This document shows positions 1 through 56,349 of a DNA stretch of 56,349 nt, one piece after another. The stretch lies in assembly GCF_025515305.1 (NCBI RefSeq), contig NZ_JAOPHT010000020.1, positions 1 to 56,349 on the forward strand, written 5' to 3'. The notes under the pieces were generated by a model. The model searched no databases. It worked only from the letters and a program-made list of their open reading frames with translations, and was not told the DNA's origin. Both the position numbers and the translations under genes were made by a program. This DNA comes from Roseicyclus sediminis. Lineage in GTDB: Bacteria > Pseudomonadota > Alphaproteobacteria > Rhodobacterales > Rhodobacteraceae. Position 1 is the first letter of the stretch. The number at the start of each line of letters is the position of its first letter.

Positions 1-213
1 CGGGCGGCGGGCCCCGGCGCGGACGCCGCCGCGCGCCGCTTCCCGGCTGTCGACCGCGAGATTGGGCGCGTCGAGGCGGCGCTGTTCGGACCGGGGGGCG
101 CCACACCCGATCTCGCGGCCCTTCTCGGGGCCATCGAGGCGGCCGACGCCGCCCTGGTCCGGCCCGACAGGCGCGAGGGCGCTCTGCCGCCCCTTTACCC
201 CGCGTCCGCCTGA
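1..213 (+). CDS. C-terminal end of an unidentified protein (gene starts before the window)
   Basis: The frame beginning at base 1 is open and closes with TGA at 211-213, giving the last 70 residues of a protein. The segment is Ala/Arg-rich and helical in character, with an acidic-basic mix, and ends LPPLYPASA. A similar Leu-Pro-Pro-Leu-Tyr-Pro end occurs in some BatD/oxygen-tolerance proteins of this family, but the fragment is too short to name. Its stop codon overlaps the end of the convergent MFS gene by 19 bases, which supports both ends being real. Codon use (G/C in third positions) fits a coding frame. Confidence 0.5.
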   Translation, partial: RAAGPGADAAARRFPAVDREIGRVEAALFGPGGATPDLAALLGAIEAADAALVRPDRREGALPPLYPASA

Positions 214-1469
214 CCGCCCCCGGCCCCGGCGCGGCCCCGCCCGCCCCGGCCGGGCAGGCGCCAGAGGCCAAGGAGCGCCAGCGACGCGAAGGCCGCCCCG
301 CCGAGGAAAGTGAAAGAAGGGCCGACCCCGTCCCAGAGTGCGCCCGCGATCACGCTGGAGCACAAGAGCGCCGCGCCGGTGACGAGGTTGAACACGCCGA
401 AGGCCGTCCCGCGCAGTTCGGCGGGAACCGCCTCGGCCACCAGCGTGGACAGAAGCCCCTGCGTGAACCCCATGTGGAGCCCCCAGAGGAGAACCCCAGC
501 CGCGACTCCCGCCAGCCCGCCGCTGAAGGCGAGGAAAAGATCGGCGAGGATCAGGAAGACCAGTCCGATGGCCATGAGGCCAGTGCGGCCCACCCGGTCG
601 GAGACGATCCCGACAGGCCAGACCGACCCGGCATAAACGGCGTTCATGCCGACCAGCACCAGCGGCGCCAGCGCGATGGGAAGGCCCGCGTCCCCGGCCC
701 GCAGGATCAGGAAAGCCTCGCTGAACCGCGCCAGCGTGAACACCGCCGCGACGGCGACGACCCACCAGAACCCGGCGCCCAGGAGCCGGAGCTCCTCCCG
801 CGACAACGGGTTGCGGACGCGGCGCAAGCCTGCCGGGCGCACCGGTTCCCGCACGGCGAAGAGGATCAGCGCGAAGGCGAGGAAGGCGGGCAGGACCGCG
901 ACCCAGAAGACGCTCTGGAAATCGTTCGCGAAGAGCCACATCAGGCCGATCGCGGCGAGCGGCCCGAGGAACGCGCCCACGGTGTCGAGCGACTGGCGCA
1001 GCCCGAAGGCCGCCCCGCGCAGCTCCGCGGGCGCGAGGTCGGCCACCAGCGCGTCGCGCGGCGCACCGCGGATGCCCTTGCCCACGCGGTCGACGAAGCG
1101 CGCCGCGACCAGCCAGCCGATGGAGGGCGCGAGCGGGAAGACGGGTTTCGTGATCGCGGCCAGGCCGTAGCCCAGGGCGGCAAGCTCCTTGCGCCGCCCG
1201 ATCCGGTCGGACAGCGCCCCGGAAAAGACTTTGGTGATGGAGGCCGTCGCCTCGGCGATCCCCTCGATCACCCCGACGGCGAGCGCGGTCGCGCCGAGAC
1301 CCACTGTCAGGTAGACCGGCAGAAGCGCGTGGATCATCTCAGAGGAGATGTCCATCAGCATCGAAACGAACCCCAGCACCCAGATGGCCGCCGGCAGGCG
1401 CGGACGTCCCGCCCCCGTGCTGTTCACGCCTGGTTCGGGCTGCTCTGGCACGCGATCCCCCTGCCCCAC
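195..1469 (-). CDS. MFS transporter
   Basis: A 424-residue inner-membrane carrier of the major facilitator superfamily with about 12 hydrophobic segments. The loop signature SDRIGRRKELAALGYG (near residue 86) is the MFS cytoplasmic loop 2-3 motif, and SDRVGRTGLMAIG repeats it in the second half. The sequence DRVGKGIRGAPRDALVAD (near 130) is shared with a group of MFS proteins of unknown substrate. The start is GTG at 1467-1469, three bases after the DUF202 gene stop, so it is the last gene of the HdeD operon. The first 25 residues are polar; the next possible start would cut into the first helix. Substrate is not predictable. The C-terminus is an unusual Gly/Arg/Ala-rich tail overlapping the neighbouring gene's stop. 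Confidence 0.85.
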   Translation of the reverse strand: MGQGDRVPEQPEPGVNSTGAGRPRLPAAIWVLGFVSMLMDISSEMIHALLPVYLTVGLGATALAVGVIEGIAEATASITKVFSGALSDRIGRRKELAALGYGLAAITKPVFPLAPSIGWLVAARFVDRVGKGIRGAPRDALVADLAPAELRGAAFGLRQSLDTVGAFLGPLAAIGLMWLFANDFQSVFWVAVLPAFLAFALILFAVREPVRPAGLRRVRNPLSREELRLLGAGFWWVVAVAAVFTLARFSEAFLILRAGDAGLPIALAPLVLVGMNAVYAGSVWPVGIVSDRVGRTGLMAIGLVFLILADLFLAFSGGLAGVAAGVLLWGLHMGFTQGLLSTLVAEAVPAELRGTAFGVFNLVTGAALLCSSVIAGALWDGVGPSFTFLGGAAFASLALLGLWRLPGRGGRGRAGAGGGQADAG

Positions 1470-1472
1470 CGT

Positions 1473-1793
1473 TCAGCCGACATGCAACGCGAAGACGCCG
1501 ATGAGGCCGAAGAGCGCGAGGATGAGCAACAACAGCAGAGCGTCGGCCGAGACCGCGTCATCCTCCACCGTTTCGGAGGCGTTGATGCGGGCGCGAATGG
1601 TCCGCATCCGGGTGAAGGCGAGGCCGATCACCAGCGCCCCCGCTGCCAGCAGGGCCGGTTCGGTCCATGCGGCGCCGGACCTGTCCCCGATCCGCGCGGC
1701 GGCAATGCCAAAACCCTCGATGGCGATCACCGTCCGCACCCAGGCGAGGAACGTGCGCTCGTTCGCCGAATGGTCCGCGTAGCGTTCGATCAT
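1473..1793 (-). CDS. DUF202 / YidH-family small membrane protein
   Basis: A 106-residue protein with the hallmark start of the DUF202 family: ERTFLAWVRTVIAIEGFG near residues 11-28, followed by three hydrophobic segments and a short polar linker containing MRTIRARI. Family members are small inner-membrane proteins of unknown function, often found with stress genes. The ATG at 1793 is chosen because GAGGGGAG lies about eight bases upstream. The frame is nevertheless open further upstream, through an MprF-like piece to an ATG at 2036, so a longer fused product of 187 residues is possible. It lies between HdeD and the MFS carrier, with only three bases to the latter, so co-transcription is expected. 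Confidence 0.75.
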   Translation of the reverse strand: MIERYADHSANERTFLAWVRTVIAIEGFGIAAARIGDRSGAAWTEPALLAAGALVIGLAFTRMRTIRARINASETVEDDAVSADALLLLLILALFGLIGVFALHVG

Positions 1794-1796
1794 GTC

Positions 1797-2036
1797 CGCG
1801 CTCCCCTCGTTATCAGGCCCTTCATGCCCCGAAACCAGCCGATCGGCGTCGATGAAGGCGCGGGCGACACCGGGGCCGCGCGCGCAGGCGACATCGTTGG
1901 GCGTCCAGACCGGGCGGAACTTTCCCTTGAAGATCCGGAGCCCTTCGAAGTGATAGACGTGCTCGTGATGTTCGTAAACGAACCCGCCGAGACGCTGCCG
2001 GGGCGAGGCCTGCGCGGACGACGCCGTCGTCGTCAT
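1797..2036 (-). pseudogene. Detached C-terminal piece of an MprF-type protein (DUF2156 end)
   Basis: About 80 codons start at ATG 2034-2036, which overlaps the HdeD stop as ATGA. The peptide contains YHFEGLRIFKGKFRPVW followed by a region ending RLVSGHEG. This matches the extreme C-terminus of MprF/lysyl-phosphatidylglycerol synthases, whose last 60 residues typically read Y.F.GLR.FK.KF.P.W.PRYLA and end with an L..GG motif. Only this tail is present: there are no catalytic GNAT-like segments and no flippase helices. The frame continues into the DUF202 gene without a stop. It is either a relic of a deleted mprF or an independent short domain translated by coupling to HdeD. The family match is by recalled motif, not by search. 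Confidence 0.5.
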
Positions 2037-2590
2037 CGGACCTCGGTCCGGATCGTGCCGCGCACCGCCAAAAGCGCCGCCCCGGTCGTGAGGAAGTTCA
2101 TTCCGAGCATCAGGCCGAGAAGCCAGGTCGCCGTGCCCGGCCAGCCGATGAGCAAGATCAGTCCGACGGCTAGTGCCGCCACGCCGCTGGCCACCATCCA
2201 GCCCCAGCCCGAGGCCTCGGGACTGAGCCTGAGGCCGAAGAGGATCGAGAACACGCCCTCGATCAGGAATCCGGCGACGACGAGGAGCGTCATCGCCTCG
2301 ATGCCGAGGCGGGGGAAGACGAGGAACACGACGCCGAGGCCCGCGACGAGACCGAAGCCGGAGGCGGCGAGCTTCCATTCGGGATAGGCGCGCAGCGACA
2401 GCGACATCCACAGGCCGAGCCCACCCCAGAACAGCATCGCCAGGCCCACGAGCACCGTCGCCGCCAGCGTCGCCGCCGCCGGGGCGAGGATGGACAGAAC
2501 CCCGAGAAGGATGAACCCGCCCGCGAGCCAACCGAGGCTCGAGCGGATGCCGAAGCCGGGATGTGCCGCCGCCGGGGACCAGGGTGTCAT
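2033..2590 (-). CDS. HdeD-family membrane protein (DUF308)
   Basis: A 185-residue inner-membrane protein with six hydrophobic segments arranged as three helix pairs, the pattern of HdeD. HdeD of enterobacteria is linked to acid resistance, and HdeD also occurs with YfdX in transmissible stress-tolerance loci; both links are established knowledge. Here it is the first gene of a minus-strand unit that is divergent from the two-component regulator. The start is ATG at 2588-2590. The 156 bases between the two divergent genes hold the TTAC-N6-GTAA dyad at 2669-2684, so the regulator probably controls it. Its stop overlaps the next start as ATGA. A second HdeD-like gene lies at 26300-26911. Confidence 0.85.
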   Translation of the reverse strand: MTPWSPAAAHPGFGIRSSLGWLAGGFILLGVLSILAPAAATLAATVLVGLAMLFWGGLGLWMSLSLRAYPEWKLAASGFGLVAGLGVVFLVFPRLGIEAMTLLVVAGFLIEGVFSILFGLRLSPEASGWGWMVASGVAALAVGLILLIGWPGTATWLLGLMLGMNFLTTGAALLAVRGTIRTEVR

Positions 2591-2668
2591 GGCGATCTAT
2601 CCTTTGCGTTCCGCATTTGACATGATCGCGAAGGTGGACGCCCTGTGCCAAGCCAGCCTTGGGCAAAG

Positions 2669-2684
2669 CTTACACATTCGTAAG
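2669..2684. promoter_or_regulatory. Putative response-regulator box 1 (CTTAC-N6-GTAAG)
   Basis: A perfect 5-base inverted repeat, CTTAC and GTAAG, is separated by ACATTC. It sits 63-78 bases before the regulator start and 79-94 bases before the HdeD start. Nearly the same element recurs at 4776-4791 (before yfdX) and 10986-11001 (before the triple-repeat gene), sharing the core TTACA-N-N-TTC/TCC-GTAA. Autoregulation by the OmpR-type regulator is inferred from position and recurrence. Confidence 0.55.
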
Positions 2685-2746
2685 TGGCGCAGGTCGATCC
2701 GGCGTGCAATTGACGGGGTGTCACTTTCGGACGAGCGGATGTCCTT

Positions 2747-3424
2747 GTGAAGATCATGCTGGCAGAAGACGACCGCAAGTTGGCGGATTACGTCCGGTCG
2801 GGCCTCGAGGAGGAGGGCCACAGCGTCGAGCATTTCACCGACGGGCGCGACGCGCTCACCTACTGCCTCTACAGCCCCTGCGACCTCGCGATCGTCGACC
2901 GGATGATGCCGGGCATGGACGGCCTCTCGGTGGTCAAGGCGCTGCGTGCGTCCGGTTCGGAGATCCCGGTGATCTTCCTCACGGGCCTCGGAGACGTCGA
3001 TCACCGCGTCGAGGGACTTTCGGCCGGCGGCGACGACTACCTGGCCAAACCGTTCCACTTCTCCGAATTGAAGGCGAGGATCGCCGCGGTGACCCGGCGG
3101 AGATCGAACCGGGCCGAGGTGACGAAGCTGACGGTGCACGATCTCGACCTCGACCTCCTGACCCGAACGGCGCACCGGCAGGGACGGACCATTGAGCTGC
3201 AGACGAAGGAGTACCAGCTGCTCGAGGCGCTGATGCGCAATGCGGGCCGGGTGATGACCCGGACCATGCTGCTTGAACAGATCTGGAATTTCACGTTCGA
3301 TCCCAACACGACCGTACTCGAAACCCATATGAGCCGGCTTCGCGCCAAGATCGACAAGCCCTTCGACGTGCCCCTCATCCACACGATCCGCAACACCGGC
3401 TACTCGATCCATGGACCGCGCTGA
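2747..3424 (+). CDS. OmpR-family response regulator
   Basis: A 225-residue two-component response regulator. The receiver domain spans about residues 1-115, with the acidic pocket ED at 7-8, the phosphoacceptor Asp51 in IVDRMMPGMDG, Thr79 and Lys101 in YLAKPF. The winged-helix DNA-binding domain covers about 125-222 and contains the family pattern ELQTKEYQLLEALMRNAGRV and an RNTGYSI wing. The start is GTG at 2747; an ATG nine bases later would remove the first beta strand. The gene overlaps its kinase by 14 bases, so the two are translated together. The dyad at 2669-2684 upstream suggests autoregulation. Neighbours (HdeD, YfdX) suggest an envelope or acid-type stress signal, which is inference. 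Confidence 0.92.
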   Translation: MKIMLAEDDRKLADYVRSGLEEEGHSVEHFTDGRDALTYCLYSPCDLAIVDRMMPGMDGLSVVKALRASGSEIPVIFLTGLGDVDHRVEGLSAGGDDYLAKPFHFSELKARIAAVTRRRSNRAEVTKLTVHDLDLDLLTRTAHRQGRTIELQTKEYQLLEALMRNAGRVMTRTMLLEQIWNFTFDPNTTVLETHMSRLRAKIDKPFDVPLIHTIRNTGYSIHGPR

Positions 3425-4790
3425 CGTTCTTTCGGGCGCGGCGTTCAAGGCGGTGCTGCGGGCGGCGCTGGTGTTCGTGCTCGTGCTGGCCGCGATGACG
3501 GTTTTCAGCATCCGCCTCATCGACAAGGCCATGACCGAGCAGGTCCGCGCCCGTGTCGTGGAGATGGAGCGCTCGATCAGCGGCATCAGCGACGATCAGA
3601 CGCCGTCAAACATCGCCGAGCTTGTCGCCCAGGTAACGCGCGGCTCGGCCGGTCAGACGCTGGCCTACGCCGTTTTCGACGCGAGCGGTTTGCGGCTGGC
3701 CGGGAACACCAGCATCCGGCCCGAGCATGGCACCTGGGTCGAGGTGCCCTACACGCTCGAACTGCCCGCCCACCTCGGGGACGATGCCACCGAGCGTGTC
3801 TTCCTGATGCACGCCGTGACAATCAACGGCATGACGCTCGTGGTCGGCCGAAGCACCGAGCACATCGTCGCGGCCAAGCGCGAGGCCCTGCGCGGCTTCG
3901 CGCTGACCGGATTCGTGGTCGTCCTTGCGACCCTCGGCATCGGCTACGCGCTCAGCAGCCGGAGCCAGCGGGCACTCGAAGACATGGAAGCCGTGCTCGA
4001 CCGGGTATCCCGCGGCGAGACAACCGCCCGCATCGCCGCCGCGGGCGGCAATGACCAGATCGACCGCATCGCGCGGCGGATGAACGAACACCTCGACCAG
4101 CTCGACGCCCTGTTCCAGCAGACCCGGCGGACCTCGGCCTCGGTGGCGCACGATCTGCGCAGGCCGCTCGCGCGGGCGACGATCGGCATGGAACGGGCGC
4201 TGGCGCGCGCCGAGGCCGGAGAGGATGCCAGCACGGAGATCGGGAAAGCGCTCGCCGACCTGTCGCACCTGCAATCCGTGATCGCCTCGATCCTGCGCAT
4301 CGCACGGATCGAAAGCGGTGACGTCGCGGAGATGCAGCCACTGGACCTCCGCGACGTCCTGGACGAGGTCGCCGAGACCTTCGTGCCGGTGGCGGAGGAT
4401 GCCGGACAGCGCCTCGTCTATGGCCGCGCGGACGGGCCGCTGAGCGTGATGGGCGATGCCGAGATGCTTGCCCAACTCGTCGTTAACCTCGTGCAGAACG
4501 CGATCACGCATGCGGGCGCCGGTGCGACGATCACGCTGGCCGGGCGGGACGTCCCGGAGGGCATCGAGATTGCCGTGTCCGACACCGGCCAAGGCATCCC
4601 CGCCGAGATGCGCGCGAAGGTGCTCGAGCCGTTCTTTCAGGCCGATGCGGCACGCACCGGCGAAGGCAGCGGCCTCGGCCTGCCGCTGGTGAAGGCCATC
4701 GCTGACCGGCACGGCGGGACGCTGAGTTTGGAAGACGCCGCACCTGGCCTGCGCGTGCGGGCGGTTCTTCCCCGGCTTACAGCTTCGTAA
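3411..4790 (+). CDS. Sensor histidine kinase of the adjacent two-component system
   Basis: A 459-residue membrane kinase. Transmembrane helices lie near residues 13-35 and 160-180 and enclose a periplasmic domain of about 125 residues. A HAMP linker follows, then the dimerisation helix with the H-box VAHDLRRPLAR (near residue 246), the N-box VVNLVQNAITH, the G1 box DTGQGI and the G2 box GEGSGLGLPLVKAI. All catalytic elements are present, so the protein should autophosphorylate and pass phosphate to the regulator encoded just upstream. The start ATG is inside the end of the regulator gene. The last codons lie within the box at 4776-4791 that precedes yfdX, so gene and operator overlap. The ligand is unknown. 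Confidence 0.92.
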   Translation: MDRADVLSGAAFKAVLRAALVFVLVLAAMTVFSIRLIDKAMTEQVRARVVEMERSISGISDDQTPSNIAELVAQVTRGSAGQTLAYAVFDASGLRLAGNTSIRPEHGTWVEVPYTLELPAHLGDDATERVFLMHAVTINGMTLVVGRSTEHIVAAKREALRGFALTGFVVVLATLGIGYALSSRSQRALEDMEAVLDRVSRGETTARIAAAGGNDQIDRIARRMNEHLDQLDALFQQTRRTSASVAHDLRRPLARATIGMERALARAEAGEDASTEIGKALADLSHLQSVIASILRIARIESGDVAEMQPLDLRDVLDEVAETFVPVAEDAGQRLVYGRADGPLSVMGDAEMLAQLVVNLVQNAITHAGAGATITLAGRDVPEGIEIAVSDTGQGIPAEMRAKVLEPFFQADAARTGEGSGLGLPLVKAIADRHGGTLSLEDAAPGLRVRAVLPRLTAS

Positions 4791-4791
4791 A
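4776..4791. promoter_or_regulatory. Putative response-regulator box 2 (CTTAC-N6-GTAAA)
   Basis: CTTAC-AGCTTC-GTAAA is the second copy of the dyad at 2669-2684. It lies 75-90 bases before the yfdX start and includes the stop codon of the kinase gene. Same half-sites and same six-base spacer length as the other two copies. Confidence 0.5.
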
Positions 4792-4865
4792 TCGCGCGAC
4801 AGGGCCGCAACGGTGTTGTGACGGATGATGCCCCATCACGTTCCACAATGTTGGAGGCCACTCCC

Positions 4866-5510
4866 ATGAAACGTTTCGCAAAACCGCTCCTTCTGACGAC
4901 GGCAATCGTCGTGGCGATGTCGCCCGGGCTCAGGGCCCTCGCGGCCACGACGGACAACGCCCCGCTCGGCTATACCGTGCAGGACGAGATGCTGCGCACC
5001 TCTCCCGAGGCGCTTGCCACGGTCGCGCATGTGCAGGCCGCGCGCCTCGCCCTCATGAACGAGGACTACGAGGCCGCGCGCACGCATGTCTCCGACGCCA
5101 TCGCGGCCCTCGATGCGGAGGAAATCCGGTTCCAGGACCTGATGCTGCCCGACACCGCGGCGGCATCGGACGACCCGGTCTACCTGCCCTACACGGTCGC
5201 CGTCGTCGCCATCGACAGGGAAGGCCTGTCGCGTGTCAACGAGCTCGCGCTGCAGCGGGCCTACGGTGCGCCCGAGTCCGCGGAACCGGGCGACACCCTG
5301 CTGGTGCCGCATCTCGAACATCTGGCCATCGCCGTGACGGCGTCGCTTCTGCCGGCTGACGAGAGCATGACGCACCTGGTGGAGGCCCGGCAGCACCTCG
5401 ACGCCGGCGAATATGCCGAGGCCAACAGATCGCTCCTGTCGCTGGAACGGTCGATCATTTTCCGGAGCTACGAACTGGACGCGCTGCCGGCGCAATATGA
5501 CATCCAGTAA
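4866..5510 (+). CDS. YfdX-family periplasmic protein
   Basis: A 214-residue secreted protein with a clear signal peptide (MKRFAKPLLLTTAIVVAM, cleavage after the ALAA region). The mature part contains EALATVAHVQAARLALM and later YTVAVVAIDREGLSRV and HLVEARQHLDAGEYAEAN, the helical pattern of YfdX proteins. Family knowledge: yfdX belongs to the EvgA acid-response regulon in E. coli and occurs with hdeD in heat/stress-tolerance islands, where it is thought to act as a periplasmic chaperone. The ATG at 4866 is chosen because GGAGG lies at 4853-4857 and the signal peptide begins there; an upstream in-frame GTG at 4818 would bury the signal. It follows the kinase gene by 75 bases and has its own copy of the regulator box. 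Confidence 0.8.
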   Translation: MKRFAKPLLLTTAIVVAMSPGLRALAATTDNAPLGYTVQDEMLRTSPEALATVAHVQAARLALMNEDYEAARTHVSDAIAALDAEEIRFQDLMLPDTAAASDDPVYLPYTVAVVAIDREGLSRVNELALQRAYGAPESAEPGDTLLVPHLEHLAIAVTASLLPADESMTHLVEARQHLDAGEYAEANRSLLSLERSIIFRSYELDALPAQYDIQ

Positions 5511-5550
5511 TCCTTTTCCGTCGGCCGACGGGTAAGGCCGCGCGATGACC

Positions 5551-5580
5551 GGACGCCGCCGCAACGGCACGGCGGCGTCC
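5551..5580 (+). terminator. Strong hairpin after yfdX
   Basis: Eleven-base arms (5551-5561 and 5570-5580, GGACGCCGCCG and its complement) enclose an eight-base loop about 40 bases after the yfdX stop. There is no T run after it, so it may be a weak intrinsic terminator or an mRNA 3' stabiliser. The rest of 5511-5769 shows no gene. Confidence 0.5.
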
Positions 5581-5769
5581 GTGCCCTCGAAGGCCCGTTG
5601 ATACCGTCCGCGGGGGCGGTCGCCGCGGACGGCACTCTCACGAACCGGCGCGGCCAGAACCCCGCCCGAACATCGCCCGGCGCATTCTTCGAAACCTCGC
5701 GCAGCTGGGTGTCCGGCCTCGATTTGAGACGCGGAGCAACGGACATGCGGGCAATCCCGGGGGGCGGAG

Positions 5770-7311
5770 CTAATGCGCCATCGCGGGCGGCCCGGCGCCC
5801 CGGGGCGGTGATTTCATGGCGAGGGCCAGAGGGATCATCGCCCACGCCGCGATCCCCGAAAGCAGGAAGGCGTCCTGGAAGGCAAGCATTGTCGCCTGCC
5901 GCATCACCTCGGCGGAGACATAAGCGGCGGCCTCGGCGCTCGTCGGCGCAAGCCCGAGCGGCGCGAGCCAGTCCGACAAGCTGCGGTCGAAGGGTGTCAG
6001 GCCGCCGGCCAGCGTGGCGTAGTGGAAGCGCGTGCGCTGCACCACCTGCCAGCCGATGATCGCGACGCCGATCGAGGATCCGATCGAGCGGGTCACGCCG
6101 TAGAGGCCCGACGCCTCGTCCTGCTTCGCCGGCGTCACGTTCTGGAACGCAAGCGTCGACAGCGGCACGAAGACGAGGCCCATGCCGAGGCCCGAAACCA
6201 CGCCGGGCCAGGCGAGGTCCCAGAACCCCGCGTCGAGGTTGACCTGCGCCAGCAGCACGTTGCCGCCACCGGTCAGCAGGAAGCCCACGACCATCAGGAG
6301 GCGCGGGTCGATGCGCTTGGACAGGATGGCGCCGGTGATGACCATCGAGAAACCGGCCGCCACGCCCCTCGGCATGAAGAGGAGCCCCGCGTCCACGATC
6401 GGATACCCGAGAAGTCCCTGCACAAAGAGCGGCAGGATGGCGATTGCGCCGAACATCGACACCCCGAAACCCATGATCGCGACGTTCGCGGCGGCGAAGC
6501 TGCGGTCGCGCAGGATGTCAAAGTCGATGATGTTCTCCCGCAGGCTCCACCCGCGCCAGACGAAGACCACGCCCATCACGAGTGAAGTCAGCGCCGTCAG
6601 CTGGATGAGGTGGGAGGCGAACCATTCCCGGCTTTCCCCTAGGTCGAGCGTCATCTGAAGCGCGCCGATGGCCGTGACCATGAGGCCGAGACCGATCCAG
6701 TCCACGCGCACCTCGCGCAGGTCCTCCTTGGGCAACTCGCCCATCATCATCGCCAGCGCGAAGGCGGCGATGGGCAGGTTCACGTAGAACACCGCCCGCC
6801 ACGAAAAATGCTCGGTCAGAAGCGCGCCGATGGTCGGGCCCAGCACCGGGGCGACGACGACGCCAAGGCCGAAGAGCGCCATGGCCTGACCCCGGTTGTT
6901 CTTCGAGAAGGCGGAGAACAGGATCGACTGCGACAGCGGGATCAGGAATGCGCCGAAGAAGCCCTGCCCGAGGCGGCAGGCCACCATCATCTCGATCGAT
7001 GTCGACAGCCCGCCCAGCATGGAAAAGGCGGCGAAGCCCGTGATCGCCGTTGTGATCAGCCGCCGTCGGCCGAAGCGTCGCGACAGGAGCCCCGTCAGCG
7101 GCATGACCGCGACCGAGGCCACGATATAGCTCGTCACGATCCAGACCGTCTGGTCGCTGGTGATCCCGAAGGCCGCCTTGATGTGCGGCAGGGCGACGTT
7201 GACGATGGTGCTGTCGAGCACCTCCAGCACCGCTGTCAGGACGACGGCCAGAACAACCGTCCAGCGCACCTCCGGGGCGGCCTCCGGCACAATGTCCGAC
7301 GTCGCGCTCAC
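5770..7311 (-). CDS. DHA2-family multidrug efflux MFS permease (EmrB-type)
   Basis: A 513-residue inner-membrane drug:H+ antiporter with about 14 hydrophobic segments. The N-terminal helix contains VLEVLDSTIVNVALPHI, the DHA2 signature, followed by GLLSRRFGRRRL (MFS motif A) and the motif C-like GLGVVVAPVLGPTIGALL. It would exchange protons for hydrophobic drugs and work with the membrane-fusion partner encoded just upstream, whose stop overlaps this start by four bases (ATGA). Together with an outer-membrane TolC-like channel (not in this window) they would form a tripartite pump. Substrate is unpredictable; location beside the stress regulator suggests, but does not prove, a role in envelope protection. 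Confidence 0.9.
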   Translation of the reverse strand: MSATSDIVPEAAPEVRWTVVLAVVLTAVLEVLDSTIVNVALPHIKAAFGITSDQTVWIVTSYIVASVAVMPLTGLLSRRFGRRRLITTAITGFAAFSMLGGLSTSIEMMVACRLGQGFFGAFLIPLSQSILFSAFSKNNRGQAMALFGLGVVVAPVLGPTIGALLTEHFSWRAVFYVNLPIAAFALAMMMGELPKEDLREVRVDWIGLGLMVTAIGALQMTLDLGESREWFASHLIQLTALTSLVMGVVFVWRGWSLRENIIDFDILRDRSFAAANVAIMGFGVSMFGAIAILPLFVQGLLGYPIVDAGLLFMPRGVAAGFSMVITGAILSKRIDPRLLMVVGFLLTGGGNVLLAQVNLDAGFWDLAWPGVVSGLGMGLVFVPLSTLAFQNVTPAKQDEASGLYGVTRSIGSSIGVAIIGWQVVQRTRFHYATLAGGLTPFDRSLSDWLAPLGLAPTSAEAAAYVSAEVMRQATMLAFQDAFLLSGIAAWAMIPLALAMKSPPRGAGPPAMAH

Positions 7312-8312
7312 CGGCCGCCCGCGTCGAGAGCGGTGGTATCGACCCGCGCGGTCACGCTGGCGCCCACGCGGAGCCGAAAGGCCGGGTCCTCGGGCGGGGT
7401 CAGCGCGATGCGGACCGGAAAGCGCTGGGTGACCTTGACCCAGTTGCCGCTCGCGTTCTGAGGCGGCAGGAGCGAGAAGACCGCGCCCGAGCCCGCACCG
7501 ATGACCGCCACCTCACCCGCGAGGTCGAGGCCGGGATACATGTCGACGGCAATCCGCACCGGCTGGCCCGGGCGGATGCGGTCGAGGTCGGTCTCGCGGA
7601 AGTTGGCGTCAACCCACCAGTCGCCGTCCTCGACCAGCGAGAACAGCGGCTGACCGGGCGCGACCACGTCGCCGGGGCGCAGGGAGAGGTTCGCCACCCA
7701 GCCCGCGACGGGCGCCGTTATGGTAGCATGGTCGAGCGCAAGCTCGGCCTGTGTCAGCGCCGCCGCGGCCGCCCGCACCGCGGCATTGTCGGCGCCGGGC
7801 TCACCCGAGCGTTCACGCGCGGCGGCCAGCGCCGCCTCGGCTTGCGCCACGCGGGCCAGGGCCTGGTCGCGCGCCGATTGCGCGGTGTCGAGCGCGGCCT
7901 GCGCCATGTCGCCCCGTTCGAAGAGCTGCCGGACACGGGCGAGCCCCGCCTCGGCATCGGCCAGCCCGGCGCGCGCGGCGTCCACATCGGCCGAGGCTGC
8001 CGCGACATTGGACCCCGCGGCGCCGGCCGATTGCCGGGCAAGATCGAGCTGCGCCGCGGCCGCATCAACCGCCGCTCGCAGGGCCCGGTCATCAAGCGCG
8101 ACCATGACCGCCCCGGCCTCGACCCGGTCGCCCTCTGCCACACGCACCTCGGTGACGCGGGCCGCCACCAGCGGCGAGATCGTCAGGATGTTCGCCTGCA
8201 CATAGGCGTCTTCGGTCGAGGGATAGACGCTCTGGCGGTGCCAGTACCATGCAAGTCCCGCAGCCGCCGCGGCGAGTACGGCGACGAGGAGCAGGGGTTT
8301 GAGAAATCTCAT
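7308..8312 (-). CDS. HlyD/EmrA-type membrane fusion protein
   Basis: A 334-residue periplasmic adaptor anchored by one N-terminal helix (LLLVAVLAAAAAGLAWYW). It has the expected order: lipoyl half-motif (YVQANILTISPLVAARVTEV), a long Ala-rich coiled-coil hairpin at about residues 80-190, the second lipoyl half (DHATITAPVAGWV), and beta-barrel segments including VDANFRETDLDRIRPGQPV, which is typical of EmrA-like proteins. It would link the inner-membrane pump EmrB-type partner to an outer-membrane factor. The start ATG is at 8310-8312. A set of short inverted repeats at 8336-8358 lies directly upstream and may bind a repressor, but no adjacent repressor gene is present. Confidence 0.9.
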   Translation of the reverse strand: MRFLKPLLLVAVLAAAAAGLAWYWHRQSVYPSTEDAYVQANILTISPLVAARVTEVRVAEGDRVEAGAVMVALDDRALRAAVDAAAAQLDLARQSAGAAGSNVAAASADVDAARAGLADAEAGLARVRQLFERGDMAQAALDTAQSARDQALARVAQAEAALAAARERSGEPGADNAAVRAAAAALTQAELALDHATITAPVAGWVANLSLRPGDVVAPGQPLFSLVEDGDWWVDANFRETDLDRIRPGQPVRIAVDMYPGLDLAGEVAVIGAGSGAVFSLLPPQNASGNWVKVTQRFPVRIALTPPEDPAFRLRVGASVTARVDTTALDAGGR

Positions 8313-8335
8313 CTTGTCGTCTTTTCGTCAGTGCA

Positions 8336-8358
8336 TCGGTGGAACCGACAGTATCGGT
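8336..8358. promoter_or_regulatory. Overlapping TCGGT/ACCGA inverted repeats before the efflux operon
   Basis: Three half-sites alternate: TCGGT (8336-8340), ACCGA (8344-8348) and TCGGT (8354-8358), giving two overlapping dyads with 3- and 5-base spacers, 24-46 bases before the fusion-protein start. This resembles TetR-type operators, but the regulator is not identified. Confidence 0.35.
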
Positions 8359-8500
8359 AGCAATTCGGAAAGTCCGATCAGATTCAGCCGGGCCGCGACA
8401 ATGACGCCGCCGAGCCGCGAACCGATCAGGTTCGAGATACCTGCCGCAGGCGCGACCGGCGGAGCGGGGCCGATCCAGCATGATGGTGCAAGTCCCCCTT

Positions 8501-9001
8501 TCACCCCGCGGCGTGGCCCTGCGCCGCCAGGAAAGCCGCGCGCAACTTGTCCTCGTCGGCGTGCCTCGGCTTTCTGCGCGGGAGCCCGCCGTGCCCGGCC
8601 AGGGGCTCGACGATCCGGCCGGAACCGACGCTGCGCGCGAGAATGAAAGGGGCGGCACGACCCGGCGACACGACCTGCGCCCCTTCCTTCGCGAAATCGT
8701 CGCGGATGCCGAAATCGCCGAGCGCGCCCGTGATGAAACCCGCCGTCGCCCCTGCGGCAAGCCCAGGCAGCGGATGCAGGAACAAAACCCCGATCAGCAG
8801 CCCCCAGAACGACCCCGCGGCGGACCCCACGACCCAGGGTTTCACCAACCCGTTCAGGCGGATGCGACCATGCTGATCCGCGGTGGCGACGACGGCATCG
8901 CCGATGTCGGCGTATTCGTCCCGCGACACCTGGAAGAGGTCGGCACGGGCGGCCTCCGCCGGGTCGACATTGTCGCAGCCAATGAGGCGAAGTTCGGGCA
9001 T
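8501..9001 (-). CDS. DUF1269 membrane protein
   Basis: A 166-residue protein with the DUF1269 layout: a soluble N-terminal part with DAVVATADQHGRIRLN, a central Gly-rich membrane hairpin (SAAGSFWGLLIGVLFLHPLPGLAAG), then a segment GDFGIRDDFAKEGAQVVSPGRAAPFIL. These motifs are characteristic; the family has no firm function and is common in stress-related clusters. It is oriented like the pump genes but separated from them by 188 bases that contain no other gene. The C-terminal 35 residues are more basic than usual for the family, though no frameshift is evident. Confidence 0.75.
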   Translation of the reverse strand: MPELRLIGCDNVDPAEAARADLFQVSRDEYADIGDAVVATADQHGRIRLNGLVKPWVVGSAAGSFWGLLIGVLFLHPLPGLAAGATAGFITGALGDFGIRDDFAKEGAQVVSPGRAAPFILARSVGSGRIVEPLAGHGGLPRRKPRHADEDKLRAAFLAAQGHAAG

Positions 9002-9052
9002 GTCAGAGGTCTCCGGACGGGGGAACCGCGAACGCGTCGAAGGCGCGGATCG

Positions 9053-9310
9053 TCAGGTTCCCGCGTCCAGCGCGTCGAACCATTCGCGGATGCTTCGTTC
9101 CAGCGCGCCGACGCACCTCCCATGGGCCTCGGCGTCGGCGATCTCGTCAGCGACCTCGGCGCGCAGCATCTCGTAGCGGCGCTCGATGTCATCGGCGCTC
9201 AACGCCTGGTCGGGGTGGAAGAGGTGGTGCTTCGCCTCCAGCCGGGCCTTCATCGCGTCGATGAGGTGCCCCAGCCGGTCCAGGCGCTCCCGGTCCTGTG
9301 TGTCGCTCAT
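9053..9310 (-). CDS. Small charged helical protein, unknown
   Basis: An 85-residue soluble protein rich in Glu, Asp, Arg and His, predicted to be almost fully helical. It starts MSDTQDRERLDRLGHLIDAMK and contains HHLFHPDQALSADDIERRY. No family was recognised. The ATG at 9308-9310 is preceded by a good purine-rich stretch (AAGGAGACACAC on the minus strand). It lies 51 bases before the DUF1269 gene in the same direction and is probably co-transcribed. The 176 bases upstream, to the cytochrome gene, show no further gene. Confidence 0.65.
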   Translation of the reverse strand: MSDTQDRERLDRLGHLIDAMKARLEAKHHLFHPDQALSADDIERRYEMLRAEVADEIADAEAHGRCVGALERSIREWFDALDAGT

Positions 9311-9486
9311 GTGTGTCTCCTTTCGCGGTCCGCCCCCAGGGCGGGGAAACATCAAATCAAGGGGGCCGGCCACGGACGGTGCATCCGCTACCGGTTCCCG
9401 AGCCTGCCCGAACGGGTGAAATGGCCAGCGCGCGGCGCTGGAGTGCGGGTCTCGGCGATCGGCGGGATAAAGCTCTGCCCCGGAGG

Positions 9487-10098
9487 TCATTCGGACAACT
9501 CGACGGTCAGGGGTTTGCGTCTGAACGACCACATCTCGCCGAGCCTCAGGCCGCCGGTGAAATGATGCACGAGAGCCAGGCCGGCATGACCGAACAGGTA
9601 TGCCCAGACCACATTGCCGAGCAGGCAGTGGACATCCATCAACACCGCGAGAACGCCGCTCTCCGCGTAGCCCACCTGTGGCGCGACAAGGTACATCGTA
9701 CCGCTGAGCGCCATGTAGCTTACGAGGAGCAGGCCAAGCCCGTGCACCGCAGCCGAAAGCGAGCCCTCGGGCTCGTAGGGCGGCAGTCGCAGCCGGCGCA
9801 GGGCCCGCCAGTGGGCGACGATATCGGCGCGCAGTGCGGCCAGCCGAACGCCGGAAACCCAGGGAAACAGACGCCCCGCATCGGTGCCGGCGATGCGCAG
9901 GATGACCACGGCCCAGAAAACCAATGCGAGGGCGAGCGCCAGGGCGCCGACGGTTTCGTGCATCTCGAAGGCGAGGTTCGCCGGGCGGTCCGCGCGCGGC
10001 ACCTGCATGAACAGGCTGGAGCCGACCTGCAGGATGACGGCGGCGGCAAGGGCGCCATGGGCGAGCCGCGTGCCGAGGCCATGGGGAGGAGTCTTCAT
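9487..10098 (-). CDS. Cytochrome b561/b6-type di-haem membrane protein
   Basis: A 203-residue inner-membrane cytochrome b with four main hydrophobic segments. Conserved His residues suited to haem binding occur in TRLAHGALAA (helix 1), FEMHETVGAL (helix 2), AAVHGLGLLL (helix 3) and FGHAGLALVHHF (helix 4). Cytochromes b561 of this type pass electrons across the membrane, in some cases scavenging superoxide or feeding periplasmic reductases. No obvious partner reductase is adjacent. It lies between the triple-repeat secreted protein and the small helical protein. The ATG at 10096-10098 follows a purine-rich AGGAGA on the minus strand. Confidence 0.85.
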   Translation of the reverse strand: MKTPPHGLGTRLAHGALAAAVILQVGSSLFMQVPRADRPANLAFEMHETVGALALALALVFWAVVILRIAGTDAGRLFPWVSGVRLAALRADIVAHWRALRRLRLPPYEPEGSLSAAVHGLGLLLVSYMALSGTMYLVAPQVGYAESGVLAVLMDVHCLLGNVVWAYLFGHAGLALVHHFTGGLRLGEMWSFRRKPLTVELSE

Positions 10099-10160
10099 GC
10101 TTTTTTTCTCCTGAGGGGCAGACTTTGATGACAGCGCCGGGACGCGCTGCCGGGCCGGGC

Positions 10161-10188
10161 GGGTGCGGGAGGTCGCCCTCCCGCACCC
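10161..10188. terminator. Perfect 12-base hairpin between two minus-strand genes
   Basis: Arms GGGTGCGGGAGG (10161-10172) and its exact complement (10177-10188) enclose a four-base loop, directly after the stop of the triple-repeat gene. There is no T run on either side, so it may act as a terminator, attenuator or mRNA-end stabiliser before the cytochrome gene. Confidence 0.5.
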
Positions 10189-10198
10189 GGGTCGGCGG

Positions 10199-10867
10199 TC
10201 ACATGGCGGCCATCGGGCTGATGTGTTCGATCATGCGGCCCGCGCCGTTGGGTTGCAGGATCAGGGCGACCTGGTCGCCCGCACGGAAGCCGCCGAGGAT
10301 CGCGCCGGCCTTGGCCGTCGCGTCAACATGGTAGACCGCACCGCCCGCAAGCGTGACGGTCCCGGCGCCCATGTCGATGCTCTCGATCACGCCGGTGACC
10401 TCTTCGGAAGCCGTGCCACCGATCGCACGTCCGAGATGCCGGCCCTGCTGTACGTCATAGGCGATGCGCACCATGTCGCCGGGACGGAAGCTCTCCATCG
10501 CGATGTTGGTCATTCCGTCGTCCGGGAAAGTGTAGGTCCTTCCGCCGGCCAGGGTGACGGTACGGGCCGCGGCGTTGATCGCCTCGACCCTCCCCACGTC
10601 ATGGAAGACGCTGGTTGAGCCGATGGCCTCGCCTCTGCGCATGCTGCCGGCCTGCGACCACTCGATATGGACGCTGTCGCCCGGCACGAATGCCGAGAGC
10701 CAGTTTGCGAACTCGCTGTCCCGGAAGTCATATGCGCTGCCGTCGCGGAGCGTGACGACATGGTTGCCCTGGTCGATCGTGAGGATTCGGCCAATGGCTG
10801 TATCGGCATTGGCGCCGCCTGCCGCGAGGACTGCGAACAGCGGCACGAAGAGGAGTTTCCGTTTCAT
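10199..10867 (-). CDS. Secreted protein of three DUF1344-like repeats
   Basis: A 222-residue exported protein with signal peptide MKRKLLFVPLFAVLAAGGANA. The mature chain is three tandem units of about 65 residues, each following the pattern G-I/V-I-x-x-I-(8)-VTL-x-x-G-x-x-Y-x-F/V ... F-x-P/A-G-D-x-V. The units begin GRILTIDQG, GRVEAINAA and GVIESIDMG, and their Gly-Asp turns read FVPGDSV, FRPGDMV and FRAGDQV. This is the small beta-barrel DUF1344/DUF5666-type fold, of unknown function, in the periplasm. Triplication within one chain is less usual. A copy of the regulator box lies 119-134 bases upstream, which links it to the two-component system. Confidence 0.75.
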   Translation of the reverse strand: MKRKLLFVPLFAVLAAGGANADTAIGRILTIDQGNHVVTLRDGSAYDFRDSEFANWLSAFVPGDSVHIEWSQAGSMRRGEAIGSTSVFHDVGRVEAINAAARTVTLAGGRTYTFPDDGMTNIAMESFRPGDMVRIAYDVQQGRHLGRAIGGTASEEVTGVIESIDMGAGTVTLAGGAVYHVDATAKAGAILGGFRAGDQVALILQPNGAGRMIEHISPMAAM

Positions 10868-10985
10868 TTCAAAGGTTCCTTGTGGCTTGTTGGCTTGTGC
10901 GCCGTCCCGCCCCGATCCGGGACCGGGGACCGCGCTGCCACGTCCACACCTTCCTGCGATCAGCTGACCCCGGCATGGCCATGCA

Positions 10986-11001
10986 TTTACAATTCCGTAA
11001 G
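10986..11001. promoter_or_regulatory. Putative response-regulator box 3 (TTTAC-N6-GTAAG)
   Basis: TTTAC-AATTCC-GTAAG has the same half-sites and spacer length as the boxes at 2669 and 4776. It lies in the 165-base gap before the triple-repeat gene. The match to the two boxes flanking the regulator genes makes a shared regulon likely. Confidence 0.45.
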
Positions 11002-11032
11002 GCCGCAGCGGACGTCGTGTCCCCGAGGGCGA

Positions 11033-11131
11033 TCAACGCCCCCCGAGACCAATCACGATGATGACAAGGTAGAGCAACCCGGCAAGCCGCGCCTTGCGCG
11101 CGAGGTCATGGGTCCATGTCCGCGGTGTCAT
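11033..11131 (-). pseudogene. N-terminal fragment of a DUF4386-type membrane protein
   Basis: A 32-codon frame beginning MTPRTWTHDLARKARLAG and continuing LLYLVIIVIGLGGR, then a stop. The ARKARLAGLLYLVIIVIGL segment is the typical first helix of DUF4386 proteins, which are normally over 200 residues. Nothing further of the family is recognisable between here and 10868, so this looks like a truncated relic. Alternatively it is a one-helix small membrane protein. It lies 26 bases downstream of the DMT exporter gene, in the same direction. Confidence 0.4.
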
Positions 11132-11157
11132 TCGGAAACGCCTTTCTGGAATGGCGA

Positions 11158-12057
11158 TCAGGCGGTCCTGGCCGGGCTCGCGACCCTGTGCACAGTGGCG
11201 AGTTCGGCGGCAGGGCGGTTCGCCCGCTGCCCTGCCCAGACGGATCCGAGGACGACGGCGGCCCCGAGGCTTTGCAGAGGCGACAGGGCCTGTCCGAGCA
11301 CTGCCCAGCCAAGCAGCACGGCGGTCACGGGGCTCATCATGCCGAGCATCGAGACGGCGCCTGGCTCGATCCGTGCAATACCCCGGAACCAGACCACGTA
11401 GCTGGCTGCAGCGCCGATAACGCCGAGCCATACCAGCCCGGCAAGGTTTGTCGCCGTCAGCGGCGGCAGCGCGGGTTCCATGATAAGAGCCAGCGGCAAG
11501 AGGATCAAACCTCCGGCCGTCAGCTGCCAGGCAGTGAAGCTGAGGGCCGAGACAGGCGGCTGCCATTTCCGGCTGAGGACCGTCCCCGCCGCCATGGACG
11601 CAGCGCCGCCCAATCCGGCGGCGATACCCACGGGGTCCAGTGCGGCGTCGGGTCCGATCAGCAGCAGCGCCACGCCCAGAACGCCGGTCGCGGCCGCGGC
11701 GACCGCGCCCGCCCGGATCGGCGTGCCGAGCCAACCGCGCGCCATCAGGATCACCATCATCGCCTGGAGCGAGCCCAGCGTGGCCGCGACCCCGCCGGGA
11801 AGCCTGTAGGCGGCCACGAACAGGAGTGCCCAGAACAGCGCGAAGTTTAGACCGCCGAGCAGGAAGGTGCGCCCGAGCCAGGCACGCGGGGGCAGGCACC
11901 GCGTGAGGGCAAGCAACAGCAGCCCGGCCGGCAAGGCGCGCAGCGCCGCCATCGTGATTGGGTAGCCCGCGGGCAGCGCCTCTGTCGTGACGAGATAGGT
12001 GCTGCCCCAGACCGCCGGGGCGAGCGCGGTGAGAACGATATCGGTGGTGCGTGACAT
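11158..12057 (-). CDS. EamA/DMT-family exporter
   Basis: A 299-residue inner-membrane protein with ten hydrophobic segments in two EamA halves. The first half contains PAVWGSTYLVTTEALP and the second YVVWFRGIARIEPGAVSMLGMMSPVTAVLLG, both family hallmarks (the latter split across a helix break). Members export amino acids, metabolites or drugs. The ATG at 12057 is chosen over one at 12114 because the hydrophobic first helix starts there. The minus-strand neighbours upstream are the P-loop kinase, DUF1127 peptide, FrnE and WrbA, but a 74-base gap suggests a separate promoter. Substrate unknown. Confidence 0.85.
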   Translation of the reverse strand: MSRTTDIVLTALAPAVWGSTYLVTTEALPAGYPITMAALRALPAGLLLLALTRCLPPRAWLGRTFLLGGLNFALFWALLFVAAYRLPGGVAATLGSLQAMMVILMARGWLGTPIRAGAVAAAATGVLGVALLLIGPDAALDPVGIAAGLGGAASMAAGTVLSRKWQPPVSALSFTAWQLTAGGLILLPLALIMEPALPPLTATNLAGLVWLGVIGAAASYVVWFRGIARIEPGAVSMLGMMSPVTAVLLGWAVLGQALSPLQSLGAAVVLGSVWAGQRANRPAAELATVHRVASPARTA

Positions 12058-12131
12058 GGCCTGTCTCGTTTTGGGAGGATGGGAGAAGGAAGGCGCGCAT
12101 TGCGGGCCCGGCATCGGCGGGTCAGGCCGCG

Positions 12132-12629
12132 TCAGCCGCTGGCCTCATGCCTGACGACGTTGAAGCCCTCGTCCCGTGTCGGTGCTACGAAGTGACTTGA
12201 GAACTGGCGAAACTGCGCCTCTGTCACTGCGAATGGGTGGTCGCCCTGGCTGTTGCGTGCGCGCAGCCTTGCGAGGCAGACCTCGTCCGGCGCGTCCAGC
12301 TGATGAAGCTGATCCGCGGCAGTCGTATTTGCCAGGATGCCGCGCATCCACCGCCGCTGTTCGACGGTGTTCGCCGGAAAATCGAGGACGATCGACGCTC
12401 CCGCGTTCAACACGGCGGCGACATGGGGTGCCATGATCCGCCGCAGTTTGGAGGAACACCGGACATAGTCGGGCAAGGATACCAGCTCGTCGGCGAAGAG
12501 CGCGTTCAGCCAGTCGTCCTCGGCGATCAGGACGGTCCCGGGCGCGCTGGCAAGGCTGGCCGCGAGTGTCGATTTTCCCGCGGCAATCTTTCCGCACAAC
12601 ATGTGAAGGGTCGGCGCCGTGTCGAGCAT
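12132..12629 (-). CDS. P-loop kinase-like ATPase (zeta-toxin/chloramphenicol-kinase type)
   Basis: A 165-residue soluble protein with Walker A LCGKIAAGKSTLAA near residues 11-24, an acidic EDDWLN segment after the first beta-alpha unit, and the phrase SIVLDFPANTVEQRRWMR that matches small ATP-binding kinases of COG0645 and related families. A lid-like Arg segment ARLRARNSQGDHPF follows. Such proteins phosphorylate small molecules or nucleotides; the substrate is unknown. There is no antitoxin-like partner next to it, so a toxin role is not supported. ATG at 12627-12629 follows a GAGG ribosome site. Confidence 0.7.
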   Translation of the reverse strand: MLDTAPTLHMLCGKIAAGKSTLAASLASAPGTVLIAEDDWLNALFADELVSLPDYVRCSSKLRRIMAPHVAAVLNAGASIVLDFPANTVEQRRWMRGILANTTAADQLHQLDAPDEVCLARLRARNSQGDHPFAVTEAQFRQFSSHFVAPTRDEGFNVVRHEASG

Positions 12630-12651
12630 GATGGACCTCGGATGCTTTGGC

Positions 12652-12801
12652 TCACCAGAGCGGGTGGATGGGCAAACGCGGGCGGTCCGGCCAGGGATCG
12701 AGGCCGATGTCGCGCATCAGGTGCGGGGACAGGTCGCGGGGCACGCCGCGCGGAATGCGGTGGCGGTGCCGGGCACCTGTGCGGAGGAACGGGAGGGTCA
12801 T
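12652..12801 (-). CDS. Small DUF1127-type peptide
   Basis: A 49-residue basic peptide whose centre, DLSPHLMRDIGLDPWP, matches the conserved LS.H.LRDIGL motif of DUF1127 proteins. In alphaproteobacteria such peptides can bind RNA and affect phosphate and carbon metabolism; whether this short, Pro/Arg-rich member does so is unknown. It sits 11 bases after the FrnE gene and 22 bases before the P-loop kinase gene on the same strand, so it is likely part of the wrbA-frnE transcript. Confidence 0.6.
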   Translation of the reverse strand: MTLPFLRTGARHRHRIPRGVPRDLSPHLMRDIGLDPWPDRPRLPIHPLW

Positions 12802-12812
12802 GGCGTTTCCTT

Positions 12813-13451
12813 TCAGGCGACGAGGCGGAGGGCGGCGCGCAGCTGCGCGGCCAGATCCTCGCGCGGTCCGTTGACGAGGCGGGCGCCGGTCTCGCGGACG
12901 ATGAGGGTCGGGATGGAACGGACCTGGAGCGTGCGGGCGTGTTGCCGGTCGGCCTCGACGGCGCGCAGGGTGGCGGGATCGTCGAAGGCCTCGGCGAAGG
13001 CCGCGGCCTCGAAGCCCAGTTCCCGCGCGGCGTGCAGCACGACCTGCGCGTCCGCGATGTTCCGCGCCTCCGTCAGATGCGCCTGCTGCAGGCGGTCGAA
13101 CATGTCCCAGTGGGCGGCCTGCCCGCCGAGCCGCTCCGCAGCCTTGCAGCCCAGCGCGGCGGTCATGCCGTGGGGGTAGTCGAAGGGCGCTACCCGCATG
13201 GCGTCGATGTCGACCCGTTCGGGCCGGTCGCTGACCTGCCGGCAAACGGCCCAGTGGCCCAGGATGGTCTCGCGGGCGTCCTCGGGCGTGCCCCAGCGGT
13301 CGGCCATCTCCGCTGGGCTGGCCTGCAGCACGAAGGTGCGGTGCCGGATGTCGAGGTCGAACTCCGCCGCCAGATCGCGCATCCGCGACGAGATGTTGAA
13401 GCACCAGCAGCAGACGACGTCGTGGAAGAAGTCGATGGTGAGGGAGGCCAT
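12813..13451 (-). CDS. DsbA-family oxidoreductase (FrnE/2-hydroxychromene isomerase-like)
   Basis: A 212-residue thioredoxin-fold protein without a signal peptide. The redox motif is CCWC (CxxC) in FFHDVVCCWCF near residues 8-18. The segment later in the chain RSIPTLIVRETG carries the cis-Pro loop typical of DsbA folds. The helical insertion with a GMTAALGCKAAERLGG stretch fits FrnE-like proteins, which are cytoplasmic dithiol oxidoreductases linked to oxidative stress. ATG at 13449-13451 overlaps the WrbA stop as ATGA, so the two redox proteins are made together. Length is normal for the family. Confidence 0.8.
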   Translation of the reverse strand: MASLTIDFFHDVVCCWCFNISSRMRDLAAEFDLDIRHRTFVLQASPAEMADRWGTPEDARETILGHWAVCRQVSDRPERVDIDAMRVAPFDYPHGMTAALGCKAAERLGGQAAHWDMFDRLQQAHLTEARNIADAQVVLHAARELGFEAAAFAEAFDDPATLRAVEADRQHARTLQVRSIPTLIVRETGARLVNGPREDLAAQLRAALRLVA

Positions 13452-14074
13452 CACGCGGCCTCCTCTTGCAGCGACGCGCCGGCCAGCCGCGCGGCGATCC
13501 GCGCCACATGCGCGCCCTGGAACCGCGCGCCGGCGAGGTCGGTCTCGGTCGGCGCGCGGGATCCGTCGGCGCCGGCGATCGTGCCCGCGCCATAGGGTGC
13601 GCCGCCGACGATGCCCTCGGCGGTCGTCTGGCCGGCAAAGGTGTACGGCATTCCGGCAATGAGCATCCCGAAGTGCTGGAGCGGGATCTGGGTGGACAGC
13701 AGCGTTGCCTCGTGGCCACCATGCTGCGAACCGGTCGAGGCGAAGACGGCGGCGACCTTGCCGACCAGCGCATTCCGCGCCCAGAGGCCCCCTGCCTGGT
13801 CGAGGAAGGACTTCATCTGCCCGGCCATCATGCCGAAGAGCGTGGGCGTGCCGAAGATGATCGCGTCGTAGTCTTCCAGGTTGACCGGGGACGCGACGGG
13901 CGTGTCGTCGGCAAGGAAGCCGGCCTTCTGACGGATTTCCTCGGGCACGGTTTCGGGCACGCGCCGCAGGTCGACGTGGGTGCCGGGGACGCTGCGGGCG
14001 CCTTCGGCCTCGGCCTCGGCAAGCGCGCGGACATGGCCATAGCTGGAATAGTAGAGAACGAGAACGCGGGTCAT
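13451..14074 (-). CDS. wrbA: NAD(P)H:quinone oxidoreductase, WrbA type
   Basis: A 207-residue flavodoxin-like enzyme that reduces quinones by two electrons using NAD(P)H and FMN. The phosphate-binding loop is [14 protein letters not shown], and the FMN-binding region includes [20 protein letters not shown] and [17 protein letters not shown], both diagnostic of WrbA. Length matches the family (about 200). It is the first gene of a short minus-strand operon with the FrnE-type protein. A LysR gene on the same strand ends 107 bases upstream, so the regulator could control it, although co-orientation rather than divergence makes that uncertain. Confidence 0.92.
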
Positions 14075-14180
14075 GGGATCCTCTCGGGGCTTTGGTTTCC
14101 TTGCCTGAGAGGATGGGGGATGCGGCGCCGGCGAATAACCGGCCCACTGTCACTTCATTCTTTACGTGGGTTGAAGAATG

Positions 14181-15068
14181 TCAGGGCTGAAGGGCGGCGC
14201 GCAGGTGGTCGAGAAAGGCAGTCACCTTTGCGTCCATGCCCAACCGCGAGGCCGTCACAGCGAAGATTTCCGGCGCTGGAAGCTCCCAGTCGGGCAGAAC
14301 CCGGACAAGCGCCCCCCGCGCCTCGGCCTCGTTCGAGACGAAGTCCGGCAGGGTGCCGATGCCTTGTCCTGCGATAAGCAGGTCGCGCAGCACGAGACTG
14401 TTGCCGACGCGCACGGTCGTATCGAGGTCGATAGTCGTGCTGCCCAAGGGACCGTGCAGCGCCCAGGAGGCCAGGTGATCCGCGAGCAGGAAGCCGATGA
14501 CCTTGTGTTTGGAGATGTCCTCGGGGCTTTGCGGGACACCCGCACGCGCCAGGTACGCGGGAGCTGCAAACACCCGTTGCCGCATGGTGCCGATCTTGCT
14601 GGCGACCAGAGCCGAGTCCGGCATCGCGGCCCGGATACGGATCGAGACGTCGAACCCGCCCTCGACCATGTCCACGACGCGATCGTCCATAGAAAGCGTC
14701 AGGCGAAGATCGGGATAGGCTTCAAGAAACCCCGGCAACATCGGCGCGATGACCGTTTGCCCGAAGGAACTCGATGCGTTGACCTTCAGGTGTCCCCGCA
14801 CCGCGCCGGCGCCGTCGCGGATGCGCGTCTCGACCTGCGCCACCGCGTCGAGGATTCCCGCCGCTTCGTCATAATAGAGCCGCCCGGCATCGGTCAGCGA
14901 CATAGAGCGCGTCGTGCGCGTGAGCAGGGTGGTCCCGAGGCTTTGCTCGAGCAGCTTGATCTCGCGGCTCAGCAGCGCAGGCGACACACCGAGATCGTCG
15001 GCCGCAGCGGCAAAGCTGCCGCGTTCGACGATGCGGCGGAAGGCTTGCATGACAGAGAGCTTGTCCAT
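14181..15068 (-). CDS. LysR-family transcriptional regulator
   Basis: A 295-residue LysR regulator. The N-terminal helix-turn-helix covers about residues 1-60 with MQAFRRIVERGSFAAAADD and SPALLSREIKLLEQSLG; the rest is a substrate-binding-like effector domain with VRGHLKVNASSSFGQ at its start. It resembles the CrgA-like branch. The start ATG is at 15066-15068. Possible target is the wrbA unit directly downstream on the same strand. The effector is unknown. Confidence 0.88.
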   Translation of the reverse strand: MDKLSVMQAFRRIVERGSFAAAADDLGVSPALLSREIKLLEQSLGTTLLTRTTRSMSLTDAGRLYYDEAAGILDAVAQVETRIRDGAGAVRGHLKVNASSSFGQTVIAPMLPGFLEAYPDLRLTLSMDDRVVDMVEGGFDVSIRIRAAMPDSALVASKIGTMRQRVFAAPAYLARAGVPQSPEDISKHKVIGFLLADHLASWALHGPLGSTTIDLDTTVRVGNSLVLRDLLIAGQGIGTLPDFVSNEAEARGALVRVLPDWELPAPEIFAVTASRLGMDAKVTAFLDHLRAALQP

Positions 15069-15152
15069 TCTTCTGGTTCGCCCCTCGTGGGACCGGTCCT
15101 TGTGCGCCTCGAGCGCCTCAAACCTAGCACAGGCACGAGACGGTGCGAACGG

Positions 15153-15275
15153 ATGGTCGACCTGGACCCGGCGCGCGACGACGTCCGCGACTACCGTATG
15201 GACCGGATCAGCCGACCCGAAGTCTTCGACGGCGCGGCATTCCGATCGGGGAATGTCCGGGTTTCGTGCAGGATC
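15153..15275 (+). pseudogene. Possible remnant of a WYL-type regulator C-terminus
   Basis: In the 242 bases between the LysR gene and the next gene, one plus-strand frame reads MVDLDPARDDVRDYRMDRIS followed by PEVFDGAAF. The pattern D..R.YR.DRI....V...AF is reminiscent of WYL-domain proteins, where it forms part of the ligand-binding fold. There is no start signal, no helix-turn-helix and no upstream frame, so if real it is a relic. The match is weak and could be chance. Confidence 0.22.
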
Positions 15276-15310
15276 AGACGCTCCAACGCGCCCTCAGGCC
15301 TTTCCAGGTA

Positions 15311-15628
15311 TCAGGTCCAGGCAATGGCGGTTCCGATCACGACAAGGCCGATACCTACCAGTTCTCGTCGTGAATAGGTTTCATCGAAGTGGAGAAGAGA
15401 CAGAGCCCCGAGAAAGACCACTTCGGCCCCCAGAATGCCGACATATATCAGTCCGAGCCGCTCCTGCCTGAGTGCGAAGACCTCGAACGCCCCCGCAGTA
15501 AGCAGGGCGGCTGCGATGATTAGTGCAAGCCCCACGCTTGGCAGCTCGGCCCATGACTTCATCGCAACCATCGCTATACAATAGAAAAAGGCCGATATCA
15601 GGGCGAGTAACGCTACGGATTGAAACAT
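15311..15628 (-). CDS. Small four-helix membrane protein (SMR/EamA-like half)
   Basis: A 105-residue protein with four hydrophobic segments, beginning MFQSVALLALISAFFYCIAM and containing FEVFALRQERLGLIYVGIL and FDETYSRRELVGIGLVVIG. The last phrase (F-E/D-E-x-x-S-x-x-x-x-x-G-I-x-L-I-x-x-G) is shared by small multidrug resistance and EamA half-transporters. Such proteins work as dimers exporting cations or lipids; the substrate here is unknown. The membrane Glu expected in helix 1 of true SMR drug exporters is not evident, so the drug-export role is doubtful. The 223 bases upstream (15629-15851) hold no recognisable gene. Confidence 0.7.
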   Translation of the reverse strand: MFQSVALLALISAFFYCIAMVAMKSWAELPSVGLALIIAAALLTAGAFEVFALRQERLGLIYVGILGAEVVFLGALSLLHFDETYSRRELVGIGLVVIGTAIAWT

Positions 15629-15851
15629 CTCGATGCTTCCGGGAACTGGAGATCCAGGGAAGAGGCGCCAAAAGGGCGATCATGGCGCCTCTGAGTTTTG
15701 GAATTCGGTTGTCGCAGGAGACCAGCGTGAACGCCGGCAGACGTCGATCTGAATGTGTGGCCCCAATCCCTTTCGACGAAGCCGGCCGTCAGGTCGCCCC
15801 CCGCCCTGTCCGCAGATTTTCGTCTCAGGTCGCATGGGGACCGCAGTGTGA

Positions 15852-16607
15852 CTATTGAGAATGGGTTGCGCCGGCGTACGGTGGCTGAAGGCCTCGGCGG
15901 CGCATGGCCGCAAGCCCGCCGAGGGCCGCCAGCAGCAGCCATGCGGCTGCGGGCAGCGGTACGGGACTGATGTCGGGGGAAACCGCGGTGTAGCCGTCGA
16001 TGCGGCCCCAGACCGTCAGTTGTTGGTAACGCGAGGTGGCGGCACCCGCCACATTGTAGTCGGGGTTGAGGACGTCAATTGCGATGTACGTCCGGTCGGC
16101 CTCGGCAAAGCCCGCCTCGGTCATCGGATCGAGCGTCAGGCCCAAGCCATCGAGCAGCAAGAGCCCGAAATCGTCGAAACCGAACTGTGCGGTCTGGGCC
16201 GAAAACCCACCCAGCGTTCCGGTTAGCCGCGCCGAGACGCCGACGCGGTCGAAGGCTGCCGCCTCGGTGTAACCGAAGCCCCCGCGCTGTATGGGATTCG
16301 TCGCATCCCATGTCAGCGCAAGGCCATCGACCGTGCCGGAAAAGGCCGTGACCACGCCTGAATAGGACGCGCTCGTTGACCCCGTCGCCGCGAATGCCAA
16401 CGCGTCCGTATCCACCGTCGCCGACAGGAGGATCGGGGCACCCACGTCGAGGCCAAGCGCGGCATTGGCCGAGTTCGGCACCGCGCCCGATCCGAATGGT
16501 GACGAGGCCGTGACCGTGCCCGTCACCGTGATGTTCAGTGTCGCCGCGCCGGCGGCCCCTGCGAGCGCGGCGAAGGCCGCGGCCAGAAGTGTCTTCAAAA
16601 TCGTCAT
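15852..16607 (-). CDS. VPLPA-CTERM surface/secreted protein
   Basis: A 251-residue exported protein. It has a signal peptide (MTILKTLLAAAFAALAGAAG) and a C-terminal sorting signal of the VPLPA-CTERM class: SPVPLPAAAWLLLAALGGLA followed by the basic MRRR. Such signals are processed by exosortase-type systems, and the proteins are linked to exopolysaccharide and biofilm in alphaproteobacteria. The body is Ala/Thr/Gly-rich with beta-repeat character (TVTGTVTASSPFG). Some C-terminal residues run on after the basic cluster (about 14 residues), which is longer than usual. The start ATG at 16605-16607 follows GGCGAG. No exosortase gene is in the window. The neighbouring LytTR regulator is divergent. 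Confidence 0.75.
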   Translation of the reverse strand: MTILKTLLAAAFAALAGAAGAATLNITVTGTVTASSPFGSGAVPNSANAALGLDVGAPILLSATVDTDALAFAATGSTSASYSGVVTAFSGTVDGLALTWDATNPIQRGGFGYTEAAAFDRVGVSARLTGTLGGFSAQTAQFGFDDFGLLLLDGLGLTLDPMTEAGFAEADRTYIAIDVLNPDYNVAGAATSRYQQLTVWGRIDGYTAVSPDISPVPLPAAAWLLLAALGGLAAMRRRGLQPPYAGATHSQ

Positions 16608-16942
16608 CTCGCCAACCTCTACTTGTCTGAAGCGCCCGTGCCCGTCGTCTCCCACAAGACGCCATTGCCGCCCTCGGGCGCAGGGGTCGCCGTGGCGGTC
16701 CGACTGTCCGTCAGAGTGCCGGAAATGGTGAATCCCGAGGTGCCGATTTGCTTCCCTCGGCCGCGGCAACTGCCGCGGCGATGCGGAATTGTCCTGTCAT
16801 GTGGGGGTCCCAATTCGGAAATTCGGTGCCTATGCCAGGCCGAGGATTCCCGCAAACGCTCCGCACGCCATGATTTCTTCGTGCGGCGTCATGGTTTTTT
16901 CTGGAATTGATCGAGTTGACGTTTGGCGCTACGCGAAATGGC
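16608..16942. other. Divergent intergenic region between VPLPA-CTERM and LytTR genes
   Basis: No convincing gene in these 335 bases. They hold a hairpin made of two GCCGCGGC blocks (16760-16767 and 16772-16779) with a four-base loop, and a tandem ATTCGG pair near 16811-16824. One minus-strand frame of 78 codons (16619-16855) with a Thr-rich end has no start signal and is not convincing. The region probably carries both promoters. Confidence 0.4.
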
Positions 16943-17761
16943 ATGAACCTGCACCTCACACGCAAGACTGTCGTGATCTTTGTGCTGGTCGTACTGGGTG
17001 TCGTCATCGGTCCCTTCGGGACCTATACCGAACTCGAGTTCGGCGAGCGGATCGTCTATTGGACGGTCGCGATCCTTGGTGTCGGCTTTTTCATGAGTCT
17101 CGCGATGTATCTCGCGTTGACCCATCCCGACCTCGACCGTTACGGCTGGCATCCCCGCCTTGCGGCGGCAGCGGTGCTCGCGGGTCTGCCGGGCAGCGTG
17201 GTGATTGTCGTACTCGAAGGCCTCTTCCGGAACATCGAACCGACCATCACCTTCGGCGGTACGATCTGGACGTTCGTAACCGCCGTCGGGTTCGTGGTTG
17301 GCGTGATCGAGTACCGTCCCTCAGACCTGCGCCGCCAGAGCCCCATCACAATGGCCCCTGCGACTGTGCAGACGGGAGAGCGCCCCTTGCCGGGCGAGAC
17401 TTTCTTGCGGCGCCTTCAGCCGCGGGTGGGCCGCTCGCTGGTTTCCCTGTCGATCCGCGACCACTACCTCGACGTCGTGACACGGGAGGGGCGCGAAACG
17501 CTTCTCATGCGCATGAGCGACGCGGAGGCCGAACTGATCGACTACCCCGGGATGCGGGTCCATCGCTCGCACTGGGTCGCCCTTGATGCCGTCGAACGGC
17601 TGGAACGGACAGGAAACCGCTGGACCGTCCATCTCGTTGGCGGAGTTGCACTTCCGGTAAGCCGCGATCTCGGTCCAAAGCTGCGCCAAGCGCTCGAAAG
17701 CCGGTCAGGGCCGTTCGAAGGAGGGACACCTCCCAGTCCCGAACTGGTCGCCGGCCCGTGA
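16943..17761 (+). CDS. Membrane-anchored LytTR-family transcriptional regulator
   Basis: A 272-residue protein with four hydrophobic segments in residues 10-120, followed by a linker and a LytTR DNA-binding domain at about 160-260. The LytTR part contains SLSIRDHYLDVVTREGRETL and MRVHRSHWVALDAVERLER, the family hallmarks, with VHRSHWV being highly characteristic. Family knowledge: LytTR proteins bind tandem direct repeats and regulate extracellular products. ATG at 16943 is used; a TTG at 16907 would add 12 residues. It is divergent from the VPLPA-CTERM gene and may regulate it. The membrane part may sense a signal directly, since no kinase is adjacent. Confidence 0.85.
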   Translation: MNLHLTRKTVVIFVLVVLGVVIGPFGTYTELEFGERIVYWTVAILGVGFFMSLAMYLALTHPDLDRYGWHPRLAAAAVLAGLPGSVVIVVLEGLFRNIEPTITFGGTIWTFVTAVGFVVGVIEYRPSDLRRQSPITMAPATVQTGERPLPGETFLRRLQPRVGRSLVSLSIRDHYLDVVTREGRETLLMRMSDAEAELIDYPGMRVHRSHWVALDAVERLERTGNRWTVHLVGGVALPVSRDLGPKLRQALESRSGPFEGGTPPSPELVAGP

Positions 17762-18155
17762 CCATGTGACGGCTGCATCGGTAGCGTTCGCTCTTGCACC
17801 GCCACGTCTTGCCGCAGGCCGACGGAGTCCATTTGGGAGCCTTCCTTCATCCGGTCGTCGACGCGATGCTGCATCCTGGATGAACAAAGGAGAGGTGGTC
17901 CGCCTCGCGCTGGCTGCCGTCGATCGCTGCGGTGGCGCTGAAGGTCTCCTGCCGCCGAGAACGGCCGTAGACATTGGCGCTGCCGACCGACGGGTATGCG
18001 GGCATTCCGGACATCAGGCTGCGAACTGGTGCTCCTTCGTGCCTCAACCGCAGCCTGCATCCGTTGTCCCGGCACGCTTCCGGCGATGACGTAGAACTGG
18101 AATTCCGACGGATCGCCGCCTAAGAGTCAGGGCGAAGTCGTCAAGGCGCCGTTCA
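17762..18155. other. Intergenic region with no intact gene
   Basis: Nothing with a convincing start or family pattern lies here. It carries copy A of a degenerate repeat (17929-18010) that also occurs at 27023-27102. Several short frames are open on both strands, but they look like chance in high-GC DNA. The LysR promoter must lie near its end. Confidence 0.45.
17929..18010. repeat. Degenerate dispersed repeat, copy A
   Basis: About 80 bases align with 27023-27102 at roughly 70 percent identity by eye. Shared blocks include CTGCCG/CTGCTG, ACGGCCGTAG versus GCGGCCGTAG, and CCGACCGACGG versus CCGACCGTCGG. On the minus strand both translate to a YGR-R-Q-T-SA-AA pattern, so they could be decayed coding sequence. 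No terminal inverted repeats or target duplications were seen. Confidence 0.45.
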
Positions 18156-19064
18156 TTGTCGTTCACCCTCAAGCAGGTCCGCTATTTCGTCGGCGTCGCC
18201 GAGTTCGGCTCCGTCACGAGGGCTTCAAGGGAACTGGCCATCTCGCAAAGCGCCATCACCGAGGCGATCAAGGACCTCGAGCAGAGGCTCGGCGTGAAGC
18301 TCTTCGAGCGACGAAGCCGCGGCCTCGAGACCACCTACCAGGGCCACGTGTTCCTGCGTCACGCCAAGGCCATTCTCGCGGAGGTCTCCAACGCGGAGAC
18401 GATTTTCGATTCAACGCCGTTGCCGAAGGGCGCGCGGCTGAATGTCGGCGTCACATCGCTCACCGCCGGCTACGTGCTGTCGGACATTCTCGCGCGGTTC
18501 CGCCGCGCCTGCCCCGGTGTCGAGGTGAACGCGGTCGAGGACACGGGCGAGTATCTGGAACACCTGATCGTGGGCGGGGAACTCGACGTTGCCGTGATGG
18601 TCGTGTCGAACCTCAGGAACCACGACGCGCTCCACAGCGAGATCCTCGCCGTCTCGCCGTTCCGCCTCTGGCTGCCGATCGGGCATCGGCTGAGCGAGGT
18701 GGAAAGCATTTCGCTGGAGGACCTGAGAGACGAGCCGCAGATCCTGCTCGACGTGGACGAGATGCAGGCCGAGACATTGCGCCTGACCTCCGCCTACCGG
18801 GCGAACCTCAAGATCGCCTTCCGCACCCGGTCGGTGGAGGCCGTGCGCTCGCTCGTGGCGTCGGGCGCGGGCGTGGCGCTCCTGCCGGACCTCGTCTATC
18901 GACCCTGGTCGCTTGAGGGCGACCGGATCGAAAGTCGCGACGTCTCGGGCAAGCTGCCGGTGGTCCAGGTCGGTTTCGTCTGGCGGCGCGGGGCGGGCAT
19001 GACGGAGACGACGCGGGCCTTCCTGTCGGTCGCGCAGAGCTATCACAGTCCGCGACTGAGGTGA
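18156..19064 (+). CDS. LysR-family regulator of the polyamine transport operon
   Basis: A 302-residue LysR regulator with the N-terminal helix-turn-helix (LKQVRYFVGVAEFGSVTRAS, then ISQSAITEAIKDLEQRLGV) and a periplasmic-binding-like effector domain starting near residue 90 (ARLNVGVTSLTAGYV). The start is TTG at 18156; no ATG or GTG in frame preserves the first helix. It precedes the transporter genes in the same direction, 102 bases before the binding-protein gene. Its stop codon is inside a perfect dyad (19061-19085). Control of the downstream polyamine genes is inferred from position. Confidence 0.87.
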   Translation: MSFTLKQVRYFVGVAEFGSVTRASRELAISQSAITEAIKDLEQRLGVKLFERRSRGLETTYQGHVFLRHAKAILAEVSNAETIFDSTPLPKGARLNVGVTSLTAGYVLSDILARFRRACPGVEVNAVEDTGEYLEHLIVGGELDVAVMVVSNLRNHDALHSEILAVSPFRLWLPIGHRLSEVESISLEDLRDEPQILLDVDEMQAETLRLTSAYRANLKIAFRTRSVEAVRSLVASGAGVALLPDLVYRPWSLEGDRIESRDVSGKLPVVQVGFVWRRGAGMTETTRAFLSVAQSYHSPRLR

Positions 19065-19085
19065 TTTCGGTTTTACCGAAATCAC
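19061..19085. promoter_or_regulatory. Perfect 11-base-arm dyad before the polyamine operon
   Basis: GTGATTTCGGT and its exact complement ACCGAAATCAC are separated by TTT. The element includes the LysR stop codon and lies 82-106 bases before the binding-protein start. There is no T run after it, so it may be an operator rather than a terminator; it could also form an RNA hairpin that ends the LysR message. Confidence 0.5.
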
Positions 19086-19166
19086 GGTCCTGAAATTTGA
19101 ATTTGTGGGAAGCGGCCCTCTGGCGAATGCTCGCAAGCAGGCGCTCAAGACCAACAGGGGGGTCCC

Positions 19167-20330
19167 ATGAAGGACATTCTGAAATCTACGACGGCCTTTT
19201 GTGCGGCCGCAATCCTCGTCGCCCAGCCGCTCGCCGCGCAGATGACCGAGATCGGCGAACCGGAGGGCGAACTGCGCATCGTGGCCTGGCCGGGCTATAT
19301 CGAGCGCGGCGAGACCATGGCCGAGTTCGACTGGGTCACCGGCTTCGAGGAGGCGACGGGCTGCATGGTGCGCGTGCAGACGGCGAACACCTCGGACGAG
19401 ATGGTGGCGCTGATGAACGAGGGCGGCTTCGACCTCGTGACCGCCTCGGGCGACGCCTCGCTCCGCCTCGTGGCGGGGCAGCGGGTGCAGCCGATCAACA
19501 CCGACCTGATCCCGAGCTGGGACACCGTGGACCCGCGGCTGCAGAACGCGCCGTGGTACGTGGTCGACGGCGTCCATTACGGCGTGCCCTACATGTGGGG
19601 TCCGAACGTGCTGATGTACAACACGGAGGTCTTCGGAGACTCGCCGCCAACCAGCTGGTCGGTCGTGTTCGAGGAACAGACCCTGCCCGACGGGCAGTCG
19701 AACGTCGGGCGCGTGCAGGCCTACGATGGGCCGATCCACGTCGCGGACGCCGCGATGTACCTGATGTATCACCAGCCCGAGCTCGGCATCACCTCGCCCT
19801 ACGAGCTGAACGCCGACCAGTATGCCGCGGCGCTCGACCTCCTGCGGCAGCAGCGGCAGCTCGTCAGCCGCTACTGGCACGACGCCTTCATCCAGATCGA
19901 CGACTTCAAGAACGAGGGCATGGCGGCCTCGGGCTCCTGGCCGTTCCAGGTCAACCTGCTCCAGGCCGACGGGACGCCCATCGCCAGCGTGATCCCGGAG
20001 GAAGGCGCGACCGGCTGGGCCGATACCACGATGATGCATGTGGACGCGCCAAACCCGAACTGCGCGTATCTCTGGATGGAGCACACGCTGAGCTCGAACC
20101 TGATGTCCGACCTCTCGGTCTGGTTCGGCGCGAACCCCGCGGTTCCGGCGGCCTGCACCGACGGGCGGGGCATGCAGACCGCCGAGGGCTGCACGGTGAA
20201 CGGCATGGACGACTTCGAGCGTATCCGGTTCTGGACCACGCCGGTGACGAACTGCGAAAGCCAGAACGGCGAGTGCGTGCCCTACTACCGCTGGGTCTCG
20301 GACTACATCGGGGTAATTGGTGGACGGTAA
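19167..20330 (+). CDS. Polyamine-type ABC transporter, substrate-binding protein (YdcS/PotF-like)
   Basis: A 387-residue periplasmic binding protein with signal peptide MKDILKSTTAFCAAAILVAQ. The start of the mature domain, GELRIVAWPGYIERG, followed by FEEATGCMVRVQTANTSDEM, is typical of spermidine/putrescine-type receptors; FDLVTASGDASLRLV lies in the ligand cleft. C-terminal Cys residues (four or more in the last 80) may form disulfides. It would deliver a polyamine to the permease pair encoded next. Gene order with the following four genes equals E. coli ydcS-ydcT-ydcU-ydcV-ydcW. GGGGGG at 19158-19163 serves as ribosome site. The substrate, probably putrescine, is inferred from the adjacent dehydrogenase. 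Confidence 0.88.
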   Translation: MKDILKSTTAFCAAAILVAQPLAAQMTEIGEPEGELRIVAWPGYIERGETMAEFDWVTGFEEATGCMVRVQTANTSDEMVALMNEGGFDLVTASGDASLRLVAGQRVQPINTDLIPSWDTVDPRLQNAPWYVVDGVHYGVPYMWGPNVLMYNTEVFGDSPPTSWSVVFEEQTLPDGQSNVGRVQAYDGPIHVADAAMYLMYHQPELGITSPYELNADQYAAALDLLRQQRQLVSRYWHDAFIQIDDFKNEGMAASGSWPFQVNLLQADGTPIASVIPEEGATGWADTTMMHVDAPNPNCAYLWMEHTLSSNLMSDLSVWFGANPAVPAACTDGRGMQTAEGCTVNGMDDFERIRFWTTPVTNCESQNGECVPYYRWVSDYIGVIGGR

Positions 20331-20346
20331 CCCCGTCCCCGCGAAC

Positions 20347-20373
20347 GGCACCCGCCCCGCTCGGGCGGGTGCC
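20347..20373 (+). promoter_or_regulatory. Hairpin between binding-protein and ATPase genes
   Basis: Perfect 11-base arms (20347-20357 and 20363-20373, GGCACCCGCCC and its complement) with a five-base loop. Such hairpins after binding-protein genes commonly stabilise the upstream message and lower expression of the membrane components, as in malE-malF. No T run follows. Confidence 0.5.
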
Positions 20374-20388
20374 GGCGAAAGGCGATCC

Positions 20389-21381
20389 ATGGCACCGGCG
20401 ATCAGTTTCGAGGGCGTGACCCGCCAGTTCGGCCAAGTGCGCGCCGTCGACGACCTGACCCTCGATATCGCCGAGGGCGAATTCTTCGCCATGCTGGGGC
20501 CGTCGGGCTCGGGCAAGACGACCTCGCTCCGTCTCGTCGCGGGGTTCGAGCGTCCGACCAAGGGGCATGTGCGCATCTTCGGGCAGGACGCGACCGCCAC
20601 GCCGCCCTATCGCCGCCCGGTCAACACCGTGTTCCAGGATTACGCGCTGTTCCCGCACCTGAACGTGCGCGACAACGTCGCCTTCGGCCTGCGCGTGGCC
20701 GGCGTCCCGAAGCCCGCGCGCCACCGCGCCGCGGAAGCGGCGCTGGAGATGGTGAAGCTGCCGGGATACGCCGACCGCAAGCCATCCGAACTGTCGGGCG
20801 GGCAGCGGCAGCGCGTGGCGCTGGCGCGCGCACTGGTGAACCAGCCCAAGGTCCTGCTGCTGGACGAGCCGCTCGGCGCGCTCGACCTCAAGCTGCGGGA
20901 GCAGATGCAGGAGGAGTTGAAGACGCTTCAACGCAGCCTCGGCATCACCTTCGTCTTCGTGACCCACGACCAGGGCGAGGCCCTGTCGATGGCCGACCGC
21001 GTCGCAGTCTTCAACGAGGGGCGCATCCAGCAGGTCGGCACGCCGGTGGAGGTCTACGATCGTCCCGCCACCCCTTTCGTCGCCGACTTCGTCGGGTCCT
21101 CCAACGTCCTGCCCGCGGCACTGGTCGCCCGCCTGACCGGTCAACATCACCCCGCCTCGCTGCGGCCCGAGCGCATCCGCATCGGCGCCACCGGCCTGGC
21201 CGCCACGGTCGCCGGGGCGTCGTTCCTCGGCGCGGCCACGCGGCTCTTCGTGGAGGCGGACGGGGCACGGATGTCCGTCCTTCTGCCCAAGGGCGCCCAT
21301 GTGCCCGACACCGGCGCGACGGTGCATCTGGACTGGGACGAAGGCGCGCTGCACATGATGACGGGGGTGCAGGATGGCTGA
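20389..21381 (+). CDS. Polyamine-type ABC transporter ATP-binding protein
   Basis: A 330-residue ATPase that powers uptake. Walker A is GPSGSGKTTSLRL, the Q-loop is NTVFQDYALFPHLNV, the ABC signature is LSGGQRQRVALARALVN, Walker B is VLLLDEPLGALD and the H-loop is VTHDQGEAL. A C-terminal TOBE-type domain of about 90 residues (SLRPERIRIG) follows, as in PotA. ATG at 20389 is used because GAAAGGCG precedes it; an in-frame start at 20317 would add a low-complexity leader across the hairpin. Its end overlaps the next gene by eight bases. Confidence 0.92.
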   Translation: MAPAISFEGVTRQFGQVRAVDDLTLDIAEGEFFAMLGPSGSGKTTSLRLVAGFERPTKGHVRIFGQDATATPPYRRPVNTVFQDYALFPHLNVRDNVAFGLRVAGVPKPARHRAAEAALEMVKLPGYADRKPSELSGGQRQRVALARALVNQPKVLLLDEPLGALDLKLREQMQEELKTLQRSLGITFVFVTHDQGEALSMADRVAVFNEGRIQQVGTPVEVYDRPATPFVADFVGSSNVLPAALVARLTGQHHPASLRPERIRIGATGLAATVAGASFLGAATRLFVEADGARMSVLLPKGAHVPDTGATVHLDWDEGALHMMTGVQDG

Positions 21382-22300
21382 GGCAGCGATGGGGCCGGTC
21401 GCGCAGGTCTCCGACGCCCTTTGGCGGCGCCCGCGCGTTCTGTTGCTGCTCCTGCTACTTCCGCCGCTCCTTTGGCTCGGGATCGTCTATCTCGGCTCGC
21501 TTTTCGCGCTATTGGCGCAGAGCTTCTTCTCGATCGATGAGTTCTCGGGCCTCATCAATTACGAATTCACGCTCAGGACCTATGGCGAGCTGTTCCGCGC
21601 GGCGAACCTCGACATCATCCTGCGGACGCTGGCGATGGCGACCTCGGTCACCATCGCCGCCGCCATCGTCGCCTTCCCCATCGCCTACTACGCCGCCCGC
21701 TACGCGCGGGGCCGGTGGAAGGCGCTGTTCTACCTCGGGATCATGCTGCCCTTGTGGTCGAGCTACCTCGTCAAGGTCTATGCGTGGAAGCTGATCCTGG
21801 CGCGCGAGGGCATTCTCAACTGGCTGTTCGAGACGCTGCATCTGGACTGGCTGCTCGCGGCCTACCTGTCGATCCCGGTCCTTGGCGGGAACTCGCTCTC
21901 GGTCAGCTGGACGGGCACCTTCCTCGTCTTCCTCTATGTCTGGCTCCCGTTCATGATCCTGCCGATCCAGGCGGCGCTGGAGCGTATCCCGCCCTCGCTG
22001 CTGGAGGCCGCAGGCGACCTCGGGGCCGACCGGGGCCAGACGCTGCGCTACGTCATCCTCCCGCTCGCGCTTCCGGGGATCGTGGCGGGGTCGATCTTCA
22101 CCTTCTCGCTCACGCTCGGCGACTACATCGTGCCCCAGATCATCGGCACCTCGGCGCGGATGATCGGGCAGGCCGTCTACCAGTTCCAGGGCACGGCGGG
22201 GAACATCCCGCTCGCCGCCGCCTTCGCCGTGGTGCCCATCGTCATCATGGGCATCTACCTGACCGTCGCGCGCCGCATGGGGGCCTTCAATGCGCTCTGA
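21374..22300 (+). CDS. Polyamine-type ABC transporter permease (PotB/YdcU-like)
   Basis: A 308-residue inner-membrane permease with six hydrophobic segments. The EAA loop, which contacts the ATPase, reads [20 protein letters not shown] (near residue 215) and ends [12 protein letters not shown]. The segment [16 protein letters not shown] is typical of PotB-like proteins. It forms the channel with the second permease, whose gene starts 11 bases before this one ends. The start overlaps the ATPase gene, consistent with coupled translation. Confidence 0.9.
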
Positions 22301-23096
22301 CCGTGCCAGCCTCGGCCTGAAGATCGCGGCCGTCGCGGGGCTGTTGTTCCTGCACCTGCCGATCCTCCTGATCTTCGTCTACGCCTTCACGACCGAGGAC
22401 ACGAGCTACCAATGGCCGCCGCCGGGGCTGACGCTGCAATGGTTCGGCGTGACGTGGAACCGCCCCGACGTGTGGGAGGCGCTGTCGCTCTCGCTCCGCG
22501 TCGCGGCGATCTCGACGGCCATCGCGCTGGTGCTCGGCACGCTCTGCGCCGCCGCCGTCGCGCGGTCCCGTTTCTTCGGGCGCGAGACGATCTCGCTTCT
22601 GGTGATCCTGCCCATCGCGCTGCCCGGCGTCATCACGGGCATCTCGCTGCGCTCGGCCTTCAACCTCGCGGAGATCCCGTTCAGCTTCTGGACCATCGTG
22701 GCGGGCCACGCGACCTTCTGCGTGGTCGTCGTCTACAACAACGCCGTGGCCCGGTTCCGGCGCACGAGCGGCAGCCTGATCGAGGCGTCGATGGACCTTG
22801 GCGCCAACTACTTCCAGACATTCCGGCTGGTGATCCTGCCCAACATCGCCACGGCGCTGCTGGCGGGCGGAATGCTCGCCTTCGCGCTCAGCTTCGACGA
22901 GGTGATCGTGACGACCTTCACCTCCGGCCAGCAGCAGACGCTGCCGATCTGGATGCTCGAGGAACTGGTGCGCCCGCGCCAGCGGCCTGTGACGAACGTC
23001 GTCGCCATGGTCGTGGTTCTGGTGACCGCCGTGCCGATCCTCATCGCCTATTACCTGACCCGCGGCACGGACACGGTTGCGGGGCAAGGGAAATGA
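22290..23096 (+). CDS. Polyamine-type ABC transporter permease (PotC/YdcV-like)
   Basis: A 268-residue inner-membrane permease with six hydrophobic segments. It opens with the PotC-like [20 protein letters not shown] and has the EAA loop [20 protein letters not shown] near residue 165, followed by [15 protein letters not shown], which is highly conserved in polyamine permeases. It pairs with the preceding permease. The last codons lie inside the first unit of a short tandem repeat (23084-23174). Confidence 0.9.
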
Positions 23097-23174
23097 CATG
23101 CGCGCAGGCCGCGAAGCGGTAGCGCAAGGGAAAGACATCATCCGCTCAAGCAGCGAAGCGGTAGCGCAAGGGAA
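23084..23174 (+). repeat. Tandem repeat of the permease gene end, about 2.5 units of 40-42 bases
   Basis: GCAAGGGAA occurs at 23084, 23124 and 23166. A 22-base block (23111-23132) is repeated exactly at 23153-23174, and the first unit contains the permease stop codon. This looks like local duplication of the gene end plus spacer. The last unit merges with the AAGGAAGGGAG ribosome site of the dehydrogenase gene. Confidence 0.7.
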
Positions 23175-23189
23175 GGAAGGGAGACCAGG

Positions 23190-24614
23190 ATGGACACGCA
23201 AATGCTGATCGGCGCGAAGTTCGAGGCCGGAACCGAGACCGAGGAGAAGGTCCTGAACCCGCGCACCGGCGAGACGATCCTCGCGATGCCCGAAGCGAAC
23301 CCCGACCAGATCGACCGCGCCGTGGCCGCCGCCCGCGCGGCCTTCCCCGCATGGTCGAAGACCACCCCCGCCGAGCGCAGCGCCAAGCTCCTCGCTATCG
23401 CGGATGCCATCGAGGCGAACCTCGAGACCCTCGCGGCGCTCGAGGCGCTGAACTGCGGCAAGCCCATCGAGGGCGTGAAGAACGACGAGATCCCCGCGGT
23501 GGCAGACTGCTTCCGCTTTTTCGCGGGCGCGGTGCGCAACATGCACGGACCTGTCGCGGGCAGCTACATGGCGGGCCACACCAGCATGATCCGGCGCGAT
23601 CCCATCGGCGTCGTGGCTTCCATCGCGCCCTGGAACTACCCGATCATGATGATGGCCTGGAAACTCGCCCCCGCGCTCGCTGGCGGCAATACCGTCGTGA
23701 TGAAGCCCTCCGAGCAGACCCCGCTGACGGCACTCGCCTTCGCACGCATCCTTTCGGCCATTCTTCCCGAGGGCGTCGTCAACGTGATCGTCGGGCAGGG
23801 CGGCTCGGTCGGCAACACGCTGATCAACCACCCGGGCGTCGACATGGTGTCGCTCACTGGCGACATCGCGACGGGCAAGAAGGTCCTCGTCGCCGCCTCC
23901 AAGACGGTGAAGCGCACGCATCTGGAGCTTGGCGGCAAGGCGCCGGTCCTCGTCTATGGTGACGCCGATCTCGAACGGGTCGTGGATGGGCTCAAGGCCT
24001 TCGGCTACTACAACGCGGGTCAGGATTGCACCGCCGCCTGCCGCGTCTACGCACATGCCTCGATCTACGACAATTTCGTTGCCGACCTGACCGCCGCGGC
24101 CGCGAGCATCGTCTACGACAACCCAGACGACAGCTTGAACGAGATCCCGCCCCTCATCTCGCCGCGCCAGCGCGACCGGGTGGCGAGTTTCGTGGCGCGC
24201 GCCGCCGAGCACAAGCACATCGAGATCACCACCGGCGGCTCGGTCGGCGACGGGACCGGCTTCTATTTCCGTCCCACCGTGGTGGCGGGCGCGCACCAGG
24301 CCGACGAGATCGTCCAGCGTGAGGTCTTCGGTCCCGTTGTGTCCGTCACCCGCTTCACCGACGACGACGACGTGGTCGGCTGGGCCAACGACAGCAACTA
24401 TGGACTGGCAAGCTCCGTCTGGACCCGCGATGTCGGTCGCGCGATGGAGGTCTCGGCGGCCCTGCAGTATGGCTGCACCTGGGTGAACACGCATTTCATG
24501 CTGGTCAACGAGATGCCGCATGGCGGCCTGAAGCAGTCGGGCTACGGCAAGGACATGTCCATGTACGCGCTCGAAGACTACACGGCAGTTCGACACGTCA
24601 TGATCGCGCATTAG
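23190..24614 (+). CDS. patD: Gamma-aminobutyraldehyde dehydrogenase
   Basis: A 474-residue NAD-dependent aldehyde dehydrogenase that would oxidise 4-aminobutyraldehyde, the product of putrescine oxidation or transamination, to GABA. The catalytic Glu lies in [11 protein letters not shown] and the catalytic Cys in [13 protein letters not shown]; the GQDCTAACR context is characteristic of PatD/YdcW. The NAD-binding segment is [13 protein letters not shown] and the N-anchor is [20 protein letters not shown]. The length matches the family. It is the last gene of the transporter unit, as ydcW is in E. coli, which strongly supports a putrescine route. ATG at 23190 follows GGAAGGGAGACCAGG. Confidence 0.9.
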
Positions 24615-25034
24615 GCCCCGCAACCGCTGCGGACTGCTTCGCGGGCTCGACGCACCTTCGCAACGCAGCGATCGGATGTGCCTGCGGCAACAAGGCGGCC
24701 GCAGGTTCCGTTCTCGACTTTCCGAAGCCGCCATGCGCGCCAAGACACCTGACCGACCAAGGGGCGGATCGTGGCGCCCTTGCTGAACGTCAGCTGCCAC
24801 GGGGAGAAGCGATTGGCGCGAGCCTGTCGCGCGGGCGGGAACGCGGACCAAGCCCGATTTCGCGGCGATTGCACGACTGGCCGGCATTCGGCAGGCAACC
24901 CGGAACGACGGGGAACCAGCTTTAGGCTTTTGCGCCAGCGGGCTTCCACTCTTGCGCCAATTGTAGTGACCGTCTCAATGCTGCATTCGTGGCTGGATCG
25001 CTTTCGCCCTTGGTCTTGACCTGTGAGGTAAACG
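24615..25034. other. Intergenic region before the amine oxidase gene
   Basis: No gene with start and family pattern is visible in these 420 bases. The 3' part has two direct TTGCGCCA repeats (24930-24937 and 24952-24959), spaced 22 bases, about 75-105 bases before the amine oxidase start, which might be an operator. A 188-codon minus-strand frame here is Arg/Ala-rich without a ribosome site and is judged non-coding. Confidence 0.4.
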
Positions 25035-26093
25035 TTGGACGTCGTCGTCATCGGAGCAGGTTTGTCAGGCCTTACAACTGCAGCGCTTCTTCGAGAAGCG
25101 GGCGCCGATGTCCAATTGGTCGAAGCGGGCCCGCAGGTCGGAGGCCGCATTCGCGCTTTTCGCGGTCCGGGAAACACGAGCGTCCTTGGCGACTTGGGGC
25201 CAACTTGGGTCTGGCCGAAGTATCAACCGGTTGTAGCGAGATGGGTCGCGTCCCTTGGGCTGGAGACGTTCGAGCAGTTCAACGAAGGTGACGCGGTCAT
25301 CCAGGGATACGCGCCGACGGCGCTTCGGCAGCCGCTACCCGGACAGGATGGCATGGTCCGGATCGTCGGCGGCCCATCTGCCATCGTTGACCGGCTTGCC
25401 GAACGAATTGATCCCGCGACCCTGCGCACGTCGACGCCTGTAACGGGCCTTTTTGAGGACGGGTCGCAGGGTGTCATTGTTCGGCTTGGCTCGGGCGAAG
25501 TCATCACTGCAAGGCGCGTGGTTCTCTCAATACCGCTGCGAGTTGCCGCGACGACTCTGCAGATGCCCTGGGCAACCCGCGAACTGGCGGATCTTTTGCG
25601 GCGTACTCCAACCTGGATGAGTACGCACGCCAAGGCCGTCGCTCTCTATGACCGACCCTTCTGGCGGCAGGCAGGCCTGTCGGGGCGGATTGCCAGCCGC
25701 GCGGGGCCGCTCCTTGAAGCGCATGACCATTCGGGCAAGGATGGTTTTCCCGCTGCAATCTTCGGGTTTGTCGGGTGGCCGCCAAATGTCCGGCAGAGGG
25801 AGCCAGACGGCCTGAAACGGGCCATTCTGGATCAGCTGTCCGAGTGTCTTGGGCCATCTGCCGCCAACCCGGACGACTTGATCGTGCAGGACTGGGCGAC
25901 CAATCCACATATCGTCACTGACCTTGATATCTCGGAGCCCGCTGATCATCCCGGCATCGGTCCTGCCGTTCTCAGACAGCCTCACCTCGACGGTCGAATC
26001 CGGTTCGCGGTTTCCGAGGCATCAGAGGTGAGCCCCGGTCTTATCGAGGGCGCGCTGGCGGCCGGTGAGAGGGCTGCGAGAGAGCTCATCTGA
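25035..26093 (+). CDS. FAD-dependent amine oxidase (short form)
   Basis: A 352-residue flavoprotein. The dinucleotide-binding loop is VVVIGAGLSGLTTAALLREAG at the very start, followed by VGGRIRAF (the second conserved amine-oxidase motif) and GDLGPTWVW. The C-terminal FAD contact reads GRIRFAVSEASEVSPGLIEG, close to the usual GRI.FAG.E....GY.EGA pattern, although AVSE replaces the usual AGTE. It would oxidise an amine to an aldehyde with release of ammonia and H2O2. Typical family length is 430-460, so about 80 residues of the substrate domain are missing. TTG at 25035 is used, with TGAGG ten bases upstream. Placement after patD suggests polyamine oxidation. Confidence 0.75.
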   Translation: MDVVVIGAGLSGLTTAALLREAGADVQLVEAGPQVGGRIRAFRGPGNTSVLGDLGPTWVWPKYQPVVARWVASLGLETFEQFNEGDAVIQGYAPTALRQPLPGQDGMVRIVGGPSAIVDRLAERIDPATLRTSTPVTGLFEDGSQGVIVRLGSGEVITARRVVLSIPLRVAATTLQMPWATRELADLLRRTPTWMSTHAKAVALYDRPFWRQAGLSGRIASRAGPLLEAHDHSGKDGFPAAIFGFVGWPPNVRQREPDGLKRAILDQLSECLGPSAANPDDLIVQDWATNPHIVTDLDISEPADHPGIGPAVLRQPHLDGRIRFAVSEASEVSPGLIEGALAAGERAARELI

Positions 26094-26299
26094 ATCGTGC
26101 GGGACATGCGATCCTGCTCCCCACGCGACACGTGACCAGATGTTCACACTCCAATCGGTGCACGCATGCGGGGAGAAAAAACCGCACTCAGGGCATCGCA
26201 ACAGGCATAGGGGCTGGCTGGCCCACCGGCGCAAGCGGGGGAAAGATTGATGCTCCTGATTTGTCCAGCTAGTCTGCGGCGATCCCGAGGGGCCTGGCC

Positions 26300-26911
26300 A
26301 TGGAAGATCCCGAAACCCCACATGTCGAAATTGTCGACGATGATCGCCTCGAAGTCCGCGAGGCAATCAGCGACAGGCTGGGCAAGCTTTGGTGGGCGTT
26401 CTTGCTCCGTGGGGTTCTAGCTGCCGCTTTGGGCATCGCAGCGCTGTTTTGGCCGACCGGAAGCATTGCGCTTTTGCTGCAGCTTGTGGGTATCCTTCTC
26501 ATCCTTGATGGTGGCCTGACGCTGTTTGGGTTCGGCCGGCGCGGTCCTGCAGGTGGTCTCGGCATTGGTGCGATCGTAATCGGGCTGGTCTTGCTGATTT
26601 GGCCTGAAGGCACGGCGCGATTTGCCTTCTTCCTTCTCGGGGCCTTTGCCGTCGCGACCGGACTTGGGTCGCTTTCGACATGGCGGCGCATGCCGGAGTG
26701 GGACCCGGAGCGCGGGACCGCACGCAATGCGGGACTGGTGGCATTGCTCGTCGGCTTGATCCTGATCTTTTGGCCAGGCTCGGGGTTGGTCGCGCTCAGT
26801 TGGGCGATCGCATTTGTGGCGCTCGCAGCAGCTGCCGTCATGTTTTGGCTGGCCGCACGGTTCAGGACCGCGAACCAAACCCTCAAACCTCGCGTGATCA
26901 ATCCGCGTTGA
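26300..26911 (+). CDS. Second HdeD-like membrane protein (DUF308)
   Basis: A 203-residue protein with an acidic N-terminus and six hydrophobic segments, including RGVLAAALGIAALFWPTGSIA and a second, similar pair GIGAIVIGLVLLIWPEGTA and GLVALLVGLILIFWPGSGL. The WP-turn between helices is typical of HdeD/DUF308. Codon use here is less strictly GC-ending than in neighbouring genes, which hints at separate origin. It is probably monocistronic, with a 206-base upstream spacer. Function is unknown beyond the acid-resistance link of the family. It carries no copy of the two-component box. Confidence 0.8.
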   Translation: MEDPETPHVEIVDDDRLEVREAISDRLGKLWWAFLLRGVLAAALGIAALFWPTGSIALLLQLVGILLILDGGLTLFGFGRRGPAGGLGIGAIVIGLVLLIWPEGTARFAFFLLGAFAVATGLGSLSTWRRMPEWDPERGTARNAGLVALLVGLILIFWPGSGLVALSWAIAFVALAAAAVMFWLAARFRTANQTLKPRVINPR

Positions 26912-27022
26912 TCGGAGGACGGGGCAGCCGGGCGCCGTCAGACCTGCAGCGGCCTTTTCGGTGCGCCACGTGCCCAGATGATGCAAAGCAATGCGCAAAA
27001 GGGCTCTTTGCCGGCGACCGCA

Positions 27023-27102
27023 GCGATCGCGCTCAACGTCCTCTGCTGCCGAAAGCGGCCGTAGGCACAAGGACTACCGACCGTCGGCTTGGCGGACTTT
27101 CC
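27023..27102. repeat. Degenerate dispersed repeat, copy B
   Basis: Partner of the repeat at 17929-18010 (about 70 percent identical by eye). It lies inside the 304-base gap 26912-27215, which otherwise shows no gene. It is in the same orientation as copy A. Confidence 0.45.
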
Positions 27103-27215
27103 AGACCTTCGCGGCTTACCCGGTTTCTGCGGTGCCTGCAAAGGCACCCTCGAAGGGCGGCGGCAACGGATACCACGGCTCAGTGTGTTCGATAGAGGCA
27201 AGGGTTGCCGGTCGT

Positions 27216-27605
27216 TCAGCCTTGCTCCTGATAGGAAATGAACTCCAGAAGCGAGTTGTCTGGATCGCGGAAATAGACGCTTCGCCCGAGGCCTCGCGCC
27301 CCCGGTCGTTCGACCGGGCCGAGTTCCATCTCCACCCCGCAGCGGGCCAGATGCTCGATGGCGCCCTCGATCGGCCCGTGCCACTCGAAACAGAGGTCGC
27401 TTCCGCCGGGCATCACGGGCAGTCCCGCGCGCGGAAATCCGATCTGGTCCGGGCCGTGGGTGTTGAGTTGGACGTGGCCAAAGCGGAACACGTAGCCGAT
27501 GCCGTAGGGAACGATCTCGGCCTCAAGGACGTCGCGGTAGAAGGCCATGGAGCGCTCCCAGTCGCCGACATGGATAACGCAGTGGTCGAAACTGATCCGG
27601 GCCAT
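27216..27605 (-). CDS. VOC-family (glyoxalase/dioxygenase-like) protein
   Basis: A 129-residue protein with two beta-alpha-beta-beta-beta modules. The first metal-binding His is in FDHCVIHVGDWERSMAFYRD, and the end YFRDPDNSLLEFISY supplies the closing Glu; HVQLNTHG and FEWHGPIE supply other candidate ligands. VOC proteins act as glyoxalases, dioxygenases, epimerases or resistance proteins. It is the third gene of the aldolase/SAF-dehydrogenase unit (TGATG overlap with the preceding gene), so it probably acts on an intermediate of that pathway, perhaps as an isomerase or lyase. The exact reaction is unknown. Confidence 0.82.
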   Translation of the reverse strand: MARISFDHCVIHVGDWERSMAFYRDVLEAEIVPYGIGYVFRFGHVQLNTHGPDQIGFPRAGLPVMPGGSDLCFEWHGPIEGAIEHLARCGVEMELGPVERPGARGLGRSVYFRDPDNSLLEFISYQEQG

Positions 27606-28927
27606 CAGCCGCCCTCCGTAGCCGGCGAGACGGCCGCGGCGATCATGTCCTCACGCAGGCGCACGGCCTGACGGCTCGCGTCGAGGTCCACGTCGTCCAT
27701 CGACAGCGCCCGTCCCGCCGGCACCGAGCGGCGGAGCCGGACCCCGTGTGCCAGCCCGATCGGCAGGAGCCGCTCTCGCGCGCTGCGCGCGGCGGGGGCG
27801 AGACGACCGTAGACGGTGAAACCGCCTTCGCCGTCCAGCGTTTCGCCCGCGGCGAGGTCGCGCTTGGCCACGGCGGCCACGTCGCCGCACCAGCCCCGCG
27901 TCGTGCCGGTCGGCTCTCCGCGCAGGGCGGCGCTGAGGATCGAGATGGACAATTCCATGCCGATCATGTGGAACGGCTTGTACATGGCGGCGTACCGCCC
28001 GGTTTGGTCCGTCGGCAGGCCATATTGCCTGAAACAGGCGGCGGCATAGTCGTTCGGCGCTTTCAGGACCACATAGACGCCCCAGCGCAGGTCACGGAAG
28101 ACGGGCCGCCCGTCCCGCTCGAGCGAGGAGACGACCTCGACCATGCCGTCGTGCTCGAGGCACCCGCCGATGTCGCGCGGTCGCAGCACATGGGCGAGAT
28201 CGTCGACGCCGCAGGGCGGGAAGCCGAGCCCCTCGGACGGGACGTCGACGCCGCAGGCATTGGCGATCGCGGCCATCTCGAGCGCCGATTTCGTACCGTC
28301 CAGGAAGGAGTTGAACATTTGCGGGTTCATGCCCGCATCCGCGGCCTGCGCGGCGGTGAGCCCGTAGTGCTGCCAGACGTCGTCAGGTGTGACCTGGTGG
28401 TATTCCGGCAGATACTTTGTGCCCTTGCCCGCTGCCGCGACCGTGAAGCCTGCCGCGCGCGCCCAGTCCACCATCTCGGCCACGAGGGCGGGCTGGTCGC
28501 CATAGGCCATGGAGTAGACGACCCCCTGCGCGCGCGCCTTGGCCGCCAGCACGGGTCCGGCGAGGACATCGGCCTCGACATTGACCATGACGACGTGCAA
28601 CCCCGCCTCGATCGCGGCGAGCGCGTGGGCGATGCCCGCCTCGGGATGGCCCGTCGCCTCCACCATGACCTCGATGCCCTCGCCAAGCGCGCCCGTCACG
28701 TCGTCGGTGAAGCGCGTCGAAGCGATCCGCGCCTCGTCCCAGCCGACCTCGCGGCAAGCGGCCCGCGCCTTGGCCGGATCGAGATCCGCGATCACGGCGA
28801 CGTCTAGGCCCGCGATGGTCGGCACCTGCGACAGGAACATCGACCCGAACTTGCCGGCTCCGACCAGGGCGACGCGGACGGGGCGGCCCGCCTCCGCGCG
28901 CGCGGCTGCAAGCGTGGTGAGGTTCAT
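27605..28927 (-). CDS. Homoserine-dehydrogenase-like oxidoreductase with C-terminal SAF domain
   Basis: A 440-residue NAD(P)-binding enzyme. The Rossmann loop VALVGAGKFGSMFLSQV is near residue 18, followed by VEATGHPEAGIAHALAAIEAG, typical of the COG4091 family (predicted homoserine dehydrogenases with SAF domain). A SAF domain occupies the last 90 residues (AAVAKRDLAAGETLDGEGGF and AHGVRLRRSVPAGRALSMDD). No member acts in the threonine pathway as far as is known; several sit in sugar-acid catabolic clusters. It follows the class II aldolase gene by 16 bases. ATG at 28925-28927 is used. The substrate is unknown. Confidence 0.82.
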   Translation of the reverse strand: MNLTTLAAARAEAGRPVRVALVGAGKFGSMFLSQVPTIAGLDVAVIADLDPAKARAACREVGWDEARIASTRFTDDVTGALGEGIEVMVEATGHPEAGIAHALAAIEAGLHVVMVNVEADVLAGPVLAAKARAQGVVYSMAYGDQPALVAEMVDWARAAGFTVAAAGKGTKYLPEYHQVTPDDVWQHYGLTAAQAADAGMNPQMFNSFLDGTKSALEMAAIANACGVDVPSEGLGFPPCGVDDLAHVLRPRDIGGCLEHDGMVEVVSSLERDGRPVFRDLRWGVYVVLKAPNDYAAACFRQYGLPTDQTGRYAAMYKPFHMIGMELSISILSAALRGEPTGTTRGWCGDVAAVAKRDLAAGETLDGEGGFTVYGRLAPAARSARERLLPIGLAHGVRLRRSVPAGRALSMDDVDLDASRQAVRLREDMIAAAVSPATEGG

Positions 28928-28943
28928 GCTGTCACGCCCGCGC

Positions 28944-29756
28944 TCAGTCGAACATGTCGGGCTGGTCCTCGACAAGCTGGTTCCAGATCGTCTGGAAATG
29001 CAGCCAGCCGATATATTCGCTGCCCACGTGCTCGCGGCTGTAGCGCGCCCGCTCGGACGGAATGCGGATCGGCTCTACGCCGGAAGCTGCGATGGCAAGC
29101 TGCTGCTGGCAGCAGCGCTCGAGCGCAATGAACCAGAAAGCGGCGCTCTCGATGGAATGGCGCGACGCGGTCAGCAGGCCGTGGTTCTGGTGAAGCGCGG
29201 CCTTCACGCCCTTGAACGCCTTCGCCACGTCGCTGCCGGCGTGGTTCTCGACGGCCACGGCGCCGCCCTGCTCGCCGATCACCACATGATCCTCGAAGAA
29301 GGCGCAGGCGTCCTGCGTGATCGGGTCGATGGGGCGGCCCGTGGCGCACCATGCCGTGCCGTAGGTCGTGTGAGCGTGGCACATTGCGATGATGTCGGGA
29401 TGCTCTTCGTGCACGTTGGCGTGCAGGATGAAGCCGGCGCGATTTACGGCGTGGCTGCCTTCGATCACCTTGCCGTCGTGATCGACGAGGATCAGGTTCG
29501 ACATCTTCACCTTATCGAAGTGCACGCACATCGGGTTCGTCCAGTAGAGCTCGGGCCGCTCCGGGTCGCGCACCGTCAGGTGGCCGGCAAATCCGTAATC
29601 GAAACCCTGTTGCGCGAAAGCGCGGCAGGCGGCCACCAGGCGTTCCTTGCGATGGCGCCGCTCCTCCTCGACCGAGGCGAATTCGGGGATCTCCGGAAAG
29701 ATCAGCTCTTCCTGCTCCGGCTGGTAGATCGAGACCCGGTTACCTAGATCGAGCAT
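28944..29756 (-). CDS. Class II aldolase/adducin-family protein
   Basis: A 270-residue enzyme. The metal-binding HAH is in MCHAHTTYGTAW and the later His in LHQNHGLLTASR; RAFAQQGFDYGFAGHLTVRDP is the N-terminal phosphate/substrate region of the family. Class II aldolases cleave or decarboxylate phosphorylated sugar acids with Zn or Mn; this subgroup also occurs with non-sugar substrates. ATG at 29756 is chosen because GGAGGG lies seven to twelve bases upstream; an ATG at 29780 would add an unsupported leader. It is the first gene of a three-gene unit and is divergent from a LysR gene, with a near-perfect dyad between them. Confidence 0.85.
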   Translation of the reverse strand: MLDLGNRVSIYQPEQEELIFPEIPEFASVEEERRHRKERLVAACRAFAQQGFDYGFAGHLTVRDPERPELYWTNPMCVHFDKVKMSNLILVDHDGKVIEGSHAVNRAGFILHANVHEEHPDIIAMCHAHTTYGTAWCATGRPIDPITQDACAFFEDHVVIGEQGGAVAVENHAGSDVAKAFKGVKAALHQNHGLLTASRHSIESAAFWFIALERCCQQQLAIAASGVEPIRIPSERARYSREHVGSEYIGWLHFQTIWNQLVEDQPDMFD

Positions 29757-29862
29757 GGCGAGACCCTCCGCTTGCACCATTGCATCCGGGCGCGCCCTTC
29801 GCGGGCCGCCGTCACGATCACCTATCTTGAGAATTGGGCCTCAGCCGTGCAATGAAATGGAT

Positions 29863-29879
29863 GTAATAACTGTTATCAC
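29863..29879. promoter_or_regulatory. Near-perfect 17-base dyad between aldolase and LysR genes
   Basis: GTAATAAC-T-GTTATCAC has eight-base arms with one mismatch around a central T. It lies in the 140-base divergent gap, 18 bases before the LysR start, in locally AT-rich DNA. Autoregulation and control of the aldolase unit by the LysR protein is inferred. Confidence 0.5.
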
Positions 29880-29896
29880 GCAAGAAGGGGTGCGTG

Positions 29897-30808
29897 ATGA
29901 AGGACGACCGTCTTCTGGAGATGCGCGTGTTCCGCGCCGTGGTCGAGAGCGGAGGGTTTTCCTCGGCCGCCAACATGCTGGGCGCGAGCCAGCCCTTCGT
30001 GAGCCAGACGATCCGCCGGCTTGAGGCGCGGCTGGGGGCGACACTCCTGCATCGCACCACGCGCGGGCAACGCCTGACCCCCGAGGGCGAGCGGTTCCTC
30101 TTCGCCGCGCGGACAGCCATACGCGCGATCGAGGAGGCGGAGGCGCTCTGGCAGCGGGAGGAGGCGCAGATCGAGGGGCAGCTTCGTGTCTCGGCGCCCA
30201 TCGCCTTCGGTCTCGATCGGCTGTCTCCCCTCGTTCCCGACTTCCTGTCACGGCACCCGAACCTGTCGTTGGACCTGCGCCTGACGGATGACCACGAGAA
30301 CCTGATCGCGGACGGCATCGACGTGGCGGTCCGCATGGGACGGCTGAGCGATTCGGGCCTGATACATCGGCGGCTCTGCCGCCTGCGCAGGATCGTGGTC
30401 ACCGCTCCTGGCCTCGTCGAGCGTCACGGCATGCCCGAGACGCTCGAGGATCTCTCGCGCATGCCCTGTGTGGCTTGGGACAGCAGCCGCGAGCACCTGA
30501 ACCGCTGGCGTTTCGAACGCGACGGCGCGCACGTGACCTTCCACGCCCGGAGTCGGTTCCGAAGCAACCAGGGCATGTCGCTCTTCGCGATGTGTCTCGC
30601 GGGCGTCGGGGTGATGCGCGTCGCCGAGCATCTCGCCCGGCCGGCGATCCACCAGGGGCGGCTGATCCAGCTTCTCGACCATCTCGCGCCGGCCGACGAC
30701 ACCGCGATCCATGCCGTATTCCTGCCCGAGCGCGACGTGGTTCCGCGCATCCGCACGCTTGTCGATTTCCTTGCCGCAGCCTTCCAAGCGCCGGATTGGG
30801 AAGACTGA
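29897..30808 (+). CDS. LysR-family regulator, divergent from the aldolase unit
   Basis: A 303-residue LysR protein with helix-turn-helix segments LLEMRVFRAVVESGGFSSAA and ASQPFVSQTIRRLEARLG, and an effector domain of the CrgA type (IEGQLRVSAPIAFG). ATG at 29897 is used, with AAGGGG about eight bases upstream; GTG three bases earlier is equally possible. Its divergent position and the dyad in the shared promoter region make the class II aldolase unit the likely target. It ends 59 bases before the GntR gene and has no strong terminator there. Confidence 0.87.
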   Translation: MKDDRLLEMRVFRAVVESGGFSSAANMLGASQPFVSQTIRRLEARLGATLLHRTTRGQRLTPEGERFLFAARTAIRAIEEAEALWQREEAQIEGQLRVSAPIAFGLDRLSPLVPDFLSRHPNLSLDLRLTDDHENLIADGIDVAVRMGRLSDSGLIHRRLCRLRRIVVTAPGLVERHGMPETLEDLSRMPCVAWDSSREHLNRWRFERDGAHVTFHARSRFRSNQGMSLFAMCLAGVGVMRVAEHLARPAIHQGRLIQLLDHLAPADDTAIHAVFLPERDVVPRIRTLVDFLAAAFQAPDWED

Positions 30809-30817
30809 AAGTGGTGC

Positions 30818-30846
30818 TTGATCTTTTTAGACGTAAGACATATTGA
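30818..30846 (+). promoter_or_regulatory. Likely promoter of the GntR operon
   Basis: TTGATC (30818-30823) and TATTGA (30841-30846) are spaced by 17 bases, close to sigma-70 consensus and in the most AT-rich stretch of the area. A perfect palindrome follows immediately (30848-30861), where the transcript would begin. Confidence 0.45.
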
Positions 30847-30847
30847 A

Positions 30848-30861
30848 TTCTGAATTCAGAA
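30848..30861. promoter_or_regulatory. Perfect 14-base palindrome, probable GntR operator
   Basis: TTCTGAATTCAGAA is fully self-complementary. It lies just after the likely -10 element and 7-20 bases before the GntR start codon, so bound regulator would block transcription. FCD-type GntR proteins usually bind short AT-rich palindromes. Confidence 0.6.
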
Positions 30862-30867
30862 CTCGGA

Positions 30868-31575
30868 ATGCAGATGAAGCCGCTCAAGTCCAACCCCAAC
30901 CTCGCAGATCAGGTCTACGATGCCCTCGTCGACGAGATCTGCGGCGGCATGCTGCCTGCCGGCGCCCATCTCGTGCAAGAGCAGCTCGCTGAGCGCCTCG
31001 GTGTCTCGCGGCAGCCGGTGCAGCAGGCCATGGCGCGGCTCAAGGCGGACGGCATCGTGGAAGAGATCGGGCGCCGTGGCCTATGGGTCGCACCGCTCGA
31101 CCCGGATCTCATGCGCCATCACTACGACATCCGCGCGGTGCTCGACGGGCTGGCGGCGCGTCTTGCGGCGGAACGAGTGCGTGCAGGCGCCGGAGGCACA
31201 TTCCGGAGGCGCGCCGACGACATCCTTGCTGCCGGCACCCAAGCCGTCCAGACCGGCGACACCGCCGGGCAGGTGCGGCAGGACCGTGCACTTCATGCGC
31301 TCGTCTACGAGACATCGGGCAACCCGCTCTTGGCGCGGACGGCCGAACCGCATTGGCGGTTCCTGCAACGCGCGATGGGCGAGGTGCTTCGCCGGGCGAC
31401 GCTGCCGAAGGAAATCTGGCGTCAGCACGCCGAGATCGCGGAAGCCATCGCGGCGGGAGAACCTGACCGCGCGGAGCGTCTCATGACCGAACACGACCTC
31501 GCCGCGGCGCGCACGCTCCAGGCGGCGCTCGCAGCCAGCATGGACGCGGATGCGCGCAAGGGAGCCTCGGCATGA
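30868..31575 (+). CDS. GntR-family (FadR/FCD) regulator of the acyl-CoA operon
   Basis: A 235-residue regulator. The winged helix spans about residues 8-75 (ADQVYDALVDEICGGMLPAG, then LAERLGVSRQPVQQAMARLK) and the all-helical FCD ligand domain covers 90-225. FCD metal ligands are suggested by YDIRAVLDGLAARLA (Asp) and HALVYETSGNP (His). Such regulators usually sense an organic acid or acyl-CoA made or used by the operon. ATG at 30868 or 30874 are both possible. It is the first gene of the operon, and its stop overlaps the ligase start as ATGA, so it probably represses itself and the whole unit. Confidence 0.88.
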   Translation: MQMKPLKSNPNLADQVYDALVDEICGGMLPAGAHLVQEQLAERLGVSRQPVQQAMARLKADGIVEEIGRRGLWVAPLDPDLMRHHYDIRAVLDGLAARLAAERVRAGAGGTFRRRADDILAAGTQAVQTGDTAGQVRQDRALHALVYETSGNPLLARTAEPHWRFLQRAMGEVLRRATLPKEIWRQHAEIAEAIAAGEPDRAERLMTEHDLAAARTLQAALAASMDADARKGASA

Positions 31576-33128
31576 CGAAGATGCTGACCGTTGGGGAAAT
31601 GCTGGGTGCGCAGGCCCGCCTCCAGCCTGATCGGATCGGGGCTCGCGACCTCGAGCGGGCGCTGACCTTCCGGGAGTGGAATGCGCGCGCCTGCCGCCTC
31701 GCGAATGCGCTGCTCGGGCTCGGCCTCACGAAGGGTGACCGAGTCGCCGTCTTCGCCTACAACCGCTTGGAGTGGGCGGAGATCTACGCCGCCGTCGCCA
31801 AGTCCGGTTTGATCGCCGTTCCGGTCAACTTCCGCCTGACAGCGCCCGAAGCCCGGTTCATCTGTGCCGATAGCGGCGTGCGCGCGGTAATCGCGGAGGC
31901 CGCGCTCGCGCCGCTCGCCGACGCCTTCCGCGACGACCTCGGGATCGGCGACGAGCGTCACATCCTGATCGGCGGGGACGCGGCGCCCGGCTGGCGGAGC
32001 TACGAGGACCTGATCGCCTCTGGCGCGGGGGGCGAGCCCGACGTCCACGTGACGCCCGACGATCCGTGGTGCCTGATGTACACTTCAGGCACCACGGGCA
32101 ACCCCAAGGGCGCGATCCGGTCGCACCGGGGCATGGGGATGCTCGCGCTCATGACCGAGGTGGAGCTGGCGCTGAAGCGGCGGGACAATGCGCTCCTTGT
32201 CATGCCGATGTGCCACGCGAACTCGCTCAACTTCTTCACCTCCTTCCTCGGCATCGGGGCCTGCGTCACGATCTTCTCGCGGCCGAGCTTCGACGCCGCG
32301 CTCTGCCTGCGAACGATCGGCGAGATGGGGATCACCTTCACCTCGCTCGTTCCCACGCATTACATGATGCTCCTTGATGTGCCCGAGACCGAGCGTGCGG
32401 GCGATTTCGGGTCGGTCGAGAAGCTTATGGTCTCGTCCGCGCCCGCGAGAGTGGAGACGAAGCGCGCCATCATGGAGATGTTCCCGAACTCCGGCCTCTA
32501 CGAGCTCTATGGTTCGACCGAAGCGGGATGGGTGACGTTCCTTCATCCCGACGAGCAGTTCGACCACCTCGGCACCGTCGGCCGCGAGGTCGTGGGCTCC
32601 GCCCCGATCCGACTTCTCGACGACGAGGGGCGCGAGGTGCCGGACGGGCAGCCGGGGGAACTCTACTCCTGCGGACCCTACGCCTTCGACGGCTACTGGA
32701 ACCTTCCCGAGAAAACGGCGGAAGCCTTCCGCGGCCCCTACCTCTCCGTCGGGGACATGGCCATCCGGGACGAGCACGGATTCATCCGGCTGATCGACCG
32801 CAAGAAGAACATGATCATCTCAGGCGGAGAGAACGTCTATCCCACCGAGGTGGAGGCCGTCCTCGCCCAGCATCCCGACATTAAGGACGTGGCCGTTGTT
32901 GGCTGCCCGGACGAGAAATGGGGCGAGCGCGTCGCCGCCGCCGTCGTGCTCCGCAAAGGCGCAGAGGTCTCAGCCGATGATCTCATTGCTTGGTCGAAGG
33001 ACCGTCTCGCCGGCTACAAGCGTCCGCGCGAAATCCTGTTCCTTGGCCCCGACGAGATGCCGCGCAACGCGACGGGCAAAATCCTTCACCGCGTCCTCAG
33101 GGACATGATGGCCGCGCACGTCGCCTGA
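31572..33128 (+). CDS. Acyl-CoA ligase (AMP-forming)
   Basis: A 518-residue enzyme of the ANL superfamily that activates a carboxylic acid with ATP and CoA. The P-loop is LMYTSGTTGNPKGAIRSHRG (near 178), motif A5 is YELYGSTEAGWVTF, the hinge/A8 region is IDRKKNMIISGGENVYPTE and the catalytic Lys is in RNATGKILHRV. The layout matches fatty- or aryl-acid CoA ligases such as LvaE or FadK-like enzymes. It would commit the unknown substrate of the operon to CoA-linked breakdown. It is translationally coupled to the GntR gene. The substrate is not predictable from sequence. Confidence 0.9.
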   Translation: MTKMLTVGEMLGAQARLQPDRIGARDLERALTFREWNARACRLANALLGLGLTKGDRVAVFAYNRLEWAEIYAAVAKSGLIAVPVNFRLTAPEARFICADSGVRAVIAEAALAPLADAFRDDLGIGDERHILIGGDAAPGWRSYEDLIASGAGGEPDVHVTPDDPWCLMYTSGTTGNPKGAIRSHRGMGMLALMTEVELALKRRDNALLVMPMCHANSLNFFTSFLGIGACVTIFSRPSFDAALCLRTIGEMGITFTSLVPTHYMMLLDVPETERAGDFGSVEKLMVSSAPARVETKRAIMEMFPNSGLYELYGSTEAGWVTFLHPDEQFDHLGTVGREVVGSAPIRLLDDEGREVPDGQPGELYSCGPYAFDGYWNLPEKTAEAFRGPYLSVGDMAIRDEHGFIRLIDRKKNMIISGGENVYPTEVEAVLAQHPDIKDVAVVGCPDEKWGERVAAAVVLRKGAEVSADDLIAWSKDRLAGYKRPREILFLGPDEMPRNATGKILHRVLRDMMAAHVA

Positions 33129-33161
33129 CGCCTGCGCCGAAGCACGAAAAGGAGACGGCGC

Positions 33162-34892
33162 ATGATCGACCGGCAGGACCTCAACAGCGACCCCGAAAGT
33201 GTCGCCGCCTGGATCGCGACGCTGCTCGAAGCGCGCGGCGTCGGGCGCGTCTTCGGGCTTCAGGGCGGTCACATCCAACCCATCTGGGATCACCTCGCCC
33301 GGCGCGGCATCGCGATCGTGGATGTGCGTGATGAAGGCGCTGCTGTTCACATGGCGCACGCCCATGCGGAACTGACGGGCGAACTCGGCGTCGCGATGGC
33401 CACCGCCGGACCCGGCGTCACGAATTGCGTGACCGGCATCGCGAACGCCTCGCTCGCGCGGGTGCCGGTGCTTCTGATCGGCGGTTGCACCTCGCGGCCG
33501 CAGGCGAACATGGGTCCACTCCAGGACATCCCGCATGTCGACATCATGCGGCCCGTCACGCGCTACAGCCGCACGGCGCGCGTGGCCGAGCAGGTCATTC
33601 GCGAGCTCGACGAGGCCATCGCGCGCGCCACGGGCGACATGGGCGAGCCCGGCCCCGCGTACATCGAGGTGCCTACCGACGTCCTGCGTTCGCGCGTCGG
33701 TCCGTCGCTGATCCCCGAGGACTGGATCGCGCCCAAACCCGCCCGCCGCATGGCGCCCGACCCCGAGGACATCGCCGCCGCAGCATCAGCGATCCGGGCG
33801 GCGAAGCGCCCGCTCGTCGTCAGCGGACGCGGCGCCCGAGGCGCCGGACGCTCTGTCGCGGCGTTTCTCGACGCGGTGGACGCGCTTTATCTCGATACGC
33901 AGGAGAGCCGAGGGCTCGTGCCAGCCGACCACCCCGCGGTCGTCGGAGCCGTGCGTGCGGCGGCCATGGCGCAGGCCGATCTCGTCGTGACGCTGGGGCG
34001 AAAGCTCGACTACCAGCTCGGCTTCGGCTCCCCGGCGGTCTTTCCCCAAGCGCGGTTCCTGCGCATCTCGGACACGACGGGCGAGCTGATCGATAACCGG
34101 CGCGGCGCCGAAATCATGGCGCCCGTTGGCGCCACGCTCGATGCTCTCACGGAGGCGCTCGGCAACGACGCCGGCGCGCGGGACATGGACTGGGTCTCGG
34201 GGCTGCGGGACAAGCATCACGCGCGCATCGCGAAGGGCGCGGATACGCCGGCGCCGAAGACTGGCGGTGATGGTAAGATCCACCCGCTCGCGATCTTCGA
34301 GGCACTTCGTGAGGTGGCCGATCCCGACCACATCGGCATCGCGGACGGCGGCGACCTCCTGAGTTTCGCGCGGATCGGCCTGGCCTCGACGACTTACATG
34401 GACGCGGGCGCCTTCGGCTGCCTCGGCGTGGGCGTGCCCTTCGCGGTGGCGGCTGCGCTCGCCTTTCCGCAGCGGCAAGTGATTTCGGTCAACGGGGACG
34501 GTGCCTACGGAATCAACGCGATGGAGATCGACACGGCCGTGCGGCACGGGGCGAAGGCGGTCTTCATCGTGTCGAACAATGCCGCGTGGAACATCGAGCG
34601 CTACGATCAGGAGGTGAACTACGGCGGCCGCGTGGTCGGCACGATGCTTCGTCATTCCGACTATGCCGGCATGGCACGAGCGCTCGGGGCCAATGGCGAG
34701 CGGGTGGAGGACCCGGCCGATCTGGCCGCCGCCATCCGGCGCGGGCTAGAGAACGCGCCCGCCGTGATCGACGTCGTGACCTCGCAGGACGCCGTGTCGT
34801 CGGACGCGCAGAAGGGCCTCGGCTTCGTGCCCGACTACCAGCCACTGACCGCTTGGGACGACGCGGAGCGCAAGCGGCGCGAGACGGCGTGA
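33162..34892 (+). CDS. Thiamine-diphosphate-dependent enzyme (2-hydroxyacyl-CoA lyase or acetolactate-synthase-like)
   Basis: A 576-residue ThDP enzyme with the usual three domains: pyrimidine-binding at about 10-180, central at 200-330 and diphosphate-binding at 375-550. The catalytic Glu is in [29 protein letters not shown] and the following stretch [20 protein letters not shown] resemble oxalyl-CoA decarboxylase/2-hydroxyacyl-CoA lyases (the MG-x-x-Q-x-x-P pattern). The ThDP/Mg motif begins [17 protein letters not shown] and ends IVSNN. If a lyase, it would cleave a 2-hydroxyacyl-CoA into formyl-CoA and an aldehyde. The GGG after DG of the usual lyase signature is not obvious, so an acetolactate-synthase-like carboligase remains possible. 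The 33-base gap from the ligase gene and TGATG overlap with the SDR gene place it in the operon. Confidence 0.75.
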
Positions 34893-35638
34893 TGCGGATC
34901 GCGCTGGAAGGCAAGCGCGCCCTCGTCACTGGCGCGTCGGGCGGCCTCGGCCTCCACTTCGCGCAGGTTCTGGCGGAGGCCGGGGCGGAGGTCACGCTCG
35001 CCGCGCGCCGGGCCGATATGGTGGAGGCAGAGGCAGAGGGACTGCGCCGGGCCGGGAATTTGGCCGACGCGAGCGCGCTCGACGTCACCTCCGGGGAAAG
35101 CATCGCCGACTTCTTCGCGCGCCGCCCGGCCTTCGACATCCTTGTGAACAACGCGGGCATCTCAGGCGAGGGCGCCGCGCTGGACATGGAGACCGACGCC
35201 TTCCGCGGTGTCGTCGACACGAACCTCACCGGCGTCTTCGCGGTGGCGCAGGCGGCCGGGCGCGGGATGCGCAAGGCGGGCGGCGGGAGCATCGTGAACA
35301 TCGCCTCGATCCTCGGGCTGCGCGTCGCTGGCCATGTCGCAGCTTACGCGGCTTCGAAGGCGGCGGTCGTGCAGCTGACCAAGGCGCTTGCGCTCGAATG
35401 GGCGCGCCATGGCATCCGGGTCAACGCGCTTTGCCCAGGCTACATCGAGACGCCAATCAACGAAGCCTTCTTTGCAACGGAGGCCGGTAAGGCGCTGGTC
35501 CGGCGCATCCCGCAGCGGCGGCTCGGGCGTCTCGCGGACCTCGACGGACCGCTCCTGCTGCTCGCATCGGATCATTCCGCCTACATGACCGGCGCGGTCG
35601 TCGCGGTCGACGGCGGGCACCTCGTTTCAGGATTGTGA
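34892..35638 (+). CDS. Short-chain dehydrogenase/reductase
   Basis: A 248-residue classical SDR. The cofactor loop is VTGASGGLGLHFA (TGxxxGxG) near residues 11-23, the NNAGISGEG motif is near 86, the active Ser is in NIASILGLRVAG and the Tyr-x-x-x-Lys is AAYAASKAA. The loop CPGYIETPINE is also standard. The residue after the second beta strand is Arg (AARRAD), favouring NADP(H). It would oxidise a hydroxyl or reduce a keto group on the pathway intermediate, in the position of LvaD in the levulinate operon. ATG overlaps the ThDP gene stop as TGATG. Confidence 0.9.
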   Translation: MRIALEGKRALVTGASGGLGLHFAQVLAEAGAEVTLAARRADMVEAEAEGLRRAGNLADASALDVTSGESIADFFARRPAFDILVNNAGISGEGAALDMETDAFRGVVDTNLTGVFAVAQAAGRGMRKAGGGSIVNIASILGLRVAGHVAAYAASKAAVVQLTKALALEWARHGIRVNALCPGYIETPINEAFFATEAGKALVRRIPQRRLGRLADLDGPLLLLASDHSAYMTGAVVAVDGGHLVSGL

Positions 35639-35646
35639 GACAGACC

Positions 35647-36852
35647 ATGGATTTCTCCATCTCTCCCGAACTCGCCGATCTACGCGACCGGATCGAGGCT
35701 TTCGTCGCGGCGGATATCCTGCCCCTCGAGGCGGACCACGCGAACTGGGACGCGCATGACAACATCGCCGAAGCGCCGCTCGCCGCCCTCCGCGCGAAGG
35801 CACGCGCCGAGGGGCTCTGGTGCCCGCAGCTCTCGCCCGCGAACGGCGGGCTCGGCCTCGGCAAGATGGGCATGGCCGTCACATACGAGGCGATGAACCG
35901 CTCGATCTTCGGGCCGGTCGTCTTCAACGCTGCCGCCCCCGACGACGGCAACATGATGGTGCTCGAGGCGCTCGGCACCGAGGCGCAGAAGGCGCGCTGG
36001 CTCGCCCCAATCGCCGCGGGCGAGGTGCGCTCTGCCTTCGCCATGACCGAGCCGCACCCGGGCGGCGGCTCCGACCCCGGCATGATGCGCACGACGGCGA
36101 CGCGCGAGGGCGACGACTACGTCATCCGCGGCCACAAGTGGTTCATCACCGGCGCAGGCGAGGCGGCGCATTTCATCCTCGTCGCCCGTACCTCCGACGA
36201 TCCGCGGCGGGGCCTGACCGCCTTTCTCCACCACCGCGACGATCCGGGCTGGCGGATTGTGCGGCGCATCGGGATCATGGGCCCGGAGGAACATGGCGGG
36301 CATTGCGAGATCGTCTACGAGGGCCTGCGCATCCCGGCGGAAAACGTGCTGCTGGAGGAGGGGCGCGGCCTCAAGGTCACGCAGACGCGGCTCGGGCCCG
36401 CACGGCTGACGCATTGCATGCGCTGGCTGGGGCTTGCGAAGCGCTGCATGGAGATCGCGCGGGACTACGCGGAGCGTCGTGAGGGGTTCGGCATCCGCCT
36501 CGCCAACCGGGAGAGCGTGCAGGTGATGCTGGGCGATCTCGCCATGCAGATCGAGGTGGGCCGCCTCCTCGTGATGAAGGCTGCGTGGGAAATCGATCGT
36601 GGTGGCTTCGCGCAGAAGGAGGTGTCGATGGCCAAGATCCATGTGGCGAACCTCCTTCACAAGGCGGCGGACACGGCGGTCCAGATAAACGGCGCGCGCG
36701 GCTACTCGACGGACACGGTGCTGGAGTGGATTTACCGCTACGCCCGCCAGGCGCGGCTGGTGGACGGGGCGGACGAGGTCCACAAGATGATCCTGAACCG
36801 CCATCTCTCCGAGCAGGGTGCGGAATTCTACCGCTGGGCGACCGCACCATGA
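35647..36852 (+). CDS. Acyl-CoA dehydrogenase, ACAD10/11 type
   Basis: A 401-residue FAD enzyme. The FAD-binding middle part contains AFAMTEPHPGGGSDPGMM and VIRGHKWFITGAGEAAH; the C-terminal helical part contains INGARGYSTDTVLEW and LVDGADEVHKMILNRHL, where the Asp-Glu-Val-His phrase is typical of the ACAD10/11 and LvaC branch. These enzymes act on 4-phospho-acyl-CoA made by a partner kinase, releasing phosphate to give an enoyl-CoA that is rehydrated to 3-hydroxyacyl-CoA. The partner kinase is the next gene, overlapping as ATGA. ATG at 35647 is used; GTG at 35635 would add four residues. No other beta-oxidation gene follows. Confidence 0.88.
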   Translation: MDFSISPELADLRDRIEAFVAADILPLEADHANWDAHDNIAEAPLAALRAKARAEGLWCPQLSPANGGLGLGKMGMAVTYEAMNRSIFGPVVFNAAAPDDGNMMVLEALGTEAQKARWLAPIAAGEVRSAFAMTEPHPGGGSDPGMMRTTATREGDDYVIRGHKWFITGAGEAAHFILVARTSDDPRRGLTAFLHHRDDPGWRIVRRIGIMGPEEHGGHCEIVYEGLRIPAENVLLEEGRGLKVTQTRLGPARLTHCMRWLGLAKRCMEIARDYAERREGFGIRLANRESVQVMLGDLAMQIEVGRLLVMKAAWEIDRGGFAQKEVSMAKIHVANLLHKAADTAVQINGARGYSTDTVLEWIYRYARQARLVDGADEVHKMILNRHLSEQGAEFYRWATAP

Positions 36853-37889
36853 CAGCGCAGGTGGAGGGACGCCTCGACTTCGACGCGGACGCGCTCGGGA
36901 CGTTCCTCCGCGCCCGTCTCGGGCCCGACGGGGGGCGCTACGCGCTGACCCGGATCGGCGGCGGGCAGTCGAACCCGACCTACTTCCTAGACTGGGGCGA
37001 CCGCCGGCTGGTCCTGCGAAAGCAGCCCTCAGGCGAGATCCTGCGCGGCGCCCACGCGGTCGACCGGGAGTACCGTGTGATGGTGGCCCTGCATCCGACA
37101 GGTGTTCCGGTGCCCCGCCCGGTTCTCTTCCACGACGACCCGGACATCCTCGGCACTCCCTTCTACCTGATGGAACGAGTCGAGGGCCGCATATTCAACG
37201 ACACCGCGCTCGCCGACCTGCCGCTCGCGGAGCGGCGGGGGATCTGGATGGCGGTCGCCGACACGCTCGCCTCCCTCCACCGCATCCGGCCCGACGCGGT
37301 AGGCCTCGGCGATTACGGCAGGCCAGGCAGCTACTTCGAGCGGCAGATCGCCCGATGGGACAGGCAGTACCGCGCTTCGCCCTCGGGGCCGGTGCCGGAG
37401 ATCGAGGCGCTGCACGCCTGGCTCGTCGCGCAGATGCCGGAGGACGACGGGCTCGTGGCGCTCTGCCATGGGGACTTCCGGCTGGGGAACGTGATGTTCC
37501 ACCCGACCGAGCCGCGCGTCGTCGCCATACTGGACTGGGAGCTTTCGACCCTGGGCCATCCGCTCGCAGATCTCGGCTTCTGCGTGATGCCGTGGCATAC
37601 CGCGCCCGACGAATATGGCGGCCTCCTCGGGCACGACCTCGGCGCGGCGGGGCTGCCGACGAAAGCGGAGGTCGTCGCGCGCTACCGGGCGGGCGTACCC
37701 TTTGACGCGACGCTCCGGCCTTTCCACGAGGCCTTCGCGCTCTACCGCTTCGCCGTCATCTTCGTCGGCATCTCGGACAGAGCACGCGCGGGAACGGCGA
37801 GCGATCCCGACGCCGCGTCTCTCGCGCCCCTTGCCAGGCGGTTTGCGATCCGCGCCATGGAATTGACAGAACGCGCGGCGCATTTCTGA
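36849..37889 (+). CDS. ACAD10/11-type acyl-CoA 4-hydroxy kinase (APH-fold phosphotransferase)
   Basis: A 346-residue kinase of the aminoglycoside-phosphotransferase fold. N-terminal RIGGGQSNPTYFLDWGDRRL and LRKQPSGEILRGAHAVDREY are diagnostic of the family that pairs with, or is fused to, ACAD10/11. The catalytic loop is LCHGDFRLGNVMFHP (Asp, Asn) and the metal loop is ILDWELSTLGHPLADLGF. Known role: ATP-dependent phosphorylation of the 4-hydroxy group of 4-hydroxyacyl-CoA before elimination by ACAD. In Pseudomonas LvaA needs the small partner LvaB; no LvaB-like gene is visible here. It is the last gene of the operon; no clear terminator was found. Confidence 0.88.
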   Translation: MTAQVEGRLDFDADALGTFLRARLGPDGGRYALTRIGGGQSNPTYFLDWGDRRLVLRKQPSGEILRGAHAVDREYRVMVALHPTGVPVPRPVLFHDDPDILGTPFYLMERVEGRIFNDTALADLPLAERRGIWMAVADTLASLHRIRPDAVGLGDYGRPGSYFERQIARWDRQYRASPSGPVPEIEALHAWLVAQMPEDDGLVALCHGDFRLGNVMFHPTEPRVVAILDWELSTLGHPLADLGFCVMPWHTAPDEYGGLLGHDLGAAGLPTKAEVVARYRAGVPFDATLRPFHEAFALYRFAVIFVGISDRARAGTASDPDAASLAPLARRFAIRAMELTERAAHF

Positions 37890-38196
37890 AGTTCGAAATC
37901 AAAGGCTCTTGAAGTCGCTACACGACGTCGAGCATCCGTCGCCTGTTCACCGATCAAAGATCTGCCGTGGGCCGTTCTTGACGATAGGAGCCTGGCTGCG
38001 CGCGCGAAATCGGCTTTGCACGCGGCGCCCGCTTCGGGCTCGAGGCGGTCATGTGACTCGAATGCTCAGATGTCTGCTTCCTGGCGCTTCGCCGTCCATG
38101 GGGCGGCGGGCTTTGAGGGTCTGACGGCGGCACGTTCTTCACGGACACGACGCATCATGTCATGAAGTAACATTTTCATACCTGGGGCGCCCCGCC
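37890..38196. other. Gap after the acyl-CoA operon
   Basis: No convincing gene in 307 bases. One 37-codon minus-strand frame (38066-38179, beginning MKMLLHDMMRRVREER) has a weak ribosome site and no known family. GC falls towards the right, where a small phage-like gene and an AT-rich tail precede the tRNA. Confidence 0.35.
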
Positions 38197-38550
38197 GTGT
38201 CGAAGCAACATCAAGATCAGCCCAACAACGACGAGCGGTGCAAATGCCCTGTTGTCCGGGGTTGGCAAGTCTGTCGGGTTCACGGTGCGCACGGCGGTTA
38301 CGCCGCTGGGCCGACCCATCCGCAGTGGAAGCATGGCAGCAGGACAAACGAGGTTGCGCAGGCGCGGGCCCTGAAGCGGCTGATCGAGAATTTGTTTCCT
38401 GGTGACAGAACGGCCCCTCAAGGACAATTTTTTGAGGGTTCTTTGATTGGTGGGTATCGAAAAATTCAAAAATATCAAATTAAGGCAATATTAGATGGCG
38501 GAGACGAAGGGATTCGAACCCTCGAGACGGTTTCCCGCCTACTCCCTTAG
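38197..38550 (+). pseudogene. Truncated phage/island-type small Cys-His protein
   Basis: The GTG-initiated frame carries the pattern C-P-(V)-x-G-W-x-C-R-V-H-G-A-H-G-G followed by THPQWKHGSRTNEVAQARAL. This resembles the small CRxHGG-type proteins seen in prophages and islands of this family (…C.MHG..GG.PKG..NG.Y.HG.YT.EA…). After LKRLIENLFPGD it becomes unrelated, AT-rich and finally runs into the tRNA-Ser gene, ending in a stop within it, so the native end seems lost. It is read towards the tRNA, opposite to it. This is likely a relic at a tRNA integration site. Confidence 0.5.
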
Positions 38551-38585
38551 CAGGGGAGCGCCTTCGACCACTCGGCCACGTCTCC
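38496..38585 (-). tRNA. tRNA-Ser (GCU)
   Basis: The minus strand folds as a 90-base class II tRNA with acceptor arms GGAGACG and CGTCTCC, discriminator G and encoded CCA (38496-38498). The anticodon stem-loop reads CTCCC-CTGCTAA-GGGAG, giving anticodon GCU for AGC/AGU codons. The long variable arm and TTCGAATCC T-loop are present. Confidence 0.95.
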
Positions 38586-38668
38586 GCCGACCCGTCTAGC
38601 GACCAGCCCGCGAAGGGGCAAGGGGGGAATGGCGCTATGGGTTGGGGGAAAACCGAGGTTTGGGCTCG

Positions 38669-39031
38669 TCAGTCCGGGGCTTCGCCGAACCCGCCATCGG
38701 CGAGGATCACCTGCGCGGCCCAGTCGGTGATGCGCGGCACGTCGCCCGGCCCACGCACCACCGCGAACTCGGGACCGCCGTTGATCGCGATCAGCGTTTC
38801 GATCACGCCGGCGAAGGCATTGGCGGTGGCCGTCCCCCATCGACCGTCGAGAGGCCCGTCATAGCGCCCGATCTCGCGAAGCACGATCTGCGCCTGAACT
38901 AGCCGGGCCGGACCATAGAGCGCGTAATAGTCCTCGATCTGTTCGAGAGAGGAGGTCACCGCCCAGTTGTCCTGTGCCGGTGAAGGAGTGGCGAGCATCG
39001 CGCCCGTCAGCGCGGCGGCCAGGATACGCAT
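38669..39031 (-). CDS. Small exported peptidoglycan-binding-like protein
   Basis: A 120-residue protein with signal peptide MRILAAALTGAMLATPSPAQ. The mature part includes LVQAQIVLREIGRYDGPLDG and RWGTATANAFAGVI, the pattern of a PG_binding_1 domain (QxxLxxLGYYxGxxDGxxGxxTxxA). It would bind the cell wall in the periplasm. ATG at 39029-39031 is chosen because GAGGAGAG lies seven to fourteen bases upstream; an ATG at 39049 would only add a polar leader. It lies between ychF and the tRNA. Confidence 0.75.
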   Translation of the reverse strand: MRILAAALTGAMLATPSPAQDNWAVTSSLEQIEDYYALYGPARLVQAQIVLREIGRYDGPLDGRWGTATANAFAGVIETLIAINGGPEFAVVRGPGDVPRITDWAAQVILADGGFGEAPD

Positions 39032-39110
39032 GTGATCTCTCCTCCTCATCGAAGACGCGAGTTCAGCAGGCGCCGTCGCGGCCGGTCTAGCCCGATCGGA
39101 CGGTCCCGCC

Positions 39111-40208
39111 TTACGCGTTGAACAGGAAGTGCAGGACGTCGCCGTCCTTCACCTCGTAGCCTTTCCCCTCGACCCGCATCTTGCCCGCATCCTTCGCCCC
39201 CTGCTCGCCGCCGAGGGTCACGAAATCGTCGTAGGCGATGGTCTCGGCCCGGATGAAGCCGCGCTCGAAATCGCCGTGGATGACGCCCGCGGCCTGCGGC
39301 GCGAGCGTGCCCTTGCGGATCGTCCAGGCGCGCGCCTCCTTGGGGCCGACGGTGAAGTAGGTTTCCAGCCGCAACAGCTCGTAGCCCGCGCGGATCAGGC
39401 GATCGAGGCCCGCCTCCTCCAGCCCCAGCTCGGACAGGAACATCCCGGCCTCCTCGGGGTCGAGCTGCGCGATCTCCTCCTCGATCTTTGCGGAGATGAC
39501 CACGTGCGCGGCGCCCTGCGCCTCCGCCATACGGGCCACCTTCTCGCTCAGCGCGTTGCCTGTCGCGGCCTCGTCCTCGGCCACGTTGCAGACGTACAGG
39601 ACGGGTTTCGACGTCAGAAGCTGGAGCATCTTCCAGGCCTTGGCGTCCTCGGCGTCGATCTCGGCGAGACGCGCGGGCTTGCCGTCCTCCAGAAGCGCCT
39701 TGGCGACCTGCATCAGGCGCTCCTGCTGCACTGCCTCCTTGTCACCGCCACGGACCTTGCGGACGATGTTCTGGAGCCGCTTCTCGATCGACTCCAGATC
39801 GGCCAGCATCAGTTCGGTCTCGATGGTCTCGGCATCTGCCAGCGGGTCGACGCGTCCCTCCACATGGGTCACGTCGCCATCCTCGAAGCAGCGCAGCACA
39901 TGGGCGATGGCGTCGGTTTCGCGAATATTGGCCAGGAACTGGTTGCCGAGGCCCTCGCCCTGCGACGCGCCCTTCACGAGGCCCGCGATGTCCACGAAGG
40001 TCATCCGCGCGGGGATGATCTGCTTGGACTTCGCGATGGCGGCGAGCTTGTCCAGCCGCGCATCGGGAACCGCGACCTCGCCCACGTTGGGCTCGATGGT
40101 GCAGAAGGGGAAATTCGCCGCCTGCGCCGCCGCCGTGCGAGTCAGCGCATTGAAGAGCGTCGACTTGCCCACATTCGGAAGCCCGACGATGCCGACCTTG
40201 AAGCCCAT
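39111..40208 (-). CDS. ychF: Redox-sensitive ribosome-binding GTPase/ATPase YchF
   Basis: A 365-residue Obg-class P-loop protein. The G1 loop is GIVGLPNVGKSTLFNALT, G3 is DIAGLVKGASQGEGLGNQFL, and a coiled-coil insertion and a C-terminal TGS domain (KGTLAPQAAGVIHGDFERG, EGKGYEV) follow, as in YchF/OLA1. The protein binds ribosomes and prefers ATP over GTP. ATG at 40206-40208 is used because the GTP loop follows at once and AGGGG precedes it. The length is typical (363-366). It is an isolated core gene divergent from a VOC gene. Confidence 0.97.
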   Translation of the reverse strand: MGFKVGIVGLPNVGKSTLFNALTRTAAAQAANFPFCTIEPNVGEVAVPDARLDKLAAIAKSKQIIPARMTFVDIAGLVKGASQGEGLGNQFLANIRETDAIAHVLRCFEDGDVTHVEGRVDPLADAETIETELMLADLESIEKRLQNIVRKVRGGDKEAVQQERLMQVAKALLEDGKPARLAEIDAEDAKAWKMLQLLTSKPVLYVCNVAEDEAATGNALSEKVARMAEAQGAAHVVISAKIEEEIAQLDPEEAGMFLSELGLEEAGLDRLIRAGYELLRLETYFTVGPKEARAWTIRKGTLAPQAAGVIHGDFERGFIRAETIAYDDFVTLGGEQGAKDAGKMRVEGKGYEVKDGDVLHFLFNA

Positions 40209-40312
40209 GGTGATACCCCTTGCAGAAATCCGCCGCCTTCTACGGCGGGCGGACGCGCGGGGCAACTGCAACCGTGCTAGCATGGCACATCGAAACAGGG
40301 AGGACAGACGCG

Positions 40313-40732
40313 ATGCACGCCACCCCTTACGTCTTTTTCGACGGGACCTGCGCCGAGGCGATGGCGTTCTACGCCGAGACGTTGAAGGCCGATCCACCGA
40401 TCATCATGCGGATGGCCGACATGCCGCCCGAGGACCAGGCGAACATGGAAGGACTGTCAGCGGACGCGGTGATGAACGCGATGCTCAAGAAGGGCGACTT
40501 CGAGCTGATGGCCTCCGACGGCGCGCCCTGGGAGAGCGTGGGCATGGCGGGTTGCTCGATCCACCTCGCGCTCGACAGCGTGGCCGAGGCCCATCGCGTC
40601 TTCGAGGCCTTCGCAGAGGGCGGAGAGGTCAGGATGCCGATGGGCGCGACCTTCTGGACGCCCGCCTTCGGCACGGTGACCGACCGGTTCGGGATACGCT
40701 GGATGGTCTCGGTCGAGGACGGGGTTGCCTGA
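40313..40732 (+). CDS. VOC-family protein (PhnB-like)
   Basis: A 139-residue protein of the PhnB/3-demethylubiquinone-like VOC group. It has VFFDGTCAEAMAFYAETLKA at the N-terminus and FGTVTDRFGIRWMVSVE at the C-terminus; FGxxxDxFGxxWMV is diagnostic. The usual metal ligands are partly absent, as in most PhnB proteins. The function is not known. ATG at 40313 has AGGGAGGA upstream. It is divergent from ychF. Confidence 0.85.
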   Translation: MHATPYVFFDGTCAEAMAFYAETLKADPPIIMRMADMPPEDQANMEGLSADAVMNAMLKKGDFELMASDGAPWESVGMAGCSIHLALDSVAEAHRVFEAFAEGGEVRMPMGATFWTPAFGTVTDRFGIRWMVSVEDGVA

Positions 40733-40822
40733 CGCGGCGGAGTTGCCGGCTGGTCCGGGCCCCATTGATTTCCCGCGTCACTTGGCCCAAACCCGGCCGG
40801 ACGATTTTTCGAGGGGCGGGAC

Positions 40823-41614
40823 ATGACGCGGATCGACGACACCTTCGCGCGGCTGAAGGCCGAAGGGAAGAAGGCCTTCGTGGCCTATGTCATGGCGGGC
40901 GATCCGGACTACGAGACCTCGCTCGAGATCGTGAAGGCCCTGCCCGGAGCAGGTGTCGACATCATCGAGCTTGGCATGCCCTTCACCGACCCGATGGCGG
41001 ACGGCCCGACCATCCAGCTGGCGGGCCAGCGCGCGCTCGACGGCGGACAGACACTGGAAAAGACGCTGCAGATCGCGCGCGAGCTGCGGAAGGACAACGA
41101 CACGACCCCGATCGTGATGATGGGTTACTACAACCCGATCTATTCGCGTGGCGTGGACCGGTTCCTTGTCGACGCGAAGGCCGCCGGGATCGACGGGCTG
41201 ATCGTGGTGGACCTGCCGCCCGAGGAGGATGACGAGCTCTGCATCCCGGCGCAGAAGGCCGGGCTGAACTTCATCCGGCTCGCGACCCCCACGACCGACG
41301 ACAAGCGGCTGCCGAAAGTCCTGCAGAACACGTCGGGCTTCGTCTACTACGTCTCCATCACGGGCATCACCGGCGCGGCCGAGGCTCAGGCCGCCGATGT
41401 CGGCCCCGAGGTTGCGCGGATCAAGTCGCAGACGGACCTTCCCGTGATCGTGGGCTTCGGGATCAAGACCCCCGAGACGGCCGAGGCCATCGCCTCGGTC
41501 GCGGACGGTTGCGTCGTCGGCTCCGCCATCGTGGCCGAGATCGCGGCCGGACGCCCCGTTGAGGAGGTCGCGGCCTACGTGAAGGGACTTGCGGACGGGG
41601 CGCATCGCGCCTGA
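40823..41614 (+). CDS. trpA: Tryptophan synthase alpha chain
   Basis: A 263-residue TIM-barrel enzyme that splits indole-3-glycerol phosphate into indole and glyceraldehyde 3-phosphate in the last step of tryptophan synthesis. The catalytic Glu and Asp lie in [20 protein letters not shown], and the phosphate-binding Gly loops are VGFGIKTPE and GSAIV. The length is normal. The beta chain gene is 11 kb away at 52304-53524 on the other strand, so the subunits are not co-transcribed. It is tail-to-tail with a MarR gene (10-base gap). Confidence 0.97.
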
Positions 41615-41624
41615 TCGCGCCGCG

Positions 41625-42083
41625 TCACTGCGCGTCTCGAACGCCGTCGAGGTATTGGCGGATCTCGGCCAGGCGCGACACGAGGCTGTCCACACCTTTC
41701 ATCACGGGTTCCCGCGCCATCCTGGCCATGTCCGGTGACAGTCGCTCGATCGCATCCTCCCGAAAGGCCCGCCCCTCGGCAGTGATCCACACGCGCTTGG
41801 ACCGCTTGTCGTCGGGGTTGGGCCGCATGTCGATCCAGCCGCGCTTTTCCAGAAGCGCGAGGGTGTGGCTCAGCGTCGTCTTGGGAACCTGAAAGGCCGT
41901 CGCCAGCTCCAGCGGCGTGCGCCCGTCACCCACCCGCACGAGGTGATTCAGAACCGCGAAATGGGAGACGAGCACCCCTTTCGGCAGCCGCGCCTCGAAC
42001 ATGGCGCGGCTGAGCTGTTCGATGATCCCGATCTCGTTGAAGAGCGCGAAGATCAAGCGCGGATCACCCGGTTCCTCCGACAA
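41625..42083 (-). CDS. MarR-family regulator
   Basis: A 152-residue winged-helix regulator. VLVSHFAVLNHLVRVGDGRT and LELATAFQVPKTTLSHTLAL form the recognition region, and DMRPNPDDKRSKRVWITAEG is the wing, a MarR hallmark. The start is TTG at 42083 because GGAGGCAAAGA precedes it; it overlaps the end of the nitroreductase-like gene by 20 bases. The two are probably co-transcribed, and the large inverted repeat upstream of the operon (43226-43265) is its likely operator. The effector is unknown. Confidence 0.82.
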   Translation of the reverse strand: MSEEPGDPRLIFALFNEIGIIEQLSRAMFEARLPKGVLVSHFAVLNHLVRVGDGRTPLELATAFQVPKTTLSHTLALLEKRGWIDMRPNPDDKRSKRVWITAEGRAFREDAIERLSPDMARMAREPVMKGVDSLVSRLAEIRQYLDGVRDAQ

Positions 42084-43212
42084 TCTTTGCCTCCAGCGGC
42101 CAGCGCGGCGTGGCCAGAATTTCGGGCCCGTAGCCCACACGCGCCCACATTTGCACGGTTCCGCCTTCGGGGGCCAGACGGCGGTGGATCTCGTCGTAGA
42201 GCTCGGACATCTCGGGGTATTCCTGCAAGGCCTGGCTCAGGGGCTGCATGCCGATGCCGAGTTCGGTCGCGGCAAGGTTGATCCGGACCCAGTCCATCCC
42301 GGCGCGGATCTGGTCGAGGCGCGTGTTGGTCGGCGTCACCTGCCAGATATGACCCATCGCGGTCTGCATGTTCTCGACGAAGGCCGCGTCCGCGGATCGC
42401 GCGACAAGGCCTTCGGGGTCCAAGCTCGCCTCGCGGGTGAAAAGGCCGAATACGCGAAGGGTCTCGAACATCGGTCCCATGAACTCCAGCCCGTCGGGGT
42501 TGGCGTTGACCTCCCGGTGGCCGATGCGGAACAGCTCGACCGACTCCCGCAGCGTCCTTTCGGTCGCGAACTCGATGCGGATGGCGTCGGTCGACAGGTC
42601 GCGCATTTCCTGCACGAGACCGGGTTCGGTGGCGTGACCCATCCCGAAATGCCGTGTCGCGGCCGCGATCCGGTCCAGCGCATCGGCCGGCACCGGGCGG
42701 CTCGTATCGTAGGGCTCCTTCAGCGAGCGTCGGCTTGGGACGAAGGCAAAGAGCGGGTCCGGCGCGGCATCGGTGGGCGAGAAACGGCAGACGGCGACGG
42801 GCCGGGCGTCGACGCGGAGCGGGTCGGAACCTTCGGGGAAGAGGTCGGAGGTCATCTCCAGCCCGTCGGCCAGCGCCGCCATGCGCAGGACCTCGAGGAA
42901 ACAGCCAAGCCCGATGACGATCTGGCGGCTGAATGGGTCGGTCTGCGGCAGCAGTCGGTCGGTGTCGACGAAGAGCGTGACCTGATCGCGCACCGAGAGG
43001 TCCACTTTCCACGGCTGCAGGTTGTGGGGGTTCGGTGCGAGGATCGCCCAGCTCAGCGCGCGCATGCGCGGGTCGGCGTACTGCCCTGCCATGTCCCAGG
43101 GACGCATGGCGTCGCGGGGCAGTCGGGTGACGTCATAACCGACCGCCACCGTAGCGGCGAGGACGGCGCCACCCCCGATCAGGACGAGGGTCTTGCGGCG
43201 GGAAAGGGTCAT
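42064..43212 (-). CDS. Tat-exported Acg-type nitroreductase-like flavoprotein
   Basis: A 382-residue protein with a Tat-like leader (SRRKTLVLIGGGAVLAATVAV). The body contains LSWAILAPNPHNLQPWKVDL, which is the nitroreductase/Acg family phosphate/FMN region (A-P-x-x-H-N-x-Q-P-W). The C-terminal MGHIWQVTPTNTRLDQIRAG and QPLSQALQEYPEMSELYDEI fit the same family. Acg proteins may sequester or use FMN; their catalytic status is unclear. The product is probably periplasmic. It is first in an operon with the MarR gene and is preceded by a 16-base-arm dyad. Regulation by that MarR is inferred. Confidence 0.75.
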   Translation of the reverse strand: MTLSRRKTLVLIGGGAVLAATVAVGYDVTRLPRDAMRPWDMAGQYADPRMRALSWAILAPNPHNLQPWKVDLSVRDQVTLFVDTDRLLPQTDPFSRQIVIGLGCFLEVLRMAALADGLEMTSDLFPEGSDPLRVDARPVAVCRFSPTDAAPDPLFAFVPSRRSLKEPYDTSRPVPADALDRIAAATRHFGMGHATEPGLVQEMRDLSTDAIRIEFATERTLRESVELFRIGHREVNANPDGLEFMGPMFETLRVFGLFTREASLDPEGLVARSADAAFVENMQTAMGHIWQVTPTNTRLDQIRAGMDWVRINLAATELGIGMQPLSQALQEYPEMSELYDEIHRRLAPEGGTVQMWARVGYGPEILATPRWPLEAKIVGGTG

Positions 43213-43225
43213 TTCGAGTTCCTGT

Positions 43226-43265
43226 TTAATACGATATCGCATCATATAGTGCGATATCGTATTAA
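43226..43265. promoter_or_regulatory. Large inverted repeat, probable MarR operator
   Basis: Perfect 16-base arms (43226-43241 and 43250-43265) with an eight-base AT-rich spacer. Each arm holds its own palindrome CGATATCG. It lies 14-53 bases before the nitroreductase start and 87-126 bases before the divergent lldD start, so it may affect both. Its length fits two regulator dimers. Confidence 0.65.
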
Positions 43266-43351
43266 CTGCAAGCCGCATTCGCCGCATGGACGGCAGCTTG
43301 GGAATGACGCTAGGAAAATCAGGGAATTCGGCAGCGCGCACTGGAGGGACG

Positions 43352-44515
43352 ATGCCCGTCATCACCAATATCGAGGACCTGCACCGCATCTACCGCCGCC
43401 GGGTGCCGAAGATGTTCTACGACTACGCGGAATCGGGCAGCTGGACCGAGCAGACCTTCCGCGAGAACGTTTCGGACTTCGCCGACATCCGCCTGCGCCA
43501 GCGCATCGCCGTCGACATGGCAGGCCGCTCGACCAGGGCGAAGATGGTGGGCCAGGACTATGCCATGCCCGTCGCGCTCGCCCCCGTGGGGCTTTGCGGG
43601 ATGCAGTCCGCCGATGGCGAGATAAAGGCCGCGCGCGCCGCCGAGAAGTTCGGCGTGCCCTTCACGCTGTCGACCATGTCGATCTGTTCCATCGAGGACG
43701 TGGCCAGCCACACCGCCAAGCCCTTCTGGTTCCAAGTCTACACGCTCAAGGACGACGACTTCATGAAACGGCTCTTCGCGCGGGCGAAGGACGCCAAGTG
43801 TTCGGCACTCGTCATCACGGTCGACCTGCAGATCATGGGTCAGCGGCACAAGGACGTGAAGAACGGCCTTTCGGCACCGCCCAAGTTCACGCTGGCCTCC
43901 ATGGCCAACCTCGCCACCAAGATCCCGTGGGGCCTGGAGATGCTTCAGACCAAGCGGCGCTTCTTCGGCAACATCGTGGGCCATGCCAAGGGCGTTTCCG
44001 ACCCGGGCTCGCTTGCCAGTTGGACGGCCGAGGCCTTCGACCCCTCGCTCAACTGGGAGCGCATCCGCGAGTTCCGCAGCTGGTGGGACGGGCCGGTGAT
44101 CCTGAAGGGCATCCTCGACGAGGAGGACGCGAAACAGGCCCTCGCCGTCGGAGCGGACGCCATCATCGTGTCGAACCATGGCGGGCGGCAACTGGACGGG
44201 GCGCTTTCGTCCATCCGGATGCTGCCGCGCATCATGGACGCGGTGGGCGACAAGATCGAGGTGCATCTCGACAGCGGCATCCGCTCGGGCCAGGACGTGC
44301 TGAAGGCGCTGGCGCTGGGGGCGAAGGGCACGATGATCGGGCGGGCCTTCGTCTACGGGCTCGGGGCGATGGGACAGGCCGGTGTGACCAAGGCGCTCGA
44401 GGTCATCCACAAGGAACTCGACACGACCATGGCGCTTTGCGGGGAACGTGACGTGGCGAACCTCGGGCGGCACAACCTTCTGTTGCCGCCGGACTTCGAC
44501 ACGCGCTGGACCTGA
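43352..44515 (+). CDS. lldD: FMN-dependent L-lactate dehydrogenase/alpha-hydroxy-acid oxidase
   Basis: A 387-residue FMN enzyme of the L-lactate dehydrogenase/glycolate oxidase family. Active-site residues are visible: Tyr in FYDYAESGSW, the FMN region APVGLCGMQSADGE, Tyr in FQVYTLKDD, Lys in VILKGILDEEDA, the catalytic His and Arg in VSNHGGRQLDGA, and the phosphate loop DSGIRSGQDVLKALALGA. It would oxidise L-lactate to pyruvate and feed electrons to the quinone pool. ATG at 43352 with CTGGAGGGA upstream; an earlier in-frame start at 43286 has no such site. No lactate permease is adjacent. It is divergent from the nitroreductase unit. Confidence 0.88.
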   Translation: MPVITNIEDLHRIYRRRVPKMFYDYAESGSWTEQTFRENVSDFADIRLRQRIAVDMAGRSTRAKMVGQDYAMPVALAPVGLCGMQSADGEIKAARAAEKFGVPFTLSTMSICSIEDVASHTAKPFWFQVYTLKDDDFMKRLFARAKDAKCSALVITVDLQIMGQRHKDVKNGLSAPPKFTLASMANLATKIPWGLEMLQTKRRFFGNIVGHAKGVSDPGSLASWTAEAFDPSLNWERIREFRSWWDGPVILKGILDEEDAKQALAVGADAIIVSNHGGRQLDGALSSIRMLPRIMDAVGDKIEVHLDSGIRSGQDVLKALALGAKGTMIGRAFVYGLGAMGQAGVTKALEVIHKELDTTMALCGERDVANLGRHNLLLPPDFDTRWT

Positions 44516-44521
44516 GGCCGC

Positions 44522-45670
44522 TCAGGCCGGGCCGGGCGCCCAGCGGCTGCGCAGGAGAAACGCGAGGAGCGGCGCGACGAGGGCCGTTCCCCCCACGACC
44601 GCGAAGGCCACGCGGAGCCCGTAGGCGTCCGAAAGCTGCCCCATGAGGACCGGGGCCAGAAGGAACGCCCCGAAGCCGATCACGTTGACCCGGGCCACCG
44701 CCGCCGTTCGGCGCGAGGGCGGCACGATGCGCCCCACGAGCGCGAGTGCCATCGGCCCCACGACCGACATGCCAAGGCCCATCAGCCCGAAGCCCAGATA
44801 GGCGACCCAGGGCGCGGGGGCGACGGCCGCGAGCATCGCCCCGACGCAGGCCATGACCGACCCGCCCGAAATGATGGACAGGTCCGACAGCCGCCCCGCC
44901 GCGACCTGCCCCGCGAAACGCCCGGCGGCCATGGTCAGCCCCAGGATCGCCGGACCGAAGGCGCCCTCCGCCGCGCCGCCCTGAAGCGTGCGCTCGACAT
45001 GCAGGGCCGACCAGCTCTCGACCACGGCCTCGACGAAAAAGGCGACGAGCACGATGCCGCCACACAGGGCGACCGCGCCCCCTGGAAGGCCAACCGGGCG
45101 CGGTCCGGCCTCGGAGGTCGCGGCGGGGGCCATCCGCATCCTGAGCGTTGCCGCCAGGATGAGAAGCGCGATCGCCGTGAAGACGGCGGCAGGGGACATC
45201 CCCGCCTCGCGTGCGGCCCCCGTGGCCACGGCGCTTGCCGCGTATGCCACGGAGAACATCGCGTGGTTGGCATTCATGAGGGGCGCGCGATGATGCGCCT
45301 CGAGTTCCGAGACGCGCGCGTTCGAGACGATATCGAGCGTCCCCGCGCAGACCCCCACGAGAACCATCGCCGCGAAGAAGGCCGCAGGTGTCACGGCGAA
45401 CCCGGTCGCCACCATCGACAGCGCGGTTGCGATCGCGGCGGCCGGCATCGAAAAGGCCGCGAGCCGGCGGTCGAAGGCGGGCGCCAGCCACAAGGTGAGC
45501 GCAAGTCCGATCGGGCTGCCGAGCAGGAGCAGCCCGAAGAGCGCGTCGTCGGCCCCGATCCGCGCCTTGAGCACCGGCAGGAAGGCCGCGAAGCTGCCGA
45601 AGACGAGGCCCATCGCAACGAAGCCGAGGACCGGACGTCGGGAGGTGTGGAGGGCTGAGAGAACCGGCAT
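44522..45670 (-). CDS. MFS transporter
   Basis: A 382-residue carrier with about 12 hydrophobic segments. [20 protein letters not shown] opens helix 1 and [20 protein letters not shown] and [20 protein letters not shown] fit the YbjJ/ FucP-like MFS groups of unknown substrate. ATG at 45668-45670 is used; an in-frame start at 45742 would add a 24-residue leader without a ribosome site. It is tail-to-tail with lldD (six-base gap) and head-to-head with rplY. No substrate hint was found. Confidence 0.8.
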
Positions 45671-45835
45671 CCGCGGCCTCTGCCACGGGCCGTGCGCCCG
45701 CACAAGCGGGGCTGCGCACGGACCCTCGGCCAGTGGCGACAAACGGCTTTTCTTTCCCGCCGTTCTCGCCTATACGCGCGGCTTCATCGGGCCCGACACC
45801 CTTGGAGGCGGCCCTTTCAGACATGGAGAATTGCA

Positions 45836-46459
45836 ATGGCTGGTGAGATTCCAGATCTTATCGCCGAGGCACGCGCGGGGACAGGCAAGGGGGCCGCCCG
45901 CCAAGCTCGCCGCGAAGGCAAGGTGCCCGGTATCGTCTATGGCGGCGGGGCAGACCCGCTCCCCATCCAGATCCCCTTCAACGCGCTTCTGAAGCGTCTG
46001 AAGCAGGGCCGTTTCCTCTCGACGCTGTTCAACCTCAAGATCGACGGCCACGAGGACGTTCGCGTGATCTGCCGCGGCGTGCAGCGCGACGTGATCAAGG
46101 ACCTGCCGACGCATGTGGACCTGATGCGCCTGCGCCGGACCTCGAAGGTGAACCTCTTCATCCACGTCGAGTTCGTGAACCACGAGAAGGCCCCGGGCCT
46201 GAAGCGTGGCGGCGTGCTGACGGTGGTGCGTCCCGAGGTAGAACTCGTGGTGACCGCGGGCGACATTCCCGATCACATCACCGTGGACCTCGAAGGCCGC
46301 AACATCGGCGACGTGATCCACATCTCGGACGTCCAGCTGCCTGAAGGGGCAAAACCGACGATCGATCGGGACTTCGTGATCGCCAACATCACGGCGCCCT
46401 CGGGCCTCGTCAGCGCGGACAATGCCGCGAGCGACGAAGAGGGACAAGGCGAGGACTGA
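45836..46459 (+). CDS. rplY: 50S ribosomal protein L25/general stress protein Ctc
   Basis: A 207-residue, long-form L25 (Ctc). The N-terminal 5S rRNA-binding domain is about residues 1-95 ([27 protein letters not shown]) and the TL5/Ctc C-terminal domain covers 100-190 ([32 protein letters not shown]). It ends in an acidic tail, as in other alphaproteobacteria. ATG at 45836 is chosen, with TGGAG upstream, because the conserved start [13 protein letters not shown] follows. A terminator-like hairpin is downstream. Nearby pth matches a widespread rplY-pth neighbourhood, here interrupted by two genes. Confidence 0.96.
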
Positions 46460-46499
46460 TCCCTCGCCCCTGCCCTCCGGGGCGGATCGGATTACAGGC

Positions 46500-46530
46500 A
46501 AGGCCGCCCTGCACCCGCAGCGGCGGCCTT
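46500..46530. terminator. Terminator hairpin shared by rplY and the FkbM gene
   Basis: Nine-base arms AAGGCCGCC (46500-46508) and GGCGGCCTT (46522-46530) with a loop of 13 bases, followed on the plus strand by TCCGTTT. It lies between two convergent stops and may act in both directions. Confidence 0.65.
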
Positions 46531-46549
46531 TCCGTTTCGGCGCGCCGCC

Positions 46550-47239
46550 TCAGCCTTCGCCGTCTGCCCAAACCCGGCGGAACCCCAGGACCTTGCCGCG
46601 GGAGGCGGCGGGATCGTAGGTCATCGACATCGCCGACATCGCGTCGACGATCCTCTTGACCGCGCGCGGCGGATAACGCCGGGGATGCAGTTCGATCACG
46701 CAAAACCGCAAGGGGCAGCGCCATGGCCGATCGAAGAGCTGCGCCTCCGCTCCCTCGATATCGATCAGCACGACATGCGGACGATGGGCGCGCAGGAGGT
46801 CGTGAAAGCCGACCAGCGGAACCTCGACGTTCCTTGCGCCCTTAGCACCGAGACGAGAGGCCTGCATCTCGTCGGCCACGTGGAACGGCGCGGTCGCACC
46901 CTCGTCGGCCCGCGGGACCACCGCGCCATGCAGCACCGTCGCACCCTGGGCGCCGTTGCGCGCAAGCGTGTCCTCGATCACCGGGATCAAGGCCGGGTTC
47001 GCCTCGACCGCGAGGATGTTCTCGGGCGCGGTGCCTTTTGCGCAGACCGCGGTGACAAAGCCGAGCCCGGCACCGAGTTCCAGGACCCGGAACCCCTCCC
47101 GGACGCAAAGGGAGGCCGCGCGCGCCTCATCCGCCTCGTAGCTTCCGTCGTCGAGCTTCCGGGCAAGGGCCGGTGTCGCCATCTCTGCCGGCACATGAAG
47201 GTCAATCCCCTTGATCCGTGCCGACAGCCCCCCGCTCAA
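46550..47239 (-). CDS. FkbM-family methyltransferase
   Basis: A 229-residue class I SAM-dependent methyltransferase. The SAM loop is LELGAGLGFVTAVCA, motif II is ENILAVEANPALIPVIEDTL and the later VVLIDIEGAEAQLFD is the FkbM hallmark. FkbM enzymes O-methylate sugars or small molecules; the substrate is not known. The start is TTG at 47237-47239, overlapping the previous gene stop as TTGA, so it is coupled to the dehydrogenase gene. No glycan cluster is adjacent. Confidence 0.8.
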   Translation of the reverse strand: MSGGLSARIKGIDLHVPAEMATPALARKLDDGSYEADEARAASLCVREGFRVLELGAGLGFVTAVCAKGTAPENILAVEANPALIPVIEDTLARNGAQGATVLHGAVVPRADEGATAPFHVADEMQASRLGAKGARNVEVPLVGFHDLLRAHRPHVVLIDIEGAEAQLFDRPWRCPLRFCVIELHPRRYPPRAVKRIVDAMSAMSMTYDPAASRGKVLGFRRVWADGEG

Positions 47240-48279
47240 GGCGCGCCCCCTTCTTGCGCGGTGGTCGTCCCGAGGTCCTCGGCGCCGGTGGAGATCAGGA
47301 TCTTGCCCGCGCTCATCGCCCGCGTGTAGGCCGCGACCGCCTCCGCGCCTTCGGCGAGATCATGGACACCGGCCACACGGCTTTCGGCGAACCCGCCCCG
47401 CAACGCCTGCGTGACCTGCCGCGAGATCAGCAGTCGCTCCGGCAGGTTCCGCGACATCAGCCATTGCGACAACCAGAAGCCACGAACGGTCAGGCCCTTG
47501 AAGATCAGCGTGCCGGGGTGGAGCGCCACCGGTTCGCGCGCAAGCCCGCCATAGACCAGGATCTCGCCGCCCCGGCCCAGCGCTTCGGCCAGCCGGAAGG
47601 TCAGTTTCCCGCCGACCGCGTCGAACGCCATGCGGCACCGAAGCTCCCGGCAGAGGGCGGCGAGCGCCTCGTCGAAATCGGGCGCGTCGGTCGACAGGAC
47701 GTGGCGCGCGCCCTCGGCCCGCAGCGCCTCGGCCTGGTCGGCACGGCGCACGACGTCGATGATCTTCAGCCCCTCGGTCCGGGCGCGTGCGCGGATCATC
47801 CGGCCCAGCGCCCCGCCCGCCGCGGTGGACACGGCCGACCAGTGCCCACCCTTGCGCGCGGTTTTCACCAGCGCAACGGCAGTCAGCGGGTTGACGAAAC
47901 TCATGGCTGCCGGGCCGAGCGGCATCTCCTTGGCCACCGCCACGCAGCGCATGGCCTGGGTCACGGCATACTCCGCCCAAAGCCCCTGCCTGTCCGCGAT
48001 GCAGGACACCGCGCGCCCCTGCAGCATCCGCCCGTAGATCCCGCCGCCCGAGGCCACGACCCGCCCCGACCCCTCGAGCCCGGGGACCAGGGGAAAGGGC
48101 CAACCGATCCCGTATTCGCCGGCTATGGTCGAGAGGTCGGAGGGGTTGATCGGCGAGGCCGCGATCCGCACCAGGACTTCCCCGTGCCCCGGACGCGGCA
48201 CAGGGCGTTCCTCCACGCGCGGTGCGGCCCCGGCCTTTTCGACGACAAGGGCACGCATGGTCTTCGGGATCTCTGTCAT
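47236..48279 (-). CDS. Zinc-independent MDR alcohol dehydrogenase/quinone-reductase-like protein
   Basis: A 347-residue medium-chain dehydrogenase. The GroES-like N-terminal domain has PRPGHGEVLVRIAASPINPS, and the NADPH-binding domain has a STAAGGALGRMIRARARTEG loop (in place of GxxGxxG). The usual catalytic Zn ligands (Cys38 and His) are not evident, which points to the quinone oxidoreductase/ETR branch. ATG at 48277-48279 is used, with GGAGAG upstream; an ATG at 48303 would add eight residues. It is coupled to the FkbM gene by TTGA. The substrate is unknown. Confidence 0.8.
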   Translation of the reverse strand: MTEIPKTMRALVVEKAGAAPRVEERPVPRPGHGEVLVRIAASPINPSDLSTIAGEYGIGWPFPLVPGLEGSGRVVASGGGIYGRMLQGRAVSCIADRQGLWAEYAVTQAMRCVAVAKEMPLGPAAMSFVNPLTAVALVKTARKGGHWSAVSTAAGGALGRMIRARARTEGLKIIDVVRRADQAEALRAEGARHVLSTDAPDFDEALAALCRELRCRMAFDAVGGKLTFRLAEALGRGGEILVYGGLAREPVALHPGTLIFKGLTVRGFWLSQWLMSRNLPERLLISRQVTQALRGGFAESRVAGVHDLAEGAEAVAAYTRAMSAGKILISTGAEDLGTTTAQEGGAP

Positions 48280-48381
48280 CGCGGGGCTCTCCAGCCGGGC
48301 CATGGCCTACCCTGACACGCGTGGCGAAGCCTTGGCAAATGCCGCGCGGGCTGGCATCACCTCGGCCACGGAGGATGCGCC

Positions 48382-49056
48382 ATGAAACTCTGGGTCGGCC
48401 TCGGAAATCCGGGCCCCAAATACGCGGGCAACCGGCACAACATCGGCTGGATGGCGGTGGAACGGATCGCAGCCGATCACGGCTTCGCCCCATGGCGCGC
48501 GAAGTTCCAGGGCGCGTTCTGCGAAGGCACGCTCGGCGGGGAAAAGGTACTCCTGCTCAAGCCCGAGACCTTCATGAATCTTTCCGGCCAGTCCGTGGGC
48601 GAGGCGATGCGCTTCTACAAGCTGACGCCCGCCGACGTCACCGTCTTCCACGACGAGCTGGACCTCGCGCCCGGCAAGGTGCGCCTGAAGGAGGGTGGCG
48701 GACATGCGGGGCATAACGGGCTGCGCTCGATCCACCAGCATATCGGCGAGGCCTACGCGCGCGTGCGCCTCGGGATCGGCCACCCCGGCCACAAGGACCG
48801 CGTCGCGAGCTATGTCCTGTCCGATTTCGCCAAGGCCGAGCAGGAATGGCTCGACGATGTGCTGCGCGGTATCTCTGACGGTGCGCCGGACCTCGCGGCG
48901 GGGGACGGGCCGAAGTTCCTGAACGCCATCGCCCGGCGCACGGCCCCCGCGCGGCCCGCGAAGGCAGCTGCCACCAAACCGGAGGCGAAACCCGAAGCCA
49001 AGGCCGAGCCCGACGCGCGGAGCGCACTCCAGAAACTCGTGGACCGTTTCCGTTGA
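48382..49056 (+). CDS. pth: Peptidyl-tRNA hydrolase
   Basis: A 224-residue enzyme that frees tRNA from stalled peptidyl-tRNA. The conserved N-terminal WVGLGNPGPKYAGNRHNIGW holds the catalytic His; LKPETFMNLSGQSV and VFHDELDLAPGKVRLKEGG (with catalytic Asp) are standard, and GHNGLRSIHQHIG follows. A Pro/Ala/Lys-rich C-terminal tail of about 35 residues beyond the core is common in alphaproteobacteria. The start is ATG at 48382. Its stop overlaps the DUF2332 start as TTGA. Confidence 0.97.
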   Translation: MKLWVGLGNPGPKYAGNRHNIGWMAVERIAADHGFAPWRAKFQGAFCEGTLGGEKVLLLKPETFMNLSGQSVGEAMRFYKLTPADVTVFHDELDLAPGKVRLKEGGGHAGHNGLRSIHQHIGEAYARVRLGIGHPGHKDRVASYVLSDFAKAEQEWLDDVLRGISDGAPDLAAGDGPKFLNAIARRTAPARPAKAAATKPEAKPEAKAEPDARSALQKLVDRFR

Positions 49057-50102
49057 CCGGGGCCGAGCCTCGCGTCCGGGGCGCCTTCCGCAGCCAGGGG
49101 ATAAGTTGCGCATCACTCGGATCGCCGTTCATGGGACGGCTGATGCCGCTTGTCGCCGAGCGTCTGACCCCAGACACCGCGCCCGGCTCGCGCATCCTTG
49201 CGTGGGAGGGCGATGTCGGCCCTGCAGGACAGTCCCTGCCGCTGCGCCTTGCGGGCGCGCTGCACGCGCTGGTGCTCGACGGGGCGGATGCTCCGCTTGC
49301 CGCCGCCTATCCGCCCAACGCGGTCGATGACGATACGCTCTGGCAGGCCGTCCATGGCGCGCTCGAACGGCACCCGGAGCGGATCATGGCCTGGCTCGAC
49401 CGCGCGCCCCAGACCAACGAGGTGCGCCGTTCGTCGATCCTGCTGCCGGCGATCTGGTGGCTCCTGTCGCAAACTGGCGACAGGCCGGTCGTACTGAGCG
49501 AACTCGGTGCGAGCGCGGGGCTGAACCTGTCGCTCGACCGCTTCGCCCTCGACCTGCCCGAAGGAACGGCCGGCGCGGCGGAAAGTCCGGTCCACCTGAG
49601 GCCCGAGTGGCGCGGCGCGCCGCCGCCTGCCCCCCTGCCCCTCCATGTCGTGGAACGCGCGGGCGTCGACATGCATCCGCTCGACCCCGGCGATCCGGGC
49701 GACGCGCTCCGCCTGCTGTCCTTCCTGTGGCCCGACCAGCCCGAGCGCATGGCGCTTACGCGTGGGGCGATCACGCTGGCCTCGGTGCGCCCCGATGCCG
49801 GTGACGCGGCCCCCTGGCTTGCGGCGCGCCTTGGCACGCTTCGTCCCGGTCGCCTGCATGTCGTCTACACGACCGTGGCCTGGCAGTACTTCCCATCCGA
49901 AACCCAGAACGCCTGCACGGCCGCGCTGGAGGCCGCGGGCGCCAGGGCCGGGCGGGACTCGCCGCTTGCACATCTGTCGTTCGAGGCGGACGGACAGCGC
50001 GATGGCGGGGCCGTCACCGTCCGGCTATGGCCCGACAGCCCCGAACGAAAATTACTTGCTCGTGCGGATTTCCATGGTCGCTGGGTCGATTGGCGCGGTT
50101 AG
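49053..50102 (+). CDS. DUF2332 protein
   Basis: A 349-residue cytosolic protein. It has the DUF2332 phrases AYPPNAVDDDTLWQAVHGAL and QTNEVRRSSILLPAIWWLL, followed by LSELGASAGLNLSLDRFAL, and it ends ADFHGRWVDWRG; HGxWVxWR is diagnostic of the family. Function is unknown; the ELGASAGLNL loop looks like a SAM-type nucleotide-binding loop, so a methyltransferase-like activity is possible but not shown. The start is TTG, overlapping the pth stop. Confidence 0.82.
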   Translation: MTGAEPRVRGAFRSQGISCASLGSPFMGRLMPLVAERLTPDTAPGSRILAWEGDVGPAGQSLPLRLAGALHALVLDGADAPLAAAYPPNAVDDDTLWQAVHGALERHPERIMAWLDRAPQTNEVRRSSILLPAIWWLLSQTGDRPVVLSELGASAGLNLSLDRFALDLPEGTAGAAESPVHLRPEWRGAPPPAPLPLHVVERAGVDMHPLDPGDPGDALRLLSFLWPDQPERMALTRGAITLASVRPDAGDAAPWLAARLGTLRPGRLHVVYTTVAWQYFPSETQNACTAALEAAGARAGRDSPLAHLSFEADGQRDGGAVTVRLWPDSPERKLLARADFHGRWVDWRG

Positions 50103-50173
50103 CATTTGCACTGCGCCACACTGCTGCTAGCGTGGCACCGGGTGAGAGTATCGTGCGACAGGGGAGTTTGTGC

Positions 50174-50557
50174 ATGCCATTCGAGATGAGTGCGTCTGTC
50201 AATGTTCTTGGGCAGACGCTTCAAAGCTGTTCGCGCGATCCGATGACGGGTTTCTTCCGGAACGGAAGCTGCGATACCTGCGAAGAGGATCGGGGCATAC
50301 ACACGGTCTGTGCCGTGATGACGGCCGAATTCCTTGCCTACTCGAAATACGTGGGCAACGATCTGTCGACGCCAAGGCCGGAATTCTCGTTCCCGGGTCT
50401 GCAGGCGGGCGACCGCTGGTGCCTCTGCGCCACGCGCTTTCTGCAGGCGCATGAAGAAGGGGTCGCCCCACGTGTCAACCTCTCCGCGACGCACGAACGA
50501 ACGCTCGACGTGGTGCCGCTCGAGGTGCTGCAGAGCTACGCGGTCGAAGACCGCTGA
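50174..50557 (+). CDS. DUF2237 protein
   Basis: A 127-residue protein with the DUF2237 core: NVLGQTLQSCSRDPMTGFFR, RNGSCDTCEEDRGIHTVCAV, MTAEFLAYSKYVGNDLSTPR and PEFSFPGLQAGDRWCLCATR. Conserved Cys pairs (CDTC and CLC) suggest metal or redox binding. The function is unknown; the family is widespread in marine bacteria. ATG at 50174 is used. The stop overlaps the end of the convergent LuxR gene by 22 bases. Confidence 0.87.
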   Translation: MPFEMSASVNVLGQTLQSCSRDPMTGFFRNGSCDTCEEDRGIHTVCAVMTAEFLAYSKYVGNDLSTPRPEFSFPGLQAGDRWCLCATRFLQAHEEGVAPRVNLSATHERTLDVVPLEVLQSYAVEDR

Positions 50558-51081
50558 GCCGCGTCATCGCCCGGGGCCCTGGAGGCGCCGGGCAGCGCGG
50601 CTTCGTCCATGAGGTCGTCCACGAACAGCGACAGTAGCTGCGGTCGGCCCGAAACGCCGGCCTTGCGATAGATGGCGTTGGTCTGAGCCTTGACCGTTCC
50701 CTGCGACGTCTGCCTGAGTTCGGCGATTTCCGCGAGAGACAGACCTTTCAGGGCAAAGAGCGCCACGTCACGTTCCGCCGGCGTAAGCCCCCAGTCGTCG
50801 AAGCGTTCGTCCACCAGGTCCATGAAGGCGCCGGAGGCGGCGCGCAACGCCTGCTCGGCGGCCCGGGTCCGCCGCAACGACGCCCGCAGGAGCAGCGCGC
50901 CCAGCGCCACCCCGAGGATGAGACCGACCGCGGCGGAAAGCTCCATGACCTCGCGGTAAGCCCATGGGATCGGTCCGAAGGGCACGCCGAGAACACTGAG
51001 CACGATGTCGGACACGAAGAAGAAGCCGCACAGCGACTGAACGACCAGGATGGCCACGAACACCCAAGGGTGCTTCAGCAT
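50536..51081 (-). CDS. Membrane-anchored LuxR-family regulator
   Basis: A 181-residue protein with two N-terminal hydrophobic segments (VFVAILVVQSLCGFFFVSDI and ELSAAVGLILGVALGALLLR), then a LuxR/GerE DNA-binding domain at about 100-165. The HTH contains LTPAERDVALFALKGLSLAE and IAELRQTSQGTVKAQTNAIY, with the conserved GTVKxxxxxIYRKxGVxxRxQL pattern. It is the third gene of a unit after two PepSY-like proteins, 33 bases downstream of the second. A membrane-tethered regulator sensing the periplasmic proteins is inferred. Confidence 0.82.
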   Translation of the reverse strand: MLKHPWVFVAILVVQSLCGFFFVSDIVLSVLGVPFGPIPWAYREVMELSAAVGLILGVALGALLLRASLRRTRAAEQALRAASGAFMDLVDERFDDWGLTPAERDVALFALKGLSLAEIAELRQTSQGTVKAQTNAIYRKAGVSGRPQLLSLFVDDLMDEAALPGASRAPGDDAAQRSSTA

Positions 51082-51114
51082 GCGACCGACCCGAAAACGG
51101 TTCGCGGCGTGACC

Positions 51115-51543
<429 letters not shown>

Positions 51544-51566
51544 CTCGGTCAGCCTTTCACGCCGAA

Positions 51567-51592
51567 CCCCGCCGGTTTCAGCACCGGCGGGG
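51567..51592. terminator. Hairpin between the two PepSY genes
   Basis: CCCCGCCGG (51567-51575) and its complement (51584-51592) enclose an eight-base loop in the 88-base gap. There is no strong T run; it may set the ratio of the two messages. Confidence 0.4.
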
Positions 51593-51631
51593 ACAGGCCG
51601 TCAGAGCGAACGGCGCACGCGGCAGGGCAAC

Positions 51632-52126
51632 TCAGTCGTCGTCGCCGTCGTCATCATCGTCGCCGCTGTCATCGTGGTCGTCATTGCCGTGGTCGTCGTC
51701 GTGGTCATCGTCGTGGTCATCGTCGTCGTGATCGTCGTGATCGTCATCATCGCGGCTGTCGTCATCGTCGTCATCATAGCCGCGGTCGTCGTCGTAATCG
51801 TCATCGTCTTCGTCATCGTCGTCGCGGCCGGTGAAGTCCCGGTTACGGTCCCGGATGCGGAAGCCGGTCCGATTCATATCGTCGGCGCTGGCGCGATCCA
51901 CCTCGGAGTCGATGATGCGGCCGGTGTCGGCGTCGTAGATGACCTCGATCGTCTGGCCGTCCCGCGTGGCCTCGACCTTGATCTGCGTGAGGCCGCGATC
52001 GATCTCGATATAGTCGAACTGCTCCGCCTGGTATTCCTCGAGCAGCCTTTCGGCCATGTCCTGGGCAAGCGCGGGTCCGCTCGCGAAAAGGCCGGCCGCG
52101 GTGCCGAGCATGAGAAGCTTTTTCAT
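51632..52126 (-). CDS. PepSY-like exported protein with Asp/His-rich tail
   Basis: A 164-residue protein with signal peptide MKKLLMLGTAAGLFASGPALA. A PepSY-like core runs from about 24 to 90 (LEEYQAEQFDYIEIDRGLTQ, IEVIYDADTGRIIDSEV). The last 70 residues are Asp-rich with spaced His (DDHDDHDDDDHDD pattern), as well as Arg and Tyr, giving a very acidic tail likely to bind divalent metal. ATG at 52124-52126 with GGGGAG upstream. It is first in the unit with the shorter PepSY gene and the LuxR gene. The DNA of the tail is near-pure GTC/GAC repeats, prone to slippage. Confidence 0.75.
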   Translation of the reverse strand: MKKLLMLGTAAGLFASGPALAQDMAERLLEEYQAEQFDYIEIDRGLTQIKVEATRDGQTIEVIYDADTGRIIDSEVDRASADDMNRTGFRIRDRNRDFTGRDDDDEDDDDYDDDRGYDDDDDDSRDDDDHDDHDDDDHDDDHDDDHGNDDHDDSGDDDDDGDDD

Positions 52127-52206
52127 TCTTGGGTCTCCCCTGGAACTGCCGGACGGCCCCATGCCGCCCGTGACAGGGCGGAAAGGAGCGCACGCGGCGC
52201 CGCGGA

Positions 52207-52263
52207 TAAACCGACTATGGGTTTAAACGGGGGGGCGTAAACCCGCGGTCCAGCGGGATAAAC
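52207..52263. promoter_or_regulatory. Cluster of TAAAC motifs before the PepSY-LuxR unit
   Basis: TAAAC occurs at 52207, 52224, 52238 and 52259, and GTTTAAAC (52221-52228) is a palindrome. The TAAACC and GGGTTTA pair near 52207-52225 forms a dyad. The cluster ends 81 bases upstream of the first PepSY start and may bind the LuxR regulator. Confidence 0.4.
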
Positions 52264-52280
52264 CGAAGGTATAGGCGAAA

Positions 52281-52298
52281 GGGCCGGCAAACCGGCCC
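52281..52298 (-). terminator. Terminator after trpB
   Basis: Seven-base arms GGGCCGG and CCGGCCC (52281-52287 and 52292-52298) with a four-base loop, followed on the minus strand by TTTCGCC. It is just downstream of the trpB stop. Confidence 0.6.
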
Positions 52299-52303
52299 CT
52301 GCC

Positions 52304-53524
52304 TCACATTTCCCAGCCGAGCGCGCGCGCGACGGTGAAGATATCCTTGTCGCCGCGTCCGCACATGTTCATCACGATCAGGTGGTCGGCGGGCAGATCG
52401 GGGGCGATCTTGGCGACATGGGCCAGCGCGTGGGACGGTTCCAGCGCCGGAATGATGCCCTCGGTCTCGCAGGAAAGCTGGAAGGCCTCGAGCGCCTCGG
52501 CATCGGTGATCGAGACGTATTCGGCCCGCCCGATGTCATGCAGCCAGGCGTGTTCCGGCCCGATGCCGGGATAGTCGAGGCCCGCGGAGATCGAGTGTCC
52601 TTCGAGGATCTGCCCATCCTCGTCCTGCAGGAGGTAGGTCCGGTTCCCGTGCAGCACGCCGGGCCGACCGCCGGTCAGCGAGGCGCAATGCTCCATCTTC
52701 TCGTTGACGCCCTTGCCGCCGGCTTCCACGCCGATGATCCCGACCTCCTTGTCGTCGAGGAAGGGATAGAACAGGCCCATCGCATTCGACCCGCCGCCGA
52801 TCGCGGCGATGATCGTGTCGGGCAGGCGGCCCTCGGCCTCCATGATCTGTTCCCGCGTTTCCTTGCCGATGATCGACTGGAAGTCGCGGACCATCGCCGG
52901 GTAGGGATGCGGGCCCGCCACCGTGCCGATGCAGTAGAAGGTGTCGCGCACGTTCGTGACCCAGTCCCGCAGCGCATCGTTCATCGCATCCTTCAGCGTG
53001 CCGCGGCCGCTCGTCACCGGCACGACCTCGGCGCCCAGAAGCTTCATCCGGAACACGTTCGGTGCCTGCCGCTCCACGTCGGTCGCGCCCATGTAGACGA
53101 TGCACTTGAGCCCGAACTTCGCGCAGACGGTCGCGGTCGCCACGCCGTGCTGGCCCGCGCCCGTCTCGGCGATGATCCGCGTCTTGCCCATGCGGCGGGC
53201 GAGGATGATCTGGCCCAGCACGTTGTTGATCTTGTGCGCGCCGGTGTGGTTCAGCTCGTCGCGCTTGAAGTAGATCTTGGCACCGCCCAGCCGCTCGGTC
53301 AGGCGCTCGGCGAAGTAGAGCGGCGAAGGGCGGCCGACATAGTGCTTCCAGAGGAAGTCCATCTCGTCCCAGAAGCTCTTGTCCGTCTTGGCGTGCTCGT
53401 ACTGCGCCTCGAGCTCGAGGATCAGCGGCATGAGCGTCTCGGAGACGAACCGCCCGCCGAAATCGCCGAAACGGCCCTTCTCGTCGGGGCCGGTCATGAA
53501 GCTGTTCAGGATATCGTCGGGCAT
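52304..53524 (-). CDS. trpB: Tryptophan synthase beta chain
   Basis: A 406-residue PLP enzyme that joins indole and serine to give tryptophan. The PLP Lys is in [20 protein letters not shown], the phosphate-binding Gly stretch is [16 protein letters not shown] and the alpha-interacting segment [19 protein letters not shown] is standard. ATG at 53522-53524 is used because [20 protein letters not shown] is the conserved start; an in-frame start at 53806 lies within trpF. It is downstream of trpF on the same strand (116-base gap). The alpha subunit gene is at 40823-41614. Confidence 0.97.
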
Positions 53525-53640
53525 GGGCCTCGCCTCCGCTGGTGCGCCGGAAGGGGTAGCGCGGCGGTCGTGACGGGGCAAGGGCAAGGCGTTTCGAAAG
53601 GCCGTGCGACACGCGATTTCGAAATCGCGTTCGGCCTTGC

Positions 53641-54291
53641 TCAGGCGGCCGTCGCCGACAACGCGCTCGCGAACGCCGCCATCCGGCCGCTGTCCTTCAC
53701 CCCCGGTGCGCTTTCCACGCCGGAACTCACATCGACCTGCCGGGCCCCGGTTAGCCGCACCGCTTCGGCCACGTTTCCGGGCGTCAGGCCGCCCGCGAGC
53801 ATCCACGGTTTCGTCCAGTACTTTCGCCCGGCCAGCAGCCGCCAGTCGAAGGCAAGGCCGTTGCCGCCCGGAAGATCGGCGCCCTTCGGCGGCTTCGCAT
53901 CGATCAGGAGCTGGTCGGCCACGGCGGAGTAGAGGTCGATCGCCGCGAGGTCGTCGGGTCCTGCGATCCCCACCGCCTTCATCACCGGCAGCCCGAAGCG
54001 CGCGCGCACCTCGGCGACCCGCCCGGGGCTTTCCTCCCCATGTAGCTGCAGCATGTCGAGCGGCACCTCCGCCAGCAGGGCATCCAGCGCCGCGTCGTCC
54101 GCATCGACGGTCAGCGCGACTTTCGCGATCCCCGGCGGAACGGCCAGGGCCAGATCCCTCGCACAGGCCAGCGAGACATTCCGGGGCGACTTCGGGAAGA
54201 ACACGAAGCCGACGTAGCGCGCGCCGGCCTCGGCGGCGGCGGACACGTCTTCGGGGCGGGTCAGCCCGCAGAACTTGATCGCGATGGACAT
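53641..54291 (-). CDS. trpF: Phosphoribosylanthranilate isomerase
   Basis: A 216-residue TIM-barrel enzyme of tryptophan synthesis, converting phosphoribosylanthranilate to CdRP. Catalytic Cys is in [15 protein letters not shown] and the Asp is in [29 protein letters not shown] and the C-terminal [14 protein letters not shown] and [14 protein letters not shown] are hallmarks. ATG at 54289-54291 is used; a longer start would add only a proline-rich leader. It lies 13 bases after the lapA gene, forming ihfB-lapA-trpF-trpB, an order typical of Rhodobacteraceae. Confidence 0.96.
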
Positions 54292-54304
54292 GGAATATCC
54301 CGGC

Positions 54305-54673
54305 TCAGCGCGCGGCGCTGGCATCCTCGACGAGCGCGAGGATCTCGTCGCGTCCCTCGTCTCTTGTGCCCTTGAGCGCCTTGACCTCGCGCTCCAGTTT
54401 CTGCGCCTCGCGCTGGTTCGTCTTGGCTGCGACGCGGTGGCGATGCTCGCGCAGCCATTCCCAGACGAACCCCCAGAGGACGCCCGTCGCCACGCCGCCG
54501 AGGATCACGAGGTAGAGCGGAAGTTCGATCGCCCATTCCACGCCAGACCACAGCGCGAGTTCCTCCGGCAGCAGCGTCAGCGTGACCGGATCGCGATTCG
54601 CCAGCGCCAGGATCACCAGCGCGAAGGCAACGGCGATCAGGAATACATACTTGATGGCGCGAATGACTTTCAT
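54305..54673 (-). CDS. LapA-domain membrane protein (DUF1049)
   Basis: A 122-residue protein with two hydrophobic segments ([20 protein letters not shown] and [19 protein letters not shown]) and a C-terminal coiled coil ([20 protein letters not shown]). This is the LapA/YciS layout; the enterobacterial LapA works with LapB in lipopolysaccharide assembly. No lapB is adjacent. It lies between ihfB and trpF. Confidence 0.85.
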
Positions 54674-54695
54674 CGCTTCCCCCGAGGTGTTGCGT

Positions 54696-54983
54696 TCAGC
54701 CGTCCAGACCGTTCAGCCGGTCCCGAAGCAGCTTTCCCGCCTTGAAGAATGGCACATGCTTCTCGTCGACATCCACGCTTGCGCCGGTCCGCGGGTTGCG
54801 GCCGATCCGCGCGTCGCGCTTCTTGACCGAGAACGCGCCGAAGCCGCGCAGTTCCACCCGGTTGCCGTCCGCCAGCGCCTCGATGATCTCCTCGAAGATG
54901 GCGTTCACGATACGCTCGACATCCCGCTGGTAGAGGTGCGGGTTCTCGTCTGCCAGCTTCTGGATCAGCTCCGAGCGTATCAT
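54696..54983 (-). CDS. ihfB: Integration host factor beta subunit
   Basis: A 95-residue HU/IHF-family protein that bends DNA as a heterodimer with Ihf[41 protein letters not shown] and [20 protein letters not shown] are diagnostic, with the intercalating Pro in RNPRTG. ATG at 54981-54983 follows GGGAGGG. It is first in the ihfB-lapA-trpF-trpB order. The 230 bases upstream to the tRNA-Arg gene hold no other gene. Confidence 0.97.
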
Positions 54984-55213
54984 GGTGACCCTCCCAAGCC
55001 TGACATGGTCGCTGACCTCGGAGTATAGGCAAATGCGATTGATCTGAACACCGAATTCGAGCCCGTTATGCCCGGTCCAAGCGCCCGATGGCCCTGTTTT
55101 CCGTGCCTAATCCGCGCTTCGCGGGCCAGAATGCGCCGGAAATCCGCGGCCGTTCGCGTGTTGAAAGCGGCGCCCTTGCGCGATTCGGATGCCGCGCGTG
55201 CGGTGCGAGATGC

Positions 55214-55290
55214 TGGCGACCCCTGAAGGACTCGAACCCTCAACCTGCTGATTAGAAGTCAGCTGCTCTATCCTGTTGAGCTAAGGGGCC
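55214..55290 (-). tRNA. tRNA-Arg (UCU)
   Basis: The minus strand folds as a 77-base tRNA with acceptor arms GGCCCCT and AGGGGTC (one G-U pair), discriminator G and encoded CCA at 55214-55216. The anticodon stem-loop is GCTGA-CTTCTAA-TCAGC, giving anticodon UCU for AGA/AGG codons. D- and T-arms (GGTTCGAGTCC) are present. Confidence 0.93.
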
Positions 55291-55349
55291 GCTCGGTTTC
55301 TCCTGTAGCGAAGCGCGCGCGGCACGTCCACGGGGAGGCTGTGGCCCGC

Positions 55350-55814
55350 TTAGAGATCGCGCGCCATGAAGACGCTTTCGGGGTCGGGGCGATAGGCGCC
55401 AAAGGGCCCGGTCTCGACGAACCCCGCCGCCCGGTAGAGGCCGCGCGCGGCCGCCGATCCATCCCGGCTTCCGGTTTCGAGGCGGAGGCGGCGAATGCCC
55501 TCGGCCCGCGCGGCCGCGACGATCGCCTCGAGAATGGCGCGTCCGGCGCCGGTGCCACGCGCCTCCTCGCGCACATGCATCGACTTCACCTCGCCCTCGC
55601 CCTCCGCAAGCGGCACGTATCCACCCATCGCCACGAGACGGTCGTCCAGCCACCCGCCGAACAGACGCGCGCCCGTTGCCGCGAGCGCCGTGGCATCGAG
55701 GTTGTGATTGCTTTCGGCAGGATAATGGGCGGCGGAATGGGCGGCGTGCGCCGCGATCAGATCGACGAGCCCCGGCGCCGTGGCGTCGATCGGCCCGATC
55801 TTCAGGCCACTCAA
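55350..55814 (-). CDS. GNAT-family N-acetyltransferase
   Basis: A 154-residue acetyltransferase. The acetyl-CoA pyrophosphate loop is [20 protein letters not shown] (R/Q-x-x-G-x-G/A motif), preceded by the beta strand [12 protein letters not shown] and followed by [20 protein letters not shown] and AGFVETGPF. It resembles the YitI/PhnO-like group of small GNAT enzymes acting on amines or antibiotics; the acceptor is unknown. The start is TTG at 55812-55814, overlapping the NDUFS4-like gene stop as TTGA. Confidence 0.82.
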
Positions 55815-56122
55815 TGCGTCCAGGCCCCGCGGCGATCGGTGGCGAAATTCTCGCCGTAGCCGCGCGCGCGAATATTGGGCTTGCGCACCTTTGGCTGGAT
55901 CACGACCGCGTCGATCCCGTGATCCGCGGCGTAGTCCTTCGCGGCCTCCAGCGTCTCGAACCGAAGGTGCACCTGGCTGTTCATGTCCGAGGAACTGGTC
56001 CAGCCCATCAGGGGATCGATCTGCCGGGCGCTCTCGGGCGCGAACTCCAGCACCCACTCCTTCGTCTTGGCCATACCCGAGGACATCGCGGACTTCGCGG
56101 GTTTGAAGATCCTGGCACGCAT
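55811..56122 (-). CDS. Complex I accessory subunit (NDUFS4-like)
   Basis: A 103-residue protein of the ETC_C1_NDUFS4 family. The N-terminal half has [20 protein letters not shown] and [20 protein letters not shown], and the C-terminal half has [39 protein letters not shown] is highly conserved. It is an accessory of NADH:quinone oxidoreductase in alphaproteobacteria and mitochondria. It is coupled to the GNAT gene by a TTGA overlap. ATG at 56120-56122, with AGGAGG upstream. The 227 bases beyond it to the window end show no gene. Confidence 0.92.
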
Positions 56123-56349
56123 AGAAACACCTCCTGCCCGTCCGGTTCAGGGCCCTATAGCGCGTGTATGGGAAATCATCGCCAGCGACGCAATGCGCCA
56201 ATTTCTCCCATCGGTTCGCGGCGCGCCCCGACAGGCAAAGGGCGCGGGAAAAACACGTTGCCTTCATGACTACGGGAGAAGCGCGAAGCGGAGAGGGTTG
56301 CCGGCCGGAGCCGAGGGAGCGAGGGGTGGGTGGGTGTTCGGCTCCGCCC

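What the first reader, a model, noticed from the sequence alone, without database searches (positions are those of the whole stretch)
30868..37889. Candidate new catabolic system: Lva-like 4-hydroxyacid operon with an added ThDP enzyme
A GntR regulator heads five tightly coupled genes: acyl-CoA ligase, ThDP enzyme, SDR, ACAD10/11-type dehydrogenase and matching kinase. The Pseudomonas levulinate pathway uses LvaE (ligase), LvaD (SDR), LvaA (kinase) and LvaC (ACAD) to turn 4-oxo/4-hydroxy acids into 3-hydroxyacyl-CoA. Here four of these activities are present, LvaB is missing and a ThDP lyase/carboligase is inserted in the operon. This suggests a pathway that phosphorylates and eliminates a hydroxyl, then cleaves a 2-hydroxyacyl-CoA or condenses an aldehyde. 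The substrate is not known.
Basis: partly seen in the sequence, partly recalled or inferred. Interest (0 to 1): 0.78.

Follow-up and report, generated by a model that had tools for sequence, protein, structure and literature searches.

The report
Two-headed hydroxy-acid breakdown operon
A marine-type bacterium carries one self-regulated operon that joins two known ways of getting rid of awkward hydroxyl groups on small acids (clipping off one carbon, or phosphorylating and eliminating the hydroxyl), a pairing that recurs in other bacteria and points to an undescribed pathway for alcohol-derived hydroxy acids.

Summary
The operon is real. The ThDP enzyme is an ortholog of Actinomycetospora 2-hydroxyacyl-CoA lyase (HACL; 1064 bits, cut-off 600; 62% identity; all eight checked catalytic/pocket residues kept). 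The ACAD carries the five ACAD10/11/LvaC residues for 4-phosphoacyl-CoA; the kinase is of ACAD11 type. The cassette also lives without HACL, sometimes with a different ligase, and has met HACL repeatedly, with two kinase lineages. A palindrome before gntR is the only such site in the genome. In Azoarcus sp. KH32C the same palindrome precedes three units (PQQ-alcohol/aldehyde dehydrogenases; ligase/HACL; TRAP-ACAD-SDR-kinase), so both halves look like one regulon. Best reading: alcohols are oxidised to hydroxy acids and made CoA esters; 2-hydroxyacyl-CoA is cut to formyl-CoA plus a carbonyl, while 4-oxo/4-hydroxyacyl-CoA is reduced, phosphorylated and eliminated. Mammals use the same two kinds of route for 4-hydroxy acids. 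Substrate and activities are inferred. New variant of known kinds.

The parts
30818..30846 (+). promoter-like TTGATC-N17-TATTGA, overlapping the palindrome
   Evidence: sequence; TTGAC followed by TATTGAA is visible at a similar place in many relatives. The generic promoter scan did not report it.
30845..30864 (.). operator-like palindrome (core TTCTGAATTCAGAA 30848-30861), probably bound by the GntR regulator
   Evidence: (1 match, chance 0.03); the only match with up to 2 mismatches in the whole genome
30868..31575 (+). GntR/FCD regulator
   Evidence: Pfam FCD 78.4 and GntR 54.3 bits
31572..33128 (+). AMP-forming acyl-CoA ligase, partner of the lyase; not an HCL
   Evidence: Pfam; beside HACL in 84 of 87 loci; best match to the ligase of the Methylibium PM1 mutase cluster is 27 residues
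33162..34892 (+). ThDP-dependent 2-hydroxyacyl-CoA lyase (HACL)
   Evidence: NF058623 1064.2 bits, cut-off 600; PDB 7pt1 E 2.4e-215; catalytic and pocket residues
34892..35638 (+). SDR oxidoreductase, predicted 4-oxoacyl-CoA reductase
   Evidence: Pfam adh_short_C2; role inferred from the recurrent SDR-ACAD-kinase cassette
35647..36852 (+). ACAD10/11/LvaC-type acyl-CoA dehydrogenase (dephosphorylating)
   Evidence: best PDB match ACAD11 8v3u E 1.9e-69; R626/R631/H634/R637/D753 equivalents
36849..37889 (+). ACAD11-type APH-fold kinase, predicted 4-hydroxyacyl-CoA kinase
   Evidence: 3dxp E 3.3e-82, 8v3v (ACAD11) E 1.2e-66; HGD and LDWE motifs
28944..29780 (-). class II aldolase/adducin family gene; possible associated gene, not in the operon
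   Evidence: NF004855 387.6 bits, cut-off 255; relatives of 97% and 74% identity near HACL in L054 and directly after HACL in L083

Best explanation
The operon is a GntR-controlled kit for small hydroxy acids that block beta-oxidation. The ligase makes the CoA ester. A 2-hydroxyacyl-CoA of about C4-C5, best if methyl-branched (2-hydroxyisobutyryl-CoA type), is split by HACL into formyl-CoA and a ketone or aldehyde. A 4-oxoacyl-CoA is reduced by the SDR to 4-hydroxyacyl-CoA, which the kinase phosphorylates; the ACAD then removes the phosphate to give a 2-enoyl-CoA for beta-oxidation. The two heads serve one inducing substrate class, made in relatives by oxidising alcohols. They act either on 2- and 4-hydroxy homologues that share the ligase, or as two exits for the same 4-hydroxy acid: phospho-elimination, or one beta-oxidation round to the 2-hydroxyacyl-CoA followed by HACL. 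Shown here: gene identities, diagnostic residues, recurrent association, shared operator-like site. Inferred: activities, GntR binding, substrate, and which of the two relations holds.
For: HACL: NF058623 far over its cut-off; 62% identity to the characterised lyase over 559 columns; H44, T88, L127, Q128, I492, E493, L566, V569 all kept in 88 of 89 rows whatever the neighbours, the exception being the distant L052; enzyme and lid described in PMC8760513. ACAD: all five residues in 60 of 61 rows (rows under 36% identity or 300 aligned residues were left out), described for ACAD11/LvaC in PMC12440821. Coupling: cassette, whole or in part, beside HACL in 17 of 68 evaluable loci, in two separated parts of the HACL tree; linked/free state must change at least 5 times on the kinase tree and 6 on the ACAD tree by supported branches; a different kinase lineage in types C and D, with a DUF6285 neighbour in L082 and Azoarcus and a sub-cut-off one in L051. 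One regulon: in Azoarcus KH32C four sites with at most 1 mismatch (0 of 200 shuffles reach 4) lie before the Rieske/PQQ-ADH/ALDH unit (two), between ligase and HACL, and before TRAP-ACAD-SDR-kinase-DUF6285. A site also precedes a cytochrome c gene and PQQ dehydrogenase in L128 and L099, and an aldehyde dehydrogenase in L045. Mouse liver uses both kinds of route for 4-hydroxy acids (PMC12440821, passage). The genome has a formate dehydrogenase.
Against: No enzyme was assayed. Most HACL loci lack the cassette (51 of 68), so HACL works without it. In the window's genome the operator occurs once, so no alcohol oxidation genes are tied to this operon there. In G053 the three sites with one mismatch are all on contigs other than the HACL contig and were not read, so the site is not strictly HACL-bound. 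No acetone carboxylase gamma subunit was found in this genome or in the 13 other HACL-bearing genomes tested, and no Phenol_Hydrox monooxygenase in this genome (where no control rang either), so the fate of an acetone product is unexplained. The genome has a second kinase/ACAD pair elsewhere, so the cassette may be redundant.
Confidence: 0.62

Rival explanations
1. Strict series through a 4-oxo acid: a 2-hydroxy-2-methyl dicarboxylic acid such as 2-hydroxy-2-methylglutarate is cut by HACL to formyl-CoA and levulinate, which ligase, SDR, kinase and ACAD then degrade as in the Lva pathway.
For: Uses every gene and explains the repeated linkage and the shared operator-like site. A citrate-lyase-alpha and a fumarase-type gene run into ligase-HACL in L081, so hydroxy-dicarboxylates may be handled near some HACLs.
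Against: The acyl-pocket and lid residues that limit the characterised lyase to C4-C5 acyls (PMC8760513) are unchanged here, and among the positions checked there is no new cationic residue to hold a distal carboxylate.
Confidence: 0.12
2. Two unrelated functions: HACL and the kinase cassette merely share a transcript and act on different compounds.
For: Each module is common without the other: 51 of 68 evaluable HACL loci lack the cassette; HACL was seen in only 1 (L161) of the 44 kinase-centred loci fetched.
Against: Joined repeatedly and with two kinase lineages. In Azoarcus they are separate transcription units with the same operator-like site, which passenger genes would not need.
Confidence: 0.14
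3. HACL runs in the synthetic direction, condensing formyl-CoA with a ketone or aldehyde to build 2-hydroxyacyl-CoA, as in one-carbon assimilation or acetone activation.
For: The characterised enzyme is reversible and carboligates (PMC13327070, passages).
Against: A ligase sits beside HACL in 84 of 87 loci, which suggests that free acids are the input. No 2-hydroxyisobutyryl-CoA mutase gene lies in the operon.
Confidence: 0.06
4. The kinase/ACAD pair acts on something other than 4-hydroxyacyl-CoA, for example on the tertiary hydroxyl of the HACL substrate itself.
For: No substrate is known for this lineage. The kinase fold is generic.
Against: The ACAD's phosphate-binding residues and catalytic Asp are those of ACAD10/11 and LvaC. 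ACAD10 knock-out data show specificity for the 4-position (PMC11342911, passage).
Confidence: 0.1

Closest known systems
Actinobacterial 2-HIBA pathway of Actinomycetospora chiangmaiensis (lyase-HCL cluster)
   Same: Orthologous ThDP lyase with identical checked active-site residues; a GntR regulator and a CoA ligase in the cluster; alcohol/aldehyde dehydrogenases in the cluster there and near it in some relatives here.
   Different: The ligase is not HCL (best match 27 residues to the Methylibium mutase-cluster ligase). SDR, ACAD and kinase are absent from the actinobacterial cluster as described (PMC7176365, parts 1-4 of 6).
Pseudomonas lva levulinate operon
   Same: Kinase, LvaC-type ACAD, SDR and a ligase in one operon; same predicted 4-hydroxyacyl-CoA chemistry.
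   Different: Kinase of ACAD11 type; no DUF6285 gene in the genome (LvaB as DUF6285 is recalled); GntR instead of the sigma-54 type LvaR; HACL present; the ligase belongs with HACL.
Mammalian ACAD10/ACAD11 and the two 4-hydroxy acid routes
   Same: Kinase+ACAD chemistry; phosphate-binding residues; co-existence with an alpha-oxidation exit.
   Different: Separate genes in the bacterium, small-substrate HACL instead of HACL1, one transcript.
HACL-free SDR-ACAD-(ligase)-kinase cassettes of Rhodobacteraceae
   Same: Same cassette order; in the closest ones 49-69% SDR, 68-81% ACAD and 55-69% kinase identity.
   Different: A different ligase (31-35% identity) between ACAD and kinase in 14 of 44 kinase loci, and no HACL in 43 of 44.

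Membership tests
AcHACL-type 2-hydroxyacyl-CoA lyase | score over the curated model cut-off | tested here: met
   1064.2 vs 600 bits
AcHACL-type 2-hydroxyacyl-CoA lyase | catalytic E493 and Q128, pocket H44/T88/L127/I492, lid L566/V569 | tested here: met
   all present
AcHACL-type 2-hydroxyacyl-CoA lyase | cleaves 2-hydroxyacyl-CoA to formyl-CoA and a carbonyl | not testable with these tools
   needs an assay
2-HIBA lyase-HCL pathway | HCL-type ligase beside the lyase | tested here: not met
   best local alignment of P0002 to the ligase of the PM1 mutase cluster is 27 residues, E 4e-4
Lva pathway | LvaC-type ACAD with phosphate triad and catalytic Asp | tested here: met
Lva pathway | LvaB partner (DUF6285; that LvaB is DUF6285 is recalled) | tested here: not met
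   PF19802: no match in the genome, rings in 2 of 14 control genomes; present in L082 and L136
Lva pathway | LvaE-type ligase and LvaD-type reductase | tested here: inconclusive
   a ligase and an SDR are present, but no LvaE/LvaD sequence was compared; the ligase is the HACL partner
Lva pathway | sigma-54 type LvaR regulator | tested here: not met
   regulator is GntR/FCD; LvaR type from PMC6692424
ACAD10/11 kinase-dehydrogenase | R626, H634, R637 and Asp753 equivalents | tested here: met
ACAD10/11 kinase-dehydrogenase | kinase with HGD and DWE motifs of the ACAD11 kinase | tested here: met
ACAD10/11 kinase-dehydrogenase | both domains in one polypeptide | tested here: not met
   two overlapping genes

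The most novel reading that the evidence does not exclude
A bacterial operon in which alpha-oxidation (HACL) and phospho-elimination (kinase+ACAD) are two exits of one pathway for diol-derived 4-hydroxy acids: for example, a tertiary acid such as 4-hydroxy-4-methylvalerate passes either through the kinase or, after one beta-oxidation round, as 2-hydroxyisobutyryl-CoA through HACL to acetone and formyl-CoA. This would be a genetically encoded bacterial counterpart of the mammalian two-route catabolism of 4-hydroxy acids.
Probability: 0.22. Interest if true: 0.78.

Novelty: new variant of a known kind. Interest (0 to 1): 0.6.

Why it matters
It moves the small-substrate HACL from the actinobacteria in which it was characterised to a widespread proteobacterial ligase-HACL pair, and ties it by an apparent shared operator to the ACAD10/11-type route. 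Both halves bear on open questions: the natural role of short-chain HACLs (wanted for one-carbon synthesis) and the substrates of the many bacterial ACAD11-like kinases. The conserved operator gives a direct handle: find the inducer and the substrate class follows.

Tried and rejected
Lva operon with an inserted ThDP gene: rejected, since ligase+HACL is the conserved core and HACL-free cassettes, where they have a ligase, have a different one.

ThDP enzyme as acetolactate synthase, oxalyl-CoA decarboxylase or benzaldehyde lyase: rejected by scores.

Ligase as HCL: rejected.

Acetone consumption genes to test 2-HIBA as substrate: PF08882 gave nothing in the own genome (where no control rang); repeated over 50 handles it rang only in G024, so the absence holds at that sensitivity. 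PF02332 gave nothing in the own genome, but nothing rang in its controls, so this is not evidence of absence.

Other regulon members in the own genome by the operator: only the one site. The same scan, at 1 mismatch, in 13 relatives gave 13 sites in 9 of 13 genomes; I read only those in loci I held, and at least four (three in G053, one in G314) lie on contigs other than the HACL contig.

The tool promoter scan found nothing. The DRL-type oxidoreductase and VOC gene upstream had no hit among the fetched HACL loci, so I did not link them. A branched-sugar-acid substrate (DRL plus aldolase) was considered and left as a guess. The dicarboxylate series model is kept as a rival at low weight.

Literature: the listings showed no paper joining HACL with the kinase/ACAD route in bacteria; three were capped lists (20 of 60 shown; 15 of 54; 12 of 146). 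Rand 2017 and Zhang 2009 are not held and are known here only through the papers seen. No structure was predicted.

Cytochrome c, PQQ and aldehyde dehydrogenase names were tested.
Full report
WHAT IS THERE. The window holds a compact + strand operon: gntR 30868-31575, AMP ligase 31572-33128, ThDP enzyme 33162-34892, SDR 34892-35638, ACAD 35647-36852, kinase 36849-37889. Neighbours overlap or lie at most 33 bases apart. Pfam confirms each fold. Upstream are a LysR gene (29894-30808, +) and, on the other strand, a class II aldolase (28944-29780), a DRL/SAF-type oxidoreductase (27605-28975) and a VOC-family protein (27216-27605).

THE ThDP ENZYME IS A 2-HYDROXYACYL-CoA LYASE. It scores 1064.2 bits on NF058623 (cut-off 600) and its best solved relatives are five Actinomycetospora HACL sequences (7pt1, E 2.4e-215; the next is at 5.5e-64). 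Identity is 62% over 559 aligned columns. [quoted passage not shown] its lid with L127 and I492 limits the acyl to C4-C5 (PMC8760513, sections 5 and 11 plus passages). H44, T88, L127, Q128, I492, E493, L566 and V569 are all kept in the window and in 88 of 89 rows; the exception is the distant L052, which keeps only Q128 of the eight. These residues do not differ between loci with and without the kinase cassette, so I expect the same small substrates in all of them.

THE KINASE AND ACAD ARE OF ACAD10/11 TYPE. The ACAD's best solved match is ACAD11 (8v3u, E 1.9e-69); the kinase matches 3dxp and the ACAD11 kinase domain. R626, H634 and R637 of ACAD11, which hold the 4-phosphate, R631, and the catalytic Asp753 (PMC12440821, passages) are present in 60 of 61 ACAD rows; the one failure, L139, is a distant ACAD of 39% identity with a gap at the last position (rows under 36% identity or 300 aligned residues were dropped before the count). 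In ACAD10, ACAD11 and LvaA/LvaC this pair turns 4-hydroxyacyl-CoA into 2-enoyl-CoA by phosphorylation and phosphate elimination (PMC12440821 and PMC11342911, passages).

CORE AND CASSETTE. A scan of genome contigs kept the best 80 of 190 HACL relatives; I added 14 stretches from family members. Without six duplicates this gives 88 loci. A ligase of over 50% identity lies within 1.2 kb on the same strand in 84 of 87 evaluable loci. The script missed L047, L051 and L126; L047 and L126 do show a ligase, hidden by an over-long reading frame, so only L051 is a true miss. The cassette, whole or in part, follows in 17 of 68 loci that have at least 4 kb downstream or show it (20 truncated loci were set aside; L060 is cut before the kinase, L085 lacks the SDR, L051 has only part of HACL; the window itself is not counted). 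Because loci showing the cassette were counted whatever their length, 17 of 68 leans high. In the family sample, 13 of 390 genomes have a HACL over the cut-off; the cassette lies beside it in 4 of 13 (G000, G310, G314, G200), and a fifth, G140, is cut off by its contig end. The sampling leans towards relatives of the window.

THE CASSETTE ALSO LIVES WITHOUT HACL. A kinase search of 384 family genomes gave 224 with a match at E 1e-60. Of the 38 places listed there at 52% identity or more I fetched 36; the other two are the window and G310, already held. Eight plasmid loci were added. HACL was seen in 1 of these 44 (L161). A ligase stands between ACAD and kinase in 14 of 44, at 31-35% identity to the window's. 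The window's ligase therefore belongs to the HACL side.

REPEATED JOINING. On the HACL tree (89 rows) cassettes sit in two separated parts. On the kinase tree (60 rows) and ACAD tree (58 rows) the linked/free state has to change at least 5 and 6 times by supported branches. These are quick trees with SH-aLRT only, the tool warned of long branches (L052, L136, L145, L146), and changes may be gains or losses. Types C (L047, L051, L082, L099) and D (Azoarcus sp. KH32C, L136) use a kinase only about 25-32% identical to the window's, with the motif LDWEFA instead of LDWELS. A DUF6285 gene lies beside it in L082 and L136 and, below Pfam's cut-off, in L051; I did not establish one in L047 or L099. 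That LvaB belongs to DUF6285 is recalled, not tested. Two kinase lineages joined to the same lyase argue for function rather than accident.

ONE OPERATOR. A palindrome, TTCTGAATTCAGAA, lies at 30848-30861, six bases before the gntR start (chance 0.03 in the window at up to 2 mismatches), and is the only such site in the 4.14 Mb genome. Within 120 bases upstream of gntR, a site with at most 2 mismatches stands in 29 of 32 loci whose GntR is at least 50% identical to the window's, and in 6 of 11 at 45-50%, five of them Methylobacterium, with or without the cassette. In Azoarcus KH32C the sites lie before a Rieske/PQQ-alcohol dehydrogenase/aldehyde dehydrogenase unit (two sites), between the divergent ligase and HACL genes, and before TRAP transporter-ACAD-SDR-kinase-DUF6285-phosphatase (4 sites with at most 1 mismatch, none in 200 shuffles). 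In L128 and L099 a site precedes a cytochrome c gene followed by a PQQ dehydrogenase; in L082 it lies in the same place, inside a reading frame that was called open from the locus edge; in L045 one precedes an aldehyde dehydrogenase gene. So in relatives both halves, and alcohol oxidation, fall in one predicted regulon. That GntR binds this site is inferred. Against exclusiveness: the three one-mismatch sites of G053 lie on contigs other than the HACL contig.

HOW IT PROBABLY WORKS. Acid plus CoA (ligase). If the hydroxyl is on C2, HACL removes C1 as formyl-CoA and leaves a ketone or aldehyde; a formate dehydrogenase is in the genome. If the group is a 4-oxo or 4-hydroxyl, the SDR reduces it where needed, the kinase phosphorylates it and the ACAD eliminates phosphate. 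[quoted passage not shown] The operon holds the key enzymes of both kinds. Whether the two heads meet on one molecule or serve homologues is open.

AGAINST. No activity is shown. HACL usually occurs without the cassette. No acetone carboxylase gamma subunit was found in the 14 HACL-bearing genomes tested (own, 12 others over the cut-off, and G242 with a partial HACL; a positive rang in G024), so an acetone product has no visible sink. The window's genome shows no second operator site, so its alcohol step, if any, is elsewhere or absent. A second ACAD/kinase pair exists on contig C32.

NOVELTY. Each reaction is known. Their union in one apparently operator-controlled system in Alphaproteobacteria and Azoarcus was not found in the searches listed in Tried and rejected. 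Hence new variant of a known kind.

Noticed in passing
window 28944-29780 (-); L054 5776-7191; L083 11785-12597: A class II aldolase/adducin gene lies near HACL in the window and L054 (97% identical) and directly after HACL, same strand, in L083 (74%); it may act on a hydroxyketone product.
   Followed up: partly
window 27605-28975 (-): DRL-type (DXP-reductoisomerase-like, meaning of DRL recalled) oxidoreductase with a SAF domain beside the aldolase; no hit among the fetched HACL loci.
   Followed up: partly
L137 7977-9737 (Methylibium petroleiphilum PM1 plasmid RPME01): A HACL homologue (50% identical) sits inside a cluster with B12-binding and mutase genes, an AMP ligase and MeaB, which looks like the 2-HIBA mutase cluster of this MTBE degrader.
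   Followed up: partly
L081 3-4160, L063: A citrate-lyase-alpha (CitF) gene and a class I fumarase-type gene run into ligase-HACL, suggesting a hydroxy-dicarboxylate context.
   Followed up: partly
L054 811-4430: Jannaschia seohaensis has a second, upstream ligase-HACL copy whose reading frames are split, apparently decayed.
   Followed up: no
L045 6904-7368, L069, L082, L087, L099, L128; L054, L056, L086, L132: OsmC-like genes occur in six distinct HACL loci (seven with a duplicate) and redoxin-like genes in four; no explanation.
   Followed up: partly
L082 15619-17555, L099: Two genes that look by eye like PhaE/PhaC polyester synthase (Pfam shows only an alpha/beta hydrolase) follow the cassette in type C loci.
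   Followed up: partly
L146 6581-10158 (own genome, contig C32): A second ACAD10/11-type ACAD and kinase pair, kinase 45-48% identical to the window's.
   Followed up: partly
Methylobacterium and Skermanella loci (L094-L130): Ligase-HACL with a divergent, more distant GntR and TRAP transporter genes and no cassette in the stretches seen; possibly another substrate.
   Followed up: no
G053 (contigs C9, C12, C13), G314 C8: Operator-like sites with one mismatch away from the HACL contig; their neighbours were not read and could name further regulon members.
   Followed up: no
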